This document shows, one piece after another, positions 1 to 56,866 of a DNA stretch of 56,866 nt; within the stretch, counting starts at the first letter, position 1, and each line of letters begins with the position of its first letter. Location of the stretch: NCBI GenBank assembly GCA_025361705.1, contig JANYJW010000062.1, positions 1-56,866 on the forward strand, written 5' to 3'. The DNA comes from Gemmatimonas sp. (lineage in GTDB: Bacteria > Gemmatimonadota > Gemmatimonadetes > Gemmatimonadales > Gemmatimonadaceae). A program made the translations under genes and the position numbers. Under the pieces are notes generated by a model. That model worked only from the letters and a program-made list of their open reading frames with translations, had not been told where the DNA came from and did no database searches.

Positions 1-563
1 CGGCTACGCCGCAGCCACAGGATGCTGCGCGTGTCGAGCGGAATGTCGCCGTACCGCGCGACCATTGCGATCTGCTCCATGAATGACACGCCGTACAGCA
101 CGATCACACCACGAAAGAGCCACGTGGTGTCCATCACGAACGACGCGAAGACCGCGAGAACCACCAGCGCGCCGGCAAGCCGGCTCAGGTGCGTGTGCGG
201 CAGGAGGACGCGTCCGACCCGCACCTTGGACACGACCATCAGCGTGGCATACAGCACCAGACAGCCGCCGACGTACGGCAGGCTGGGGGTGACGTACGCC
301 GGAAAGAGCCGCAGCGCGAAGTACGCGGTGGACGCGTAGTAGGCGATGTCGGCCACCGCGTCGAGCATCGCGCCAAATTCGGACGTCTGGTGCCACGCGC
401 GCGCGAGCTTGCCATCGAGATAATCGGTGACGCCAAGGAGGGCGTAGAGCGCGGCAAACCAAGCGACGGGAGCACGCTGCACGAGCACGAAGAGCACCGG
501 CACGCCGAGGAGGCGTGTCGCGGAAAGCGCATTCGCGACGTTCCAGCGGGAAGGCGTCACCAT
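1..563 (-). CDS. CDP-alcohol phosphatidyltransferase family protein (3' end outside window)
   Basis: This integral membrane enzyme should transfer a phosphatidyl group from a CDP-linked lipid to an alcohol in phospholipid synthesis. The full family signature is visible: D47, D50-G51, A54-R55, G64, D68 and D72 with exact canonical spacing, in the stretch reading DYLDGKLAR and then GAMLDAVAD. Hydrophobic segments follow on both sides (for example around LLGVPVLFVLV and later LAGALVVLAVFASFV). The ATG at 563 is directly followed by an in-frame GTG. The frame stays open to base 1, so the C-terminus is missing. Which alcohol it uses (glycerol phosphate, serine, inositol or other) cannot be told from this part. 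It lies 49 bases downstream of the tricorn-like protease gene on the same strand. Confidence 0.88.
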   Translation of the reverse strand, partial: MVTPSRWNVANALSATRLLGVPVLFVLVQRAPVAWFAALYALLGVTDYLDGKLARAWHQTSEFGAMLDAVADIAYYASTAYFALRLFPAYVTPSLPYVGGCLVLYATLMVVSKVRVGRVLLPHTHLSRLAGALVVLAVFASFVMDTTWLFRGVIVLYGVSFMEQIAMVARYGDIPLDTRSILWLRRS

Positions 564-612
564 TCACACATACCGGTGGACGATCAGCAAGCCTTACGGC
601 ACCGCGCCAGAA

Positions 613-3600
613 TCAGCGCGGCGCCTTGACCGGTGCCGCCGGCATCGGCGGAAGCTTCACCTGCTTGCCCTCGAGCTGCTTCATCAGTTCGACGACGGTC
701 CGTTCCAACTGCGGATCACGGCCGGCCATGACCGACTTGGGATCGTTCTCCACGTTGATGTCGGGGTCGACGCCGTAGCCCTCGATCACCCACTCACCCT
801 TGGCGCTCGCCAGCCCCGACCCGGGGACGCTGATGGAACCGCCGTCGATGAGCGGCACGCCGCCGCCGATGCCCACCACGCCGCCCCACGAACGGCGGCC
901 GACGATGGTGCCCAACTTGGATTCACGGAACATGTAGGCGAAGATGTCGCCGTCGCTCGACGACCGTTCATCGAGGATCGCCGCCATCGGGCCGATGAAG
1001 ACGGCATCGGGATAGGTGTTGCCGAGGCTGCTCCCCACGCGCCCGTAGTTGACACCGAGAAGCTTGCGGCGCAGTCGCTCGATGATCTGGCGCGACACGT
1101 TGCCACCGCCGTTCGCGCGGACGTCCACCACGAGTCCTTCCTTGTCGAGCTGCGGGTAGAACCACTTGATGAACTCGCGGATGCCGGGCGCGCCCATGTC
1201 GGGAATGTGCAGGTACGCCAGGCGCCCGCCGGAGAGCTTGTTGACCATCTGGCGGTTGCGCTCCGTCCAGTCGAGATAGGCAAGATCGCTCTCGCTTGTG
1301 ACCGGGTTGAACGTGACGCTCCGCGCGCCCTCGGATGATGGCGTGCTGTTGACGGTCATCTGCACGGGCCGGTCGGCCTTGCCGCGCAGCAGCCGGTACG
1401 GATCCTCATCCGCCCGCAACGCGGTGCCGTCGATGGCCAGCACATACTCGCCGGCGGCGATGGTCACGCCCGTTTCGGTGAGCGGGGCGCGGTAGATGGC
1501 CTCCTCATTCTGCCCTTGGTAGATCTTCGCAATCTTGTACTTCCCACTGGCCGCGTCGAGCGCGAAGCGCGCGCCGGGCAGCGCCACCGGCGTGCGCGGC
1601 GGAATCTCGAAATCGCCGCCCTCGATGTAGGTGTGCTGCACGGTGAGTTCGGAGATCATCTCGCTGATGACGTAGTTCAGGTCGGAGCGGTGTGCGACAA
1701 ACGGCAGCCAGCCCTCGTAGCGCTTGCCAATGGCGGCCCAGTCGAAGCCGTGCATGTTGCCGACGTAGAAGTAGTCGCGGTAGCGTCGCCATACTTCGTG
1801 GAAGATCTGGTTCCACTCCTGCGGCGGGTCGCGGTCCACCATGAGGCCGGCTGTGCTGACGGCCTTCCTGGAGTTCGCGCCGGCCGGCGATGCGTCGTAC
1901 AGCGCAAACTGCCCGCCCGAACTCGCGACGATCTTCGTGCCGTCGCCGGAGATTGCCCACCCGCCGACGTTCTCGACGAGCGTGGTGGACTTGCGATCCT
2001 TGAACGTGAACAGCTTCAGCAGCCGCGGGCGGTCGCCGGCGCGTCCGTTGAACCCGGCCGGGTTGACGCCGTACACCAACTGCCCCTTGATGGCGCTCAA
2101 TCCACCGAGGTTGTCCGCCTCCACCGGCACGCGCGTGACACGGCCCGCAAGACCATCAAAATCGATGCTGAACTCAGCGGGTGCTGGTTTCGCCGACGGC
2201 GCTGCGGCAGGCGCTGCCGTCGGCGCTGCAGCCGGCGGCGCGGCAGCCAGCGCCTCGACCGCCACTTCATCACTCTGCGGCGGGAATGGATTCTTGACCG
2301 ACGTGCGCAGTGCCGCCGCGAAAATGCCGGTCGTCCGGTTGGTCGCGTAGTTGAACTCCGCACGCGACGTCTGTGGCGCGTATTCGCGGTCGCTCAGGTA
2401 ATACAGGTAGGTGCCGTCCGGATCCCACGCCGGGCTGTACGCGTTGAACTGCCCGTCCGTCGCCGCGTGCAGCTGCCCGTCTTTGGGGCTCCAGATGAAG
2501 ACCCGACCCATGTTGTTCTCGCCGCGGATGCTGAAGGCGAGATACCCGCCCTTGGCCGACCACGTGTAGTCGCCAATCTGCCCACGCAGCGTCGAGGCGA
2601 TGGTCGCCGTCTTGTGGTCGTCGAACGAGTAGAGATAGAGCTTGCCGTCCTTGTCGCGGTATGCCATGCGCTTGCCGTCGGGCGACCAGAGCAGGCCGAA
2701 GCGCTGCGCCGTGCCGCCACGGGTGAGCTGCTCCGCCGGGCCGGTACCGGCCTGGTCGATGATGTACAGCTCTTCTTCGCCGCTCTTGTCCGAGATGAAC
2801 GCGATGCGCGCGCCGTCCGGTGACCACGCGGCTTCACGGTCGTGCGCTCCACTTGAGTTCGTCAGGTTGCGGGTCGGGCCCTTTTCGATGGGCACGGTGA
2901 AGATGTCACCACGGGCCGTGACGACCATTCGCTCGCCCTTGGGCGAGAGGCCAAAGGACTCGATGTTGCCCGCGGCCGCGATGCGCGACGGCCGCTTCCA
3001 CAGGCCATCGTCGGGCACCGCGATGCTGATGCCGGTGCTCTTCCCGGTCTTGGTGTCGAGCAGCTGGAGTTCGCCGTTCAGCTCGTACACAATGCGGCCA
3101 GCATGGTCGCTGCTCGGCCAGCGCACGTCCCACATCGTGTTCTTGGTGACCGGCGTCGTCTTGGCCGTGGCCAGGTCGTAGGCGTAGAGATTGAACGTGC
3201 CGCTGCGATCGGAGTTGAAGTAGATGGTGCCGCCCATCCACATCGGATCGCGGTCGGAGCGCACGTCATCGACGATGCGCTTGGCATCGCCGGTCTTGAT
3301 GTTGAACAGGAACAGGTCGTTGGCCGTGCCGCCGCCGTAGCGCTTCTCGGGACGGAAATCACGGAACATCGGCGAGTAGACCACCTGCGTGCCGTCGGCC
3401 GACAAGTCGCCGGCGCCCGCTTCGGGCATTGGCATCGGCTCCGACGGGCCTCCTGCCACGGGCACCGTGAACAAGCGCGTAATGCCGGTGGTCCACGATT
3501 CGCGACCCGAGCGATAGACGATCTGCTTGCCGTCCGGCGTCCAACCGTACACCTGGCTGTCCCATCCCCAGCGCGGCGCCACAGGGCCGCGGGCGGGATA

Positions 3601-3933
3601 ATACGTCAACTGCTTCGGCACGCCGCCACCGACCGGCACGACGTAGACCTGCTCGTCCCCGTCATACTGTCCCGTGAACGCAATCCACCTGCCGTCGGGA
3701 GAGAAATGGGGAAAGACCTCCATGCCCGGATGTGCCGTGAGGCGGGTGGCGGTTCCGCCGGCCACGGGGGCGGTCCAGATGTCGCCCGCGTACGTGAAGG
3801 CAACGACGTTGCCGTGGATGGCCGGGAAGCGGAGCAGTTTCGTCTGGGCCTGGGCCGTGGCTGCGGTGACGAGCAGGGCAAAGGCGACGAGGACGCGTTG
3901 GACGACGCGAGTGATGGTCACGGGACTCTCCAT
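613..3933 (-). CDS. Tricorn-like S41 peptidase with N-terminal beta-propeller, exported
   Basis: This is a large serine peptidase of family S41 with tricorn architecture, about 1106 residues, probably periplasmic. A signal peptide (VLVAFALLVTAATAQAQ) is followed by repeated WD40/PD40-type blades with motifs such as FSPDGRWIAF, WSPDGARIAFISDKSG and WSPDGKRMAYR. A Pro/Ala-rich linker precedes a mixed region with the His motif VQHTYIEGGD, then a PDZ-like part and the S41 core. The likely nucleophile is the Ser before DGD in DERSSSDGD (about residue 992), matching the tricorn SDGD motif. The ATG at 3933 was chosen, but a GGAGAG sequence overlapping it points to a GTG start 12 bases further in (3921). 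The role is probably degradation of peptides entering the cell envelope. The family call is firm; the substrate is unknown. Confidence 0.93.
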   Translation of the reverse strand: MESPVTITRVVQRVLVAFALLVTAATAQAQTKLLRFPAIHGNVVAFTYAGDIWTAPVAGGTATRLTAHPGMEVFPHFSPDGRWIAFTGQYDGDEQVYVVPVGGGVPKQLTYYPARGPVAPRWGWDSQVYGWTPDGKQIVYRSGRESWTTGITRLFTVPVAGGPSEPMPMPEAGAGDLSADGTQVVYSPMFRDFRPEKRYGGGTANDLFLFNIKTGDAKRIVDDVRSDRDPMWMGGTIYFNSDRSGTFNLYAYDLATAKTTPVTKNTMWDVRWPSSDHAGRIVYELNGELQLLDTKTGKSTGISIAVPDDGLWKRPSRIAAAGNIESFGLSPKGERMVVTARGDIFTVPIEKGPTRNLTNSSGAHDREAAWSPDGARIAFISDKSGEEELYIIDQAGTGPAEQLTRGGTAQRFGLLWSPDGKRMAYRDKDGKLYLYSFDDHKTATIASTLRGQIGDYTWSAKGGYLAFSIRGENNMGRVFIWSPKDGQLHAATDGQFNAYSPAWDPDGTYLYYLSDREYAPQTSRAEFNYATNRTTGIFAAALRTSVKNPFPPQSDEVAVEALAAAPPAAAPTAAPAAAPSAKPAPAEFSIDFDGLAGRVTRVPVEADNLGGLSAIKGQLVYGVNPAGFNGRAGDRPRLLKLFTFKDRKSTTLVENVGGWAISGDGTKIVASSGGQFALYDASPAGANSRKAVSTAGLMVDRDPPQEWNQIFHEVWRRYRDYFYVGNMHGFDWAAIGKRYEGWLPFVAHRSDLNYVISEMISELTVQHTYIEGGDFEIPPRTPVALPGARFALDAASGKYKIAKIYQGQNEEAIYRAPLTETGVTIAAGEYVLAIDGTALRADEDPYRLLRGKADRPVQMTVNSTPSSEGARSVTFNPVTSESDLAYLDWTERNRQMVNKLSGGRLAYLHIPDMGAPGIREFIKWFYPQLDKEGLVVDVRANGGGNVSRQIIERLRRKLLGVNYGRVGSSLGNTYPDAVFIGPMAAILDERSSSDGDIFAYMFRESKLGTIVGRRSWGGVVGIGGGVPLIDGGSISVPGSGLASAKGEWVIEGYGVDPDINVENDPKSVMAGRDPQLERTVVELMKQLEGKQVKLPPMPAAPVKAPR

Positions 3934-4069
3934 GCGGATGCCGCATATGGGGCCGCGCCCGCGCGGGCGGCAGCCTGAAAACGCAGGGAGAGAACGTAAC
4001 GTGTGCCGAGAGGGGGCCGCCACCAATCCACCCTTCAGCCTATGCCTCGCTCAACATGCCCCAGCTGGT

Positions 4070-4105
4070 GCGCGCGGCCTGGCGCGCGGCCTGGCGCGCG
4101 GCGTA
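4070..4105. repeat. 12-base tandem repeat, three copies
   Basis: Two identical copies of GCGCGCGGCCTG are followed by a third that diverges in its last three bases. The array is intergenic, between the start of the tricorn-like gene and the stop of the next membrane protein gene. Confidence 0.85.
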
Positions 4106-4107
4106 GC

Positions 4108-4123
4108 GCACGGTCGACCGTGC
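4108..4123. other. Perfect 16-base palindrome
   Basis: GCACGGTC and GACCGTGC form a perfect dyad with no spacer. It lies 6 bases past the stop of the four-helix membrane protein gene and about 175 bases upstream of the tricorn-like gene, both on the minus strand. It could be a dimeric regulator site or part of a transcription end; the absence of a loop argues against a simple terminator hairpin. Confidence 0.5.
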
Positions 4124-4128
4124 GGCCG

Positions 4129-4542
4129 TCAGCGTTGCGCGGCCGCGCTGCGACTGAGCACCACGAGACCGACCGCGATCAGCAACACGAGTCCTTGCAG
4201 CACAAAACCCACCGGGCCGGCTTGGGCCGCGGCGCCGCTCAATCCAAAAAGCCATATATTCTGGGCAATCACCGCCACCAGCGAGGCGATCAACAGAGGC
4301 GAGGCCCAGCGTCGGCGCAGGATCAGCCCGACGCAACCCGCTGCGCCGAACCAGACGGCTATCGCGGTCGCGGCAATGGACCAGGCGGGCCGCGCGGCAT
4401 GCATGGCCTGCTGGGCGGCGGTCAACTTGGCGATCGCCTCGGGGGTCAGCATCACGTCGCTCAAGTAGGCGACGCAACCAAGCAGGTTCCACAGCAGCGC
4501 CACGACGGCGACGGGCGCGTACCACTTTGGGGCTCGTTCCAC
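4129..4542 (-). CDS. Small four-helix integral membrane protein, unknown function
   Basis: The 137-residue product is hydrophobic almost throughout, with four predicted membrane segments: YAPVAVVALLWNLLGCVAYL, SIAATAIAVWFGAAGCVGLI, SPLLIASLVAVIAQNIWLFG and VGFVLQGLVLLIAVGLVVLS. The GTG start at 4542 was chosen because the hydrophobic protein begins there and a GAGG lies about nine bases upstream. The frame is open further upstream, but that extension is Arg-rich and looks like shadow coding. No catalytic motif is visible and I do not recognise a characterised family. It is divergent from the membrane protein gene starting at 4686, with a 143-base gap between them. Confidence 0.7.
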   Translation of the reverse strand: MERAPKWYAPVAVVALLWNLLGCVAYLSDVMLTPEAIAKLTAAQQAMHAARPAWSIAATAIAVWFGAAGCVGLILRRRWASPLLIASLVAVIAQNIWLFGLSGAAAQAGPVGFVLQGLVLLIAVGLVVLSRSAAAQR

Positions 4543-4685
4543 GGGAAGTCCTCGGGGGGATGGACCGAGCGAGATTATGACGTCTCGTGTTGTGCCGCAA
4601 GCCTGCGCGACGGTAGATATCCCCTGCGCGACCGCGACAGACATTGTCACGCGGGGGACTTCAAGTCGCGGATCAGGGGAGTGCA

Positions 4686-5567
4686 ATGGCCGGGAAACCG
4701 CTTGACGACGACCAACTGCGGGAACTGATTGGCGACGTGCCGCTCGTGCACGGCGGCGGGGACGCGGTGCATGAAATCGCGGTTCCCATGCGCTCCCCGC
4801 AGGGGGTGGAGGCGCTCGCCGCCGCCGCGATGGCTGCCATCGAGGCAGAACGCGGGCCACGCCGCAAGTACAGCACCAATGAGCGGCCCCCGGACGTCGT
4901 CATTCGACGTCGGCGCACCTCATACGTCGTCCTTGCGATGGTGTGCGCGATCGCCGTGTTCGCGTGGTCGCGCGTGCTGCACCGGCCGCTTCCTGTCCCG
5001 AGCGATCCAGTGGAGCTGGTGACGGTGCTCTCGCCCGCCGCAGCGGCCAGTCCGGCGCGCCCGCCAGAGTGGAGCGCGGTCCGCGGCGTCTCGGACTCGC
5101 TCAGTGAGCGCGGACGCGCGATGCGCGTTGGCGCGCTACTCGTGGAGTTTGAACGGGCGTGGGTGCGCGGCGATTCGTCCGCGCAGGCGCCTGGAGACGC
5201 CATCGCCGCGCTCCTCGCCGACCAGCCCGATGGCGCCGACGTGGGAGCGTTCTTTGCCGGGGGCCCAGCCGAGGCGCGCCTACCGTCGGCACGCCATGCT
5301 CTGGCGCCGCTCGTGCGCGCCGCACCGATGGGCATCGGCGGCTGGCTGCAGGCAGCGCGCGTGGCCGCCGCCGCCGGAGACGCCGGCTTCTTTGCAAGCA
5401 CGCGATCCAAGGAATCGCTGGCGCTGCTGCTCGCCGTCCCCGGCGTCACCCCGGAAACGCAGGCCGCGCGCGACCGACTCGACACGCTACTGCACCGTCG
5501 CGGCCGACCCAACTTCACGGCGGTCTCCGACGCGCTGGACCTCTTGCAGCGTGACCTGGCCAACTAG
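4686..5567 (+). CDS. Single-pass membrane protein of unknown function
   Basis: The 293-residue protein has a cytoplasmic N-terminal part of about 75 residues, an Arg-rich stop-transfer flank (VVIRRRRTS), one membrane helix (YVVLAMVCAIAVFAWSRVL) and an Ala-rich helical domain that should lie outside the membrane. The short N-terminal segment with one helix resembles anti-sigma factor layout, but I see no zinc-binding HxxxCxxC motif, so this is only a loose comparison. The ATG at 4686 has a good AGGGGAG ribosome binding site five bases upstream, which decides the start. A strong hairpin follows the stop codon. It precedes the PAS sensor gene on the same strand, but the hairpin suggests separate transcription. 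Confidence 0.72.
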   Translation: MAGKPLDDDQLRELIGDVPLVHGGGDAVHEIAVPMRSPQGVEALAAAAMAAIEAERGPRRKYSTNERPPDVVIRRRRTSYVVLAMVCAIAVFAWSRVLHRPLPVPSDPVELVTVLSPAAAASPARPPEWSAVRGVSDSLSERGRAMRVGALLVEFERAWVRGDSSAQAPGDAIAALLADQPDGADVGAFFAGGPAEARLPSARHALAPLVRAAPMGIGGWLQAARVAAAAGDAGFFASTRSKESLALLLAVPGVTPETQAARDRLDTLLHRRGRPNFTAVSDALDLLQRDLAN

Positions 5568-5578
5568 GCCGATCGGTC

Positions 5579-5597
5579 GCCCCGCCAGCGGCGGGGC
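5579..5597 (+). terminator. Hairpin after the 4686-5567 gene
   Basis: GCCCCGCC and GGCGGGGC form a perfect 8-base stem with an AGC loop, 11 bases past the stop codon. There is no clear T-run, so termination strength is uncertain. Confidence 0.6.
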
Positions 5598-5711
5598 CCT
5601 TGGGCCACCGGTGAATAAGGGATGCGCTCGGCCGATGCTCCGGTTGAAGCCCCCACCATGGCGCCCCAAGTGGCTTGGGTCGGCAATCTCCCCTCATCGA
5701 TTGTATCGGTC

Positions 5712-7283
5712 ATGCAGAGACCTACCCTAGTTCCAGTTGACTCGGCGCGGGAGTTTCGGGCGGACGAGCTCTTCTTCTCGACCACCAACCGCAAGGGCAT
5801 CATTGGGTCCTTCAACCGGGTGTTCGTGCGCGTCGCTGGACATCCCGCCGCCGATCTCATGGGAGCGCCGCACAACATCATCCGGCATCCGGACATGCCG
5901 CGCGCGGTCTTCAAGCTGCTTTGGGACCACCTGCTGGCCGGCCAACCCATTGCCGCGTACGTCAAGAACATGGCAGCCGATGGGCGCTACTACTGGGTGA
6001 TGGCGCTGGTGGCACCGATCGCCGACGGTTTCCTGTCCCTCCGCTTTCTCCCGACGAGCCCTCTGCGCGCGCAGGTGGAGGGGCTGTACAAGGAGTTGCG
6101 GGCCATCGAAGGCGCAGCGGCAGGACCGGGCGTTGATCCGAAGAAGGGCATGCTGGATGCCGAGGCGCGCCTCGGTGAGGTCCTGCCGGGCCTCGGGTTT
6201 GCAAACTACGACGTCTTCATGCGACACGCGGTGCATCAGGAACTGCGTGCGCGTCGGACGGCGCTGCAACGCGAAGGGCGACGCCTGCTGCCGAGCCTCC
6301 CCTTCCCCAAGCCTGACGAGAGCGCCGACGCGCGTGCAGTGCGCGGGTTCTTTCAGGACGGCCAGGAGATGCATCAACGCGCCACCGCTTTTGAGTCGGT
6401 CCTCAATACCTCCGTGCAGTCCATCGCGGACTTGGATACGCATGCCAGCGCCATTCTCGCCTTGTGCACCGAGTTCCGCTTTGGCGCGATCAACATCACG
6501 GTGAAGTCGGCCCGGCTCGGGGCCGAAGGCGAGGTGCTCGGCGTCCTCTCGGCCGCCATGGCCGGGGCATCGGCACAGGTGACCGAGATCATTTCCGTGC
6601 TCCGGGAGCAGGTGACGGCGGCCTCCGACCTGCTCAGCCGCGCGCTCTTCGAGATGGAGTGGACCGGACTCCAGCTCGAGATGGTCGTGGCCTACTACGG
6701 GGAAATGTGGGAACACCTGGCACATCGCGGCATCGACACCACAGGCGCCGACTGGCAGCAGCAGTGCAAGGACCTGGCGGGGCGGCAGATGGCGTTCGGT
6801 GATTCGAGCGTTGCCACCACAGGTCGGTTGGGGCAGTTCGGTGAGGCGCTGCACAAACTCGCCGGCAACGCCGAGACGCTGCGCAAGGCCATGCTCACCA
6901 TTCAGATGACGCACATCAGCGGGCTCATCGAGACGCAGCGCGTGCAGGACGACGGATGCGCCGCGATCTTCGCGACCATCCGCCAGCAGACCGACGGCAT
7001 CAAGCACGATCTCGACGTCTTCAGCGAGACGCTGAAAGCACTCGAGGTGGTGGCCCAGCAGACGCCGGACATGATCAAGGTGTATGGCGAGGCCGTGTCG
7101 CTGTTGCAGCATGTCTCCGCGCGCCTGCCTCGCATGAACCCGCAGGACGACGACGGGGCGGCGCTATTTCCGGCCGCCGCCGCGACGCCGGCACTGCGGT
7201 TCCTGTCGGGCGCACATGCCGACGAGGACGCCGACGTCGATGGCGCCGCTGTGGCACATGGAGGTTTCGAACCTCGGCGGTAG
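5712..7283 (+). CDS. Soluble Aer-like PAS-domain sensor with helical C-terminus
   Basis: The 523-residue protein begins with a PAS domain of the Aer (redox/aerotaxis) type. FNRVFVRVAGHPAADLMGAPH, NIIRHPDMP and VKNMAADGRYYWVMALVAPI track the Aer pattern closely (GxPHNxxRHPDMP and KNxxxDGxYYWV). The rest, from about residue 130, is soluble and mostly alpha-helical. A stretch near residues 250-300 (INITVKSARLGAEGEVLGVL) resembles a diverged methyl-accepting signalling hairpin. There is no membrane segment. The Asp/Ala-rich tail is probably disordered. The ATG at 5712 gives the usual short lead into PAS and follows an AT-richer stretch that could hold the promoter; upstream in-frame ATGs exist. 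No chemotaxis genes are in the window, so the output partner is unknown. Confidence 0.8.
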   Translation: MQRPTLVPVDSAREFRADELFFSTTNRKGIIGSFNRVFVRVAGHPAADLMGAPHNIIRHPDMPRAVFKLLWDHLLAGQPIAAYVKNMAADGRYYWVMALVAPIADGFLSLRFLPTSPLRAQVEGLYKELRAIEGAAAGPGVDPKKGMLDAEARLGEVLPGLGFANYDVFMRHAVHQELRARRTALQREGRRLLPSLPFPKPDESADARAVRGFFQDGQEMHQRATAFESVLNTSVQSIADLDTHASAILALCTEFRFGAINITVKSARLGAEGEVLGVLSAAMAGASAQVTEIISVLREQVTAASDLLSRALFEMEWTGLQLEMVVAYYGEMWEHLAHRGIDTTGADWQQQCKDLAGRQMAFGDSSVATTGRLGQFGEALHKLAGNAETLRKAMLTIQMTHISGLIETQRVQDDGCAAIFATIRQQTDGIKHDLDVFSETLKALEVVAQQTPDMIKVYGEAVSLLQHVSARLPRMNPQDDDGAALFPAAAATPALRFLSGAHADEDADVDGAAVAHGGFEPRR

Positions 7284-7308
7284 TGCGAGGGGTCAGGCGA
7301 CTGCCGGG

Positions 7309-7326
7309 CGGCGGCGGGCGCCGCCG
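7309..7326. terminator. Hairpin between convergent genes
   Basis: CGGCGGC and GCCGCCG form a 7-base stem with a GGGC loop, in the 50-base gap between the converging PAS sensor and zinc-ribbon genes. It could serve both strands; no T-run is present. Confidence 0.45.
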
Positions 7327-7333
7327 TGCACCC

Positions 7334-7915
7334 TCAACGCGTCATCGCCACGCCCTGCGCAGGGTCGGCCTTGGCAAACACGTTCCCATCCGGGGCGACA
7401 AAACGGATGGCGCGCTTCCGCCCCTGGATGATCTCGTCGGCGCTGGTGTACCGTCGCGCCAGCGCAAGCTGTCCCTCGGGACGCTCCGGAAACATCGCGG
7501 TCGCGATGTGCACGATCAGCTCGCCATTGCGGACCTCGAGCTGCGCCGATGCATTGACCGTCGTCAGGATGTTGCTCGCCTCGGTCTGCGTCGTGGGGAG
7601 GGCAATCGCGACAGGCCCGGCGAAACCGGCGGGCGCCGTGCTCTCACTCCCCATCAGGAAATACCCCGCTATCAGTACGGCGCCGAGCGCGCCAACGGCG
7701 CCCCATCGCCGCGCGCGCGCCCGCTGTTCAATCGCATTGCGCGGATCGCCGGCCTCGCGGATGGCGGGCGTCGCCTTCGACGATCGAGGCGCCACCGGCG
7801 CGCGCGCGCCGCGTGCACCGCGCACCTGGCCGGATCCATCCAATGGATACGGCGTCTGGCAGTGAGCGCACACTCGGAGGTTGCGACTCTCCTTCCCGCA
7901 CGTGGGGCATAGCAT
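7334..7915 (-). CDS. Zinc-ribbon single-pass membrane protein
   Basis: The 193-residue product starts with a zinc ribbon (CPTCG and then CAHC, four cysteines in CxxC pairs), followed by a basic linker, one membrane helix (GAVGALGAVLIAGYFLMG) and a C-terminal domain of about 90 residues that would face outward. This layout is common among uncharacterised bacterial membrane proteins. The ATG at 7915 was chosen because it starts two residues before the first cysteine; a longer frame upstream adds only Pro/Cys-rich shadow sequence. It ends 50 bases from the converging PAS sensor gene. The function is unknown. Confidence 0.72.
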   Translation of the reverse strand: MLCPTCGKESRNLRVCAHCQTPYPLDGSGQVRGARGARAPVAPRSSKATPAIREAGDPRNAIEQRARARRWGAVGALGAVLIAGYFLMGSESTAPAGFAGPVAIALPTTQTEASNILTTVNASAQLEVRNGELIVHIATAMFPERPEGQLALARRYTSADEIIQGRKRAIRFVAPDGNVFAKADPAQGVAMTR

Positions 7916-8017
7916 CACACTAAGAATGCCGGGCGCGCACGGGCACGGCAAGCGACGAACCGACCCGTCATGTGACGCCCACGCGCTGCGATTCCATCGT
8001 ATGGCGATAGCGAGGGC

Positions 8018-8536
8018 TCAGCGTTCCTGACCCGCCAGCAGATCGACATACGCCCCTTCCACCAGCTGCGACGCCTCAACCCCGAGCGCGCGCATCACGT
8101 TGTGCGCCTCGGCCACACCCGCGGCCGACGTGTCGCCATCCTCCAGCACCACCTCGAGCTCCAGATACGCACCAAGCCCTTCGACGTCATCGAGGTGGAT
8201 GCGCGTACGACCGACCAGGTACAACGTGCGCCGCTTCCGCACTCGGCCGCCCTGCCCGTAGGCGTGTGTCAGCACCTCGCGCAACGCGGAGGCATCGGCC
8301 GTGCGCGAGATGAGGTAGAACGACTCCTTGGGCCCGTGGCGGTCGGCGCGCACGTAGAAGATCAGCTCACCATCCCCGGACGGGAACGCGCGCAGCTTGA
8401 GCCGTCCGCGGTCGCAGACGAAGAACGTGTCGTCCTGCACGATGTCGCGCGGGCCGTCGGTCGCAATCGCCGCCGCCCGCGGCGCCAGCGCCGCGATGCT
8501 CTCGATGCGCGCCTTGATCTCGGTGTTGCGTGCCAT
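8018..8536 (-). CDS. CYTH-domain protein (class IV adenylate cyclase-like)
   Basis: The 172-residue protein has the CYTH fold start motif in the form NTEIKAR, the class IV cyclase variant of ExExK. Strands rich in alternating charges follow (GRLKLRAF, KRRTLYLVGRTRIHLDDVEGLGAYLELEVVLED), as expected for the tunnel that binds triphosphate substrates. Members act as adenylate cyclase, thiamine triphosphatase or polyphosphatase; the sequence does not say which. It is the last gene of a minus-strand run, 7 bases after the RibD-like reductase gene. The ATG at 8536 gives the standard length. Confidence 0.82.
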   Translation of the reverse strand: MARNTEIKARIESIAALAPRAAAIATDGPRDIVQDDTFFVCDRGRLKLRAFPSGDGELIFYVRADRHGPKESFYLISRTADASALREVLTHAYGQGGRVRKRRTLYLVGRTRIHLDDVEGLGAYLELEVVLEDGDTSAAGVAEAHNVMRALGVEASQLVEGAYVDLLAGQER

Positions 8537-8543
8537 GCGCTGA

Positions 8544-9191
8544 TCAGCCGCGCACGAGAACGACATGCGTGGCGGCCGGTGTCGCCACGTGTTCCTTCAC
8601 CCGATAGCCGAGCGCCGTGAGGTCGAGGCCCTCGAACAACCGCTCGCCCGAGCCCAGCAGCACCGGCGCGATCACCACATGCATCTCATCGAGGAGCCCG
8701 GCCCGCATGTACTGGCGGATCGTCGATACGCCGCCGCCCAGCCGCACATCGCGGCTGCCCGCCGCTTCGCGGGCGCGATGCAGCGCCATGTGCATGCCAT
8801 CGGTGACGAAATGAAACGTCGTGCCACCCGCCATCTCGATCGGCGCGCGTGCGTGATGCGTGAGCACGAACACCGGCACGTGATACGGCGGCTCATCGCC
8901 CCACCACCCTTTCCACGTGTCGTCGGGCCACGGGCCGCGCAGGGGCCCGAACATGTTGCGGCCGAGAATCCACGCGCCAACGTTGCGAAAACCGCGCGCC
9001 GCAAACTGGTCGTCAACGCCGGGGTCGCCACCTTCGGCGCCGAATACCCGCGACCGAAACGTCTGCGTGGCCATCGCCCACTGATGCAACGCCGTGCCAC
9101 CCATGCCCAGCGGATGCTCGAGACTCTGGCTCGGGCCCGCCCCGAACCCATCGAGTGAAATCGTGAAACTCTCCACGCGCACTATGGTCAT
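8544..9191 (-). CDS. Dihydrofolate reductase-like (RibD C-terminal domain) protein
   Basis: The 215-residue protein belongs to the RibD-C/DHFR-like family. It shows the opening SFTISLDGFGAGPSQSLEHPLG, the NADPH-binding type segment GRNMFGP, VFVLTHHAR, and the late block GGGVSTIRQYMRAGLLDEMHVVIAPVLLGSGERLF. Stand-alone members of this family reduce various small molecules and are mostly uncharacterised. The ATG at 9191 has a GGGAG about nine bases upstream; a GTG at 9209 is an alternative. It lies 23 bases after the cupin gene and 7 before the CYTH gene, so it is probably co-transcribed with both. Confidence 0.88.
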   Translation of the reverse strand: MTIVRVESFTISLDGFGAGPSQSLEHPLGMGGTALHQWAMATQTFRSRVFGAEGGDPGVDDQFAARGFRNVGAWILGRNMFGPLRGPWPDDTWKGWWGDEPPYHVPVFVLTHHARAPIEMAGGTTFHFVTDGMHMALHRAREAAGSRDVRLGGGVSTIRQYMRAGLLDEMHVVIAPVLLGSGERLFEGLDLTALGYRVKEHVATPAATHVVLVRG

Positions 9192-9214
9192 GACGTCCAG
9201 CTCCCGCACTGAGG

Positions 9215-9544
9215 TCAGTCGACGATGAACAGCGTCGCGCCATCAGGCGCCTCGCTGCGGTGCGGCTCCGCACCGTCCGCCACTTCGTAGCTCATGCCGG
9301 GCAGCAGGACCACCACCCGCCCATCCCGCAGCCGCGTGTGCAACTCACCCGTCACGCAGAGCAGAATGTGCCCCTTCTCGCACCAGTGGTCGGCCACGTA
9401 CCCGGGCGAATACTCCACCATCCGCACGCGCACGTCGCCGTGCATCTTCACCCGCCACGTCGCCACGCCAGCGTCGCCGGCGTGCGCTTCGCCCGGCACG
9501 TCGGCCCACTGGGTTACCTGAAACGGAATGCCGGTCAGCTTCAC
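9215..9544 (-). CDS. Small cupin-fold protein with DHWC motif
   Basis: The 109-residue protein carries a single cupin barrel with YSPGYVADHWCEKGHILLCV, typical of a family of short uncharacterised cupins with a conserved Asp-His-Trp-Cys type motif, then GELHTRLRDGR and PGMSYEVAD. I place the start at the GTG at 9544, which overlaps the TGA of the amidohydrolase gene in the form GTGA and gives the usual MKLxxIPF opening. A GTG at 9553 is also possible. The overlap suggests translational coupling. Whether it binds metal or has enzyme activity is unknown. Confidence 0.8.
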   Translation of the reverse strand: MKLTGIPFQVTQWADVPGEAHAGDAGVATWRVKMHGDVRVRMVEYSPGYVADHWCEKGHILLCVTGELHTRLRDGRVVVLLPGMSYEVADGAEPHRSEAPDGATLFIVD

Positions 9545-10749
9545 TTGCCCCACGCCCTCCGCGGCAACGCCGACGTGATGGTGAGCGCGTTGGCATAGTA
9601 CACCTTCTTCAGCACGGCGTCCGGCAGGTCGATGCCGTACAGCTTCCAGAAGGCGTGATAGTGGCGGTAGTAGTCGAAGTATTCGTCGGCCGTCTCAAAG
9701 ACGCGCCAGTAATACGGATACTCCTCGGGTTGGTACGAGTCCTTGCCGAAGAGGATCCGGTCCTGGTACTTCACGAAGAAGTTGTGCGCCGCCCTCGGCT
9801 GCCGCCCGATGTCGTACAGCACGGCGCCGACCTCGGCGTACACGTTGGGCATCGCGTCGAACATTCTTGCCAGTCGGCCAAGGTCGTTGGCGTGCCAGCC
9901 GAGGTGCGCGGCCACGAACGTTGTCCGGGGGTTCCGACGGAACAGGTTGTCGCGCTCCGTCATCAGCTGCTCGAACGATGGGTTGCTCGCAGCAGGGTAG
10001 CGCCGCCCCGGAAACAACCCGAGTTCAAGCCATCGCTCGTTCTTGTAGTCGATCTCGTTCCAGAACTCCTGCGGATCAGCCGTATGGATGAAGACCGGAA
10101 TCTTCAACCGTGCGGCCGCCGTCCACACCGGGTCGAGGGCGGGATCGTCGATTTGCAGGCGGCTGCCATCGGCCTTCCTGTATGAGAGGCCCAGCGACTT
10201 GGGAATCTCGCCCACGCCGACCGCGCCGGCCGCCACGTCGGCCTCGAGCTGCGCCACGGCCTTCTCGGCCCACCCAGGCCCGACACCGCGAAAGTCGATC
10301 CCCGCGAGGATGCGCACGCGGTCACGCATCGTGGGCGACGCCTGCACCAGTGCGAGCTGCCGCGTGAGTGACTCGCCACTCACGTTGTTGGCCGCAACCA
10401 TCATCCCGATGTTCAACGCGTCCATCTCCGCGCCCATCTGCTCGAGCTCCGCCGCGTTCACCATCTGCGAGCCAGGATGGCCGTGGAAGTCGATCACGGG
10501 AAACTTCGCCTTCGGCACCAGATGCTCCGAGGTCACCAGCGTCGACTTTGGCCGGTAATCGACAATGCTCGGCGCCGGCATCTCGGGGGCGCGGCAGTTT
10601 CGCGGCCGCACCTCGGTCATGCCAGGCGGGCACTCCTCGCCGTCCTTGATCGCCGTGCCGGCGCGCGCACCCGGAGGCCCGCCCTGTGCGAATGCCGCGG
10701 AGGCCGAGGCCGCAAACACGGCAAGCAGGGCAGCGCGACGCAGCGCCAT
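9541..10749 (-). CDS. Exported amidohydrolase (Amidohydro_2 type)
   Basis: The 402-residue protein has a signal peptide (MALRRAALLAVFAASASAAFA) and an amidohydrolase-2 barrel: FPVIDFHGHPGSQ carries the HxH metal pair, followed by KIPVFIHTADP, TTFVAAHLGWHAND and FGKDSYQPEEYPYYWR, which carries the late Asp. Family members are decarboxylases or lactone/amide hydrolases; an exported form with this sequence has no clear assigned substrate. The ATG at 10749 follows a GAGG by nine bases. A GTG at 10764 overlaps the DinB stop as GTGA and may be the coupled start. It sits in the middle of the 8-13.2 kb run. Confidence 0.86.
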   Translation of the reverse strand: MALRRAALLAVFAASASAAFAQGGPPGARAGTAIKDGEECPPGMTEVRPRNCRAPEMPAPSIVDYRPKSTLVTSEHLVPKAKFPVIDFHGHPGSQMVNAAELEQMGAEMDALNIGMMVAANNVSGESLTRQLALVQASPTMRDRVRILAGIDFRGVGPGWAEKAVAQLEADVAAGAVGVGEIPKSLGLSYRKADGSRLQIDDPALDPVWTAAARLKIPVFIHTADPQEFWNEIDYKNERWLELGLFPGRRYPAASNPSFEQLMTERDNLFRRNPRTTFVAAHLGWHANDLGRLARMFDAMPNVYAEVGAVLYDIGRQPRAAHNFFVKYQDRILFGKDSYQPEEYPYYWRVFETADEYFDYYRHYHAFWKLYGIDLPDAVLKKVYYANALTITSALPRRAWGK

Positions 10750-10760
10750 CACGCCCGGCC

Positions 10761-11291
10761 TCACAGGCCCAGGTCCGTCAACTGCGCCGCGTGCCGCGCA
10801 TCGTGATGCGCCACCAGCTCCACCCAGGCGCGCAGCGTGAGTGGGCCGACAAACGGGTGCACGAACATGATGCCGCCGAGCACTTTGTCGGCCGTCTCGT
10901 AGAACGCCGCCAGCAGCGCCTCGCGGGACTGCAGCAGCGCCGAGATGGCCGATTCGGGCGCCACCGCCCCCGTGGGCAGGGTGCGCTCAGGCGCCTCCAC
11001 TTTGGTGCGCCGGTCGCGCACGATGGCAATCTTGCGTGGCGTGATCTGCGCGGCCGCGATCTCCTCGGCCGTAGCCGTCAGCGGCATCGCGGCGCCCTTC
11101 TGGAGCATCTTGGCCACGCCGGTCTCCACGCGCGCCACGTGCTCCACGACCTGCACCGCCGACCATCCGCCTGCGGCCGGCGCCTCGGCGCGACGCTCCG
11201 CTGGAATGAGCGCGTACTGCGCCATCAAGTTGACACGCTCGCGCGCCAGCAGTTCCTCGATCTCCTCGTGGTTGTGCACGGGGGGGCTCAT
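10761..11291 (-). CDS. DinB-family protein
   Basis: The 176-residue protein is a four-helix DinB/YfiT-type metal-binding bundle. The expected three histidines appear in order: VQVVEHVARVE, then a region around FVHPFVGPL, and WVELVAHHDARHAAQL near the end, which is the classical C-terminal HxxxH motif. Members include thiol-dependent transferases, but this one is unassigned. The ATG at 11291 overlaps the stop of the VOC gene as ATGA. Its own stop overlaps the next gene's possible GTG start. Confidence 0.87.
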   Translation of the reverse strand: MSPPVHNHEEIEELLARERVNLMAQYALIPAERRAEAPAAGGWSAVQVVEHVARVETGVAKMLQKGAAMPLTATAEEIAAAQITPRKIAIVRDRRTKVEAPERTLPTGAVAPESAISALLQSREALLAAFYETADKVLGGIMFVHPFVGPLTLRAWVELVAHHDARHAAQLTDLGL

Positions 11292-11665
11292 GCCGCTCGC
11301 TCCTCGGTGATGCCAATCAGGTGATGCTCGGGGTCGCGCAGGAAGCACATCCAGACCTCGGTGGTCCCCATCCGACCGACCAGGTGCGGTTCGTCGTCGA
11401 ACAGCGCACCGCGCGCGCGAAGCGCCGCGTGTGCCGCATCAATCTGCGTCACGCGGAAATACAGCACCGACGCCGGATGGTCGAACTCCGCCTGCTCCGG
11501 CGGCGTCATCATCAGCCGCACGTCACCCATCGCCAGAAAGGCCATGCCGCCCGCCTCGAACAGCAGCGGCAAGCCCAGCACGTCCCGGTACCACGCGACA
11601 GCGCGCGGCAGGTCGTGCACAGTGATGGCCACCTGGGCCAATGCGCCAACAATCGGTGTCGTCAT
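11288..11665 (-). CDS. VOC (glyoxalase/bleomycin-resistance fold) protein
   Basis: The 125-residue protein matches the vicinal-oxygen-chelate fold: QVAITVHDLPRAVAWYRDVLGLPLLF at the N-terminus, then MAFLAMGDVRLMM, VLYFRVTQIDAAHAALRARG and the closing DPEHHLIGITEE. Members bind a metal and act on small substrates or sequester drugs. The ATG at 11665 has a GAGAGG ribosome site a few bases upstream, which fixes the start. It is 40 bases downstream of the imidazolonepropionase-like amidohydrolase gene and coupled to dinB by a 4-base overlap. Confidence 0.9.
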   Translation of the reverse strand: MTTPIVGALAQVAITVHDLPRAVAWYRDVLGLPLLFEAGGMAFLAMGDVRLMMTPPEQAEFDHPASVLYFRVTQIDAAHAALRARGALFDDEPHLVGRMGTTEVWMCFLRDPEHHLIGITEERAA

Positions 11666-11705
11666 GGGGGGTCCTCTCAAACTACATCGCGTGCGGCGTC
11701 GGCCG

Positions 11706-13208
11706 TCACTTCTTCGCGGAATCCACGATCGCCTTGATGCGCGCGGCCAGCGTGGGCACGTGATACGGCACGCCGCCCGCGATGGTCCACTCGAGCCCGG
11801 TGCGCACTTCCTTGCCGTCACGCAGCTGCACCTGATTGGTGGGATACAGCGCCTTGATGTCCTCGAGCGGATTGCCGTCCACCACCAGAAGATCGGCGGC
11901 GAAGCCGGCGCGCACGCGCCCGAGATCGTCTTCGCGGCCGAGGATCTTGGCGTTGTTGCCCGTGCAGTGCTCGATGATCTTCAGCGGCTGGAAGCCCGCC
12001 TCGGCGTGCAGTTCCATCTCGCGCACCAGACCGTAGCCGTACATCTGGTAGATGAAGCCCGCGTCGTCGCCGCAGCCCACCAGCCCGCCCTTGCGCTCGA
12101 AGCTGCGCAGCGCCGCCATCCAGAGGCGGTAGTTCTCCTTCCAGTACACCTCGTCGGTGGAGCTCCAGCCAATGAAGTACGACCCGTGGTTGGCCGGGTC
12201 TGGCTTGAAGTAGTTGGCGAGCGACGGATGCAGGTAGTCCTTGAACCACGGCTGATTCTGCGCCCGCTGCAGGTCGCGGCTGGCCTCGTAAATGTCGAGC
12301 GTCGGCACCCACGCCACGTTCCCTTTCACCATCGCCGTGAGCACCGAGTCGAGCCGCGTGGGGTCGGCCTCGCGCCACAGGCGCCCGGCCCAGCGGAAGC
12401 GGTCGGTTTCGTCGAGGTAGTTGTAGGTGCTCGGAAAGTGCTGGCGCCCGTCGATGATGGCCGCGTCGGGAATGCCATACCAGTGCTCGATACTGCGCAC
12501 GCCGAACGCGATGTCGTCCCAGGCGTTGGTCTCCTCCACGCCCACGTGATGGGCAATCGGGAGTCCCACCTTGTGCGCCTCGTCGGCCATGGCCCGCATG
12601 AGGTCGCGGTCGATGCCGAGAATCTTGATGCCGTCGACGCCGAGCTTCTTCATCTCCTGCACGCGGGCGCGGGCGTCGGCCGCCGTCTTGACGTGCCCGT
12701 TGCCGAACATCGGGTAGACCAGAATGCGCGGCCCCACCAGCTCGCCGCGCGCCTGCTGGTCGCGCATCCGGATGCTCTGCACCTCGTTCTCGGCGCCGAC
12801 CTCGCGCACCGTCGTCACGCCGTTGGCGAGTTCGAGCAGCATGTAGTACTCGAAGCCGCCCATCGACTGGCCCGAGCGGTTGCTCTGCATGTGCGTGTGG
12901 GCGTTGATCAGCCCGGGAATCACGAACTTGCCGGTGGCATCGATCTGCACGTCGCCCGCCGGTCGCCGTCCCTCACCGCGGCGCATCGCCACCGGGTCGA
13001 GCGTGACGATGTCGGCGATCTTCCCGTTCTCGATGACGATGTCCACCGGCCCGCGCGCCGGCGTCCCGTTGCCATCGACCATCGTCGCATTGCGGATGAC
13101 GAGCCGCGGCACCTTCTGGCCGGAGGTCACGCCCTTTGTTTGCGCCGCGAGCGGCACGGAGCAGGCGAGGGCGGCCGCAACGGCGGCAAGGGTCGACAGT
13201 CGGCGCAT
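11706..13208 (-). CDS. Exported metal-dependent amidohydrolase (imidazolonepropionase-like)
   Basis: The 500-residue protein has a signal peptide (LSTLAAVAAALACSVPLAAQ) and a complete amidohydrolase-1 pattern: the N-terminal beta-sandwich ending in KFVIPGLINAHTHMQ (HxH metal pair), GVDGIKILGID (possible bridging Lys), LPIAHHVGVEE, and GLVGCGDDAGF (metal Asp). The sandwich returns at the C-terminus with FAADLLVVDGNPLEDI. Related exported enzymes hydrolyse peptide-like or cyclic amide bonds, but the substrate is not predictable here. It is the first gene of the minus-strand run ending at 8018. Upstream lies a 14-base tandem repeat array. Confidence 0.9.
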   Translation of the reverse strand: MRRLSTLAAVAAALACSVPLAAQTKGVTSGQKVPRLVIRNATMVDGNGTPARGPVDIVIENGKIADIVTLDPVAMRRGEGRRPAGDVQIDATGKFVIPGLINAHTHMQSNRSGQSMGGFEYYMLLELANGVTTVREVGAENEVQSIRMRDQQARGELVGPRILVYPMFGNGHVKTAADARARVQEMKKLGVDGIKILGIDRDLMRAMADEAHKVGLPIAHHVGVEETNAWDDIAFGVRSIEHWYGIPDAAIIDGRQHFPSTYNYLDETDRFRWAGRLWREADPTRLDSVLTAMVKGNVAWVPTLDIYEASRDLQRAQNQPWFKDYLHPSLANYFKPDPANHGSYFIGWSSTDEVYWKENYRLWMAALRSFERKGGLVGCGDDAGFIYQMYGYGLVREMELHAEAGFQPLKIIEHCTGNNAKILGREDDLGRVRAGFAADLLVVDGNPLEDIKALYPTNQVQLRDGKEVRTGLEWTIAGGVPYHVPTLAARIKAIVDSAKK

Positions 13209-13290
13209 GGGGAATCCGGGGTGAGGGCCGTTGTAGGCTACGCCAGATGTCGCGAAAAGGGTAGCGACCCCACCAGGGCCCCCGTATCCG

Positions 13291-13360
13291 GTCCCTCGTC
13301 TCCCGTCCCTCGTCTCCCGTCCCTCGTCTCCCGTCCCTCGTCTCCCGTCCCTCGTCTCTT
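13291..13360. repeat. 14-base tandem repeat, five copies
   Basis: Four identical copies of GTCCCTCGTCTCCC are followed by a fifth ending in CTT instead of CCC. The array fills most of the gap between the yceI stop and the start of the amidohydrolase gene (both minus strand), so it lies where the amidohydrolase promoter or a yceI terminator would be. Confidence 0.92.
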
Positions 13361-13380
13361 GTCGCCGGTCCGCCGCCCCG

Positions 13381-13914
13381 CTACGCCGCGACCGGCACCC
13401 CGACGGCCACGGCCTCGAGTTCGAGCGACAGCTTGACGTCCTCGCTCACCATCACGCCGCCGAACTCGAGCGCCGAGTTCCAGGTCAGGCCCCAGTCCTT
13501 GCGGAGCAGCCTGCCCTCGAGGGTCAGCGCCGTGCGAGTGTTCCCCCACGGGTCCTTTACCACCGCGCTCGCCTCTCCCTTGAGCGTCACCGGCCGGGTG
13601 ACGCCGTGCATGGTGAAGTTGCCGGTGATCTCGATCTCGGGGCCGTCCTGCTCGATCTCCGTCGACGTGAACGCCATCGTCGGGAACTGCTCGGCGTCAA
13701 AGAAGTCCGCCGAGCGCAGGTGCGCGTCACGCTGCTCCTGGTTGGTGTCGATGCTCGCGGCGTCAATGCTGAAGGTCGCGTGCACGAGCTGGCCGGCCTC
13801 GTTGGTCTCGCCGGCGCCCTCGAACTTCGTGAAGCGGCCGCGCACGGTCGAAATGGCCATGTGCTTCACCGAAAAGCCGACCTGCGTGTGCGTCGCATCG
13901 AGTGTCCACTGCAT
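13381..13914 (-). CDS. YceI-family protein
   Basis: The 177-residue protein is a lipocalin-like YceI protein, which binds isoprenoid-type lipids in characterised relatives. Diagnostic blocks are WTLDATHTQVGFSVKHMAIS, VRGRFTKFEG, ATFSIDAASIDTNQEQRDAH, LRSADFFDAEQFPTMAFTS and GNFTMHGVTRPVTL. No signal peptide is present, unlike E. coli YceI, so this form is probably cytoplasmic. The ATG at 13914 follows AGGAG by nine bases. A palindrome nearly identical to one at the marR start lies about 76 bases upstream, so MarR control is likely. Confidence 0.93.
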   Translation of the reverse strand: MQWTLDATHTQVGFSVKHMAISTVRGRFTKFEGAGETNEAGQLVHATFSIDAASIDTNQEQRDAHLRSADFFDAEQFPTMAFTSTEIEQDGPEIEITGNFTMHGVTRPVTLKGEASAVVKDPWGNTRTALTLEGRLLRKDWGLTWNSALEFGGVMVSEDVKLSLELEAVAVGVPVAA

Positions 13915-13969
13915 GGTGCCGTCTCCTGATCTCACGGGGAATGTCGCGGCCGGCCACTGCGCGCCGGCC

Positions 13970-14005
13970 TGTATATGTTTGTACTAAGCATCTCACTACT
14001 AAGAT
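13970..14005 (-). promoter_or_regulatory. yceI promoter region with MarR-type operator
   Basis: ATCTCACTACTAAGAT at 13990-14005 (plus-strand reading) differs by one base from the palindrome at the marR start. A second TACTAAG lies 15 bases away at 13982-13988. On the minus strand a TATACA box (13970-13975) would place a -35 element inside the operator. The region is clearly AT-richer than its surroundings. Confidence 0.65.
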
Positions 14006-14020
14006 AATAGATCAAGCAAA

Positions 14021-14040
14021 CGGGGGCGTCAAGCCCCCCG
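14021..14040 (-). terminator. Rho-independent terminator of marR
   Basis: Read on the minus strand, GGGGGC and GCCCCC arms enclose a TTGAC loop and are followed by GTTTGCTTG. It lies 21 bases after the marR stop and just upstream of the yceI operator, separating the two units. Confidence 0.7.
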
Positions 14041-14061
14041 GCACGTTCGGCGGTCGCACGC

Positions 14062-14544
14062 CTACCGCTTGGCGTCCGCCGCTGCCGCCAGCCCCAGCTG
14101 CTTGAGCAGCGCCGTCGCCTTCTTCTGGTCGGCCCGCGACAATCCCGCCATGGCCTCGCGAATGGCCTCGGCGTGGCCGGGAAAGACCTCGTCCATCAGC
14201 GCCTCGCCCTTGCGCGTGAGCGCCGCATACCGCGCGCGGCGATCGGTGGCGCACAGCTTGCGCTCCACCAGCCCGCGGTCGGCGAGCTTGTCCACCAGAA
14301 ACGTGATGCCGCCGCTCGACACCAGAATCTTGCGCTGCACCTCGCCCAGAAGCAGCGGCCCCTTGTGGTACAGCGCCTCGAGGATGGCGAACTCGGTGAT
14401 CGTCAGCCCGTGCGCGGCAAGATCGGTTTCGGTGTGTTCGCTGATCGCGCGCTGCGCGCGCGCGAGCACGACGTAGAGCTTGAGGGCGGTGGCGGCGGCA
14501 TCGCTCGCCTGCACGCGCCGGGGGGCGGAGAGTGTGATTGTCAT
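14062..14544 (-). CDS. MarR-family transcriptional regulator
   Basis: The 160-residue winged-helix regulator shows the MarR pattern: LTITEFAILEALYHKGPLLLGEV (helix 2-3), KILVSSGGITFLVDKLADRGLVERKLCATDRRARYAALT (recognition helix and DRR wing) and LTRKGEALMDEVFPGH. It probably represses itself and the nearby yceI, because a 16-base palindrome covers its own start codon and a near copy lies upstream of yceI. The ATG at 14544 is preceded by a TATATC box only 11 bases upstream, so the leader must be very short. It lies 19 bases after the decarboxylase gene. The inducing ligand is unknown. Confidence 0.92.
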   Translation of the reverse strand: MTITLSAPRRVQASDAAATALKLYVVLARAQRAISEHTETDLAAHGLTITEFAILEALYHKGPLLLGEVQRKILVSSGGITFLVDKLADRGLVERKLCATDRRARYAALTRKGEALMDEVFPGHAEAIREAMAGLSRADQKKATALLKQLGLAAAADAKR

Positions 14545-14584
14545 CTCAGTACTAAGATATACATCAGGCGGGCTCCGACAGCAA
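14543..14584 (-). promoter_or_regulatory. marR promoter and autoregulatory palindrome
   Basis: On the minus strand TTGCTG (14579-14584), a 17-base spacer and TATATC (14556-14561) form a sigma-70-like promoter inside the 3' end of the decarboxylase gene. ATCTCAGTACTAAGAT at 14543-14558 is a 14-of-16 palindrome that covers the end of the -10 box, the expected transcription start and the ATG itself. Confidence 0.7.
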
Positions 14585-16021
14585 CCCCGCCCCCTCCGCC
14601 GCCAGCCCATCGAGCAGGGCGGCCACATGCGACGCCTGCGTGCGCGGGTTCATCATCGTCACGCGCAGCACCCGATGCCCGTCGAGGACCGTCGAGGTGA
14701 TCCACCCACGCCCCGACGCGTTGTAGCGCTCGCGCAGACGGAGGTTCAGCCAGTCGAGCGTGGGCTCGTCGTCCACGCCCGGCGCCAGCCAGCGGAAGCA
14801 CAGGATGTTGCTTTCCGGCACATGCAGCGCGGCAAAGTCCGGGCGCTCGGCGATCATCGCGTGCAGCGCCGTGGCCAGGCTGCACAGGTGATCGTAGAGC
14901 GCGCCCAGTCCGTTGGCGCCATGGCGCTGCAGCGCCACCCACACCTTGAGCGCGTCGGCGCGACGCGAACACATGAACGACCGCGTGCCCTGATCGACGC
15001 TGCGCGTGCCCTCGGCACCCTGGAACAGGTACGGTGCCTGCTGCGAGAACGCGGCCGTGAGGTCGCGTTCGTCGCGTGCCAGCAGCGCCCCGGCCGCGAG
15101 CGGCAACAGCATCATCTTGTGCGGATCCCATGTGACCGTGCGCGCCCGGCCGATGCCGCGCAGCCGATGTGCGTGCGCCGCCGACAGAAGGGCCGAGGCG
15201 CCATGTGCACCATCGACGTGCAGCCAGAGCTTGCGCGCTTCGCAGAGCGTGGCAATGGGGTCGAGCGCATCGAAGGATCCCGTGGCCGTGTGTCCCGCCG
15301 TCGCCACCACCGCCATCACGCGGCGTCCTTCGGCCTTCACCGCGTCGAGCGTGGCTGCCAACGCCGCGACGTCCATCTTCCAGTTGGTGGACGGCACGGC
15401 GCGCACATTGTCGGTGCCGATGCCCAGTTCGCCGCCGGCGCGCGCAATGGCGTAGTGCGCGTGTTCGCCGCAGATAATCACCGGCGGGACGCCACGGATG
15501 CCGCGCTTCCACGCCTCGGGGTCGAGCGCGGCGCGGGCGGCGAGCAGCGCCGTATGCGTGGCTTCGAGGCCGCCTGAGGTGATGGTGCCGCCCGAACCTG
15601 CACCATACCCGGCGAGGTCGCACATCCAGCGCACCACGCGTTCCTCTACGGCAGTGCCCGTCGGCGACATCTCCGACACGGCCAGCGAGTTGTTGAGCGC
15701 GGCGATGACCGCCTCCGTCCAGACGGCCGACGGCAGCGGCGCGGCCACCTGGTGCCCCATGTACATCGGATGCGACAGGCGATTGGCGTCGGAAAAGAAG
15801 TCGCGGTCGAGCCGCGCGACGATCTCGGCCAGCGGACGTCCGGTGGCGGGCATCGGTTCATCGAAGCGCACGCCGCGCACGACCGATCCGGCGGTCGATG
15901 ACACAGCGCCTTCGCCACGCCCCGTCTGCTCAAAGTAGCGCGCAATCAGGTCGACAAAGAGCGCCCCGGCATCGCGGGTGCGGTCGGAGGCGAGGGCAGC
16001 GTGCAGGTCGTCCGGGAGCAT
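14564..16021 (-). CDS. PLP-dependent group II decarboxylase family protein
   Basis: The 485-residue enzyme belongs to the glutamate/aromatic-L-amino-acid decarboxylase family. Landmarks are HPMYMGHQVAAPLPSA, TSGGLEATHTALLAAR, the Asp motif LHVDGAHGASALL and the PLP lysine in TWDPHKMMLLPLAAGALL. It should decarboxylate an amino acid or a related compound; its substrate cannot be read from the motifs. The ATG at 16021 lies 9 bases after the stop of the double NTF2-like gene, and the stop is 19 bases before marR. The marR promoter lies within its last codons. Confidence 0.88.
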   Translation of the reverse strand: MLPDDLHAALASDRTRDAGALFVDLIARYFEQTGRGEGAVSSTAGSVVRGVRFDEPMPATGRPLAEIVARLDRDFFSDANRLSHPMYMGHQVAAPLPSAVWTEAVIAALNNSLAVSEMSPTGTAVEERVVRWMCDLAGYGAGSGGTITSGGLEATHTALLAARAALDPEAWKRGIRGVPPVIICGEHAHYAIARAGGELGIGTDNVRAVPSTNWKMDVAALAATLDAVKAEGRRVMAVVATAGHTATGSFDALDPIATLCEARKLWLHVDGAHGASALLSAAHAHRLRGIGRARTVTWDPHKMMLLPLAAGALLARDERDLTAAFSQQAPYLFQGAEGTRSVDQGTRSFMCSRRADALKVWVALQRHGANGLGALYDHLCSLATALHAMIAERPDFAALHVPESNILCFRWLAPGVDDEPTLDWLNLRLRERYNASGRGWITSTVLDGHRVLRVTMMNPRTQASHVAALLDGLAAEGAGLLSEPA

Positions 16022-16030
16022 GCGCGGAAT

Positions 16031-16957
16031 CTAATGACGTCCCGGCGCCGGTCGATCAGACCCGATGTCGAAGACAAACCGGTATTGGCCGTCGCGCTCG
16101 CGACGCCAGATGGTGAGGTACTTGGAGTACGACACGTTGCCTGGCGAGGACGTGATGACCGCTTCGCCGATGGTGAAGCCTAGGCTGCCGTCCTGGGACG
16201 CCACCGTGAGCGAGTCGATGGGCCACCACTGAAACGCACCCGTGGCCGGAAATCCCGCGAACGCGGCGCGCGCCTGCTCTGGCCCGCGCACGGGCACCGC
16301 GCGCGCGCCAAGCATCATGCCATCGGCGGCGATCCACCGGGCAAAGGCGCCCGCCGGGCCCCCCGAGTCGGCGCTGAAGCGCGCAAAGGCACGGTCGGCG
16401 GCGGCCATGTCGCGCGTGGCATTCGCGCCACGCGCGGCAGTCGTGCCGGTGGAGCCCGGTGCCGCCGGCAAGGAATCGGGAAGCGTCGACACCTGCGCTG
16501 GCGCGTAGACCTGCGAGAGCGCCAGCAGGCGCCACGCCCCGTCGCGCCCGCGCTGCCAGCAGTTCGCGTAGCGCCCGGTGCGCGGCTGCGTGGAATCGGA
16601 GGCAACACGATGCAACACGCCGGAGGTGCACCCAAGGCTACCGTCGCGCGACACGACCGCCTGCAGCGGCGTCCAGGCGGTGGCGCCGCGAGGCGCCGCC
16701 GTGCCCAGGGCAGCCATGTGCGGCGTGAGCGCCGCTATGCCGCGCAGGATGTCGAGGCCGGGGAGCAGCGCCGTCGCCGTCGGCGCGAACGCGGCGGCAA
16801 GCACGCCGGCCTGCGCAGCTACCTGCGCTGCGGCGCGATCGGCCGCGAGCAGCGATGCCTTGGCCGCCGTGGTGTCCGGCGCGCCTTGGGCGACGCCTTG
16901 GGCGACGCCTTGGGCGAGCGGCAGAGCAGCGGCAAGCAGCAACGCGCGGCCGATCAT
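16031..16957 (-). CDS. Exported protein with two NTF2/SnoaL-like domains
   Basis: The 308-residue product has a signal peptide followed by two similar domains of the DUF4440/SnoaL type: residues about 30-160 (DRAAAQVAAQ... GCTSGVLHR... YANCWQRGRDGAWRLLALS) and about 185-305 (DRAFARFSAD... GFTIGEAVI... YLTIWRRERDGQYRFVFDIG). The repeated W-R-DG-W/Y-R ending shows an internal duplication. Such domains bind small molecules or act as isomerases; the role here is unknown. A three-copy 12-base repeat adds AQGVAQGVAQG next to the signal peptide. The ATG at 16957 overlaps the previous stop as ATGA. Confidence 0.78.
   Translation of the reverse strand: MIGRALLLAAALPLAQGVAQGVAQGAPDTTAAKASLLAADRAAAQVAAQAGVLAAAFAPTATALLPGLDILRGIAALTPHMAALGTAAPRGATAWTPLQAVVSRDGSLGCTSGVLHRVASDSTQPRTGRYANCWQRGRDGAWRLLALSQVYAPAQVSTLPDSLPAAPGSTGTTAARGANATRDMAAADRAFARFSADSGGPAGAFARWIAADGMMLGARAVPVRGPEQARAAFAGFPATGAFQWWPIDSLTVASQDGSLGFTIGEAVITSSPGNVSYSKYLTIWRRERDGQYRFVFDIGSDRPAPGRH
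16883..16918. repeat. 12-base tandem repeat, three copies, in a signal peptide region
   Basis: GCCTTGGGCGAC is repeated twice exactly and a third time with one change. It is in frame and encodes the AQGV repeat near the signal peptide cleavage region of the 16031-16957 gene. Confidence 0.88.
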
Positions 16958-17625
16958 CGCGGTGGCTCGCGCCGTGCGCAACCGTGCAGCGCCAACGCGC
17001 CAAATCTCACCTCGGCGCGATACGGATACCACGCATCGCTCATACCGTCGCGGCAGGGCTCGCGCAGGATTCCCAACTTGAGCTCATGCACCTTGCCCAG
17101 CACGCGATGCGCAATGATGGTCGTCAGGGCGCCTCGCGTTTCTGATGACGATGCCGTGAACACGAGTTCAAGCGGCGGCTCGGGACGCTCGAGCACCAGC
17201 AGCGTGCTGTCGAGCGAGACGCGCCAGAACGGCTCATTGCCCACGGCCTCCACGTCGAACCGCGGCCGCGGCCGGTCGCAGCGGGATCTTTCGGCGAGTG
17301 ATGCGGCAAAGAGCGTCTCGCGCGCCATCAGTGTGCCGCCCGTGGTGTCGGCCATCAGCTCCACGTACATCGAGTCGCGGTCGCCACCCACCACGGCCAC
17401 GAGCGCGTCGCGCAGTTGTGAGGTCGGCGCGGCGGCCAGCGGGCGTTCGGCGGTGGTACCGCATGCGATGAAGACCCGCACCGAATCGCGCACGACCAGC
17501 GTGCCACCAAGTCGCGCCGGACCCGCAGGGGCAGCGGGGACGCCCGGAGCGGCGGGCACCACCGTGGATGGCCGGCCGCCGCACGCGGCAGCCAGGGCCA
17601 GCACCATCACCGCGGCGCGATTCAC
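16954..17625 (-). CDS. Lipoprotein with NlpE-like and COG3650-like parts
   Basis: The 223-residue protein starts at a GTG (17625) that overlaps the creatininase-family stop as GTGA. A lipobox (ALAAACGG) marks it as a lipoprotein. The first half (LVVRDSVRVFIACGTTAERPL ... LVAVVGGDRDSMYVEL) resembles the NlpE-type barrel with its conserved single Cys. The second half opens with VEAVGNEPFWRVSLDS, the typical start of the COG3650 envelope protein family, and ends in CRDGMSDAWYPYRAEVRFG, also typical. A role in envelope stress or copper sensing is known for NlpE but is only suggestion here. Confidence 0.72.
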   Translation of the reverse strand: MNRAAVMVLALAAACGGRPSTVVPAAPGVPAAPAGPARLGGTLVVRDSVRVFIACGTTAERPLAAAPTSQLRDALVAVVGGDRDSMYVELMADTTGGTLMARETLFAASLAERSRCDRPRPRFDVEAVGNEPFWRVSLDSTLLVLERPEPPLELVFTASSSETRGALTTIIAHRVLGKVHELKLGILREPCRDGMSDAWYPYRAEVRFGALALHGCARREPPR

Positions 17626-18386
17626 CGGTACATCGTGGCCGGATCGCCCTGCGCCAGTTCGACGAGGAACTGCGCAATGCGATCGGAGACGGCGTCGACG
17701 TAGCGCGCCCCCTTGTCGGCGGTGGACGCGCGCGGATTGCCGATGCCCGTGTCGGCGCTCACGGAGGTCCACGGGCGCTGCGCCCACACCCAGCGGTCGC
17801 GCAGGCCAGTCATTGTCGGCTTCTTCTCGGCGCCATCCCCCGCCTCGGCCAGCGGTCGCACCGCATCGGGATGCAGGTGCATCATCACGCTCGTCTCGAG
17901 TTCGCCGGCATGGTCACCCGGTTCGTCGAAGTACGCCGAGGCGTCGACCACCTGCCACCAGTTGAGGGTGCAGAGGAAGACCGGCGTGGCGGGTTGCAGC
18001 TCGCGCAGCATCTGCTTGAAGTCATTGCCGCCGTGCCCGTTGAACAGCACAAACTTGCGGATCCCCGCGCGTTCCACCGAGGCAATCACGTCGCGCAGCA
18101 CCAGCGCCTGCGTGCTCGGATTCATGTTGATGGCCAGCGGGAGGTCGAGTTGCCCTGTCTGCACGCCAAAGGGCACGGTGGGAAGCACCACCACGCGTGC
18201 GCCTCGGGCAGCCGCGCGCCGGGCCGATTCGGCGGCAAGGGCGTCGCATTGCGCATTGTCGGTGGCATAGGGCAGGTGCCGGTTGTGCGGCTCGGTGGCA
18301 CCCCACGGCAGGACGGCCACATCGTACGACGCGCCAGTCACGGCTGGCCAGTGGGCGTTGGCGAGGATGACGGGAGGCGGTGTCAT
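17622..18386 (-). CDS. Creatininase-family amidase
   Basis: The 254-residue enzyme has the creatininase-family metal motifs: VLPWGATEPHNRHLPYATDN (Glu, His and Asp ligands), FGVQTGQLDLPLAINM and KFVLFNGHGGNDFKQML, with ETSVMMHLHPDAV supplying the late Glu. Members hydrolyse creatinine, formamidopyrimidine or mycofactocin-type peptides; this one is unassigned. The ATG at 18386 lies 19 bases after the stop of the adhesin-E-like gene. The stop overlaps the next start by 4 bases. Together with its neighbours it forms a six-gene minus-strand run. Confidence 0.88.
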   Translation of the reverse strand: MTPPPVILANAHWPAVTGASYDVAVLPWGATEPHNRHLPYATDNAQCDALAAESARRAAARGARVVVLPTVPFGVQTGQLDLPLAINMNPSTQALVLRDVIASVERAGIRKFVLFNGHGGNDFKQMLRELQPATPVFLCTLNWWQVVDASAYFDEPGDHAGELETSVMMHLHPDAVRPLAEAGDGAEKKPTMTGLRDRWVWAQRPWTSVSADTGIGNPRASTADKGARYVDAVSDRIAQFLVELAQGDPATMYR

Positions 18387-18405
18387 CGGGCGGCGGATGT
18401 GGGCG

Positions 18406-18792
18406 TCATTTGGCGCACAGGTGCTTGAGCGCGACGTCGGCAAAGCTACTCGACAGCGCCGGCCCAAAGCCCGGCTTGGCGATGTCGCGGCGGCGATACT
18501 CGGTGCCCTTCCGTTCGTCGAAGTACATCACGTTCTGCCTGGTGGCCACTTTGCGCCCCTGGCAGTCGAACATGGCCACGACGCGTGAACTGGTCACCTT
18601 CCCCTGAGGGGTCTCGAGGGGCGGCGTGTAGGTCACCCGAAGGCTGGCGGTGATAATTCCGTCAGGTGCTTTCCTGACAGAACTGGGGTCAAGAAACACC
18701 GAATTCCCTGTAGACGTCTTGCCGATCTCTTGCCACTTTGGTGGTGGGAGTACGGCAGCGGTCAGGAGGAGCAGTGTCGCCAGTTTCAGCAT
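18406..18792 (-). CDS. Exported surface-adhesin E-like small protein
   Basis: The 128-residue protein has a short signal peptide (LATLLLLTAAVLPPP) and the compact fold signature of the adhesin-E family: WQEIGKTSTGNSVFLDPSSV, ASLRVTYTPP, a VVAMFDCQGRKVAT block and a C-terminal Cys (HLCAK) that could pair with the Cys in FDCQ. GAGG precedes the ATG at 18792 by eight bases. Proteins of this type are widespread, secreted and mostly uncharacterised. It is the first gene of the run that ends in marR. Confidence 0.8.
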   Translation of the reverse strand: MLKLATLLLLTAAVLPPPKWQEIGKTSTGNSVFLDPSSVRKAPDGIITASLRVTYTPPLETPQGKVTSSRVVAMFDCQGRKVATRQNVMYFDERKGTEYRRRDIAKPGFGPALSSSFADVALKHLCAK

Positions 18793-18952
18793 CGCACACC
18801 TCAGATCGAGTCGCGATGAAGGTACTCCGCGCGGCGCGCGCCGTCACGCGTGCGCCCACGGCAATACCCGGTTGTTGCGCACCCGGGTTGGTCCCCCTGT
18901 TGCCGCCGATGGTGGCCGCGCACGCTCCAAACAAATTCCTCAGGAGGACATG

Positions 18953-20230
18953 ATGCCTGCTTCCCTTGCCCCGATCTCCGCTGAGCTCTTTGCGGACTTC
19001 CGGGGCGGCAAGGAGTCCGCGCTGGAACAGATATTCCGCGCGAACTTCGAGGCCTTTACCACGGACGCCGACGAGCGGCTTGCCGATGTGGCCGGCGCGC
19101 AGAAGGTGGTGGCCGGCGCATTGCTCGAAGTGTGGGACCGCCGCGACAAGGTGGCCGACGTCGCGGCACTCGACGAACTGCTGCACAAGGCCGTGAACGG
19201 CGGCGTGGCGCACGAACTGCGCCGGCGCTCCGCGGCGCACCACATGGCCGGCGCGCACAAGGAAGCGCACGACGCGCTGCCGCCGGCCGCCCCCGAGTCG
19301 ACGGACCAGTGGTGGGCCAAGATCGTCGGCGTGCTGCACACCGCAAAGAGTGACCCCGAGGAGATCGCCAGGCAGCGCCTGGAGCACAGTCGGCACGAAG
19401 CTGCGCGGCACATGAAGAAAGTGGCTCGGCCCAAGCGCACCGGGACGTACGTGATCATTGGGCTGCTGGTGCTCGCGGCGAGCGCCGTGCCGCTCTGGTA
19501 TTTCAACAAGGGTGCAGCGAGCACCAAGGCCGGCCAGCTGCTGGGCCGTGACGACGCCAAGGTGCTGCGCAGCAAGGACGGCCAGCGCGGCGCCGTGACG
19601 CTCGAGGACAGTGTGGCGGTCCGCATCGGATCGGCCACCACGGTGCGATATCCCTCGCACTATCCGCTCGACGCGCGGGCCCTGCTCGTCGCCGGCGCGG
19701 CGGCCATCAAGGTGCCGTCCAACGTGACGCTGTTGGTGAAGGCCAACGACCTGTGGGTCACCGCGTCGGGCGCCGAGTTTGTCATCCGCAACTTCCCCGA
19801 TGACAGCGGATCGGTGATGCTGAAGGTGCTCGGCGGCACCATCTCCGTGAACCCCGGCGCAGCACCCAAGGAGTTTGCCGCCGGCGCCACGGCGCTCGTG
19901 CTCAGCAACGGTGCATTCATGGAGCTGCAGCCCGATCGCGCGGCGATGGCCTTTGGGTGGCTGGATGGCAAGTTCGCATCAGAGCACCTGCCGTTGCGGC
20001 GCGTGCTGCTTGAAATGAAGAAGTGGTACGGCCTCGAGATCACCACCAAGGACTCGTCGTTCCTCGAGCGTCCGGTGCAGATGACGGCGACGCTCGATAC
20101 GGCAAAGGTCGCGATTGCCGCACTCGAGGAAGGTGCCTCGGTGACCTTGAAGCTCATCTCCGAAGGCAAGGCGTCGATGACCGATGCCGCCGGTATGCCG
20201 AAACCAAAGGTGAAAGCAAAGAAGAAGTAG
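18953..20230 (+). CDS. FecR-like membrane protein with sigma-factor-like N-terminus
   Basis: The 425-residue protein has three parts. Residues about 8-95 follow the pattern of ECF sigma factor region 2 (ADFRGGKESALEQIFRANFEAF, then AGALLEVWDRRD and HELRRRS). A membrane helix follows at about 162-183 (TYVIIGLLVLAASAVPLWYF). The outer part resembles FecR: VAVRIGSATTVRYP, LLVKANDLWVTASGAEFVI, VMLKVLGGTISV and a C-terminal LPLRRVLLEMKKWYGLEI block typical of FecR C-terminal domains. FecR proteins relay outer-membrane signals to a sigma factor. The second of two adjacent ATGs was taken, since AGGAGG lies five bases before it. No separate sigma gene or TonB receptor is in the window. Confidence 0.75.
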   Translation: MPASLAPISAELFADFRGGKESALEQIFRANFEAFTTDADERLADVAGAQKVVAGALLEVWDRRDKVADVAALDELLHKAVNGGVAHELRRRSAAHHMAGAHKEAHDALPPAAPESTDQWWAKIVGVLHTAKSDPEEIARQRLEHSRHEAARHMKKVARPKRTGTYVIIGLLVLAASAVPLWYFNKGAASTKAGQLLGRDDAKVLRSKDGQRGAVTLEDSVAVRIGSATTVRYPSHYPLDARALLVAGAAAIKVPSNVTLLVKANDLWVTASGAEFVIRNFPDDSGSVMLKVLGGTISVNPGAAPKEFAAGATALVLSNGAFMELQPDRAAMAFGWLDGKFASEHLPLRRVLLEMKKWYGLEITTKDSSFLERPVQMTATLDTAKVAIAALEEGASVTLKLISEGKASMTDAAGMPKPKVKAKKK

Positions 20231-20259
20231 CGATCACGACGCGGCACACGTGCAGTAAG

Positions 20260-20300
20260 GAGCCCGGCGGACCTCGCGTTCGCCGGGCTCGTCTTGTTGC
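20260..20300 (+). terminator. Rho-independent terminator after the FecR-like gene
   Basis: GAGCCCGGCG and CGCCGGGCTC form a 10-base perfect stem around an 11-base loop and are followed by GTCTTGTTGCTT. Confidence 0.8.
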
Positions 20301-20346
20301 TTCGGTCATCCTGACCGTCAGGTGTTTGCCTACGCATCAGAGGTGG

Positions 20347-20380
20347 TGTCCCTGACAGGACAGGACTAGGTTTCGAGTCC
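20347..20380 (+). other. Two consecutive small hairpins in the desaturase leader
   Basis: TGTCC pairs with GGACA (20347-20351 with 20358-20362), and GGACT pairs with AGTCC (20363-20367 with 20376-20380). They end 11 bases before the AGGGAG ribosome site of the desaturase gene. Confidence 0.4.
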
Positions 20381-20405
20381 GCCGTTCAACAGGGAGATCG
20401 ACCGC

Positions 20406-21452
20406 ATGACTGCACCAGATCCAGTGTCCGACGACCAGCCGACGCCGCGTGTGCCACGCAACTGGCGCGCCGTCATTGCGCCGTTTGCCCAGGCGCAGGC
20501 CGGACGGTCGGTAGTGCAGCTGGCGACGACGGTCGGGCTGCTCGTCGTGGCGCTGGTGGCGCTCTACTGGGCGCGCAAGGTCTCGTACCTGCTGACGCTG
20601 GTGCTGTCGGTGCCCACTGCTGGGCTGCTGACGCGCACGTTCATCATCATGCACGACTGCGGGCACGGCTCGTATTTCACGAGCCGGCGCGCCAATGACA
20701 TCGTGGGCGTCTTCACGGGCTTCCTGACGTTCATGCCGTACGCCAAGTGGCGCCGCGAACATGCCCTGCACCACGCCTCGTCGGGCGACCTCGACCGGCG
20801 CGGCACGGGCGACATCTACACACTCACGATGCACGAGTATTTCGGCCGGGGGTGGCTGGGCCGCCTGGGCTACCGCCTCACGCGCACGCCGGCCTTTCTG
20901 CTCACCATTGGCCCGGTCTACTTCTTCGTGCACCAGCGCTTTCCGTCGCTCCGCAGGGGCGCGGCGCGCGACGAACTGACCAGCGTCCTCCTGACCAACA
21001 TCTCGCTCGTGGGCCTCATCGCCATCCTCGTGCTGCTGCTGGGCACCAAGACGCTGCTGACGACCTACCTGCCGGCGTACTACCTGTCGGTCTTTGCGGG
21101 CATCTGGCTGTTCTTTGCACAGCACCAGTTCGAGGATGCATACTGGGCCGAACACGAGGCGTGGGACTACGCCGATGCCGCCATCCGCGGCAGTTCGTAC
21201 CTCAAGCTCCCCCGCATCATGCAGTGGTTCACAGGGAACATTGGCCTGCACCACGTGCATCATCTGTCGCCCAAGGTGCCCAACTACCGGCTCGAAGCGG
21301 CGCACCTGTCGCACCCGATGTTCCAGCTGGCTCCGGTGCTGCGCGTGCCCGACGCGGTGAAGGTGCTGCGCCTTGCCCTGTTCGACGAAGAGCAGCGGAA
21401 GCTGGTGAGCTTTGGCGAAGCCCGGCGGCGCTGGCGCGCCCGCCAACAGTAG
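20406..21452 (+). CDS. Fatty acid desaturase
   Basis: The 348-residue membrane enzyme carries the three histidine boxes of acyl-lipid desaturases: MHDCGHGSYF (H83, H87), REHALHHASSG (H119, H122, H123) and GLHHVHHLSPKVPNY near residue 270. Four or more membrane segments lie between them, such as VSYLLTLVLSVPTAGLL and TNISLVGLIAILVLLLG. It should introduce a double bond into membrane acyl chains with a di-iron centre and an electron donor not encoded nearby. AGGGAG precedes the ATG at 20406 by nine bases. Two small hairpins just upstream could affect translation; this is inference. Confidence 0.93.
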   Translation: MTAPDPVSDDQPTPRVPRNWRAVIAPFAQAQAGRSVVQLATTVGLLVVALVALYWARKVSYLLTLVLSVPTAGLLTRTFIIMHDCGHGSYFTSRRANDIVGVFTGFLTFMPYAKWRREHALHHASSGDLDRRGTGDIYTLTMHEYFGRGWLGRLGYRLTRTPAFLLTIGPVYFFVHQRFPSLRRGAARDELTSVLLTNISLVGLIAILVLLLGTKTLLTTYLPAYYLSVFAGIWLFFAQHQFEDAYWAEHEAWDYADAAIRGSSYLKLPRIMQWFTGNIGLHHVHHLSPKVPNYRLEAAHLSHPMFQLAPVLRVPDAVKVLRLALFDEEQRKLVSFGEARRRWRARQQ

Positions 21453-21460
21453 GACGAACC

Positions 21461-21496
21461 GCCGCGCCTGCCGCCGCGCCTGCCGCCGCGCCTGCC
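21461..21496. repeat. 12-base tandem repeat, three identical copies
   Basis: GCCGCGCCTGCC is repeated three times, starting 8 bases after the desaturase stop codon and ending 29 bases before the carbonic anhydrase stop on the other strand. Confidence 0.9.
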
Positions 21497-21525
21497 GCGC
21501 GCACGGCGGCGCAGGCGCTACTGCG

Positions 21526-22188
21526 CTAGCCCCACACGAGCGCCGCGTGCTGCGCCTCGAACTCGGCCCACGACGCCGCGGCGAGTCCGAGGTCCTTGAG
21601 GCGACCATCGGTGAGCCCGTAGATCCACCCGTGCACCGTGACGGCCTGGCCACGCGCCCACGCGTCGCGCATGATGGTCGTCTCGCAGACGTTGCGTACC
21701 TGCTCCACCACATTCAGTTCGCACAGCCGCGCGAGGCGCGCATCGGGATCGCCCGCGCCATCGCCCGCGCCATCGCCCGCGAGCAGGGCGTGGTGCTTGT
21801 GCTGCACGTCCTGCACGTGACGCAGCCAGTTGTCGATGAGCCCCAGCCGCGCGTTATCCATCGCGGCGCGCACCCCGCCGCAGCCATAGTGCCCGCAGAC
21901 GATCACGTGCTTCACCGCGAGCACGTCCACGGCGTACTGGATGACCGACAGGCAGTTGAGGTCGGTGTGCACCACGACGTTGGCGACGTTGCGGTGGACA
22001 AAGAGCTCGCCGGGGCGCAGGTCGACGATCTCGTTGGCCGGCACGCGGCTGTCGGAACAGCCGATCCACAGGTACTCGGGCGATTGCTGCGCGACGAGTT
22101 CGCGAAAGAAGTTGGGATCTTCTCTGGCGATGCGGGCGGCCCAATTCCGGTTGTTGTCGAAAAGGGATGCGAGGGACGAGTGGGGCAT
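21526..22188 (-). CDS. can: Beta-class carbonic anhydrase
   Basis: The 220-residue enzyme converts carbon dioxide to bicarbonate. The zinc-site residues are visible at C44, D46 and R48 (GCSDSRVPANEI) and at H100 and C103 (VCGHYGCGGV), two residues later than in E. coli Can, with the same total length. HRNVANVVVHTDLNCLSVIQYAV is also typical. An in-frame 12-base repeat inserts GDGAGDGAGD between LLA and PDARLARLCELNVVEQV, a place where relatives vary. The ATG at 22188 gives the standard opening LASLFDNNRNWA. A role in pH or bicarbonate supply is known for the family. Confidence 0.95.
   Translation of the reverse strand: MPHSSLASLFDNNRNWAARIAREDPNFFRELVAQQSPEYLWIGCSDSRVPANEIVDLRPGELFVHRNVANVVVHTDLNCLSVIQYAVDVLAVKHVIVCGHYGCGGVRAAMDNARLGLIDNWLRHVQDVQHKHHALLAGDGAGDGAGDPDARLARLCELNVVEQVRNVCETTIMRDAWARGQAVTVHGWIYGLTDGRLKDLGLAAASWAEFEAQHAALVWG
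21751..21780. repeat. 12-base tandem repeat, two and a half copies, in the carbonic anhydrase gene
   Basis: GCCCGCGCCATC is repeated twice, followed by GCCCGC. On the coding strand it reads as the GDGAGDGAGD loop. Confidence 0.85.
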
Positions 22189-22264
22189 GGGCGCGGGGTG
22201 CGGGGGCATGGGAGGAGTGAAGCGTGGAGTGCCGAGGGTTGGGGACGAGGGCCCCTTCACGGCG

Positions 22265-22861
22265 TCACTTCATTGCGGCCGCAGCGCAGGTGGCGGCGTT
22301 TGCAGGATCGGCCGCGCCGTACAACGCGCGCACGAGACCCGGCGCGCCGGCAGCGGGAAGCCGCACGATGAACAAGTTGGCGTATTCGGCGTCGCACAGG
22401 TCGGGCAGGCGCGGCGCGCCAAGTGCGGCGATGATGGCGTTGACCGTGTTGCTGTGCCCGACCACGAGAACGGCGTTGCCTGGTGCCGCGCGCACGGCCG
22501 CGGCGACGGCGGCCGCGTGTTCGGGCGTCGAGGCGCCAAACGGCACGACGTGCGCGGCGAGCAGCAGCGCATCGGCGAGCGGCGCGGCCGTCAGCCGCGT
22601 CCGCTGGCGCGGCGTCACGAGAATGGCGCTTACCCCGGCATCGTGAAGCGCGGCCGCCAGCGCAACCGCGCGCAGCTGACCGATGGCGCTGAGCGGGGAG
22701 TCGGGATCGGTCTGGCTCGCCTTTTCCGCATGGCGCACGACGAAGACCAGCTTGTCGCCCGACGGCGGCGACTGCGCAAACGCCGCTGTGTGCGCTGGCG
22801 CGCCGACCAACGCGACGCCGAACAGGAACGTAGCAACCAGGGTACGGTGACGGGTCGGCAT
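22265..22861 (-). CDS. Exported histidine phosphatase (SixA/phosphoglycerate mutase-like)
   Basis: The 198-residue protein has a signal peptide ending near AFAQS, the catalytic RHAEK motif (LVFVVRHAEKASQ), a middle segment SAILVTPRQRTRLTAAPLA with the phosphate-pocket Arg, and VVGHSNTVNAI carrying the second His. It lies in the two-histidine phosphatase branch. Exported forms usually act on small phosphorylated molecules. It is divergent from the sulfatase gene, with 108 bases between start codons. The target is unknown. Confidence 0.87.
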   Translation of the reverse strand: MPTRHRTLVATFLFGVALVGAPAHTAAFAQSPPSGDKLVFVVRHAEKASQTDPDSPLSAIGQLRAVALAAALHDAGVSAILVTPRQRTRLTAAPLADALLLAAHVVPFGASTPEHAAAVAAAVRAAPGNAVLVVGHSNTVNAIIAALGAPRLPDLCDAEYANLFIVRLPAAGAPGLVRALYGAADPANAATCAAAAMK

Positions 22862-22969
22862 GTGGTCTCCACGTCGGTGGTGTTTGTCCTCGCATACGAT
22901 AGCCGCGGCGCGCGGTTTTCGCCTCCACTCCCGTCTGGTAGGTTACCTGCACTCGAACGGAGTCCCCGC

Positions 22970-24460
22970 GTGTTTCGCCGCTTTCTCCTGCTCTTCGCCA
23001 GCTGCGCCGTCGCGCTCAGCGCCGCCACTCCGGCGGCGCGGGCGCAGTCGCGCGCCAAGCAGCCGACCAAGCCGGCGGCGAAACGGCGCGCGCGCGCCAA
23101 GCCCCCGGCCAAGGCGCCCGTGCAAGGCAAGGTGCCGCCCAACATCATCATCTTCCTCGGCGACGATCTGGGCATCGGTGAAATCGGGCCGTGGGGACAG
23201 ACCGAGCTCTCGACGCCCAACATCGACCAGCTGGCGCGCGACGGAATGCGGCTCACCGAGATGCGGTCGAGCGCCGCCGTCTGCGGGCCGGCGCGCTGCT
23301 CGCTGATGACGGCGTATCACAACGGACACTGCCGGCTCGATGACAACGACAACGACTATTTGCGCACGCCCGACCTCACGCTCGCCGAGCGGCTGAAGGC
23401 GCGCGGCTACCTGACGGGACTGTTCGGCAAGTGGGGCCTCAGTTGGGACAGCCAGCCCGAGTCGTGGCCCAATGCGCAGGGCTTCGACGCGTTCTTCGGT
23501 TATCGCGACCAGCTGCACGCGCACAACTACTATCCCGAGTTCCTGCTCAGCAACACCGACTCCGTGCGCACCGGTAACGTGGTGCCGGCGCCCGGCCCCA
23601 TGGGCACCGGTCGCGCAACGACGCGCGTGGCGTACGCGCCCGACCTCATTGGCGCCCGGGCATTTGCCTTCGTGCGCGCCAACGCCAGGAAGCCGTTCTT
23701 CCTGTATTGGGCGACCAACCTGCCGCACATCAACAACGAGGGGGCGCGCGGTTTCGACGACGGCGGCTATGAGACCACCGACCTCGGCCCCTACGCCGAC
23801 AAGCCGTGGCCGATGGCCAAGCGGAGCTATGCGGCGCAGGTGCGCCGGCTCGACCAGGACCTCGGCCGCCTGCGCGCGCTGCTCGACTCGCTGGGCATCG
23901 CCAAGAACACGCTGGTCATCTTCCTGTCGGACAACGGCGCAACGATGCTCACCTCCGCCAATGACGGCAAGACCGATCGCATTGGACGCTGGTTCAACGG
24001 CACGATGAACTTCCGCGGATTCAAGGGCGACCTGTACGACGGTGGATTGCGCGTGCCGGGCATCGTGTCGTGGCCCGGCCGTGTGAAGCCAGGCACCTCA
24101 TCGGCGGTGCGCGCCGACTTTACCGACGTGCACGCAACGGTGGTCGAAGCGGCAGGACTTCCCGCCCCCAAGGGCATCGATGGCCGGTCGCTGCTGCCGG
24201 CGCTCACCGGCAAGGGCGCCGTGATCACGCGCGAGGCTTTCGTCTGGTTCTCTCCCGACCGCAACCAGTCGGCCGTGCTCTATGGCGGATGGAAGGGCGT
24301 GTGGGTGCGCGATACGCTGCACGTATTCAACGTGACGCGCGATCCGGGCGAGACCAAGGACCTCGTGCTCTCGGAGCCGGACATCGCGCGGCGCCTCACC
24401 GAGATCCGCGCCAGCGAGGACAAGCGGGTGGTGCACCCGGTGCCGCCGAGAAAGCCGTAG
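22970..24460 (+). CDS. Exported type I sulfatase (arylsulfatase family)
   Basis: The 496-residue enzyme starts at a GTG (22970) with GGAG eight bases upstream and a signal peptide (RRFLLLFASCAVALSAATPAARA). A Lys/Ala/Pro-rich linker precedes the catalytic domain. PNIIIFLGDDLGIGEIG gives the metal Asp pair (D65, D66), and CGPARCSLMTA gives the formylglycine Cys (C105) and Arg (C-x-P-x-R). The usual Gly after Thr is replaced by Ala. LFGKWGLS and FLSDNGAT are also typical. It needs a formylglycine-generating enzyme, which is not in the window. A GH1 glycosidase gene follows 19 bases later, suggesting joint action on a sulfated glycoside. Confidence 0.93.
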   Translation: MFRRFLLLFASCAVALSAATPAARAQSRAKQPTKPAAKRRARAKPPAKAPVQGKVPPNIIIFLGDDLGIGEIGPWGQTELSTPNIDQLARDGMRLTEMRSSAAVCGPARCSLMTAYHNGHCRLDDNDNDYLRTPDLTLAERLKARGYLTGLFGKWGLSWDSQPESWPNAQGFDAFFGYRDQLHAHNYYPEFLLSNTDSVRTGNVVPAPGPMGTGRATTRVAYAPDLIGARAFAFVRANARKPFFLYWATNLPHINNEGARGFDDGGYETTDLGPYADKPWPMAKRSYAAQVRRLDQDLGRLRALLDSLGIAKNTLVIFLSDNGATMLTSANDGKTDRIGRWFNGTMNFRGFKGDLYDGGLRVPGIVSWPGRVKPGTSSAVRADFTDVHATVVEAAGLPAPKGIDGRSLLPALTGKGAVITREAFVWFSPDRNQSAVLYGGWKGVWVRDTLHVFNVTRDPGETKDLVLSEPDIARRLTEIRASEDKRVVHPVPPRKP

Positions 24461-24479
24461 CCACACACAGGAGCGGGCA

Positions 24480-25851
<1,372 letters not shown>

Positions 25852-25877
<26 letters not shown>

Positions 25878-27195
25878 CTGCCCTGGCCGCCGCGCGCCGC
25901 GCCACCACATACACCGGCCACCCCACCGCCGTCAGCGCCCCGCCCCACGCCAGCGATTCCCACCCGGATCCGTAGAACGCCCACAGCACGAAGACGAATG
26001 CCAGCGCCGTGCTCATCACGAGCCCCACTGACCGCGGCACACGCCCATCGTGCATGAAACGCGCGACAGCCAGCAGGCAGAACAGGTACAGCAGCAGGTT
26101 GGTGGCCGTCGCAATGAGGATCGCAAAGTTGTACGCCGCCACGCCCACCTTGGTGTACGCCGTCAGCGTCAGCAGCGACGTGATGACTGCGCCAAGCAGA
26201 ATGCTGCGCGCCGGAGCGCCGCGTGCGTTCATGCGGCCAAACCACTGGGGCAGCGTGCCCGCATCCGCCATCGCCACCGGCACCTCGCCGCCAACGAGCA
26301 GCCAGCCGTTCAGGCAGCCAAAGCAACTCACCACGGCGCACAGCGCCACGAAGCCACCGGCGATGGCGCCCCATGACACGGCAATGAAATCGGACACCGG
26401 CGCCTTGGAGGTCGCCACGACATCCACCGGCAGCATCAGCGCCACCGCGCACGTGGCGACGATGCTCACCACGGCGCTCAACCCCGTGCCCGCCATCGTC
26501 GCGCGCGGCACAATCACCCCGGGGTTCTCTACTGCATCAGCAGGCATTGCCGCGCTCTCGAGCCCGAGCATCGCGTAGAGCGTGAGCCCCACCGCGCCAC
26601 TCGCCCCGGCGAAGCTGATTGAGCCAGCGTGCAGCGGAGGCAGCACCGCGCCCCCGCTCACCGCGAGCCGCCACACGGCGAGTCCGATCACGGCGACAAA
26701 CGGCAGCAGCTTGACGATCGACGTCACCAACTGCACGCCCCCCGCACTGCGCAGTCCGCGCAGGTTCACCCATGTGAGCAGCCAGATGGCACACAACGCA
26801 GCCAGCGGCGACGCAATTGGTGCAGCAGCGAGCGACGGCACGAGCCGCGTGAGATAGCTGATGCCCGCGATCGTAATGCCGGCATTCGCGGCCCAGATCG
26901 ACACGATGTAGCCCCACGCGCCAAGAAATGCCGCGCTGTCGCCGACCCCGAGACGCATGAAACCGAAGCTGCCGCCGACCCCCGGCATGTGCCGCGACAA
27001 CTCGGCGAACACCCACGCCAGGCAGAGCGCCCCGACAAACGTGATGACCCACGCCGCCACGGAGTTCCACCCGTAGCCCGCCAGCCCCGCCGGCAGCATG
27101 AAGATGGCCGAGCCGATGATGTTGCCAACGACCAGCGCCGTCGCAAGCCAGAACCCGAACTTGCGGCGGCGCACAGCGGAACCTGGAACGGTCAC
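25852..27195 (-). CDS. APC-family amino acid permease (AdiC-like)
   Basis: The 447-residue protein has about twelve membrane helices. It opens with FGFWLATALVVGNIIGSAIFMLPAGLAGYGW, the GSGI/F substrate-binding helix of the APC superfamily. AFLGAWGYIVSIWAANAGI and the later YAMLGLESAAMPADAVENP (the helix 6 G-x-E region) also fit antiporters for basic amino acids such as arginine/agmatine or lysine/cadaverine. It starts at a GTG (27195), 36 bases after the aminotransferase stop, and is the last gene of the CoA-transferase operon. It is the likely uptake or exchange step for the amino acid metabolised by that operon. Substrate is inferred from family likeness only. Confidence 0.9.
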
Positions 27196-27231
27196 GGCGA
27201 GTGGGGGGCTCGGGTTACCTGCAGGGCGGCG

Positions 27232-28566
27232 CTATGCGCCGTGTGCTTCCGTGATGCTCTTGTCGAGAATCTCGATCGCTTCGTCCACGTCGTCCGTGCT
27301 GATCATGAGCGGCGGCATGAAGCGCACCGTGCTCTGTCCGCAGGCGAGCAGCAGCATGCCGTTGTAGAAGCTGCGCGTGATGATGGTGTCGCAGAGCTTC
27401 TTGGCCGGCGCACCGTCCGGCGCCACCATCTCGATGCCGATCATCAGGCCGCGGCCGCGCACATCACCGATGCACGCGTGTTTCGTCTGCAGCGTGCGCA
27501 GCTTGTCCAGGAAGTAGGCGCCGACGGTGGCCGCGTTGGCCATGTACTCGCCCTCCACCAGGTCCAGCGTGGCGAGCGCCGCCGCACAGCAGATCGGGTT
27601 TCCGCCGTACGTGTTGCCGTGCGCGCCGCGCTTCCACGTCTCCATGATCTTCTTCTTCGCCACCACCAGGCCAATCGGCATGCCGCTGCCGAGCCCCTTG
27701 GCGAGCGTCATGATGTCCGGCGTGACACCCCAGTGCTGCGAGGCGAACATCTTGCCCGAGCGTCCGATCCCACACTGGACCTCGTCAAAGATGAGCAGGA
27801 TGCCGTGCCGGTCGCAGAGCGCGCGCAGCCCCTGCAGGAAGCCATCGGGCGGCACCAGGTAGCCACCCTCGCCCTGAATGGGCTCCACCATGATGGCCGC
27901 GACTTCCTTGGCCGGCACGTTGTTCACGAACAGGATGTTCTCGATGTAGTCGAGCACCGCCTTGCCCTGGTCGGCGCCGGCAAAGAGCGGGCGGAACGTG
28001 TTGGGAAACGGCACGTGCGTGACGCCCGGCATCGTCGGGAAGATGCCCGTCTGCTGCGTGTACTTGCTCGCCGTGAATGCCAGCGACCCCATGCTGCGCC
28101 CGTGGAACCCACCGAGGAATCCGATGAAACGCTGCCGCCCCGTGAAGGTGCGGGCAAGCTTGAGCGCCCCTTCCACCGATTCCGTCCCACTCTGGGCCGT
28201 GAAGCACATCACCGGCTCGTTGCCCATCGGCTTGAGTTCGTTGATGCGCTCGCCAAGCCGGACCTGGCGTTCGTGCCAGTAGTCATTGGAGATGTGAATG
28301 AAGTCGTCGGCGGCGTCCTTGATTGCCTGCACCACCGCCGGGTGTGCGTGGCCGGTGGAGCAGACCGCGATGCCGCCCGCGAAGTCGAGGAATCGGTTGC
28401 CGTCCACGTCCCACACCTCGGCGCCCCGGCCATGCGACATGGCGAACGGGTAGTCCCGGGGCGACGACGGGGAGATCACCTGGTCGTCGCGCGCGATGAG
28501 CGCCTTTGCCTTTGGGCCGGGCAGTGCGGTGACGATGCGTGGGGACTTCGAAGCTATTGCCGTCAT
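27232..28566 (-). CDS. Class-III PLP aminotransferase (ornithine/4-aminobutyrate type)
   Basis: The 444-residue enzyme has the class-III fold: FLDFAGGIAVCSTGHAHPAVV, MCFTAQSGTESVEGALKLAR, GFHGRSMGSLAFTASK, VEPIQGEGGYLVPP, LIFDEVQCGIGRSGKMF and the PLP lysine in DIMTLAKGLGSGMPIG, with NPICCAAALATLDL near the end. This set is closest to 4-aminobutyrate and acetylornithine-type transaminases, which act on an omega-amino group. GAGG lies nine bases before the ATG at 28566. It sits 11 bases after the CoA-transferase beta gene. The combination suggests catabolism of a diamino or omega-amino acid; the exact substrate is not decidable. Confidence 0.92.
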   Translation of the reverse strand: MTAIASKSPRIVTALPGPKAKALIARDDQVISPSSPRDYPFAMSHGRGAEVWDVDGNRFLDFAGGIAVCSTGHAHPAVVQAIKDAADDFIHISNDYWHERQVRLGERINELKPMGNEPVMCFTAQSGTESVEGALKLARTFTGRQRFIGFLGGFHGRSMGSLAFTASKYTQQTGIFPTMPGVTHVPFPNTFRPLFAGADQGKAVLDYIENILFVNNVPAKEVAAIMVEPIQGEGGYLVPPDGFLQGLRALCDRHGILLIFDEVQCGIGRSGKMFASQHWGVTPDIMTLAKGLGSGMPIGLVVAKKKIMETWKRGAHGNTYGGNPICCAAALATLDLVEGEYMANAATVGAYFLDKLRTLQTKHACIGDVRGRGLMIGIEMVAPDGAPAKKLCDTIITRSFYNGMLLLACGQSTVRFMPPLMISTDDVDEAIEILDKSITEAHGA

Positions 28567-28577
28567 GGGTGCGGTCC

Positions 28578-29369
28578 TCAAGTCGGAAGCGCGATGCGTA
28601 CGCGATGGCCGTGCGCCACGCGCGTGCGGTCGTGCAGCGCCCGCAGCGTCCGAAGTTCATCGTCGGACGGCGGGACAATGGAGACCACCGTGTCGGCGAC
28701 GCGCAACGGCCAGCCACAGGCCGCGCGCACGTCATCCACGGTGATCCCCTGAAAGATGCCACTTAATGTCAGTTCGCGTGACCCCTCAGCCGGCGTGAGG
28801 ACGCCGAGGTCTGTAATCACGGCGCGAGGGCCGTTGCCCGCAATTCCCGCACGCGCGCGTGAGTCTTTCCCGTCGAGCCATCCCACGGTGGTGCGGAAAT
28901 CGAGCCGCGCCATGAAGTTGCGCCGCGACTGCTTCATCACGATGAGCAGGTCCCGGACGTTGGTTGCGATCTCCGGCGCGCCGCCGGCGCCAGGCAGCCG
29001 CACCGTGGGCGCGTCGTAGGCGCCAATGACCGTGCTGTTGAGGTTGCCGAAACGGTCGACCTGCGCGGCGCTGAGGAAACCGATGTCCACGCGGCCGCGC
29101 TGCAAGTAGTGCGTAAAGACCTCCGGCAGCGGGATGACCGACAGCGCCGTGTCGGCCAGCTCGCCGTCGCCGATGCTGAGCGGCAGCACGGTGGGACGGG
29201 TGCCGATGGTTCCCGACTCGTAAATCAGCACGAGGTCTGGCGCGTGCGTGAGGCGCGCGAGGTTGCAGGCCGCGCTCGGCAAGCCGATGCCCACAAAGCA
29301 GGTCGCACCGTTCGGCAGCCGCCGCGCGGCGGCAACGGTCATCATCTCGTCGGGCGTGTATGCCGTCAC
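28578..29369 (-). CDS. CoA-transferase family I, beta subunit
   Basis: The 263-residue protein resembles the beta subunit of glutaconate/3-oxoacid CoA-transferases. The active-site Glu lies in LVLIYESGTIGTRP, and the fold is marked by CFVGIGLPSAACNLARLTHAPDL, VDIGFLSAAQVDRFGNLNSTVIG, LPGAGGAPEIATNV and ITDLGVL. It forms a heteromer with the alpha subunit encoded immediately upstream (start and stop overlap as ATGA). The enzyme moves CoA between two acids, activating a catabolic intermediate. Related IpdB proteins are actually hydratases, so the reaction needs testing. Confidence 0.9.
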   Translation of the reverse strand: MTAYTPDEMMTVAAARRLPNGATCFVGIGLPSAACNLARLTHAPDLVLIYESGTIGTRPTVLPLSIGDGELADTALSVIPLPEVFTHYLQRGRVDIGFLSAAQVDRFGNLNSTVIGAYDAPTVRLPGAGGAPEIATNVRDLLIVMKQSRRNFMARLDFRTTVGWLDGKDSRARAGIAGNGPRAVITDLGVLTPAEGSRELTLSGIFQGITVDDVRAACGWPLRVADTVVSIVPPSDDELRTLRALHDRTRVAHGHRVRIALPT

Positions 29370-30223
29370 GCGGCGACCCCGAGCAGGCGCAGAAAGTCAG
29401 CGTGCGTCGCGGTGGCCAGCACGTGGGTGCGCATCCACTCCATGAAGCGGTCGCGGTCGCGGGCGATGTCGTCCCACGCCTGATAGAACGCGTTGTCGCG
29501 CGCGTAGACGCCGTGCGCGTACGACGGGTAGGCCCCGCCGGGAACGACGGCAATGGCGGCCACCTGCCACGCGGGAATCACGAACGCGTTCATCGGTGCA
29601 TCGAGCCGATCGACCACCGCCTCGACGGTGACGACGAGCGCGCGCGCCGCCTGCGCCGCCTCGCGGCTTGCCCCCACGATGCCGTGGAGCAGCACGTTGC
29701 CCTCGCGGTCGGCCGTTTGCGCGTGCAGCACCGTCACGTCGGGGGTGAGCGCGGGGACGGCGGCGAGCTGCTCGCCCGTGAAGGGGCACTTAATAGTAGC
29801 AATGTGCGACTTATTAACGAGCGGCAGGTCGGTGCCGGCATAGGCGCGCAGGACCCCGAACGGCAGGCCGCTCGCCCCGGCGGCGTAGCGCGCCGCCATG
29901 CCTGCGTGGCTGTGCTCGTCAAGCGCAAGCGGACACGGCCACCCATGTTCGACGGCGTCGCGCAGGCGGTGCAGCGAGCCGACCCCGGGGTTGCCGCCCC
30001 ACGAAAAGACCAGCGTGGAGGCGCACCCCATGCCAATCATCTGGTCGTAAATGATGTCGGGCGTGGCGCGCACCAGCGTGAGTTCGCGCCGACCCTGCCG
30101 GATGAGCTCGTGCCCGGCAGCGAACGGAATGAGATGCGTGAAGCCCTCGAGCGCAACGGACATGCCGTCGTGCACGTGGTGCGCCATCGCGTCGCGCAGC
30201 GGGAGGAACGCGGGCTTGGTCAT
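29366..30223 (-). CDS. CoA-transferase family I, alpha subunit
   Basis: The 285-residue protein is the alpha partner of the adjacent beta subunit, of GctA/IpdA type: FLPLRDAMAHHVHDGMSVALEGF, HELIRQGRRELTLVRATPDI, LVFSWGGNPGVGSLHRLRDA and VTVLHAQTADREGNVLLHG. It overlaps both neighbours by 4 bases (ATGA), consistent with coupled translation. A 28-base AT-rich dyad lies inside the gene, where a run of codons ending in A or T (encoding LVNKSHIATIK) breaks the otherwise GC-ending codon use. Substrate is unknown. Confidence 0.9.
   Translation of the reverse strand: MTKPAFLPLRDAMAHHVHDGMSVALEGFTHLIPFAAGHELIRQGRRELTLVRATPDIIYDQMIGMGCASTLVFSWGGNPGVGSLHRLRDAVEHGWPCPLALDEHSHAGMAARYAAGASGLPFGVLRAYAGTDLPLVNKSHIATIKCPFTGEQLAAVPALTPDVTVLHAQTADREGNVLLHGIVGASREAAQAARALVVTVEAVVDRLDAPMNAFVIPAWQVAAIAVVPGGAYPSYAHGVYARDNAFYQAWDDIARDRDRFMEWMRTHVLATATHADFLRLLGVAA
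29790..29817. other. AT-rich inverted repeat inside a CoA-transferase gene
   Basis: TTAATAGT and ACTTATTAA are imperfect inverted arms separated by 11 bases. The coding-strand codons here are GTT, AAT, ATT, GCT, ACT and ATT, all unusual for this GC-rich sequence, so the stretch stands out from everything around it. Confidence 0.6.
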
Positions 30224-31551
30224 GGGCGGTGCGGCGCCGCGTGCGCGGTGAGCAGCCGGTCGAGCAGCGCGAGCGTGTCAGCGATGTCCTGTTCCGCGAC
30301 CACGAGCGGCGGCGCGAGAATGAGCAGGTTGCCGCGCACCGCCAACGACACGCCCGCGGCCATCGCATCGGTGAGCACCCGCCGCAGCATCAGTGGCACC
30401 TGCGGCCACGGGGCCAGGGGAGCGCGCGACCGGCGATCCTCCACGAACTCGAGCACGGCAAACAGCCCGTGGCCGCCGCGCACGTCGCCGATGGTCGGAT
30501 GACGCTCCTGCAGCGCACGCAGCGCGGTGAACAACTCCGCGCCCAACCGGCGCGAGCGCTCGATGAGCCCCTCCGACTCGTACGCTTCCATCGCGGCCAC
30601 TCCCGCTGCGCACGAGAGCGGATGCCCGCCGAATGTCAGCCCGGTGAGCAGCATTTGGTCTTCCAGCCGCGCCGCGACGGCGGCCGACATCACCACGGCG
30701 CCCAGCGGCAGGTGTGCGCCCGTGAGTCCCTTGGCCAGCGTCATCAGGTCGGGACGCCCCGCCTCGCCATACCGCTGCCAGGCGAACCATTCACCACACC
30801 GCCCGAAGCCGCTCATCACTTCGTCGGCAATGAGGTACGCGCCCGCCCAGGTGGCCGCCGCTCGCACCTGCGGCCAGTACGAGTCCGGCGCGATGATGCC
30901 GTTGGTGCCGGCGTTGGGTTCCATGAGCACCGCAGCCACTTCGTCGCGCCCGATGCGCCCAATCAGCTCGCTCACGTGCGCCGCCGCACGCGCGCCGCAC
31001 GCCTCGGGTGTCGTCGTGCCAAACGGGCAGCGATACGCATATGGGGGCAGCGCGTGCACCACACCGAACGTGGCGGGGTCCACCTGGTCGCGCGTGCGGC
31101 TGTCGCCCGAGAGCGCCATCGCGGCGTGCGTGGCCCCGTGGTACGACCGGTCGCGCGCCACCACGATGCCACGCGGCCGGCCCAGCGCCTGCCGCGCGAT
31201 CTTCACCGCGTGCTCGTTGGCATCGGCCCCGCCGAGCGTGAAAAAGACGCGCCCTCCCGCATCACCACTTTTCTCGAGCAGCATCTCGGCGAGACGCGCC
31301 CTCGGCGCGGCGCCCCAGGCGTTGGAGACGTAACACAAGCGCTCCGCCTGCTCGCGGATGGCGCGCACCACGGCGGGGTGCTGGTGGCCCAGATTGGAGC
31401 ACTCCGACTGACTGCTGAAGTCGAGAATCGACCGGCCATCGGCCGTGAACAGCCGCGCGCCCTCGCCGCCGACGATCTCGGGACCGTCCCACGCCGACTG
31501 CACCGTCCAGTTGTGCAGGACCGACTCGCGTTCGGGGCGATGGGTGGTCAT
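30220..31551 (-). CDS. Class-III PLP aminotransferase (taurine/beta-alanine-pyruvate type)
   Basis: The 443-residue enzyme resembles taurine- and beta-alanine-pyruvate transaminases: ILDFSSQSECSNLGHQHPAVV, VFFTLGGADANEHAVKIARQ, VARDRSYHGATHAAMALSGD, LMEPNAGTNGIIAPD, LIADEVMSGFGRCGEWF and the PLP lysine in LMTLAKGLTGAHLPLGAVV, then GGHPLSCAAGVA. It is the first gene of the operon and overlaps the CoA-transferase alpha start by 4 bases. The ATG at 31551 is only five bases past a TATATT box, so the transcript may start at or near the start codon. It lies divergent to the DDAH gene. Confidence 0.9.
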   Translation of the reverse strand: MTTHRPERESVLHNWTVQSAWDGPEIVGGEGARLFTADGRSILDFSSQSECSNLGHQHPAVVRAIREQAERLCYVSNAWGAAPRARLAEMLLEKSGDAGGRVFFTLGGADANEHAVKIARQALGRPRGIVVARDRSYHGATHAAMALSGDSRTRDQVDPATFGVVHALPPYAYRCPFGTTTPEACGARAAAHVSELIGRIGRDEVAAVLMEPNAGTNGIIAPDSYWPQVRAAATWAGAYLIADEVMSGFGRCGEWFAWQRYGEAGRPDLMTLAKGLTGAHLPLGAVVMSAAVAARLEDQMLLTGLTFGGHPLSCAAGVAAMEAYESEGLIERSRRLGAELFTALRALQERHPTIGDVRGGHGLFAVLEFVEDRRSRAPLAPWPQVPLMLRRVLTDAMAAGVSLAVRGNLLILAPPLVVAEQDIADTLALLDRLLTAHAAPHRP

Positions 31552-31556
31552 TCCCG

Positions 31557-31562
31557 AATATA
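31557..31562 (-). promoter_or_regulatory. -10-like box of the aminotransferase/CoA-transferase operon
   Basis: TATATT on the minus strand lies five bases before the ATG at 31551, which would give a leaderless or nearly leaderless message. No convincing -35 box is visible at the usual spacing. Confidence 0.5.
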
Positions 31563-31584
31563 CAGAACGGCTCCGTGGGCGCGC

Positions 31585-31613
31585 TTGGCATCGCCACCGC
31601 GACCCGGTATCGT
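31585..31613 (+). promoter_or_regulatory. Sigma-70-like promoter of the DDAH gene
   Basis: TTGGCA (31585-31590), a 17-base spacer and TATCGT (31608-31613) match five and four of six consensus bases. Transcription would start near 31620, about six bases before the ATG at 31626, and no ribosome binding site is seen. Confidence 0.65.
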
Positions 31614-31625
31614 CCATCGATCCCC

Positions 31626-32414
31626 ATGACCGCACCCCTGCTCCGCTGGATTGCACTCACGCGCGAGGTGTCGCCGAGCATCGCCGAGTGCGAACTGACG
31701 CACCTGGCGCGCACGCCGATTCGCGTGGACGTGGCCCGCGCCCAGCACCGCGGCTACGAGCGGACGCTGGCGTCGCTGGGCTGCGAGGTGCGGCGGGTGG
31801 AGCCCGCGCCGACGCACCCCGACGCCGTGTTCATCGAGGACACCGCGGTGGTGCTCGACGAACTGGCCGTGCTCACGCGGCCCGGGGCGAAGTCTCGGCG
31901 CGCCGAGGGAACAGCGGTGGCGGCGGCCCTGGCGCTGTTGCGCACGGTGGTCCGCATGGCGGCGCCCGGCACGCTGGATGGCGGCGACGTGCTGGTCATC
32001 GGGAAAGCCGTGTTCGTGGGACGCACGCCGCGCACGAACGACGCGGGCATCGAGCAGCTGCGCGCCGCACTCACGCCGCACGGATATGCGGTGCACGGCG
32101 TCGCGGTCACCGGCTGCCTGCACCTGAAGAGCGCCGTGACCGCACTCGATGCCGAGTCGGTGCTGTTGAATCCCGCCTGGATTGACACCGCGGTCTTCAC
32201 TGGCTACCGCGTGGTGACCGTCGACCCCGCCGAACCAACGGGCGCCAACGTGCTGCGTATTGGCGACGCGCTCGTGTACGACACGTCGCACCCGCGCACG
32301 CGCGAGCGGCTGGAGCCCCTGGGGCACGTAATCCACACGGTGGACGCCTCGGAGCTGGCCAAGGCGGAGGGCGCGTTGACGTGCTGCTCCCTGCTGGTGC
32401 GCGTGGGCTGTTAG
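31626..32414 (+). CDS. Dimethylarginine dimethylaminohydrolase (DDAH)
   Basis: The 262-residue enzyme belongs to the pentein fold family and should hydrolyse methylated arginine to citrulline plus a methylamine. Family motifs are present in order: FIEDTAVVLDE (residues about 69-79), GTLDGGDVLVIG (116-126), the catalytic His in CLHLKSAVT (H166) and the catalytic Cys in KAEGALTCCSLLVR (C253 or C254). The ATG at 31626 was chosen; it has no ribosome binding site but follows a good promoter by a few bases. It is divergent from the aminotransferase/CoA-transferase/permease operon, which hints at degradation of arginine-type amino acids. Related pentein enzymes such as arginine deiminase are longer. 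Confidence 0.92.
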   Translation: MTAPLLRWIALTREVSPSIAECELTHLARTPIRVDVARAQHRGYERTLASLGCEVRRVEPAPTHPDAVFIEDTAVVLDELAVLTRPGAKSRRAEGTAVAAALALLRTVVRMAAPGTLDGGDVLVIGKAVFVGRTPRTNDAGIEQLRAALTPHGYAVHGVAVTGCLHLKSAVTALDAESVLLNPAWIDTAVFTGYRVVTVDPAEPTGANVLRIGDALVYDTSHPRTRERLEPLGHVIHTVDASELAKAEGALTCCSLLVRVGC

Positions 32415-32504
32415 CTAGCTCGCAAACTGCCGAACGATGATGACAATGCATCCTAGCTGCACGAAGGCGAGGACGTTCGTGCCGCGACGTTCATTGCGTG
32501 TGAC
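32415..32504 (-). pseudogene. Probable transposase C-terminal remnant (IS5-like)
   Basis: A 29-codon minus-strand frame between two stops reads RNERRGTNVLAFVQLGCIVI and then IVRQFAS before a stop directly abutting the DDAH stop codon. The pattern ERRxxxxLAFVQLxxxxI is typical of the C-terminal end of IS5-type transposases. No start, catalytic DDE residues or terminal inverted repeats are present, so it would be a decayed fragment. The rest of the gap to 32641 holds no gene; it contains a dyad (GTGAA-ACCGCGGTTCAC region, 32541-32557). Confidence 0.4.
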
Positions 32505-32641
32505 TCACTTCACTGCAAATCACCCGGTGCGGGAGAAAGCGTGAAACCGCGGTTCACGCGGGCGTCCTTGAAAGCACCGACGTGTACCCCCTATCGGTGA
32601 GGAACACCTCAACGGCAGGAGCCCCACCGCAATTCTCCCGA

Positions 32642-34117
32642 TCACGGCGCGCAACCGTTCGCGCTTGGTGCCTTCACATCCGCTTGCTTGCCATCAACGA
32701 AGAGGCGCACTGTACCGCGGTGCGAGGTCTCGAAGAACACGTCCGCGTACTCCAGAGGGTTTGGATTTGCACCGCTACGCGCGGGAAGCGTCAGGGTTCC
32801 GGACTCGCTCATGCCGTAGACATCCCATGTGGCCGCGATTTCGCGGTCGATGCGATTGCGGACCCGGAAGCGAGTGCCGCACATCGCGGTGAGTTGGTAT
32901 GGCTTGGCCGCGGCGGCATCAGTGCGCTCCAGTGACATCGCATGACTCGTATCCGCGTCATAGATAAGCCGCCACGAGAGCCTCTGGCCCTTCGCGATCG
33001 CGAGGGGGAAGACGTTCACTTGCTTCGGCCATCGGGCGTTCTCTCTGGTGACAGCGAGAAAGGCAATGGGCGCCGGCAAAGTTGTGTCGGCCATCGCTCG
33101 GATTGTCAGAGTCTGCGAGGCCTCGACCGGCAGCAGCACTTCAAAGACCCGGCGCATAGGCGCCGGTGTTCCAAGCGTGTCCGCGTGATCGTCCGTGTCC
33201 ACATCATCGTCGAATGCGCCGCCGGGGATCTCATCGAACGCTGCCGAGTCAGCCCCCATCTTGCCGACGCGACGGCCAAGCGCATCCGTGACCACGAAGT
33301 AGAGCCCCGCACCGTGCAAGGACAGGCGCTCGCCAGTGCCTATCTGTGCGAAGAGCCCGCGCATGCCGCCCTGCATCGCTGCTGGAGAGACGGCGGATGG
33401 GCGGACGGAACCGCGGAGGCCGACGATCTGGCCGTAACTCGAGAGGGTCGAACGCGTCAAGGACCCGGGATCGGAGATGCCGAAGGCCCCCAAGGCGGAA
33501 TCGCTCGCACCTGAGCGAGGGGCACGGTTGACCACGACGAAATGCCCAGCCGCGGAGGGTACTTTCACGATGAAAGGGCGACCGCGGCACACCGAAGCGG
33601 CAATGCTGTCGCGCGACCCGGCGCCCACCAACTGGAAGTCCTGCCACACGAAGGTGTTTTGGCTGATGGCTTGGACGGCGGGCATCCAGTTGACGGCGGT
33701 ACCCAGGAACGCATCACGGGATTGGAGCATCCGAGCGTGCGCAACGCCAGGGTCAACGAGCAGCCCTCCGGCGGCAAGCACAATGGTGAGTGACGTCACG
33801 GCGCACCCCTTGCGGCTGAAGTAGAGGTTGGGCAGACCCGCATACAGCAATCCTCCCCACGGTGACTGGGTCTGCTTCCAATCTGTCACCGGCACCGTGC
33901 AGAAGTTTGCGGTATCCGGCGGCGCCTCAGAGCAGTCTGGCCAGTTGCCGACGGTCCCGGTCGGGCAGGCGCATTCTCCCGTAGGTGTATTGCACATCAG
34001 CCGACTCGTCGAGGTCGTTCTACGGCTCGTCGAGGTCGGCGTCTGATCGCGACATGCCGTGAGTACGAATCCTGCGAGGAGGACTCCCGCGACCGCCCCA
34101 GCTACTCGAATGGTCAT
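32642..34117 (-). CDS. Lipoprotein with C39-like cysteine peptidase domain
   Basis: The 491-residue protein has a lipoprotein signal (LLAGFVLTACRDQ, Cys22), a Thr/Ser/Arg repeat (TSTSRRTTSTSR) and a short Cys-rich segment (residues 42-73). A domain like peptidase family C39_2 then follows: WKQTQSPWGGLLYAG, RKGCAVTSLTIVLAAGG (Cys105), SAAGHFVVVNRAP (His192) and FGISDPGSL (Asp216), a plausible catalytic triad. The remaining 270 residues look like beta-rich C-terminal domains of unknown type. Codon use is less extreme in GC than in neighbouring genes. It lies next to a transposase remnant, so it may have been acquired. Substrate is unknown. Confidence 0.75.
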   Translation of the reverse strand: MTIRVAGAVAGVLLAGFVLTACRDQTPTSTSRRTTSTSRLMCNTPTGECACPTGTVGNWPDCSEAPPDTANFCTVPVTDWKQTQSPWGGLLYAGLPNLYFSRKGCAVTSLTIVLAAGGLLVDPGVAHARMLQSRDAFLGTAVNWMPAVQAISQNTFVWQDFQLVGAGSRDSIAASVCRGRPFIVKVPSAAGHFVVVNRAPRSGASDSALGAFGISDPGSLTRSTLSSYGQIVGLRGSVRPSAVSPAAMQGGMRGLFAQIGTGERLSLHGAGLYFVVTDALGRRVGKMGADSAAFDEIPGGAFDDDVDTDDHADTLGTPAPMRRVFEVLLPVEASQTLTIRAMADTTLPAPIAFLAVTRENARWPKQVNVFPLAIAKGQRLSWRLIYDADTSHAMSLERTDAAAAKPYQLTAMCGTRFRVRNRIDREIAATWDVYGMSESGTLTLPARSGANPNPLEYADVFFETSHRGTVRLFVDGKQADVKAPSANGCAP

Positions 34118-34314
34118 GATCTCGCTCCGACGCCTTGATGCAGTAACGGGACCGCGTTCGCCGTTCGCTCGAGTTGCTGGAGCAAACGCGTGAACAGTGC
34201 GGATGGCGTTACGCCATGTAACCTATGCTACAGAGGCTTTAGAAGTCGCGCAAGGGCGCTCCGCCTTTGCCTGGTACCCGCGACGCCACATGTTCTTCGC
34301 GGATCGGAATGGCA
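34118..34314. other. AT-richer intergenic stretch with a small dyad
   Basis: I see no gene here. ATGGCG and CGCCAT form a dyad around TTA at 34203-34217, upstream of the C39-like lipoprotein gene. The base composition is lower in GC than average and probably holds the promoter of that gene, but no box is convincing. Confidence 0.4.
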
Positions 34315-34716
34315 TCACTTTGCAACCTTCTCCCGCGGCTGGCGCCGCGCCGTGACCTCGATCTCGATCTTCATGCGCGGGTCCGCCAGCCCGGCCACGA
34401 GCATTGTCGCCGCCGGTCGGATGTCGCCGAAGTAGCGCTGCAGCACGGGCCATGTCTTGGGAAAGTCGTCGCGGTCGGGCAGGATGTAGGTCACGCGCAC
34501 CACGTCGGCTAGGCGGCACTTGGCGTCGGCGAGCGCCCGCTGGATGTTCTGCAGGCAGCGGTCCGCCTGCGTCACGACGTCGTCGCTGATGGTCATCGTG
34601 TTGTAGTCGAAGCCGGTGGTGCCGGACACGAACACCCAGCGGCCGTCGACGACGGCGCGCGAGTATCCCACCGCCTTTTCGAACGTCGAATCCGTCGAGA
34701 TCAACTTGCGGGTCAC
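34315..34716 (-). CDS. RidA-family protein
   Basis: The 133-residue protein matches the RidA/YER057c/UK114 family, whose classical members deaminate reactive enamine/imine intermediates from PLP enzymes: VGYSRAVVDGRWVFVSGTTGFD, QADRCLQNIQRALADAKCRLADVVRVTYIL and RPAATMLVAGLADPRMKIEIEVTA, the last with the Arg that binds the carboxylate and the Glu near the end. The GTG start at 34716 has GGAGG eight bases upstream. It is 56 bases after the thioesterase gene on the same strand. Confidence 0.92.
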   Translation of the reverse strand: MTRKLISTDSTFEKAVGYSRAVVDGRWVFVSGTTGFDYNTMTISDDVVTQADRCLQNIQRALADAKCRLADVVRVTYILPDRDDFPKTWPVLQRYFGDIRPAATMLVAGLADPRMKIEIEVTARRQPREKVAK

Positions 34717-34772
34717 GTGTTGCTCCTCCGTGGAGCCGAGGGAATGTCAGCAAGCCCGGCGCAGCGCGCCGG

Positions 34773-35228
34773 TCAGTCCGCGATGCCGGCCCGGTCGCGC
34801 ACCGCCATCATCGTGCCCTGCAGCACGGCGACCACCACCTCGCCGTCGTCCTGCACGGCGCGCAGTTCGCCCTGGCATGCCGTGATCGTCCGGCCCGACC
34901 GGACCACGCGCCCCACGGCCACGAAGCGACGGCCGGCGGCTGGCGCCAGCAGGTTCACCTTGAACTCCACGCTCATCACGCCGGCGCCTGGCTCCATCAA
35001 CGTGAGTGCAGCGTAGCCGCACGCGCTGTCGATGACCGACGCCACGACGCCCGCGTGCAGGAATCCGTGCTGCTGCGTGAGCGCCACGCTGAATGGCACC
35101 GCAATGCACACCTCGCCGGGCGTCACGCGCTCGAGCGTCGCACCGAGGGTGGCCATGAACTGCTGGCGCGCAAAGCTGTCGCGCACGCGCTGCGCATAGC
35201 CGGGGTCCCGCACGGTGTGGTGAGCCAT
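34773..35228 (-). CDS. PaaI-family hotdog thioesterase
   Basis: The 151-residue protein is a single hotdog domain with the acyl-CoA thioesterase pattern: HGFLHAGVVASVIDSACGYAAL (His and Asp/Glu site), GVMSVEFKVNLLAPAAGRRFVAVGRVVRSGRTI and CQGELRAVQDDGEVVVAVLQGTMM. It should hydrolyse an acyl-CoA. AGGAG precedes the ATG at 35228 by nine bases. It follows the SGNH hydrolase gene by 21 bases and precedes ridA, probably in one transcript. Confidence 0.9.
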   Translation of the reverse strand: MAHHTVRDPGYAQRVRDSFARQQFMATLGATLERVTPGEVCIAVPFSVALTQQHGFLHAGVVASVIDSACGYAALTLMEPGAGVMSVEFKVNLLAPAAGRRFVAVGRVVRSGRTITACQGELRAVQDDGEVVVAVLQGTMMAVRDRAGIAD

Positions 35229-35249
35229 GCCGTCGTTCTCCTGAGTGCC

Positions 35250-36047
35250 CTACAGGTTGTCCGGGTCCACTGTCTCGAGCGCCGGCCGCTTGGCGGTGCG
35301 ACCGTCGCCCGACGAGATGCCGCGCGCATGACGCCAGAGCCACGGCACCAGATGCTCGCTCGTCCAGCGCAGTTCCCCGCCGAGGCGCGCCACGACCGAC
35401 CGGCGCGCGGTGTCCGGCAGCGGATCGGCCCACGCACCGTTGTGACCCGGGAGCCCGAGCGTCTGCGCCAGCGCCAGCGCGATGCGCCGGTGTCCCTCGC
35501 TGTTGGCGTGCAGGCGGTCGCCGCTCCACAGCCGCAGGTCGCCCGTCACTGACGCACGGGCGAGGTCCGCGCACAGCACCCCCATGCGCGCGCACGCCTC
35601 GCGCACGAGGTCGTTGAGTTCCAGGCAGCGCTCGCGCATCAGGCGCGCCATCGGCACGACCTCGCTGAGGTCGGGCATCGTGATGGTGAGCACCGTCGCG
35701 CCCGTCGCCGTGAAGGCGACGAACATCTGCTCCATGTCGCGGGCCACTTTGCCCACGTTGCAGTCGCGCCGCACGATGTCGTTGACGCCCGAGAAGACCG
35801 TGACGAGGTCGGGGTGCATGGCCAGCGCTGGCTCCACCTGCTGGCGCCGGACGTCGCGGGTCTTGCGGCCGCGCACCGCAAGGTTGGCGTACATCAGCGG
35901 CGCGGACTGCGCCGCGCTCACGTGGACGGCAAGCCGGTTGGCCCAGCCGCGATATCCACCGCGTCCATCGGGATCGTCGATGCCTTCGGTCGAGCTGTCG
36001 CCGATGGCGACATAGCGGGCGTACGAACGGCGGGCGGGCGGCGTCAT
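35250..36047 (-). CDS. SGNH/GDSL-family hydrolase
   Basis: The 265-residue esterase-type protein has the family blocks: YVAIGDSSTEGIDDPDGRGGYRGWANRLA (block I, catalytic Ser), NLAVRGRKTRDV (block II Gly), FSGVNDIVRRD (block III Asn) and GDRLHANSEGH (block V Asp and His). No signal peptide is visible, so it is probably cytoplasmic. The ATG at 36047 was taken; the open frame extends 12 codons upstream without a better site. It heads a short run with the thioesterase and ridA. Confidence 0.9.
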   Translation of the reverse strand: MTPPARRSYARYVAIGDSSTEGIDDPDGRGGYRGWANRLAVHVSAAQSAPLMYANLAVRGRKTRDVRRQQVEPALAMHPDLVTVFSGVNDIVRRDCNVGKVARDMEQMFVAFTATGATVLTITMPDLSEVVPMARLMRERCLELNDLVREACARMGVLCADLARASVTGDLRLWSGDRLHANSEGHRRIALALAQTLGLPGHNGAWADPLPDTARRSVVARLGGELRWTSEHLVPWLWRHARGISSGDGRTAKRPALETVDPDNL

Positions 36048-36203
36048 GGGGGGGGCGTGAAGGGGCGCCTGCACGGCGGGCAATCTCCGGCGGGGAATCT
36101 ACCGAATGGCTCGCCGCGCGGCCTCCCCGCGCCACGACGCGCCGTCCCGGCTGGAACCGTCGCCGTCCGATGCACGTTCGTCGGGTACCACCATCAGCCG
36201 ACC

Positions 36204-36620
36204 ATGATGCCACCCGTCCAGTTCCTCAAGCTCTACGCCGCCACGGCCGCCGTCTTCTTTGCCCTCGACCTCACCTGGCTCGGGGTCGTCGCCAAGGGAT
36301 TCTACAAGGCGCAGATGGGACACCTGACGCGCGTCGACGTCCAGTGGGTGCCGGCCGTGGTCTTCTACCTCGTCTACGTGACCGCAATCATCGTGCTGTG
36401 CGTCAAGCCGGCCATCGAGCGCGACTCGGTGGCGCGCGGGGCAGCGCTGGGCGCGGTGTTCGGGCTCGCGGCCTACGCCGCCTTCGACCTGACGGGTCTC
36501 GCGCTGCTCAAGGACTTCCCGCTCACGGGCGCCTTCGTGGACCTCGCGTGGGGAACCTGCGTCACCGCCGCGGTCAGCGGCGCATCGGTCGCCATCGCGC
36601 GGATGATGCACATCGCCTAG
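36204..36620 (+). CDS. DUF2177-family membrane protein
   Basis: The 138-residue protein has four membrane segments and the family opening FLKLYAATAAVFFALDLTWLGVVAKGFYKAQMGHL, followed by VPAVVFYLVYVTAIIVLCVKPAI, AALGAVFGLAAYAAFDLTGLALLKDFPL and a final DLAWGTCVTAAVSG. Function is unknown for the family. The first of two ATGs (36204) is used; the second is three bases later in the same frame by one intervening codon or less, so the start is uncertain by a residue. A perfect hairpin follows the stop codon. Confidence 0.88.
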   Translation: MMPPVQFLKLYAATAAVFFALDLTWLGVVAKGFYKAQMGHLTRVDVQWVPAVVFYLVYVTAIIVLCVKPAIERDSVARGAALGAVFGLAAYAAFDLTGLALLKDFPLTGAFVDLAWGTCVTAAVSGASVAIARMMHIA

Positions 36621-36646
36621 CGACGGCCCGTCACGACGGGCCGTCG
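36621..36646. terminator. Bidirectional hairpin terminator between convergent genes
   Basis: CGACGGCCCGT and ACGGGCCGTCG form an 11-base perfect stem with a CACG loop, placed directly after the DUF2177 stop and 6 bases from the stop of the converging SGNH gene. Confidence 0.75.
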
Positions 36647-36651
36647 TTCGG

Positions 36652-37434
36652 TCAGCGCAAGGCGGGGCTTTTCGTGGCGCTCACCGCCTGAACCGCCGCC
36701 TGCTGTAACCGGTCCACCTGCCCCTCGGGCACCGCACCGCGCGCGCCAAGTCCGCGCGGAGTGTCGCCGAACAACGTCGCCACGAACACGTTGGCCGCGA
36801 GAAACGTCCCCTGCACCGTGGGGTGGCTGCCGTCGGACTGCCAGAGCGGAATGTCGGGGTGGGCGACCGTCACGGCCGCCCACGCGTCGCCCACCGGCAC
36901 GACGATCGCCTGGAGTTCTTCGGCGATCGTGCGATACCCCTGCGTCACCGCCGCCTGCATGGGGGCATAGTCGGCGAACCCACCCTCGGGCCATCCCTGC
37001 TGCCGGCCCCAGGTGCCGAAGAACACGGGCTGCGCGCCGGCGCCCCGAATCGCCTCGGCGAGCGTCCGCGCCGCCGGATACATCAGGGCCTGCCGCGACT
37101 GCTCCACCGCCGGACGGAGACTCTGCTCCTGCAGTACCACGTAGGTCCAGTGGCCGGATCGGATCTTGGCGAGCACTTCGGGCGACGCGGCATGATCGGC
37201 CAGCGTGGCGCCGCCCGGGGCGATCATGTCGGCGAACACCGGGCGGCTGAGCGCGTGCGAAAGGACGGCAAATGTGCCCGGGAGGTTGTTGACGAAGGTG
37301 TAGCTGTTGCCGATGAAGAGCACGCGCGTGCAGACGGCGTCGGGCGGCACGCGCGCGCAGTCGGGTGCGCGCCGCGGGAGGCATGCGACCGCCGCCACGG
37401 CGACGGCAAGGACCGCCCATCGCCGCATGATCAT
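36652..37434 (-). CDS. SGNH-like lipoprotein hydrolase
   Basis: The 260-residue protein has a lipoprotein-type signal (LAVAVAAVACLPRR) and SGNH features: VLFIGNSYTFVNNLPG (Ser block), YVVLQEQSLRPA, FFGTWGRQQGW and LWQSDGSHPTVQGTFLAA (Asp and His block). Related proteins are poorly characterised esterases that often carry this GNSYT opening. The ATG at 37434 overlaps the stop of the DUF3224 gene as ATGA. It is the last gene of a three-gene unit with DUF3224 and TPR genes. Confidence 0.85.
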   Translation of the reverse strand: MIMRRWAVLAVAVAAVACLPRRAPDCARVPPDAVCTRVLFIGNSYTFVNNLPGTFAVLSHALSRPVFADMIAPGGATLADHAASPEVLAKIRSGHWTYVVLQEQSLRPAVEQSRQALMYPAARTLAEAIRGAGAQPVFFGTWGRQQGWPEGGFADYAPMQAAVTQGYRTIAEELQAIVVPVGDAWAAVTVAHPDIPLWQSDGSHPTVQGTFLAANVFVATLFGDTPRGLGARGAVPEGQVDRLQQAAVQAVSATKSPALR

Positions 37435-37847
37435 CCGCGCGCGTCGGTCAGCGTGTACCGCAGTTCGTACGAGTGCTCGCCGTCCTCCACGACGATGCCG
37501 CAGCTGCCGGCAATCCCCGCGAGGTCCCCCGTGCCCGAATCGGGCACGATGGTGATGGCGAGCTGCGGTGCACCGCGCGTCATCGTGCCCGAGTGCTGCA
37601 TCACGAAGCTGCCGCGCCGCCCATGCAGCACGCCCGTGACGCGTTCGAGCGCGATGTACCCCGCCGACCCCTTCACCTGCGTCGTGGCACTCACCATCGT
37701 GCCGAGTCCCGTCGCCTCGAGGTCCCCGTGGTAGGTCTTGTCGAGCGCCAGCCGCGACACCGTGATGCCGCCGTCGCCCTTCTGCACCGCCTCGGGCGTC
37801 ATCTTCACTTCGAAGTTGCCGCGCGCCGTCATCGCGCCGTCGGTCAT
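37431..37847 (-). CDS. DUF3224-family protein
   Basis: The 138-residue cytoplasmic protein matches the DUF3224 barrel family: ARGNFEVKMTPEAVQ, ISRLALDKTYHGDLEATGLGTM-type middle (here VSRLALDKTYHGDLEA), GYIALERVTGVLHGRRGSFVMQHSGTM and VPDSGTGDLAGIAGSCGIV, with the closing HSYELRYTL. Function is unknown; the barrel is similar to allene-oxide cyclase-like folds. It overlaps both neighbours by 4 bases. Confidence 0.9.
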   Translation of the reverse strand: MTDGAMTARGNFEVKMTPEAVQKGDGGITVSRLALDKTYHGDLEATGLGTMVSATTQVKGSAGYIALERVTGVLHGRRGSFVMQHSGTMTRGAPQLAITIVPDSGTGDLAGIAGSCGIVVEDGEHSYELRYTLTDARG

Positions 37848-38734
37848 GGCAGCCCCAGCTTCTTGCGGGCCAGCGGCCGCACATGGGCCGCGGGCGGGTT
37901 GTGCGCCGTGGACAGGTCGTACGCCTTCTGGTAGTACTCGTGCGCCTTGGCCGCGTCCCCCTGTTGCTCGTACGCCATCGCGAGCAGGGCGTGCATGAAC
38001 GGATCGCGTTCGTTGCCCCGCAACGCCAGTGCCGCCGTAAGCGCCTCCTCGGCGCCCACGACATCACCCGTGTAGAGCGCGACGTAGCCGGTCAGGTACG
38101 GAAAGAACCGCTCCTGCTGCGCCGCCAGCGTCGAGTCACCGTCGAGCGCCGAGCGCGCCGCCGCCACGTGCCGCGCCGCCGCCTTTGCGTCCCCGCGGCG
38201 CGCGGCCAAGCGCGCCAGCGCATGCGCGAGGCGGAAGTCCCACAGGCTCTTCGGGTGTGTCTTCGGTGCGGGTTCCTTGAGCCCAAGCGCCGCGCCCATC
38301 CGGTAGTACTTGTCGGCGGTCGCAAGGTCACCCGCGTCGATGCAGACGCGCGCCGCCTCGTTGGCCATTTCTCCCTGCTGATAGAACGCGTTCTGCGGCT
38401 CGGCCTGTTCGCGTGTGACCCAATACGCCATCACCAACTGCTCCTGCTTCACGGTGTTGGCGCAGTCGCCGTCGAAGGCAAACGACATTGCCATCGCCCG
38501 CTGCGCGGCGGCCTTCGCCGCCGGGTCCGGGGCACCGTCGATGAGCGCCTGGAAGATCTGGCGGGCAGCGGCCGTCTGGCCATCGACGTCAAGACGCGAC
38601 GCAATGCGCATGCTGTCGGCACGTGGCGACGGAGGCGCAGGCGTCGGTGCCGGCGTTGCCTGTGCGTGCGCGGCAAGCGGTACAAGGACGAGCATGAGCA
38701 TCGCGAACGGGCGAACAAGGCGGCGAAGGGACAT
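37844..38734 (-). CDS. Exported TPR-repeat protein
   Basis: The 296-residue protein has a signal peptide (FAMLMLVLVPLAAHAQA), a Pro/Thr linker and several helical pairs of tetratricopeptide type, for example GQTAAARQIFQALIDGAPD, DLATADKYYRMGAALGL, GDAKAAARHVAAARSAL, GDVVGAEEALTAALAL and GDAAKAHEYYQKAYDL. Such repeats bind partner proteins in the envelope. GGAGA lies nine bases before the ATG at 38734. It begins the unit with DUF3224 and the SGNH lipoprotein and is divergent from the proline iminopeptidase gene. Confidence 0.85.
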   Translation of the reverse strand: MSLRRLVRPFAMLMLVLVPLAAHAQATPAPTPAPPSPRADSMRIASRLDVDGQTAAARQIFQALIDGAPDPAAKAAAQRAMAMSFAFDGDCANTVKQEQLVMAYWVTREQAEPQNAFYQQGEMANEAARVCIDAGDLATADKYYRMGAALGLKEPAPKTHPKSLWDFRLAHALARLAARRGDAKAAARHVAAARSALDGDSTLAAQQERFFPYLTGYVALYTGDVVGAEEALTAALALRGNERDPFMHALLAMAYEQQGDAAKAHEYYQKAYDLSTAHNPPAAHVRPLARKKLGLP

Positions 38735-38803
38735 CGATTCTCCGGGAACGACGGGGCTGCTGGGGGGGCTTTGCCTGACCGCCGGCGGCGACGGGGGCTA
38801 GTA

Positions 38804-38809
38804 TATAGT
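38804..38809 (+). promoter_or_regulatory. -10 box upstream of the proline iminopeptidase gene
   Basis: TATAGT matches five of six -10 consensus bases and lies 24 bases before the GTG start; the surrounding CTAGTATATAG is strikingly AT-rich. No -35 match is seen at normal spacing. Confidence 0.45.
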
Positions 38810-38833
38810 CGCCTCGAACCCCGCGAGCATCCA

Positions 38834-39889
38834 GTGACTGTCCTGCGCCCCCTGACCGTCCTCGCCGCCGTGTACAGCCTGTCGGCCTGCGCGCCCAACG
38901 CGCGCGACGGCACCACCAGCGGCGCACCGCCCGCCAGCTACTACGACACCACCGGCCGCGCCGACACCTACGCTGGCGGCGTGCGGCTGATCCCCGTGCG
39001 CACGCCCAAGGGGACGTTCAAGGTCTGGACGCGGCGCGTCGGCAACAATCCGAAGATCAAGGTGCTGCTGCTGCACGGCGGCCCCGGCATGACGCACGAA
39101 TACTGGGAAGTCGCCGACTCGTATTTCCCCGCCGCCGGCGTGGAGTACTACTACTACGATCAACTGGGCTCGTACTACAGCGATCAGCCCAAAGACACAT
39201 CACTCTGGAACACGGCGCGCTTCGTCGAGGAAGTGGAGCAGGTGCGCACGGCACTCGGCATGGACAGCACCAACTTCTTCTTGATGGGTTCGTCGTGGGG
39301 TGGCCTGCTCGCCATGGAGTATGCCCTCAAGTACCAGCACAACCTCAAGGGGCTCGTCGTCTCCAACATGATGTCGAGCATTCCCGCGTATGTGAAATAC
39401 GCCCAGGATGTACTCATGCCGGCGATGGACCCCAATGTCCTGGCCGAGATCAAGGCACTTGAGGCCAAGAAGGACTACGCCAACCCCCGCTACATGGCGC
39501 TGCTCGTCCCGAACCATTACGAGAAGCACCTGCTGCGGCGTCCGGCCGCCGAGTGGCCCGACGGGATGAACCGCGCGCTCAAGCACGTGAACAACGACAT
39601 CTACATTCCCATGCAGGGGCCGAGCGAACTCAGCGCCAGCGGCACGCTCGAGAAGTGGGATCGAAGCGCTGACCTCAAGCACATCACCGTGCCCACGCTC
39701 GTGATCGGCGGCACGTACGACACGATGGACCCCAAGCACATGGAGTGGATGTCGACGCAGTTCCCCAAGGGGCGCTTTCTGCTCTGCCCCAACAGCGGCC
39801 ATATGGCGATGTACGATGACGGGCCACGCTACTTTGCCGGCGTCATCAAGTTCCTGAAGGACGTGGATGCCGGCACCTTTGCCAAATAG
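38834..39889 (+). CDS. Proline iminopeptidase-family lipoprotein
   Basis: The 351-residue protein starts at a GTG with a lipobox (YSLSACAPN). Its alpha/beta-hydrolase fold has the prolyl aminopeptidase pattern: KVLLLHGGPGMTHEYWEV (HGGPG oxyanion motif), YYYDQLGSYYSDQP, the nucleophile in FLMGSSWGGLLAMEYAL (GxSxGG), VIGGTYDTMDPKHMEWM (Asp) and CPNSGHMAMYDD (His). It should remove N-terminal proline from peptides at the outer side of a membrane. It is 11 bases before the class-V aminotransferase-fold gene, so the two are probably co-transcribed. Confidence 0.92.
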   Translation: MTVLRPLTVLAAVYSLSACAPNARDGTTSGAPPASYYDTTGRADTYAGGVRLIPVRTPKGTFKVWTRRVGNNPKIKVLLLHGGPGMTHEYWEVADSYFPAAGVEYYYYDQLGSYYSDQPKDTSLWNTARFVEEVEQVRTALGMDSTNFFLMGSSWGGLLAMEYALKYQHNLKGLVVSNMMSSIPAYVKYAQDVLMPAMDPNVLAEIKALEAKKDYANPRYMALLVPNHYEKHLLRRPAAEWPDGMNRALKHVNNDIYIPMQGPSELSASGTLEKWDRSADLKHITVPTLVIGGTYDTMDPKHMEWMSTQFPKGRFLLCPNSGHMAMYDDGPRYFAGVIKFLKDVDAGTFAK

Positions 39890-39900
39890 GGAGTATTGCG

Positions 39901-41148
39901 ATGAACAAGCGCGAGTTTGTGAAGACCGTCGGCGGCGCGTCGGCCGCGATGCTGCTCGGGCCGCAGCTGTACGCGCACGCCCAGCGCTCAACGCCAGCGG
40001 CGCTCGCCGAGGACGAGCCGTTCTGGGCAGCCGTGCGCGCCAAGTTCAGGCTTGCGCCCGAGTACATCAACCTCGAGAACGGTTTCTATTGCTTCCAGCC
40101 CGAAGAAGTGCTCGAGGCGTTCATCGGTCACGTGCGCCGCGTGAACTACATGGGTTCGCGCTACATGCGCACGGTGCAGGGTGACAACAAGCTGCGCATG
40201 CGCACCACGCTGGCCGCGCTGGCCGGATGTTCGCCCGCTGAATTGATCATCACACGCAACACCACCGAGTCGCTGGATACCGTGATCTCCGGCTTCAATT
40301 GGGATGCGGGCGACGAGGCCGTGATGGCCAACCAGGACTACGGCGCGATGATCGACCAGTTCAAGCTGCAGGCGCGTCGCTACGGGATGGTGAACCGGTT
40401 CATCGACATTCCGATGGATCCCACATCGGATGACGAGGTTGTGCACGTGTACGCCCGGGCACTTACATCCCGGACGCGCCTGCTGATGATCCCGCACATG
40501 GTGAACATCACCGGCCACGTGCTCCCCGTGCGCGCCATTTGCGACATGGCGCACGCGCGCGGTGTGCAGGTGATGGTGGACGGCGCGCACGCCTTTGCGC
40601 ATCTCGATTTCCGGGTGCCCGACCTGCACTGCGACTACTACGGCGCGTCACTGCACAAATGGCTGTCGGTGCCGCTCGGCGCCGGCATACTGTACGTCAA
40701 GAGAGAACGCATCGCCGGCTTGTGGCCCGTGTACGGCGACGGGTCGCCTGACGACAACATCAACAAGCTCAACCACACCGGCACCCACCCGGTGCACACC
40801 GACCTCGGCATCGAGAACGCCATTGCGTTCCACGAAGCCATTGGCGGCGCGCGCAAGGAAGCGCGGCTGCGCTACCTGCAGCGTTACTGGAGCGACAAGG
40901 TGCGCGGCACGTCGAAGATCGTGATGAACACGCCGGCCGACACCACGCGCTCGTGCGGCATCGCCAACGTCGGCATCGAGGGTGTGATGCCCAGCGACCT
41001 GATGAAGATCCTGTTCGACAAATACCACATCTGGACGGTGGCCATCGACGGCGCGGGCGTGCGCGGCGTGCGCGTGACCCCGCAGGTGTACACCACCACG
41101 GCCGAGCTCGATGCGTTTGTGAAGGCGCTGAAAGCCATTGCGGGGTAG
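39901..41148 (+). CDS. Exported class-V aminotransferase-fold PLP protein
   Basis: The 415-residue protein has a Tat-like N-terminus with a KR pair (MNKREFVKTVGGASAAMLLG), then a class-V fold like isopenicillin-N epimerase or cysteine desulfurase: YINLENGFYCFQPEEV, ITRNTTESLDTVISGF, VMVDGAHAFAHLDF (PLP Asp and His) and the PLP lysine in GASLHKWLSVPLGAGILYVK. GGGAG is present upstream of the ATG. Secreted members with this layout are known but uncharacterised. Placement after a proline iminopeptidase may mean a role in modifying amino acids or peptides outside the cytoplasm. Confidence 0.88.
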   Translation: MNKREFVKTVGGASAAMLLGPQLYAHAQRSTPAALAEDEPFWAAVRAKFRLAPEYINLENGFYCFQPEEVLEAFIGHVRRVNYMGSRYMRTVQGDNKLRMRTTLAALAGCSPAELIITRNTTESLDTVISGFNWDAGDEAVMANQDYGAMIDQFKLQARRYGMVNRFIDIPMDPTSDDEVVHVYARALTSRTRLLMIPHMVNITGHVLPVRAICDMAHARGVQVMVDGAHAFAHLDFRVPDLHCDYYGASLHKWLSVPLGAGILYVKRERIAGLWPVYGDGSPDDNINKLNHTGTHPVHTDLGIENAIAFHEAIGGARKEARLRYLQRYWSDKVRGTSKIVMNTPADTTRSCGIANVGIEGVMPSDLMKILFDKYHIWTVAIDGAGVRGVRVTPQVYTTTAELDAFVKALKAIAG

Positions 41149-41170
41149 CATGATCCGCTGAACGACACCA

Positions 41171-41203
41171 CGCCCCACCCTGCGATATCCACAGGGTGGG
41201 GCG
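41171..41203. terminator. Hairpin between convergent genes
   Basis: CGCCCCACCCTG and CAGGGTGGGGCG form a 12-base perfect stem with a 9-base loop, 22 bases after the PLP gene stop and 20 bases before the stop of the converging LVIVD-repeat gene. Confidence 0.7.
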
Positions 41204-41223
41204 CGCCGTGTCGCGACGGAGGC

Positions 41224-42990
41224 TTACTTCGCCATGGCTTCCACCACCGCGGCCAGTTCCTTCACGCGCCCAGCATCCGACGCCGTCTTCGCATCGGTCG
41301 CGAGCGACTTCGCGAGCTTCGCGTACGCCGCCTTCCGCGCGGCACCCGTCGCCTGCTCCGCCGCATCGATGGCCGCGCCAATGTCGGCCGTGCGCACCGC
41401 ACGCAGTCCGTTGCCGCGCACGAGCTGATCGAGATACGCCCGTGCCACCACCGCCTGCGCCGGCCACACGTTCTTCAGCTGCGTCTGCGGGTTGTTCACG
41501 TCGTGCCGCACGAGCGCGGCGGCCGCGATCTCGTTGGCCGACAGGAACGCGCTCGGCGTGAGTTCGAGCACGTCGAGCCCGCGTGCGATCTCGGTGCTGT
41601 AGAGGTAGCCGTTGTGCCAGTACGCCGCCCACGACCCGCCGGTGTGCAGCGTGTCGGCGCTCACCGGCCCGCGGTCGAAGTACGCAATCTCCTGCACATG
41701 CGCCGGGTCGGTAAAGTCGAACACCGATACGCCACCCTGGTACCACCCCTGCGCCATGATGTCGCGCCCCGGCACGGGGATGATCGACCCGTTGTGCGCC
41801 ACGCAGTTTTCGCTGGCCGTCTGCGCCACCGGCAGCTTGTAGTAGCCGCCCAGCGTCAGCGTGCGCCCCTTGATGGCGAAGATCGCATCGGCGCCCCACG
41901 TCATCTTGTCGGTCACGCGGCAGCGCGGCGCGGTGCCTCCGCCCCACTCGTCGGTGAACAGCACCTTGCTGCCGTCATTGCTGAAGTTGGCCGAGTGCCA
42001 GTACGCGAAGTTGGGGTCGATCACCTCGGCAGTCCGCTTGGGGTTGGCGGGGTCGCTGATGTCGAGGATGATGCCGTTGCCCGAACACGCACCCGCCGCG
42101 AGACCGATCGCCGGATAGACCGTAATGTCGTGGCACTGGTTGGTTTCCGACGTGCTCTGCGTGCCTTCGCCGTGCGCGCCGCCCTTCCATAGCCCGGCAA
42201 TGGCGCCCGTCGAGTCGGCGAAGATGCGCGGGGAGTTGATGACCTTCGCCTCCTTGGGCGACGCCAGCGGCACGCGAATCACCTCGATGCGGAACAGCGA
42301 CGAGTTGGCGTCCTGCTCGGGCCGCACGCGCGAGCAACCGGCCAGCTCGCTGGGCGAACGGACCACACTCGTCCCCTGCACGTAGATGTAGATGACACCC
42401 TTGTCCTTGGGGTCCTCAAGCAGCGTGTGCGTGTGCGATCCCCGGCACGTCTGCACCTGCGTGATGATTGTGGGATGCTCGATGTCGCTGATGTCGAAGA
42501 TGCGCACCCCGCGGAACCGCTCGGCACTCACGGTGTCGGGCACGCCGCCCGCGCCGCAATCCACGCGACCGCGCGTCTCCTCCACCGACATGAACATCAG
42601 GTTGCCGTGCACGCTCACGTCGCCCTGCCCGCCTGGGCACGTCACCATCGTCTTGAGCTTCAGGCGCTTCAGGTCCGATGCATCCCAGATCTGGATGCCG
42701 TTGAAGTTCCCCTGAAAGACGTACGGGCCGGAGAAGGCGAGGTCAGAATTGAGGAAGGCAAAATTGCCGAGATTCCTGGCATCGTACATGCCCTCGGGCT
42801 TCCAGGCGGTGGACACGACGCGGAGATTCAGCGCCGCTTCCCCGGCGTCCTTCCAGCCGGGCTTCAGGGACGCGCGCGGGTCCGTGGTGCTGGCGCCCTG
42901 CGCGACCAACGCGGTGGACAGGCTGCACACGGCGAGGGCGAGCGGCAGCACTCGGCGGGCACATCGATGCAACGATGCGACAACGGGCAT
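41224..42990 (-). CDS. Exported LVIVD-repeat beta-propeller protein
   Basis: The 588-residue protein has a signal peptide (PLALAVCSLSTALVAQG) followed by repeated LVIVD-type blades: GNFNGIQIWDASDLKRL, FRGVRIFDISDIEHPTIITQV, NGIILDISDPANPKRTAEV and YQGGVSVFDFTDPAHVQEIAYF, each with the xxxIxDISDPxxP pattern. A helical C-terminal region of about 130 residues follows. Several His and Cys residues in the propeller could bind metal. The domain is typical of exported propellers of unknown binding function. It is 33 bases after the DUF305 gene, which follows the BNR-repeat gene; all three are on one strand. Confidence 0.85.
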   Translation of the reverse strand: MPVVASLHRCARRVLPLALAVCSLSTALVAQGASTTDPRASLKPGWKDAGEAALNLRVVSTAWKPEGMYDARNLGNFAFLNSDLAFSGPYVFQGNFNGIQIWDASDLKRLKLKTMVTCPGGQGDVSVHGNLMFMSVEETRGRVDCGAGGVPDTVSAERFRGVRIFDISDIEHPTIITQVQTCRGSHTHTLLEDPKDKGVIYIYVQGTSVVRSPSELAGCSRVRPEQDANSSLFRIEVIRVPLASPKEAKVINSPRIFADSTGAIAGLWKGGAHGEGTQSTSETNQCHDITVYPAIGLAAGACSGNGIILDISDPANPKRTAEVIDPNFAYWHSANFSNDGSKVLFTDEWGGGTAPRCRVTDKMTWGADAIFAIKGRTLTLGGYYKLPVAQTASENCVAHNGSIIPVPGRDIMAQGWYQGGVSVFDFTDPAHVQEIAYFDRGPVSADTLHTGGSWAAYWHNGYLYSTEIARGLDVLELTPSAFLSANEIAAAALVRHDVNNPQTQLKNVWPAQAVVARAYLDQLVRGNGLRAVRTADIGAAIDAAEQATGAARKAAYAKLAKSLATDAKTASDAGRVKELAAVVEAMAK

Positions 42991-43023
42991 GGGGGGCCTC
43001 AGTTGGGGGGACGGTCCAGCGGA

Positions 43024-43608
43024 CTACTTCAAATGCATGGGGTTGAGCATCGCACGCATGCGGGCAATTTCCGCCCGCTGATCGGCGTCCACATCGGACG
43101 CAAACCGGAAGATGGCAGTGTTCTGGGCGGCGCCGGTAGTGGCAAAGAGCTCGCGCACCATCGTCAGCGCCCCCGTATGGTGCTGGATCATGCCCGCAAG
43201 AAAGAGCCGGTCGAACGCGACGCCTTTAGCGGTGGCGAGCGCATCCATCTGCGCCTTGGTGAGCATGCCGGGCATCATAGCCATCGCATGATCGCCCATG
43301 TCCATATCCATGTGCGCCAGCGGGTCCGGCGCGTCCTGATGCTGCGCACGCAACCACGTCTGCATCATCAGGATTTCGTCCTTCTGCGACACGTTGATGC
43401 GCTCACCGAGCGCGCGCATCGCCTTGGTGGTGGTGCGTTGCGCGATGAGCGCCACCATGTCGATGGCTTGCGCGTGGTGCGCAATCATGCCCTGCATGAA
43501 CGCCACGTCGGCGGCGGCCGCTGGAGTCTGCGCAGCGAGCGGCATCGCCACGCCGGCCGCCACCAGGGCGACGGCCAGCGTTTGTATGAGGCGGGGGGGC
43601 GCCAGCAT
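43024..43608 (-). CDS. Exported DUF305-family protein
   Basis: The 194-residue protein has a signal peptide (TLAVALVAAGVAMPLAAQ) and two DUF305 halves: DVAFMQGMIAHHAQAIDMVALIAQRT and FDRLFLAGMIQHHTGALTMVRELF, each with the MIxHHxxA motif. Many Met and His residues between them (MDMDMGDHAMAMM) suggest copper binding, as in the cyanobacterial CopM relative. It lies 12 bases after the BNR protein gene and 33 before the LVIVD-repeat gene. Confidence 0.92.
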   Translation of the reverse strand: MLAPPRLIQTLAVALVAAGVAMPLAAQTPAAAADVAFMQGMIAHHAQAIDMVALIAQRTTTKAMRALGERINVSQKDEILMMQTWLRAQHQDAPDPLAHMDMDMGDHAMAMMPGMLTKAQMDALATAKGVAFDRLFLAGMIQHHTGALTMVRELFATTGAAQNTAIFRFASDVDADQRAEIARMRAMLNPMHLK

Positions 43609-43620
43609 GATGCTATCTCC

Positions 43621-46600
43621 TCATGGCAGCGTGATGGTCGCCTGGCCCGCCGCCTTGCGCTTGGCATTCAGCGCGGCGAGTCCGGTCGTCTTGAGCGTTG
43701 CCCACTTCTTCATCACGTCGGACAGCTGCCTGGAGGCACGGTCGCACGCGGCCACCTGGTTGGTGGTCGGCGCCACTTCGGCCCCCTGCATGGCATTTGC
43801 CGCACCCATCAGCGTGCCGGTGATGCTGGCCAGCGTCGCGGGGCCCGCGGGTGCACCAAAGCGCCCGCCGAATCCACCGCGCCCGCCACGGCCGCGCGCC
43901 GGCGCCGGCGCCAGCGAATCGACCGCCACTTTGAAGGCGTCAACATCAGAGCCCGACTCGGCGGTGAGCTTGGCGGCCAGTGTGCGCGCCTCGGCGAACG
44001 CGACGCGCGAGGCCATTGCGCCGTCCCACATCGAGCGCGTCAGCGTGTTGAGCTGCGCAAGCGCCAGCGCCGGCGTCTTCACGCGCGGGTCGAGCTTGAG
44101 CGTGATCGGCTGCGTCGTCACCTTGCCGTCGACGGTGAGCCGCACGGTGTACACACCTGGCGGCGCCCACGGTGACGATTCGCCGAGCGACGCATGACCG
44201 GCGACGGCGCCCGTCGCATTCACGTCACCCGCGGCAGTCACGTCTTCTGCCGGGGCCGGCTGCAACCGCAGGTCCCACGCCACGCGATGCATCCCGGCGC
44301 TTGCGCCGAAGATCATTGGCGCGCCCGGCCAGTAGAGCGGCAGGCCGCAGAAGGTGTTGCCCGTGTTCTTCTGGCAGATCTTGTCGTACGCCGCGCGATC
44401 AAGCGCCGGGTGCGGATCGAGCACGGGATCCTTGCTCGAGTATGTCCGCACCACGACACCCTTGCCATCGAGAATCTCGAGCTTCACTTCGCCCGCCACG
44501 CCGGGCAGGTAATAGTCGATGATGCCGCCCGCCATCGGATTCTCACCGCCGGGAATCTCGGGCGGGAACGGCGTCGGCTCGTTGTGGCCGAAGCGAACGC
44601 GAAGCGCCGTGGCCGGCTTCACAAGGTACGCCGACTTGGCCGTCGCGGCGGCGGCAAGCGCCGCATGCTGCCGCAACGGCGTCACGTTGTCGAGAATCCA
44701 GAAGCCGCGACCGTGCGTGCCTGCCACCAGATCACTGCACTGGCAGATGCTGTCGTCCTTCACCTGCAGATCGCGCACCGAAATGGCCGGCATGTTGTTG
44801 CGCAGCGACGTCCAGTGGTCTCCGTCATCCGTCGACCCCCACACCTGGCCATCGGTGCCGGCGTACAGCAGTCCCTTCACACGCGGATCTTCGCGAATGG
44901 TGTTGGCCGGATAATTGGGAAGGATGCCCGTGCTGATTTCCGTCCACGTCTTGCCACCGTCGTGCGTACGCCAGAAGTGCGGACGCATGTCGTCGATACG
45001 CAGCGTGTTCGCCGCGGCATACGCGGTGAGCTTGTCATGGCGCCCCGCTTCAATGTTGAAGATGCGCGTCCACGGCGTGATGCCCGCGGGCGTCACGTTG
45101 GTCCACTTGGCGCCGCCGTCAAAGGTCACCTGGATATTGCCGTCGTCGGTGCCTGCCCAGAGCACGTTCACGTCCTTGGGCGACGGCGAGAGCGCCGTGA
45201 TCGTTCCCAGCGGGGACGGTTTCACCGTGCTCGCGTACTTGCCGGCGCTCGCCGGCGCATCCCACGTCTGCCGGGCAAGATCGCCGCTGATGCGCGTCCA
45301 CGTCTTGCCGCGATCCAGCGTCTTCCACACCGCATTTGACGTGTAGAACAACAGGTCGGGATTCACCGGCGACCACGCGATGGGCATGGTGCGCACGTTG
45401 CGATTGTACGTCTCGCCGTTCGGGCCCTTGGCCGACATGTCCGGGCCAACCTGCGTTGTCTGATGCGTCTTGCGGTTCCACAGACTCACCCCATTGCGCG
45501 CACTGCCGAACACCATGTCGGGATCGCGCGGATCGGGCGCGGCAATGCCGTACTCCTGGATGTTCGGGGCGGTCCAGTCACGCATGGTGATCATGCCATC
45601 AAATGACCGGCTGTCCACGCACGCCGAGCCGCTGTCCTGCTGCCCCGCGCATACGCGATACGGAAACGCGTTGTCGGTGGTCACGTGGTACATCGCCGCC
45701 GTGGGCTGCGTGAGCCAACTGCTCCACGACGCGCCGCGATTGGCCGAGACCACCGCGCCCTGATCGGAAATCACGACGAGAATGTCGGGGTGTACCGGGT
45801 TCACCCACACGCGCTGATAGTCGTCGCCGCCCGGTGCGCCGCGCACCGCTGACCAATTGAGGCCGCCATCCTCGGTGCGCCAAAACACGGTCGACGCGCT
45901 GTAGATCACGTTTTCGTTCTTGCCATCCACGGCAATCGTCGGCAGGTCGCCGCCACCGATGCGTCCCAACGGACGCGGGTCGGGCGTGCGCCGCGGCTTG
46001 CCGTCCACCCCATTCACCGCAAGCGCCCAGTGTTCGCCCGCGTCCGTCGACTTGTAGAAACCCACCGGGCCCGACGCGCCGTTGGCGCCGGCCGGTGCGA
46101 CCATCGCGTAGAGGAGCTTCGGATTGCTCGGCGCAATCGCGAGGTTCGCCTGCAGGACGTCAGGGAGACCGTCCTTCAGCTGCTTCCATGTGGTGCCGCC
46201 GTCGGTCGACTTGAAGATGCCGTTGCCGCCACCGCCAAAACCGCCGCCTTCCCAGAACGCCTGCTGCTGCTGCCAGAGCGTCGCGTACACGATGCTGGGA
46301 TCGCTGGGATCGATGCGCACGTCGTTGGCGCTCGTATACTCGTCGCGATACAGCACCTTTTGCCATGTAAGGCCGCCGTCCACCGACCGGAAGACGCCGC
46401 GCTCGGCGTTGGGTCCGTACGGGTGGCCGAGGGCGGCCACGAAGACCCGGTTCGGATTGCGCGGGTCGATGTCGATTTGCGCAATCATCTGGCTGTCGAA
46501 CAGCCCGAGATGCGTCCACGTCTTGCCCGCATCGGTCGACTTGTAGACGCCGTCACCCGTGGCAAGGTCGGGGCGAATGATCCCCGCGCCCGTGCCGACA

Positions 46601-46911
46601 CAGATGACGTTGGGATCCGATGCGGCCACCGCGATGGCGCCAATGGAACCCGTGCTCTCGTTGTCGAAGACCGGGACCCAGTTGTTGCCGTAGTCGGTGG
46701 AGCGCCAGACGCCCCCATTGTCAAAGCCGACGTACGCCACGTTAGGCTGCGTCGGCACCCCCACCGCCGCGCGTCCGCGCCCGGCGCGATTGGGCCCGAT
46801 CTGCCGCCATTGCATGGCCGCCGAGGGCGTGGGCAACTGCGCAAGCGCGCTGTCGGAAAGGAGCGCGAGCGCAAGCGTCGCGAGCGACCAACGGGTCAAG
46901 AGAGTGCGCAC
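43621..46911 (-). CDS. Exported VPS10/sortilin-like BNR-repeat propeller protein
   Basis: The 1096-residue protein has a signal peptide (WSLATLALALLSDSALAQ) and a ten-blade-type propeller with repeated Asp-box motifs: GVWRSTDYGNNWVPV, GVYKSTDAGKTWTHL, GVFRSVDGGLTWQKV, GIFKSTDGGTTWKQL, AVWKTLDRGKTWTRI, FWRTHDGGKTWTEI and GSTDDGDHWTSL. A C-terminal part from about residue 850 has an Ig-like stretch (GVYTVRLTVDGKV) and a Gly/Arg-rich linker. Such exported proteins bind carbohydrate or protein ligands and are abundant in soil bacteria. The GTG at 46911 follows an AGGTGGA by six bases and gives the signal peptide directly, which decides the start. Enzymatic activity is unproven. Confidence 0.88.
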   Translation of the reverse strand: MRTLLTRWSLATLALALLSDSALAQLPTPSAAMQWRQIGPNRAGRGRAAVGVPTQPNVAYVGFDNGGVWRSTDYGNNWVPVFDNESTGSIGAIAVAASDPNVICVGTGAGIIRPDLATGDGVYKSTDAGKTWTHLGLFDSQMIAQIDIDPRNPNRVFVAALGHPYGPNAERGVFRSVDGGLTWQKVLYRDEYTSANDVRIDPSDPSIVYATLWQQQQAFWEGGGFGGGGNGIFKSTDGGTTWKQLKDGLPDVLQANLAIAPSNPKLLYAMVAPAGANGASGPVGFYKSTDAGEHWALAVNGVDGKPRRTPDPRPLGRIGGGDLPTIAVDGKNENVIYSASTVFWRTEDGGLNWSAVRGAPGGDDYQRVWVNPVHPDILVVISDQGAVVSANRGASWSSWLTQPTAAMYHVTTDNAFPYRVCAGQQDSGSACVDSRSFDGMITMRDWTAPNIQEYGIAAPDPRDPDMVFGSARNGVSLWNRKTHQTTQVGPDMSAKGPNGETYNRNVRTMPIAWSPVNPDLLFYTSNAVWKTLDRGKTWTRISGDLARQTWDAPASAGKYASTVKPSPLGTITALSPSPKDVNVLWAGTDDGNIQVTFDGGAKWTNVTPAGITPWTRIFNIEAGRHDKLTAYAAANTLRIDDMRPHFWRTHDGGKTWTEISTGILPNYPANTIREDPRVKGLLYAGTDGQVWGSTDDGDHWTSLRNNMPAISVRDLQVKDDSICQCSDLVAGTHGRGFWILDNVTPLRQHAALAAAATAKSAYLVKPATALRVRFGHNEPTPFPPEIPGGENPMAGGIIDYYLPGVAGEVKLEILDGKGVVVRTYSSKDPVLDPHPALDRAAYDKICQKNTGNTFCGLPLYWPGAPMIFGASAGMHRVAWDLRLQPAPAEDVTAAGDVNATGAVAGHASLGESSPWAPPGVYTVRLTVDGKVTTQPITLKLDPRVKTPALALAQLNTLTRSMWDGAMASRVAFAEARTLAAKLTAESGSDVDAFKVAVDSLAPAPARGRGGRGGFGGRFGAPAGPATLASITGTLMGAANAMQGAEVAPTTNQVAACDRASRQLSDVMKKWATLKTTGLAALNAKRKAAGQATITLP

Positions 46912-46985
46912 GGGATCCACCTTGCAGCGGTGCACGGGAAAAGTGCGGGGAACGGCTCGAAGGAGCCGGGGGAAGATGCAATTGG

Positions 46986-47020
46986 GACGGCGCGCACGCC
47001 AAATGGCGCCGCGCACCGTC
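46986..47020 (-). terminator. Imperfect hairpin after the penicillin acylase gene
   Basis: The arms at 46986-47000 and 47005-47020 are nearly complementary around AAAT and include GACGG/CCGTC ends. On the minus strand it follows the acylase stop by 37 bases. Confidence 0.5.
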
Positions 47021-47056
47021 GATTTCAAGGCACCCACGAGAGGCGCCGCGCTCGAC

Positions 47057-49270
47057 CTACTTGGCAGCGCCCGGCCGATACACGCGCTCCGTGTGCGCCT
47101 TCACCTGATTCGGGTAGAAATACACCTCGCGCAGGTCGCCGGCCGCGTAGTGCTCGCCTTGATCATTGAAGTGCTTCGAGCCGACAACACTGTTGAGGCC
47201 GCCAGCCGTGACCGCGCGGGCCCGCACGCTGTCCTTTCCGAACTCGACCACCGCAACAAAGCTGTTGCCGCTGGTTCCATACCACTTCTTCGTGTTCGGA
47301 TACGCACGGGCGCCGAATGATGCCAGCGACCCCCACGACGCCGACGGGAAGCCCACCGGAATGCTGGGCGCCCGGTCTGAGAACTCCGACTCGATGTTGG
47401 CATTCAGGCGCTGGAAGCGATTGATCTCGCCCCACGGCGTGTTCCACTTGCCAAAATCGGCGCTGAGTTTCGTGCATGCCACGTCGAGCGCCTGCAGCAT
47501 CTGGTCGCCCGTGGGCTCGGCGGCGGCACCCCCGCGGCGAACCACGCCGGCCACACGGTTCAGGGCCGTTCCATAGAAGATCGCCAGCGACGTCGGCACT
47601 GACTCAGCACTCCATCGCATGTCCCACTTTCGCAGCAACTCCACCTGCTCGGCGAGCCTTGCCTTGAGCGGAGTGGATGCCGGCGCGTTATCCCACGCTT
47701 TCACGAGCGCGGGAACCGACTTCTCAAACCCGGGGAGGTAGGTGTCGTACGCCGCATCGCGAAGGCCCTGCATGGTGAAGTCCTTCCTGTTCTGCAGCAC
47801 CATCACGGCATGCCGTCCGCGATGCGACTCGACGCCGTTGTCCACGTACGCCGGGAACGCCGACTGCTTCGGACTGCTCGGCCCGGCGGAGGCCCAGGGC
47901 CAGTCGTTGGAGTTGTACACCCAGCCGCTCGCCGGATTCACCACGTTCGGCTCTTCGTCGAACGTCAGCAGGCCCTTCCACTCGCTGGCCGGATCGCTGC
48001 CGTCCACCGGCTGCTTCCAGTCGAACTTCGGGTCACGCCGCGGAATGAAGTTCGCATGCAGGTACGCCACGTTCCCGCCCGCATCGGCGAACAGTGTGTT
48101 GTTCGACGAGTTGGTGTGGAGATCCATCGTCGTCCGGAACTCGGCGAGGTTCTTCGCCTTGGTGCGCGTGTAGCTCTGCGTCAGCGCCTTCAGCGGTTCC
48201 TGCATGATGCGGATGGCCACCCACTTGCCGCCCGTCGAGCGGACGATCGGCCCGAAGTGCGTGTAGTAGACCGTGAACTTCTTGTCGGCCATGCCGTTGG
48301 CGGTCTTGTACGGCACCGTGATCACCTTGGGCGTCAGCGGCCGTTCCTTGTCGCCGAACTTGTAGAAGAACTTGCCGTCCTTTTCCGACACGGTTTCGAG
48401 GAACTCGTCGCTGCGATCCGCCGCGCTCGTGGTGTGCATCCACCCTGCGGTGCGGTTGAAGCCCTGATAGATGAAAAACTGGCCCCAGGTGGCGGCACCA
48501 TACGCATCGAGCCCCTCGTCGCTGGTCATCTGCAGTTCTTCGCGGAAGAAGAACGAGGTGTGCGGGTTGATGAGCAGCAGCGCCCGGCCGTACTTGGTGT
48601 TCTTCGGTGACACCGCCATGCCGTTGGAGCCGCCGGGCTCCCTCTCCACCGCATCCTCGACGGCGCGCGCGGCGTCAGCCGCCAGCGCCGCACGTTCGAA
48701 CGCCGAGCCCGGGCGCATGGTCGCCAGCTTCACCGGACCGTTGCCGTAGAACGCCTGCAACTGCGTCACGTTGACGCCGTCAATGTCGTTGCCGATGCTC
48801 CCCTCGCTGAACGTGAGCGCCATCCATGGCTCGAACTTCGCGATGACCCGCGGCTTCACCTCGGGATGACCGGCGAGGTAGAAGTTGAGCCCGTCCGCCC
48901 ACGCGATCATCAGTTTCTGCAGCCACGCCGGGCTTCTGGCGTAGATGACCTTCATCGAATCGGGATCGATGAACAGCTTCATTCGCAGGTCGCTGTAGAT
49001 CGCGGCCTCACCGACAGCCTCCGCGGTGCGTCCCTGCGACGTGATGAAGTTGGCCTCGACCCTATTGAAGTCGTCCTCGGCCTGCGCGTAGATCATGCCG
49101 AACACCGCGTCGGCGTCGGTCTTGCCCTTCACGTGCGGAATGCCCCAGTCGTCGCGCGTGATGGTGACGTTGGCCGCGTGCGCCTTCCAGCGCGCGGACT
49201 CGGCGGGCGACTGCGCCTGCGACAGCCCGGTCACGGCGACGAGCGCGAATGCGATCAGCAGCTTCTGCAT
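47057..49270 (-). CDS. Exported penicillin acylase-family Ntn hydrolase
   Basis: The 737-residue protein has a signal peptide (LLIAFALVAVTGLSQA) and penicillin/AHL-acylase architecture: VTITRDDWGIPHVKGKTDADAVFGMIYAQAEDDFNR in the alpha part, then the autocleavage site with the nucleophilic Ser (GGSNGMAVSP, about S214) and NPHTSFFFREELQMTS in the beta part, with GWMHTTSAADRSDEF and DAGGNVAYLHANFIPRRD. It should hydrolyse an amide bond, for example acyl-homoserine lactones, cyclic lipopeptides or beta-lactams. The substrate cannot be read from motifs. The ATG at 49270 is preceded by an AGG and starts the signal peptide directly. It is divergent from the S51 peptidase gene. Confidence 0.92.
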   Translation of the reverse strand: MQKLLIAFALVAVTGLSQAQSPAESARWKAHAANVTITRDDWGIPHVKGKTDADAVFGMIYAQAEDDFNRVEANFITSQGRTAEAVGEAAIYSDLRMKLFIDPDSMKVIYARSPAWLQKLMIAWADGLNFYLAGHPEVKPRVIAKFEPWMALTFSEGSIGNDIDGVNVTQLQAFYGNGPVKLATMRPGSAFERAALAADAARAVEDAVEREPGGSNGMAVSPKNTKYGRALLLINPHTSFFFREELQMTSDEGLDAYGAATWGQFFIYQGFNRTAGWMHTTSAADRSDEFLETVSEKDGKFFYKFGDKERPLTPKVITVPYKTANGMADKKFTVYYTHFGPIVRSTGGKWVAIRIMQEPLKALTQSYTRTKAKNLAEFRTTMDLHTNSSNNTLFADAGGNVAYLHANFIPRRDPKFDWKQPVDGSDPASEWKGLLTFDEEPNVVNPASGWVYNSNDWPWASAGPSSPKQSAFPAYVDNGVESHRGRHAVMVLQNRKDFTMQGLRDAAYDTYLPGFEKSVPALVKAWDNAPASTPLKARLAEQVELLRKWDMRWSAESVPTSLAIFYGTALNRVAGVVRRGGAAAEPTGDQMLQALDVACTKLSADFGKWNTPWGEINRFQRLNANIESEFSDRAPSIPVGFPSASWGSLASFGARAYPNTKKWYGTSGNSFVAVVEFGKDSVRARAVTAGGLNSVVGSKHFNDQGEHYAAGDLREVYFYPNQVKAHTERVYRPGAAK

Positions 49271-49472
49271 GGCAAATACCTGCGGTGTGATGAGCGTTGG
49301 TCCCGCACCGCGCGACGCGGCACCCGGCGGTGGGAGCCCGTGCGGCACTTCATTAATATTGGTGCGTTGAGGACACCTCGTGCAACGCGAGGAGGGAGCG
49401 TGCCGTTGGGTTTCGGACTTCCTTCACCGTAGGTTAGCAGACACGAATATCGCCACCGCCCTGCCCATCACG

Positions 49473-50183
49473 ATGCCCGCACCCACTGTGAGTCCCACGC
49501 GAAAGATCCTCATCGCCGGCGGCGGCTTTGTGACGCCGTTCATTCGCTACATGGCGCTGCTCACCGGCAAGGCGCGACCGCGCATCTGCTACCTGCCCAC
49601 CGCCGTCGGCGATCGGGCCGACGCGAAGCTCAACTTCTACTCGTGGTGTGCCCCGCTCAACGTGGAGCCGTTCGTGCAGGACGTCTTCATCGAGAGCTTG
49701 TCGCAGACGAGGGGATGGGATGAGGTGCTGCTGTCGGCCGACGCCATTCTCGTGTCGGGCGGCAACACGCTCAACCAGCAGGCCATCTGGCGCGCGCAGG
49801 GCATCGACGTGGTGCTGCGCGAAGCGTGGAAGCGCGGCATCGTGCTCGGCGGCGCAAGCGCCGGTTCGCTCTGCTGGTTTGAGGAAGGCACCAGCGATTC
49901 GCGCCCCAAGGCACTGTCCATCGTGCAGTGCCTCGGATTCCTGCCCGGCAGCCACTCGCCGCACTACGACGTCGAACCAGGCCGTCGCCCGCTGTACCAC
50001 GAACTCATTGGCTCGGGACGACTCAAGCCAGGCTACGCCTGCGACAACGAGGCCGGCATCTATTTCGAGGGCACCGAGGTACGGCGCGTGGTAGCGTCGA
50101 GGGACAACGCCAAGGTGTACCTCGTGAGCGTAGTGGACGGGCGCGTGGTGGAGCGGGTGCTGGAGCCGGAGCGGATTTCGTAG
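49473..50183 (+). CDS. Peptidase E (family S51 dipeptidase-like)
   Basis: The 236-residue protein matches the S51 dipeptidase family: KILIAGGGFVTPFIRYM, ADAILVSGGNTLNQQAIW, the nucleophile elbow VLGGASAGSLCWFEEG (Ser in SAGS) and LGFLPGSHSPHYDVEPG with the catalytic His. S51 enzymes cleave Asp-Xaa dipeptides. The ATG at 49473 was chosen; the open frame extends 31 codons upstream with Arg-rich sequence unlike a signal peptide. It lies divergent from the acylase, with an AT-rich TTAATATT patch between them (about 49350-49360). Confidence 0.9.
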   Translation: MPAPTVSPTRKILIAGGGFVTPFIRYMALLTGKARPRICYLPTAVGDRADAKLNFYSWCAPLNVEPFVQDVFIESLSQTRGWDEVLLSADAILVSGGNTLNQQAIWRAQGIDVVLREAWKRGIVLGGASAGSLCWFEEGTSDSRPKALSIVQCLGFLPGSHSPHYDVEPGRRPLYHELIGSGRLKPGYACDNEAGIYFEGTEVRRVVASRDNAKVYLVSVVDGRVVERVLEPERIS

Positions 50184-50198
50184 CACGCGCTCCGCGTG
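50184..50198. terminator. Small hairpin between convergent genes
   Basis: CACGCG and CGCGTG form a 6-base stem with a CTC loop directly after the S51 stop codon, 30 bases before the stop of the converging ABC transporter gene. Confidence 0.45.
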
Positions 50199-50227
50199 GT
50201 TCACACACGCGCAGCGCGCGGCCGCCA

Positions 50228-52150
50228 TCAGGCCAGCAGGTCGGCGTCCCCGTGTTCCGGCGCCGCCATCTGCCGCTGCACCATCTGCCAGTACGTGCCG
50301 CGCGCCGCCATCAGCGCCTCGTGCGTCCCCTGCTCCACCACGCGCCCGTCGTCCATCAGCAGGATCAGGTCGGCGCGGCGCACCGTCGAGAGCCGGTGCG
50401 CAATCACGAACGTCGTGCGCCCCGCGAGCAGCGAGGCCATCGACGCCTGGATGAGTTGCTCGCTCTCCGTGTCGAGGTTGCTGGTGGCCTCGTCGAGGAT
50501 GAGAATTTGCGGACGTGCCAGAATCGCGCGTGCAATCGCCAGCCGCTGCTGCTGCCCGCCCGACAGCTTGACGCCGCGCTCACCGATGTACGTCTCGTAG
50601 CGCTCGGGCAGCCGCGCAATGAACTCGTGCGCGTTCGCGCGCCGCGCCGCATCCTCGACGTCGGCATCCGTGGCATCGTGCCGTCCGTACGCAATGTTGT
50701 CGCGCACCGACCCGTCGAACAGGAAGACGTCCTGCTGCACGATCGCCAGCAGGTCGCGGTAGCTCGCCAGTGTAAAGTCGCGGATATCGGTGCCGTCGAG
50801 CAGGATGCGCCCCCTCGACGGGTCGTGGAAGCGGGCCACGAGGTCGGTGACCGTCGTCTTGCCGGCGCCGCTGCGTCCCACCAGCGCCACCACGCTGCCC
50901 CCGGGCACGGTCACGCTGAAGTCGCGCACCACGGGCCGTCCTTCACGGTACTCGAACTCCACGCCCTCCAAGCGCAACTCGCGCACCACGCGCGGCGCAT
51001 CGGTGGCGCCGGGCCGGTCGGGCTTGTCGTTCTCCAGCGCCAGCAACTCGAACACGCGCTCCATGGCCGCCAGCGAGCGCTGCAACTCGGAGAACGAGTT
51101 CACGATCTGCCAGACGGGGTTCAGCAGCAGGAACGTGTACCACTGGAAGGCCATGATGTCACCGACCGACGCCTTGCCCGCCAGCTGCAGCACGCCACCG
51201 TACCAGAGGATCACCACGTTCACGACGCCAAGCAGCAGCCCCCACGACGTCCAGATCACCATCTCGCGGCGCTGCGCGAACATCTCCTTGCGCAGGATCG
51301 TGTGGCGCCCGCGCAGGTAGTCGAGCAGCTCCTGCGTCTCGCGCCGAAAGGCACGCACCACGCGGATGCCGCTGAACGTCTCGCCCACCCGCCCGTCCAC
51401 CGCCTCGGCGTCCTTGCGCACCGAGCGGTAGATGGGCCGGATGCGACGCGCCGAAATGAAGCTGATGAGCACGATGCCGGGCAGGATGGCCATGGCGGTG
51501 AGCGCCAGCCGCCAGTTGAGCACCATCAGGATGATCACGGCGGCGACAAGCCGCAGCAACGACACCGCTGGCGACACGATGGCCAGTTGCAGCATGCCCG
51601 TCGTCGTGTCCACATCGCCGGTGATGCGCGACAGGATCCCGCCGGTCTTCATGTCCCACAGCCGGGGCAGCGGCAGGTGCAGCATCCGGTCGAACAGCGC
51701 GCGCCGCAAGGCGAGCATCACCGTGGTGTTCAGCAGGCGCTGGCGGTAGTCCTTGAGCGCGCCAATCAGGTTGGACGCAATGATGAGCGTAAGAAAGAAC
51801 GCCCCCGCCGTATGCAGCCGCCCCAGGCGCTCCGCGCCGCTGAGCCCGACGGCGAGCAGCACGTTGTCCACGATGAAGCGCATGAACAGCGGCTCGGCCA
51901 TCTGCAGCCCTGCCGCAGCGAGCGCGAGCCCGAAGACCGCGGCCACGCCCCATCGGTGCGGCGTGAGCCAGCGCAGATACTCGCGCATGTACTGCCGGCG
52001 GGCGCCGGGCTTGGTCTTCGCGGCGTTCGTGCCGCCGCCAGCAGCCTCCACGCGCTCGTCGAGCCGGTGCGCCCGATAATCCGCCAGAAACTGGCGGAAG
52101 CTGGCACGCGACGATCGCGCGCGCGGCACGGGGGGCAGGGATTCACTCAT
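50228..52150 (-). CDS. ABC exporter half-transporter (MsbA/lipid A type)
   Basis: The 640-residue protein fuses a six-helix membrane domain (LTPHRWGVAAVFGLALAAAG, RLVAAVIILMVLNWRLALTA, VIWTSWGLLLGVVNVVILWY) to a nucleotide-binding domain with Walker A ALVGRSGAGKTT, Q-loop IVQQDVFLFDGSV, signature KLSGGQQQRLAIARA, Walker B ILILDEATSNLD and the H-loop FVIAHRLSTV. It works as a homodimer. The substrate may be lipid, peptide or drug. The ATG at 52150 gives an N-terminal cytoplasmic extension of about 55 residues with a Arg-rich helix. No partner half-transporter is adjacent. Confidence 0.94.
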   Translation of the reverse strand: MSESLPPVPRARSSRASFRQFLADYRAHRLDERVEAAGGGTNAAKTKPGARRQYMREYLRWLTPHRWGVAAVFGLALAAAGLQMAEPLFMRFIVDNVLLAVGLSGAERLGRLHTAGAFFLTLIIASNLIGALKDYRQRLLNTTVMLALRRALFDRMLHLPLPRLWDMKTGGILSRITGDVDTTTGMLQLAIVSPAVSLLRLVAAVIILMVLNWRLALTAMAILPGIVLISFISARRIRPIYRSVRKDAEAVDGRVGETFSGIRVVRAFRRETQELLDYLRGRHTILRKEMFAQRREMVIWTSWGLLLGVVNVVILWYGGVLQLAGKASVGDIMAFQWYTFLLLNPVWQIVNSFSELQRSLAAMERVFELLALENDKPDRPGATDAPRVVRELRLEGVEFEYREGRPVVRDFSVTVPGGSVVALVGRSGAGKTTVTDLVARFHDPSRGRILLDGTDIRDFTLASYRDLLAIVQQDVFLFDGSVRDNIAYGRHDATDADVEDAARRANAHEFIARLPERYETYIGERGVKLSGGQQQRLAIARAILARPQILILDEATSNLDTESEQLIQASMASLLAGRTTFVIAHRLSTVRRADLILLMDDGRVVEQGTHEALMAARGTYWQMVQRQMAAPEHGDADLLA

Positions 52151-52331
52151 GGGGGCGAGGTGCGGGCGCGGTCTGGATGACTGCGGAATATGACCGTGGC
52201 CGCTGTCATTCGGCCAATCGCTGGCGTCCGCCAGGGCTGCCCGGCAACCACGGCTGCTCCCGGGGTGACTATTATCCGAAGATGCCGCACCGCACATGAC
52301 ACGGCGTTCATTGCACCCCGCACCCCTCCAG

Positions 52332-54074
52332 ATGCAGCCCATACTCCGCCCGATTGCCGTCTTCACCACCGCCCTCTGCGCCCTCGCGCCAGCCGGCGCG
52401 CAGACGCCAACCGTGCCCACCACCGACGCGCAGGTCGTGACGCGCGTCAATGAGTACATGGCGCGGCTTGAGGGCTTCGGCTACGCGGGCGGCGTGCTGG
52501 TGATCCGCGACGGCAAGACACTTTTCGCGCGCAGCTACGGCATGGCCAATCGCGCCGCGGGCGTCCGCGCCGACACCAACACGGTCTACAACCTCGGCTC
52601 CATCACCAAGCAGTTCACGGCGGCCGCCATCCTGCGTCTCGAAGAACAGGGCAAGCTGCGCACCACTGACTCCATTGCGCGTTTCTTCCCCGCCGCGCCG
52701 GCCGACAAGCGCACCATCACGCTGCATCAGCTGCTCACGCACACCGCCGGTTTCAATTCCGACTACTCGCCCAGCGACTACGAGGAGACATCGCGCAGCG
52801 AATACGTGCGACGCATGTTTGCCGCGCCGCTGCGCAGCGCGCCGGGTGCGGCGCACTTCTATTCCAACGCCGGCTACTCGCTGCTCGCCGCCATCGTCGA
52901 GCTCACCTCGGGCCGCGACTACGAGACGGCGCTGCGCGAGCTGGTGCTGGTGCCAGCCGGCATGCGCGAGACGGGCTACAAGGCGCCCGGGTGGGCGCCG
53001 GCACGCATTGCGCACGGCACCCAGAATGGCACCGACTGGGGGACGATCGTCGACCGCATTGCACCGGCGGCCGCGCCGTACTGGGCGCTGCGCGGCAACG
53101 GCGGCCTGCACACCACGCTTGGTGATATGGCCCGCTGGGACGCGGCGCTCGACGACAACCGGGTGCTGACCGACTCGAGCCGTCGCAAGTTCATGACCGG
53201 CTATGTGAACGAGGGCCCCGAGGGCCTCTCGCAGTACGCCTATGGTTGGGCCGTGATGAAGACGTCGCGCGGCACGCGGCTGGTCACGCACAATAGCGGC
53301 AATGGCGTGTACGTGGCCGAGTTCCTGCGCTTCGTCGATGACCACGTGACCCTCTTCGTCACATCCACCGTCTCGGAGCTCACCGCCACGACGGCGGTGC
53401 GCGTGGTCTCACGCATTGTCTTCGGCCAGCCGTACGAGTTGCCGCCCGTGCGCGCGGCCGTCGCGCCCACCACGCTCAATCGCGCGGCGGGCGCCTATCG
53501 CCTGCCCGACGGCAGCCGGCTGGTGCTGCGTGCGGCCAATGGGAAGCTGACTGCGGAGGCCGTCGGGCAGCAGGCGTATGTGCTGCTCGCCACGGGCGAC
53601 ACCACATCTCCACCGGGCGCGGCGGAGCTGAATGCGCGGTCGCGGACGATCGTCGACGCGCTCGTGGCCGGCAATGCGGCCCCGTTGATCGCCGCTCTTG
53701 GCCCCGGCGGCCCTGATTCGCTGGAGATTGCCACCCAGGAATCGCAGTTGATGGCTGGACGGCGCCAGCGCTTCGGCGAGTTCAAGTCCGTCGAGCTGCT
53801 CGGCACGGTGCGCGGCCCCGAAGGCGGGCTGCAGACCACGGTGCGGCTCAATTTCTCCGGCGGCGGCGCCACCAACATCTACACATGGGATCGCGCGGGG
53901 CACATCATGGATCTCGGCGCGCGACCGTACACGGCCGTCGAGCTGATTCCATCGGAGTCCGGTGAGTTCCGTACCTTTGACGCGCGCGGCGGCACGGGCG
54001 TGCGCCTCGTGTTCGACGCCGGCTCGGCGTTTGCCATCACACCACACGGGCGCATCGCCCTGAGCAAGCCATGA
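52332..54074 (+). CDS. Exported serine hydrolase of the beta-lactamase/penicillin-binding fold
   Basis: The 580-residue protein has a signal peptide ending near AGAQ, then class-C beta-lactamase-fold motifs: NLGSITKQFTAAAI (S90-x-x-K93), HFYSNAGYSLLAA (Y177-S-N179) and a late LVTHNSGNGVYV box in place of KTG. A second, beta-rich domain of about 180 residues (RAAGAYRLPDGSRLVLR... to the end) is of a type often appended to such proteins. Known family roles include D-aminopeptidase, esterase and beta-lactamase. The ATG at 52332 was chosen; the frame is open from 52296. Its stop overlaps rsmD by 4 bases. Confidence 0.88.
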   Translation: MQPILRPIAVFTTALCALAPAGAQTPTVPTTDAQVVTRVNEYMARLEGFGYAGGVLVIRDGKTLFARSYGMANRAAGVRADTNTVYNLGSITKQFTAAAILRLEEQGKLRTTDSIARFFPAAPADKRTITLHQLLTHTAGFNSDYSPSDYEETSRSEYVRRMFAAPLRSAPGAAHFYSNAGYSLLAAIVELTSGRDYETALRELVLVPAGMRETGYKAPGWAPARIAHGTQNGTDWGTIVDRIAPAAAPYWALRGNGGLHTTLGDMARWDAALDDNRVLTDSSRRKFMTGYVNEGPEGLSQYAYGWAVMKTSRGTRLVTHNSGNGVYVAEFLRFVDDHVTLFVTSTVSELTATTAVRVVSRIVFGQPYELPPVRAAVAPTTLNRAAGAYRLPDGSRLVLRAANGKLTAEAVGQQAYVLLATGDTTSPPGAAELNARSRTIVDALVAGNAAPLIAALGPGGPDSLEIATQESQLMAGRRQRFGEFKSVELLGTVRGPEGGLQTTVRLNFSGGGATNIYTWDRAGHIMDLGARPYTAVELIPSESGEFRTFDARGGTGVRLVFDAGSAFAITPHGRIALSKP

Positions 54075-54628
54075 GAATCGTCGGCGGCAAGTGGGCGGGG
54101 CGCGACCTCACGTCGCCCAACGACTTTCGCGTGCATCCCACCAGGGAGAATGTGCGCGTCTCCATCATCGGGCTGATTGCGTCCGACCTCGCCAATGCCC
54201 GCGTGCTCGACCTCTTTGCTGGCACGGGCGCGCTGGGACTCGAGGCGCTGTCGCGCGGCGCCAAGACCGCCGACTTCGTGGAGACGCGCCCCTCGTGCCT
54301 GCACGCGCTCAAGGCCAACGTGGCCGCGCTGCATGTGCGGGAACGCTGCCGCATCTTCAAACGCGATGCCCTGCCGTGGGCCGGCATGCTCACCACGGCC
54401 GGCGTCTACGACATCGCCTTCTGCGACCCGCCGTATGAGTCGCGCATGCTCGACCGCGTCATCGAGGGCTGGCAGCGGACGCACTTCGCGCGCGTCCTGG
54501 TGGCCGAACACGCCGCCGTGCACGAGCTGCCGCGCGGTGGGCGTCGCTACGAGTACGGCGACGTCGCGGTGACGATCTATCGCGCGCCGGCGCCACCCAA
54601 GGTTGCACCGGTCGTTCCTGAGGCCTGA
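54071..54628 (+). CDS. rsmD: 16S rRNA (guanine(966)-N(2))-methyltransferase RsmD
   Basis: The 185-residue enzyme methylates G966 of 16S rRNA. It has the RsmD opening MRIVGGKWAGRDLTSPNDF and VHPTRENVRVSIIGLI, the SAM-binding stretch ARVLDLFAGTGALGLEALSRGA, and the catalytic motif AFCDPPYESRML (DPPY). The start overlaps the stop of the preceding serine hydrolase gene as ATGA. The 3' end overlaps the converging alpha/beta-hydrolase gene by 52 bases. Confidence 0.95.
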   Translation: MRIVGGKWAGRDLTSPNDFRVHPTRENVRVSIIGLIASDLANARVLDLFAGTGALGLEALSRGAKTADFVETRPSCLHALKANVAALHVRERCRIFKRDALPWAGMLTTAGVYDIAFCDPPYESRMLDRVIEGWQRTHFARVLVAEHAAVHELPRGGRRYEYGDVAVTIYRAPAPPKVAPVVPEA

Positions 54629-55605
54629 ACCGCCGCAGAGGGACCCGCGAGAAACGCCCGCAGCGCCGCGAACGTCGCCGCCGAGTCTTCCTCGTGCGGC
54701 ACGTGGCCAAGGGCGGGGAAGATGGCCACCTGACTTCCGGCGATATCGCGACCAAAACGCGCGGCGTTCATCGGAGGAATCAGGCCGTCCTGGCCGCCCC
54801 AGATGACCAGCGTGGGCACCGCGATGCGACGGATCGCCGCGGTATCGGGATCTTCGCGCAACTGCCCAAAGCGTGCCACCAACGCCGCGCGGTTCCCCGC
54901 GCGTCGTGTGAGGTCGTAGTAGCGCTGCACCAGGTCCGGCGTCACGCGTGAGGGATCACCGAAGACGTTGCGCACACTCTGCTCCACCATGGAGCGCGGG
55001 AGCAGACGTTGCATCAGCACGTTCAGCACCGGAATGCGCGCCAGGCGAAAGCCAATCGGCACGGACTGCGACGTGAACGGATAGCCGGCGGCATCGACGA
55101 GCACGAGTCGCTGCACGAGTTCGGGATGCGCCAGGGCCACGCGCCACGCAATCCAGCCGCCCAGCGAATTGCCGGCGAGCACAACGCGCCGTGCGCCAAC
55201 CGCCGAGAGCGTGTGCGCCACAAAGCGAACGTACGCCTCCATGCGGTAGTCGTTGTCGGGGGCGGGGCCCGTGAGCCCGAAGCCCGGCATGTCGAAACGG
55301 ATGACGCGCCGTGTGGCGCGCAGCGAATCGGCCCATCCGTTCCACGTATGCAGCGACGATGAGGTGCCGTGCAGCAGGACGACGGGCACGGAATCGTCGC
55401 GCGGCCCTTCGTCACGCAGGTGCACCTGCATGCCGTCCACAGCGAGAAACTGCGACGGCGGCGGCGCCCATCGTGCCTTGAGGCGCTCCACGGGCACGTC
55501 GGGCGCCCAGGTGCGGACGACGAATCCCCCCACCAGTGCGCAGCCGATGACGACCACGGCAAGCCAGACCGGCCGGAGACGGGGAATGCTGAACGTGCGC
55601 GCCAT
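54577..55605 (-). CDS. Membrane-anchored alpha/beta-fold hydrolase
   Basis: The 342-residue protein has an N-terminal membrane helix (VWLAVVVIGCALVGGFVV) and a complete alpha/beta-hydrolase fold: VPVVLLHGTSSSLHTWNGW (oxyanion), VIRFDMPGFGLTG, the nucleophile in VVLAGNSLGGWIAWRVAL (GNSLGG), LVIWGGQDGLIPP (Asp) and ALGHVPHEED (His). It is probably an esterase or carbon-carbon hydrolase facing the periplasm. The ATG at 55605 was taken. Its last 52 bases overlap rsmD in antisense, which rules out a long terminator between them. Confidence 0.9.
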   Translation of the reverse strand: MARTFSIPRLRPVWLAVVVIGCALVGGFVVRTWAPDVPVERLKARWAPPPSQFLAVDGMQVHLRDEGPRDDSVPVVLLHGTSSSLHTWNGWADSLRATRRVIRFDMPGFGLTGPAPDNDYRMEAYVRFVAHTLSAVGARRVVLAGNSLGGWIAWRVALAHPELVQRLVLVDAAGYPFTSQSVPIGFRLARIPVLNVLMQRLLPRSMVEQSVRNVFGDPSRVTPDLVQRYYDLTRRAGNRAALVARFGQLREDPDTAAIRRIAVPTLVIWGGQDGLIPPMNAARFGRDIAGSQVAIFPALGHVPHEEDSAATFAALRAFLAGPSAAVQASGTTGATLGGAGAR

Positions 55606-55651
55606 GGCCTGTCTCCCGGTCGAGAGGTCCTGTCGTATGCTGCTCGAAGAA

Positions 55652-56866
<1,215 letters not shown>

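Follow-up and report, generated by a model that had tools for sequence, protein, structure and literature searches.

Proteins of the MhqR type within the Firmicutes are reported to share over 40% identity, and the entries 9QDR and 9SMZ represent MhqR of Staphylococcus aureus (SaMhqR; PMC12893000). This regulator binds TATCTCGAA-ATCGAAATA, a site that spans -6 to +12 of its promoter and offers a model for the blocking of RNA polymerase (PMC6798810, PMC12893000). In solved YceI proteins an isoprenoid or ubiquinone-8 is often held in the barrel (PMC9113575), and yceI of Ralstonia rises with the phenolic compound methyl gallate, in an account that does not mention MarR (PMC8472277). From these reported ligands and this induction, quinone binding by YceI appears plausible. 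A search of the literature on YceI together with MarR, pirin or quinone, which covered mostly journals outside subscription, yielded no description of a YceI protein under an MhqR-like repressor; in the literature text of the same kind that was searched for the operator letters, no match was found.

The marR-yceI locus and its operators

In the window (the whole analysed stretch of 56,866 nucleotides from Gemmatimonas sp.), a marR gene is followed on the same strand by yceI (Table 1). The MarR protein scores above the cut-offs of both Pfam MarR_2 and Pfam MarR. The YceI protein covers the full PF04264 domain (profile positions 1-150 of 150), and its nearest solved structure by sequence is 1WUB, TT1927b of Thermus (E 9.7e-55). 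A preliminary description of this DNA had pointed to two 16-mers, one at the marR start codon and one upstream of yceI, as a shared operator of the MarR protein, and direct location in the sequence placed both exactly where it had put them. They form the inner part of two 18-bp inverted repeats, O1 and O2, with the consensus TATCTYAGT-ACTRAGATA. The one-base difference between the two 16-mers, already spotted in that description, is conserved in the genus: GTAC lies at the centre of the marR operator in 8/9 members (GCAC in the other), and GTAG at the centre of the yceI operator in 7/8 (GTAT in the other).

Table 1. Positions of the features of the marR-yceI region in the window.
Feature	Position	Strand	Remarks
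marR, MhqR-like MarR-family regulator, 160 aa	14062-14544	minus	Pfam MarR_2 47 bits
yceI, YceI lipocalin, 177 aa, no evident signal peptide	13381-13914	minus	Pfam YceI 165 bits
Operator O1, 18-mer TATCTTAGTACTGAGATG	14542-14559	minus	From sequence, genome-wide search and genus alignment
16-mer of O1, ATCTCAGTACTAAGAT	14543-14558		
Operator O2, before yceI	13989-14006		Overlaps -10 hexamer
16-mer of O2, ATCTCACTACTAAGAT	13990-14005		
Possible weak second operator-like site, TGCTTAGTACAAACAT	13975-13990	minus	3 mismatches, just downstream of O2
yceI promoter -35, TTGACG	14027-14032	minus	With -10: 10/12 consensus, spacer 17
yceI promoter -10, TATTAT	14004-14009	minus	Overlaps O2
Terminator-like hairpin after marR, stem GGGGGC/GCCCCC	14021-14040	minus	Loop contains yceI -35
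Pyridoxal-dependent decarboxylase gene	14564-16021		Ends 5 bases before marR operator
Minisatellite, 5.7 copies of 14-base unit CCCTCGTCTCCCGT	13279-13358		Between yceI and amidohydrolase gene

The last three bases of O1 are the marR start codon, and its 16-mer includes the A and the T of the ATG (14544-14542). In all nine aligned marR genes of the genus, including the one in the window, the end of the operator supplies these two bases. Since the operator contains the start codon, the marR message would be almost leaderless; given the short distance to the end of the preceding decarboxylase gene (Table 1), marR may also be read through from there. Counted from the first base of the yceI ATG, the A at 13914, the 16-mer of O2 is 76-91 bases upstream. 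Among eight aligned genus members, the window included, the -35 hexamer TTGACG of the yceI promoter is present in every one, and the -10 hexamer reads TATTAT or TAATAT throughout. The terminator that the preliminary description had placed between the two genes was recovered as a terminator-like hairpin, the same bases serving this structure and the yceI -35. Inspected by eye, its stem is kept in 6/8 genus members, with a compensating pair in L037, and is not present in L040 and L043.

The palindrome by itself is weak evidence for an operator, because the window holds 57 16-mers in which 7 or 8 of 8 pairs match, the marR site being one of them, and palindrome strength was consequently rejected as stand-alone evidence. 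When up to three mismatches were allowed, three places in the window together produced five matches to the operator pattern; shuffled sequence averaged 0.31, and not one of 100 shuffles came to five. The site just downstream of O2 is palindromic in 6/7 pairs in L043 only, other genus members having 3 to 5 of 7 (n=8); with a good palindrome in just 1/8 members it is probably not functional and was not counted as an operator.

Operator sites in the genome and in relatives

With at most one mismatch allowed, the operator pattern occurs in five places in the Gemmatimonas genome, a draft of 2.97 Mb in 71 contigs that is 93% complete, and every one of them is just ahead of a gene. The genes concerned are marR, yceI, a gene for a dioxygenase-like protein of the VOC superfamily that weakly resembles catechol and dihydroxyphenylacetate dioxygenases (contig C6), a pirin gene (C56) and a pair on C71 in which a luciferase-like monooxygenase of the Atu2307/SP_0267 family is divergent from an alpha/beta hydrolase. 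A sixth site, with two mismatches, precedes a second yceI (C31), so that each of the two YceI genes above cut-off in this genome has a site upstream; both proteins match the whole YceI domain. The second yceI (C31; L015 547-1221) is located directly downstream of a gene for a DtxR-type iron-dependent repressor with a FeoA domain. At up to three mismatches the pattern was found at 11 places, against one for the backward control. The five places with three mismatches all overlap long open frames, and the same holds for five of the seven other places with TATCT-N8-AGATA, the remaining two (L112, L113) lying near frame starts; neither group was accepted as weaker sites, and the cores of the seven do not fit.

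The genome search that the preliminary description had proposed returned a small set of matches, the strong ones standing just before genes and not at random places within coding sequence. Its proposal of one regulator acting on its own gene and on a YceI gene gains support, as far as sequence can indicate, from the recurrence of the two-site arrangement in relatives. The suggested small regulon holds as to size, with at least six sites, but not as to the general stress or lipid-binding content: the genes look like a set for quinone or electrophile detoxification. Besides marR, ten places in the genome match MarR_2. They comprise a methyltransferase with an ArsR-type HTH, ArsR, DtxR-type, ArsR-like HTH_20, Rrf2, LexA and HTH_34 proteins, two matches for which no family lies above its cut-off (L206, L207), and a short HTH protein on C10 (L200) that has MarR_2 as its best family with 31.8 bits. 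Most of these being other HTH types, the genome has a single clear MarR regulator in marR and possibly another in L200.

Sixty genomes, this one included, were searched for the pattern with at most one mismatch, and the pattern read backwards served as control. It occurred at 57 places in 18/60 genomes, the control at none in 60. Gene families were assigned by similarity to seed genes, and two duplicate rows of L033 were dropped. The sites precede marR, yceI or recurring detoxification families, including MhqO-type dioxygenases and FMN reductases, in 54/57 cases, or in 55/58 when the two-mismatch site of the Gemmatimonas genome is added, counts that show coherence and are not an independent test because the families were chosen after viewing loci of the same set. 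The 55 sites are distributed over marR (13), cytosolic-type yceI (9), yceI with a signal-like start (7), the VOC protein (6), the monooxygenase/hydrolase pair (6), pirin (5), MhqO-type VOC proteins (5), divergent MhqO-type and pirin genes (2) and FMN reductase/hydrolase (2). Three of the 58 precede none of these families, two of them about 100 bases or less from a contig end. Sites were present in 16/32 genomes with marR (E up to 1e-15) vs 2/28 without it (Fisher p 0.0005, ancestry not corrected for). The two exceptions, G008 and G009, in which sites but no marR were found, belong to the same genus, one being 91% and the other 78% complete. Some congeners (L023 1622-2059; L026) have a gene for a BlaI/MecI-type repressor (PF03965 in L023) that faces the operator and runs divergently from pirin.

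For single loci, a site was defined by the arms ATCT-N8-AGAT with 7 or 8 of the 8 bases kept, and reversed arms were used as control. By this rule an operator precedes marR in 31/55 distinct Gemmatimonadota loci, against none for the control; no operator was found before marR in the other 24 of these loci, in 23/47 Bacillota loci and in three loci of other or unknown phyla. The built-in start codon, i.e. an in-frame ATG at that place, recurs in 24/31 Gemmatimonadota operators and in 0/24 Bacillota operators. Of 298 genomes sampled from the phylum Gemmatimonadota, 139 have a relative of the regulator at E up to 1e-18. One in-frame TAG each is contained in two marR-like matches from other genomes (G098:C1:3099405-3099839 and G082:C101:2734-3150).

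A yceI gene lies inside the fetched flank of marR in 27/55 distinct Gemmatimonadota loci, and in 22 of these 27 (20 if palindromy is demanded) the 250 bases upstream of this yceI contain the arms, vs 0/27 for the control. In a wider set including more distant loci, the arms stand before yceI in 29/53, with none for the control, and upstream of the two marR-linked yceI genes outside Gemmatimonadota they were not found. An MhqO-type gene near marR in Gemmatimonadota has them in 7/10 cases, the control in one. Among the counted sites, one before yceI (L124) and two before the MhqO-type gene (L064, L145) are probably false. In L056 and L144 the marR and yceI operators both carry another core (TTGA/TCGA type), and the sites of the two genes thus agree within a genome.

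Relationship of the regulator to MhqR

The predicted model of the MarR protein (mean pLDDT 93.3) consists of four helices, a two-strand wing and two further helices. Among the best 50 of its 311 PDB fold matches below 0.001 the hits are of the MarR type, and 9QDR ranks first. SaMhqR is also the best PDB match by sequence (E 1.6e-23, next 2.2e-11) and by profile (1.2e-42, next 2e-20), at an identity of 36%. Outside the phylum, the best 80 loci among the matches listed are from Bacillota, apart from three whose phylum is another or unknown, and a Bacillus swezeyi homologue is 46% identical over 135 residues. This gene, like its B. safensis counterpart, adjoins a MotB gene and a gene for a Cache-domain histidine kinase, a neighborhood that we take to be the kinD-mhqR-motB place of B. 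subtilis mhqR; the arm rule found no operator before either homologue (L184, L185). The family tree, which was obtained by a quick method and has many open forks and very long outgroups, was put to two uses only. In it SaMhqR groups with the 47 Bacillota rows in a single set (SH-aLRT 97), and the nearest rows to the window's protein are congeners.

Residues were mapped onto SaMhqR by a gap-free alignment, with a deduced offset of 3 between chain and published numbering. The quinone pocket residues F11, F39, E43 and H111 correspond to Y24, F52, E56 and H124, three being identical and one changed from Phe to Tyr. F52, E56 and H124 are invariant among the 27 rows aligned with SaMhqR and jointly kept in 53/55 Gemmatimonadota rows, and 54/55 have an aromatic residue at position 24. 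The same pocket residues are reported from other MarR regulators with other ligands (PMC12893000), and they are accordingly neither proof of a quinone ligand nor specific to MhqR. S65 and S66, which are essential for DNA binding in SaMhqR, are replaced by G78 and G79, and of the wing residues D88, K89, V91 and Y92, which align with D101, R102, A104 and R105, only the Asp is identical, Lys being changed to Arg.

On the DNA side, the window's operator agrees with the 9-9 bp TATCTCGAA-TTCGAGATA type of MhqR in arms and position but differs in the core. Repeats of this kind precede the Bacillota homologues as well (for example TATCTCGAATTCGAGATA in L167, and TATCTTAAATTTAAGATA): all eight arm bases are found before the regulator gene in 15/47, against 1/47 in the control, and 7 or 8 of them in 24/47, against 8/47. 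Near the Bacillota regulator, the repeat is upstream of pirin in 6/13 loci and of an MhqO-type gene in 2/3, with no control match in either case. By sequence, targets of the MhqR type behind the operator comprise the VOC protein in the Gemmatimonas genome and MhqO-type VOC proteins and FMN reductase in relatives. Because essential loop and wing residues of SaMhqR are not conserved and the core is another one, we refrain from classing the regulator as MhqR proper; it resembles MhqR in the arms of its operator, in where the site lies, in the kinds of target and in the pocket, and it is best called an MhqR-like variant, one of Gemmatimonadota.

Residue 79 and the operator core

Position 79, which holds Gly in the window, is Gly in 82, Ser in 47 and Asn in 41 of 170 distinct homologues. 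This set includes 59 extra loci picked by hand for spread, not at random, from the list of 298 genomes, and 19 more that came with that list. For the 91 homologues with an operator, Gly79 goes together with an A[GC] core in 48/51 regulators, and Ser or Asn with another core in 40/40; by site, the figures are 70/75 for Gly and 44/44 for Ser/Asn. In these counts palindromy was required, which removed L133 and L194, two rows contrary to the link between residue and core; a first count without this requirement gave 23 to 3 (Gly) and 28 to 1 (Ser/Asn). On the tree the residue changes only twice and the core three times, there are two independent pairs, of which one agrees and the other shows no difference, and a smaller set of 64 regulators gave a similar result with three changes each; with so few changes the link cannot be told from shared ancestry. 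The Gly sites without an A[GC] core are those of L057, L151, L215, L235 and L269, among which L151, L215 and L235 look like false matches. In the Paenibacillus loci L151 and L168, inspection by eye revealed a different repeat, TTACCTATGATGGTA, just before a marR homologue that nevertheless has Gly79, which speaks against a one-residue code. A branch with the loop VTGGN (20 Gemmatimonadota rows, family f5) has no operator before the marR homologue by the rule; these rows (L243, L246, L249-L252, L254, L256-L268) may read another sequence.

One far-reaching reading, which we offer tentatively and hold to be possible at best, is that the Gemmatimonadota YceI proteins are dedicated quinone handlers induced through an MhqR-like quinone sensor, that this sensor clade reads a new core, TTAGTACTAA and not TTGANNTCAA, due to the change from Ser or Asn to Gly79, the first residue of the recognition helix, and that the sensor's own operator has been fused with its start codon.

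Proposed regulation and alternative explanations

From the computed sites, their positions and conservation, the gene families and the similarity to MhqR, we infer DNA binding, repression, ligand and YceI role as follows. The MarR protein is likely an MhqR-like repressor that acts through the shared operator on its own gene, both yceI genes and the detoxification enzymes, and is released by quinones. Its dimer would sit on the 18-bp inverted repeat overlapping the -10 and start region of the targets and thereby block RNA polymerase. A quinone or related electrophile filling the pocket formed by Y24, F52, E56 and H124 would displace the recognition loop, and the protein would leave the DNA. This would derepress marR, both YceI proteins, the VOC dioxygenase-like protein, pirin, the luciferase-type monooxygenase and the alpha/beta hydrolase, in relatives also the MhqO-type dioxygenase and FMN reductase, while YceI would bind or carry quinones or quinols.

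The same regulator and regulon could answer to another aromatic or fatty compound, such as a phenolic acid, a salicylate-like molecule or an isoprenoid lipid, lodged in the common MarR pocket. The shared use of these pocket residues for other ligands (PMC12893000), the Trp at position 24 in 40/55 Gemmatimonadota rows and the binding of isoprenoids by YceI proteins in general (PMC9113575) are all consistent with it, but VOC dioxygenase-like proteins, pirin and FMN reductase as targets fit the detoxification of quinones and catechols, and the nearest characterised regulator is MhqR; we consider a ligand other than a quinone rather unlikely. Alternatively, electrophiles or oxidants might be sensed not in the pocket but by a thiol switch at C98 in the wing. 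It is the sole cysteine of the window's MarR and is kept in 43/55 Gemmatimonadota and 43/47 Bacillota homologues. The remaining homologues have Ser, Arg or Asp at this position, however, the location in the DNA-binding wing may reflect a structural role, and quinone sensing by SaMhqR is reported to need no such switch (PMC6798810), which leaves the thiol mechanism a still smaller share of probability.

That a different transcription factor reads the sites, marR being merely one of its targets, would account for the congeners G008 and G009, which keep sites although marR was found in neither, and with L200 the genome does encode another MarR_2-type HTH protein. Among the ten MarR_2 matches besides marR, however, only L200 has that family as its best above cut-off, the marR start codon lies inside 24/31 of the Gemmatimonadota operators found, the arms are common to MhqR boxes, and in L056 and L144 the marR and yceI operators share their deviating core. 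We regard a separate regulator as very improbable. As for chance, the window's 57 near-perfect 16-mer palindromes speak for a coincidence, but the sites return ahead of the same families in numerous genomes while the controls match rarely or never, which leaves this explanation practically no weight.

With repression by the MhqR-like protein and release by quinones as the preferred reading, a testable function emerges for YceI, whose role is largely open: one operator before both YceI genes and before detoxification-type enzymes suggests binding of quinones or quinols under electrophile stress. The MhqR type of control, described for Firmicutes, would thereby extend to Gemmatimonadota, and with a defined operator the regulon can be annotated across many uncultured genomes.

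Comparison with known systems

A regulator with a YceI gene (bxe_B3019) as neighbor is known from Burkholderia xenovorans, where MgxR (Bxe_B3018) is reported to respond to methylglyoxal and to use a different operator, in both of which it would differ from the window's marR (PMC4349456). To the YceI lipocalins (PF04264), among them BcnA of Burkholderia with its cytochrome LcoA, the Ralstonia YceI and Thermus TT1927b, the likeness lies in the whole domain, which both YceI proteins of the Gemmatimonas genome possess. RosR of Corynebacterium glutamicum is a MarR regulator of monooxygenases, an FMN reductase and a polyisoprenoid-binding protein, with a redox-active cysteine and an operator unlike that of the window. 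The closest counterpart is MhqR (YkvE) of B. subtilis and S. aureus, with which the system shares an 18-bp inverted repeat with TATCT/AGATA arms that overlaps the start region and precedes the regulator's own gene, VOC-type dioxygenases among the targets, and identical F, E and H residues in the pocket. In contrast to MhqR, with its core TCGAATTCGA, the window's operator has the core TTAGTACTAA, encloses the start codon, precedes genes for YceI, pirin and a luciferase-type monooxygenase, and belongs to a different phylum.
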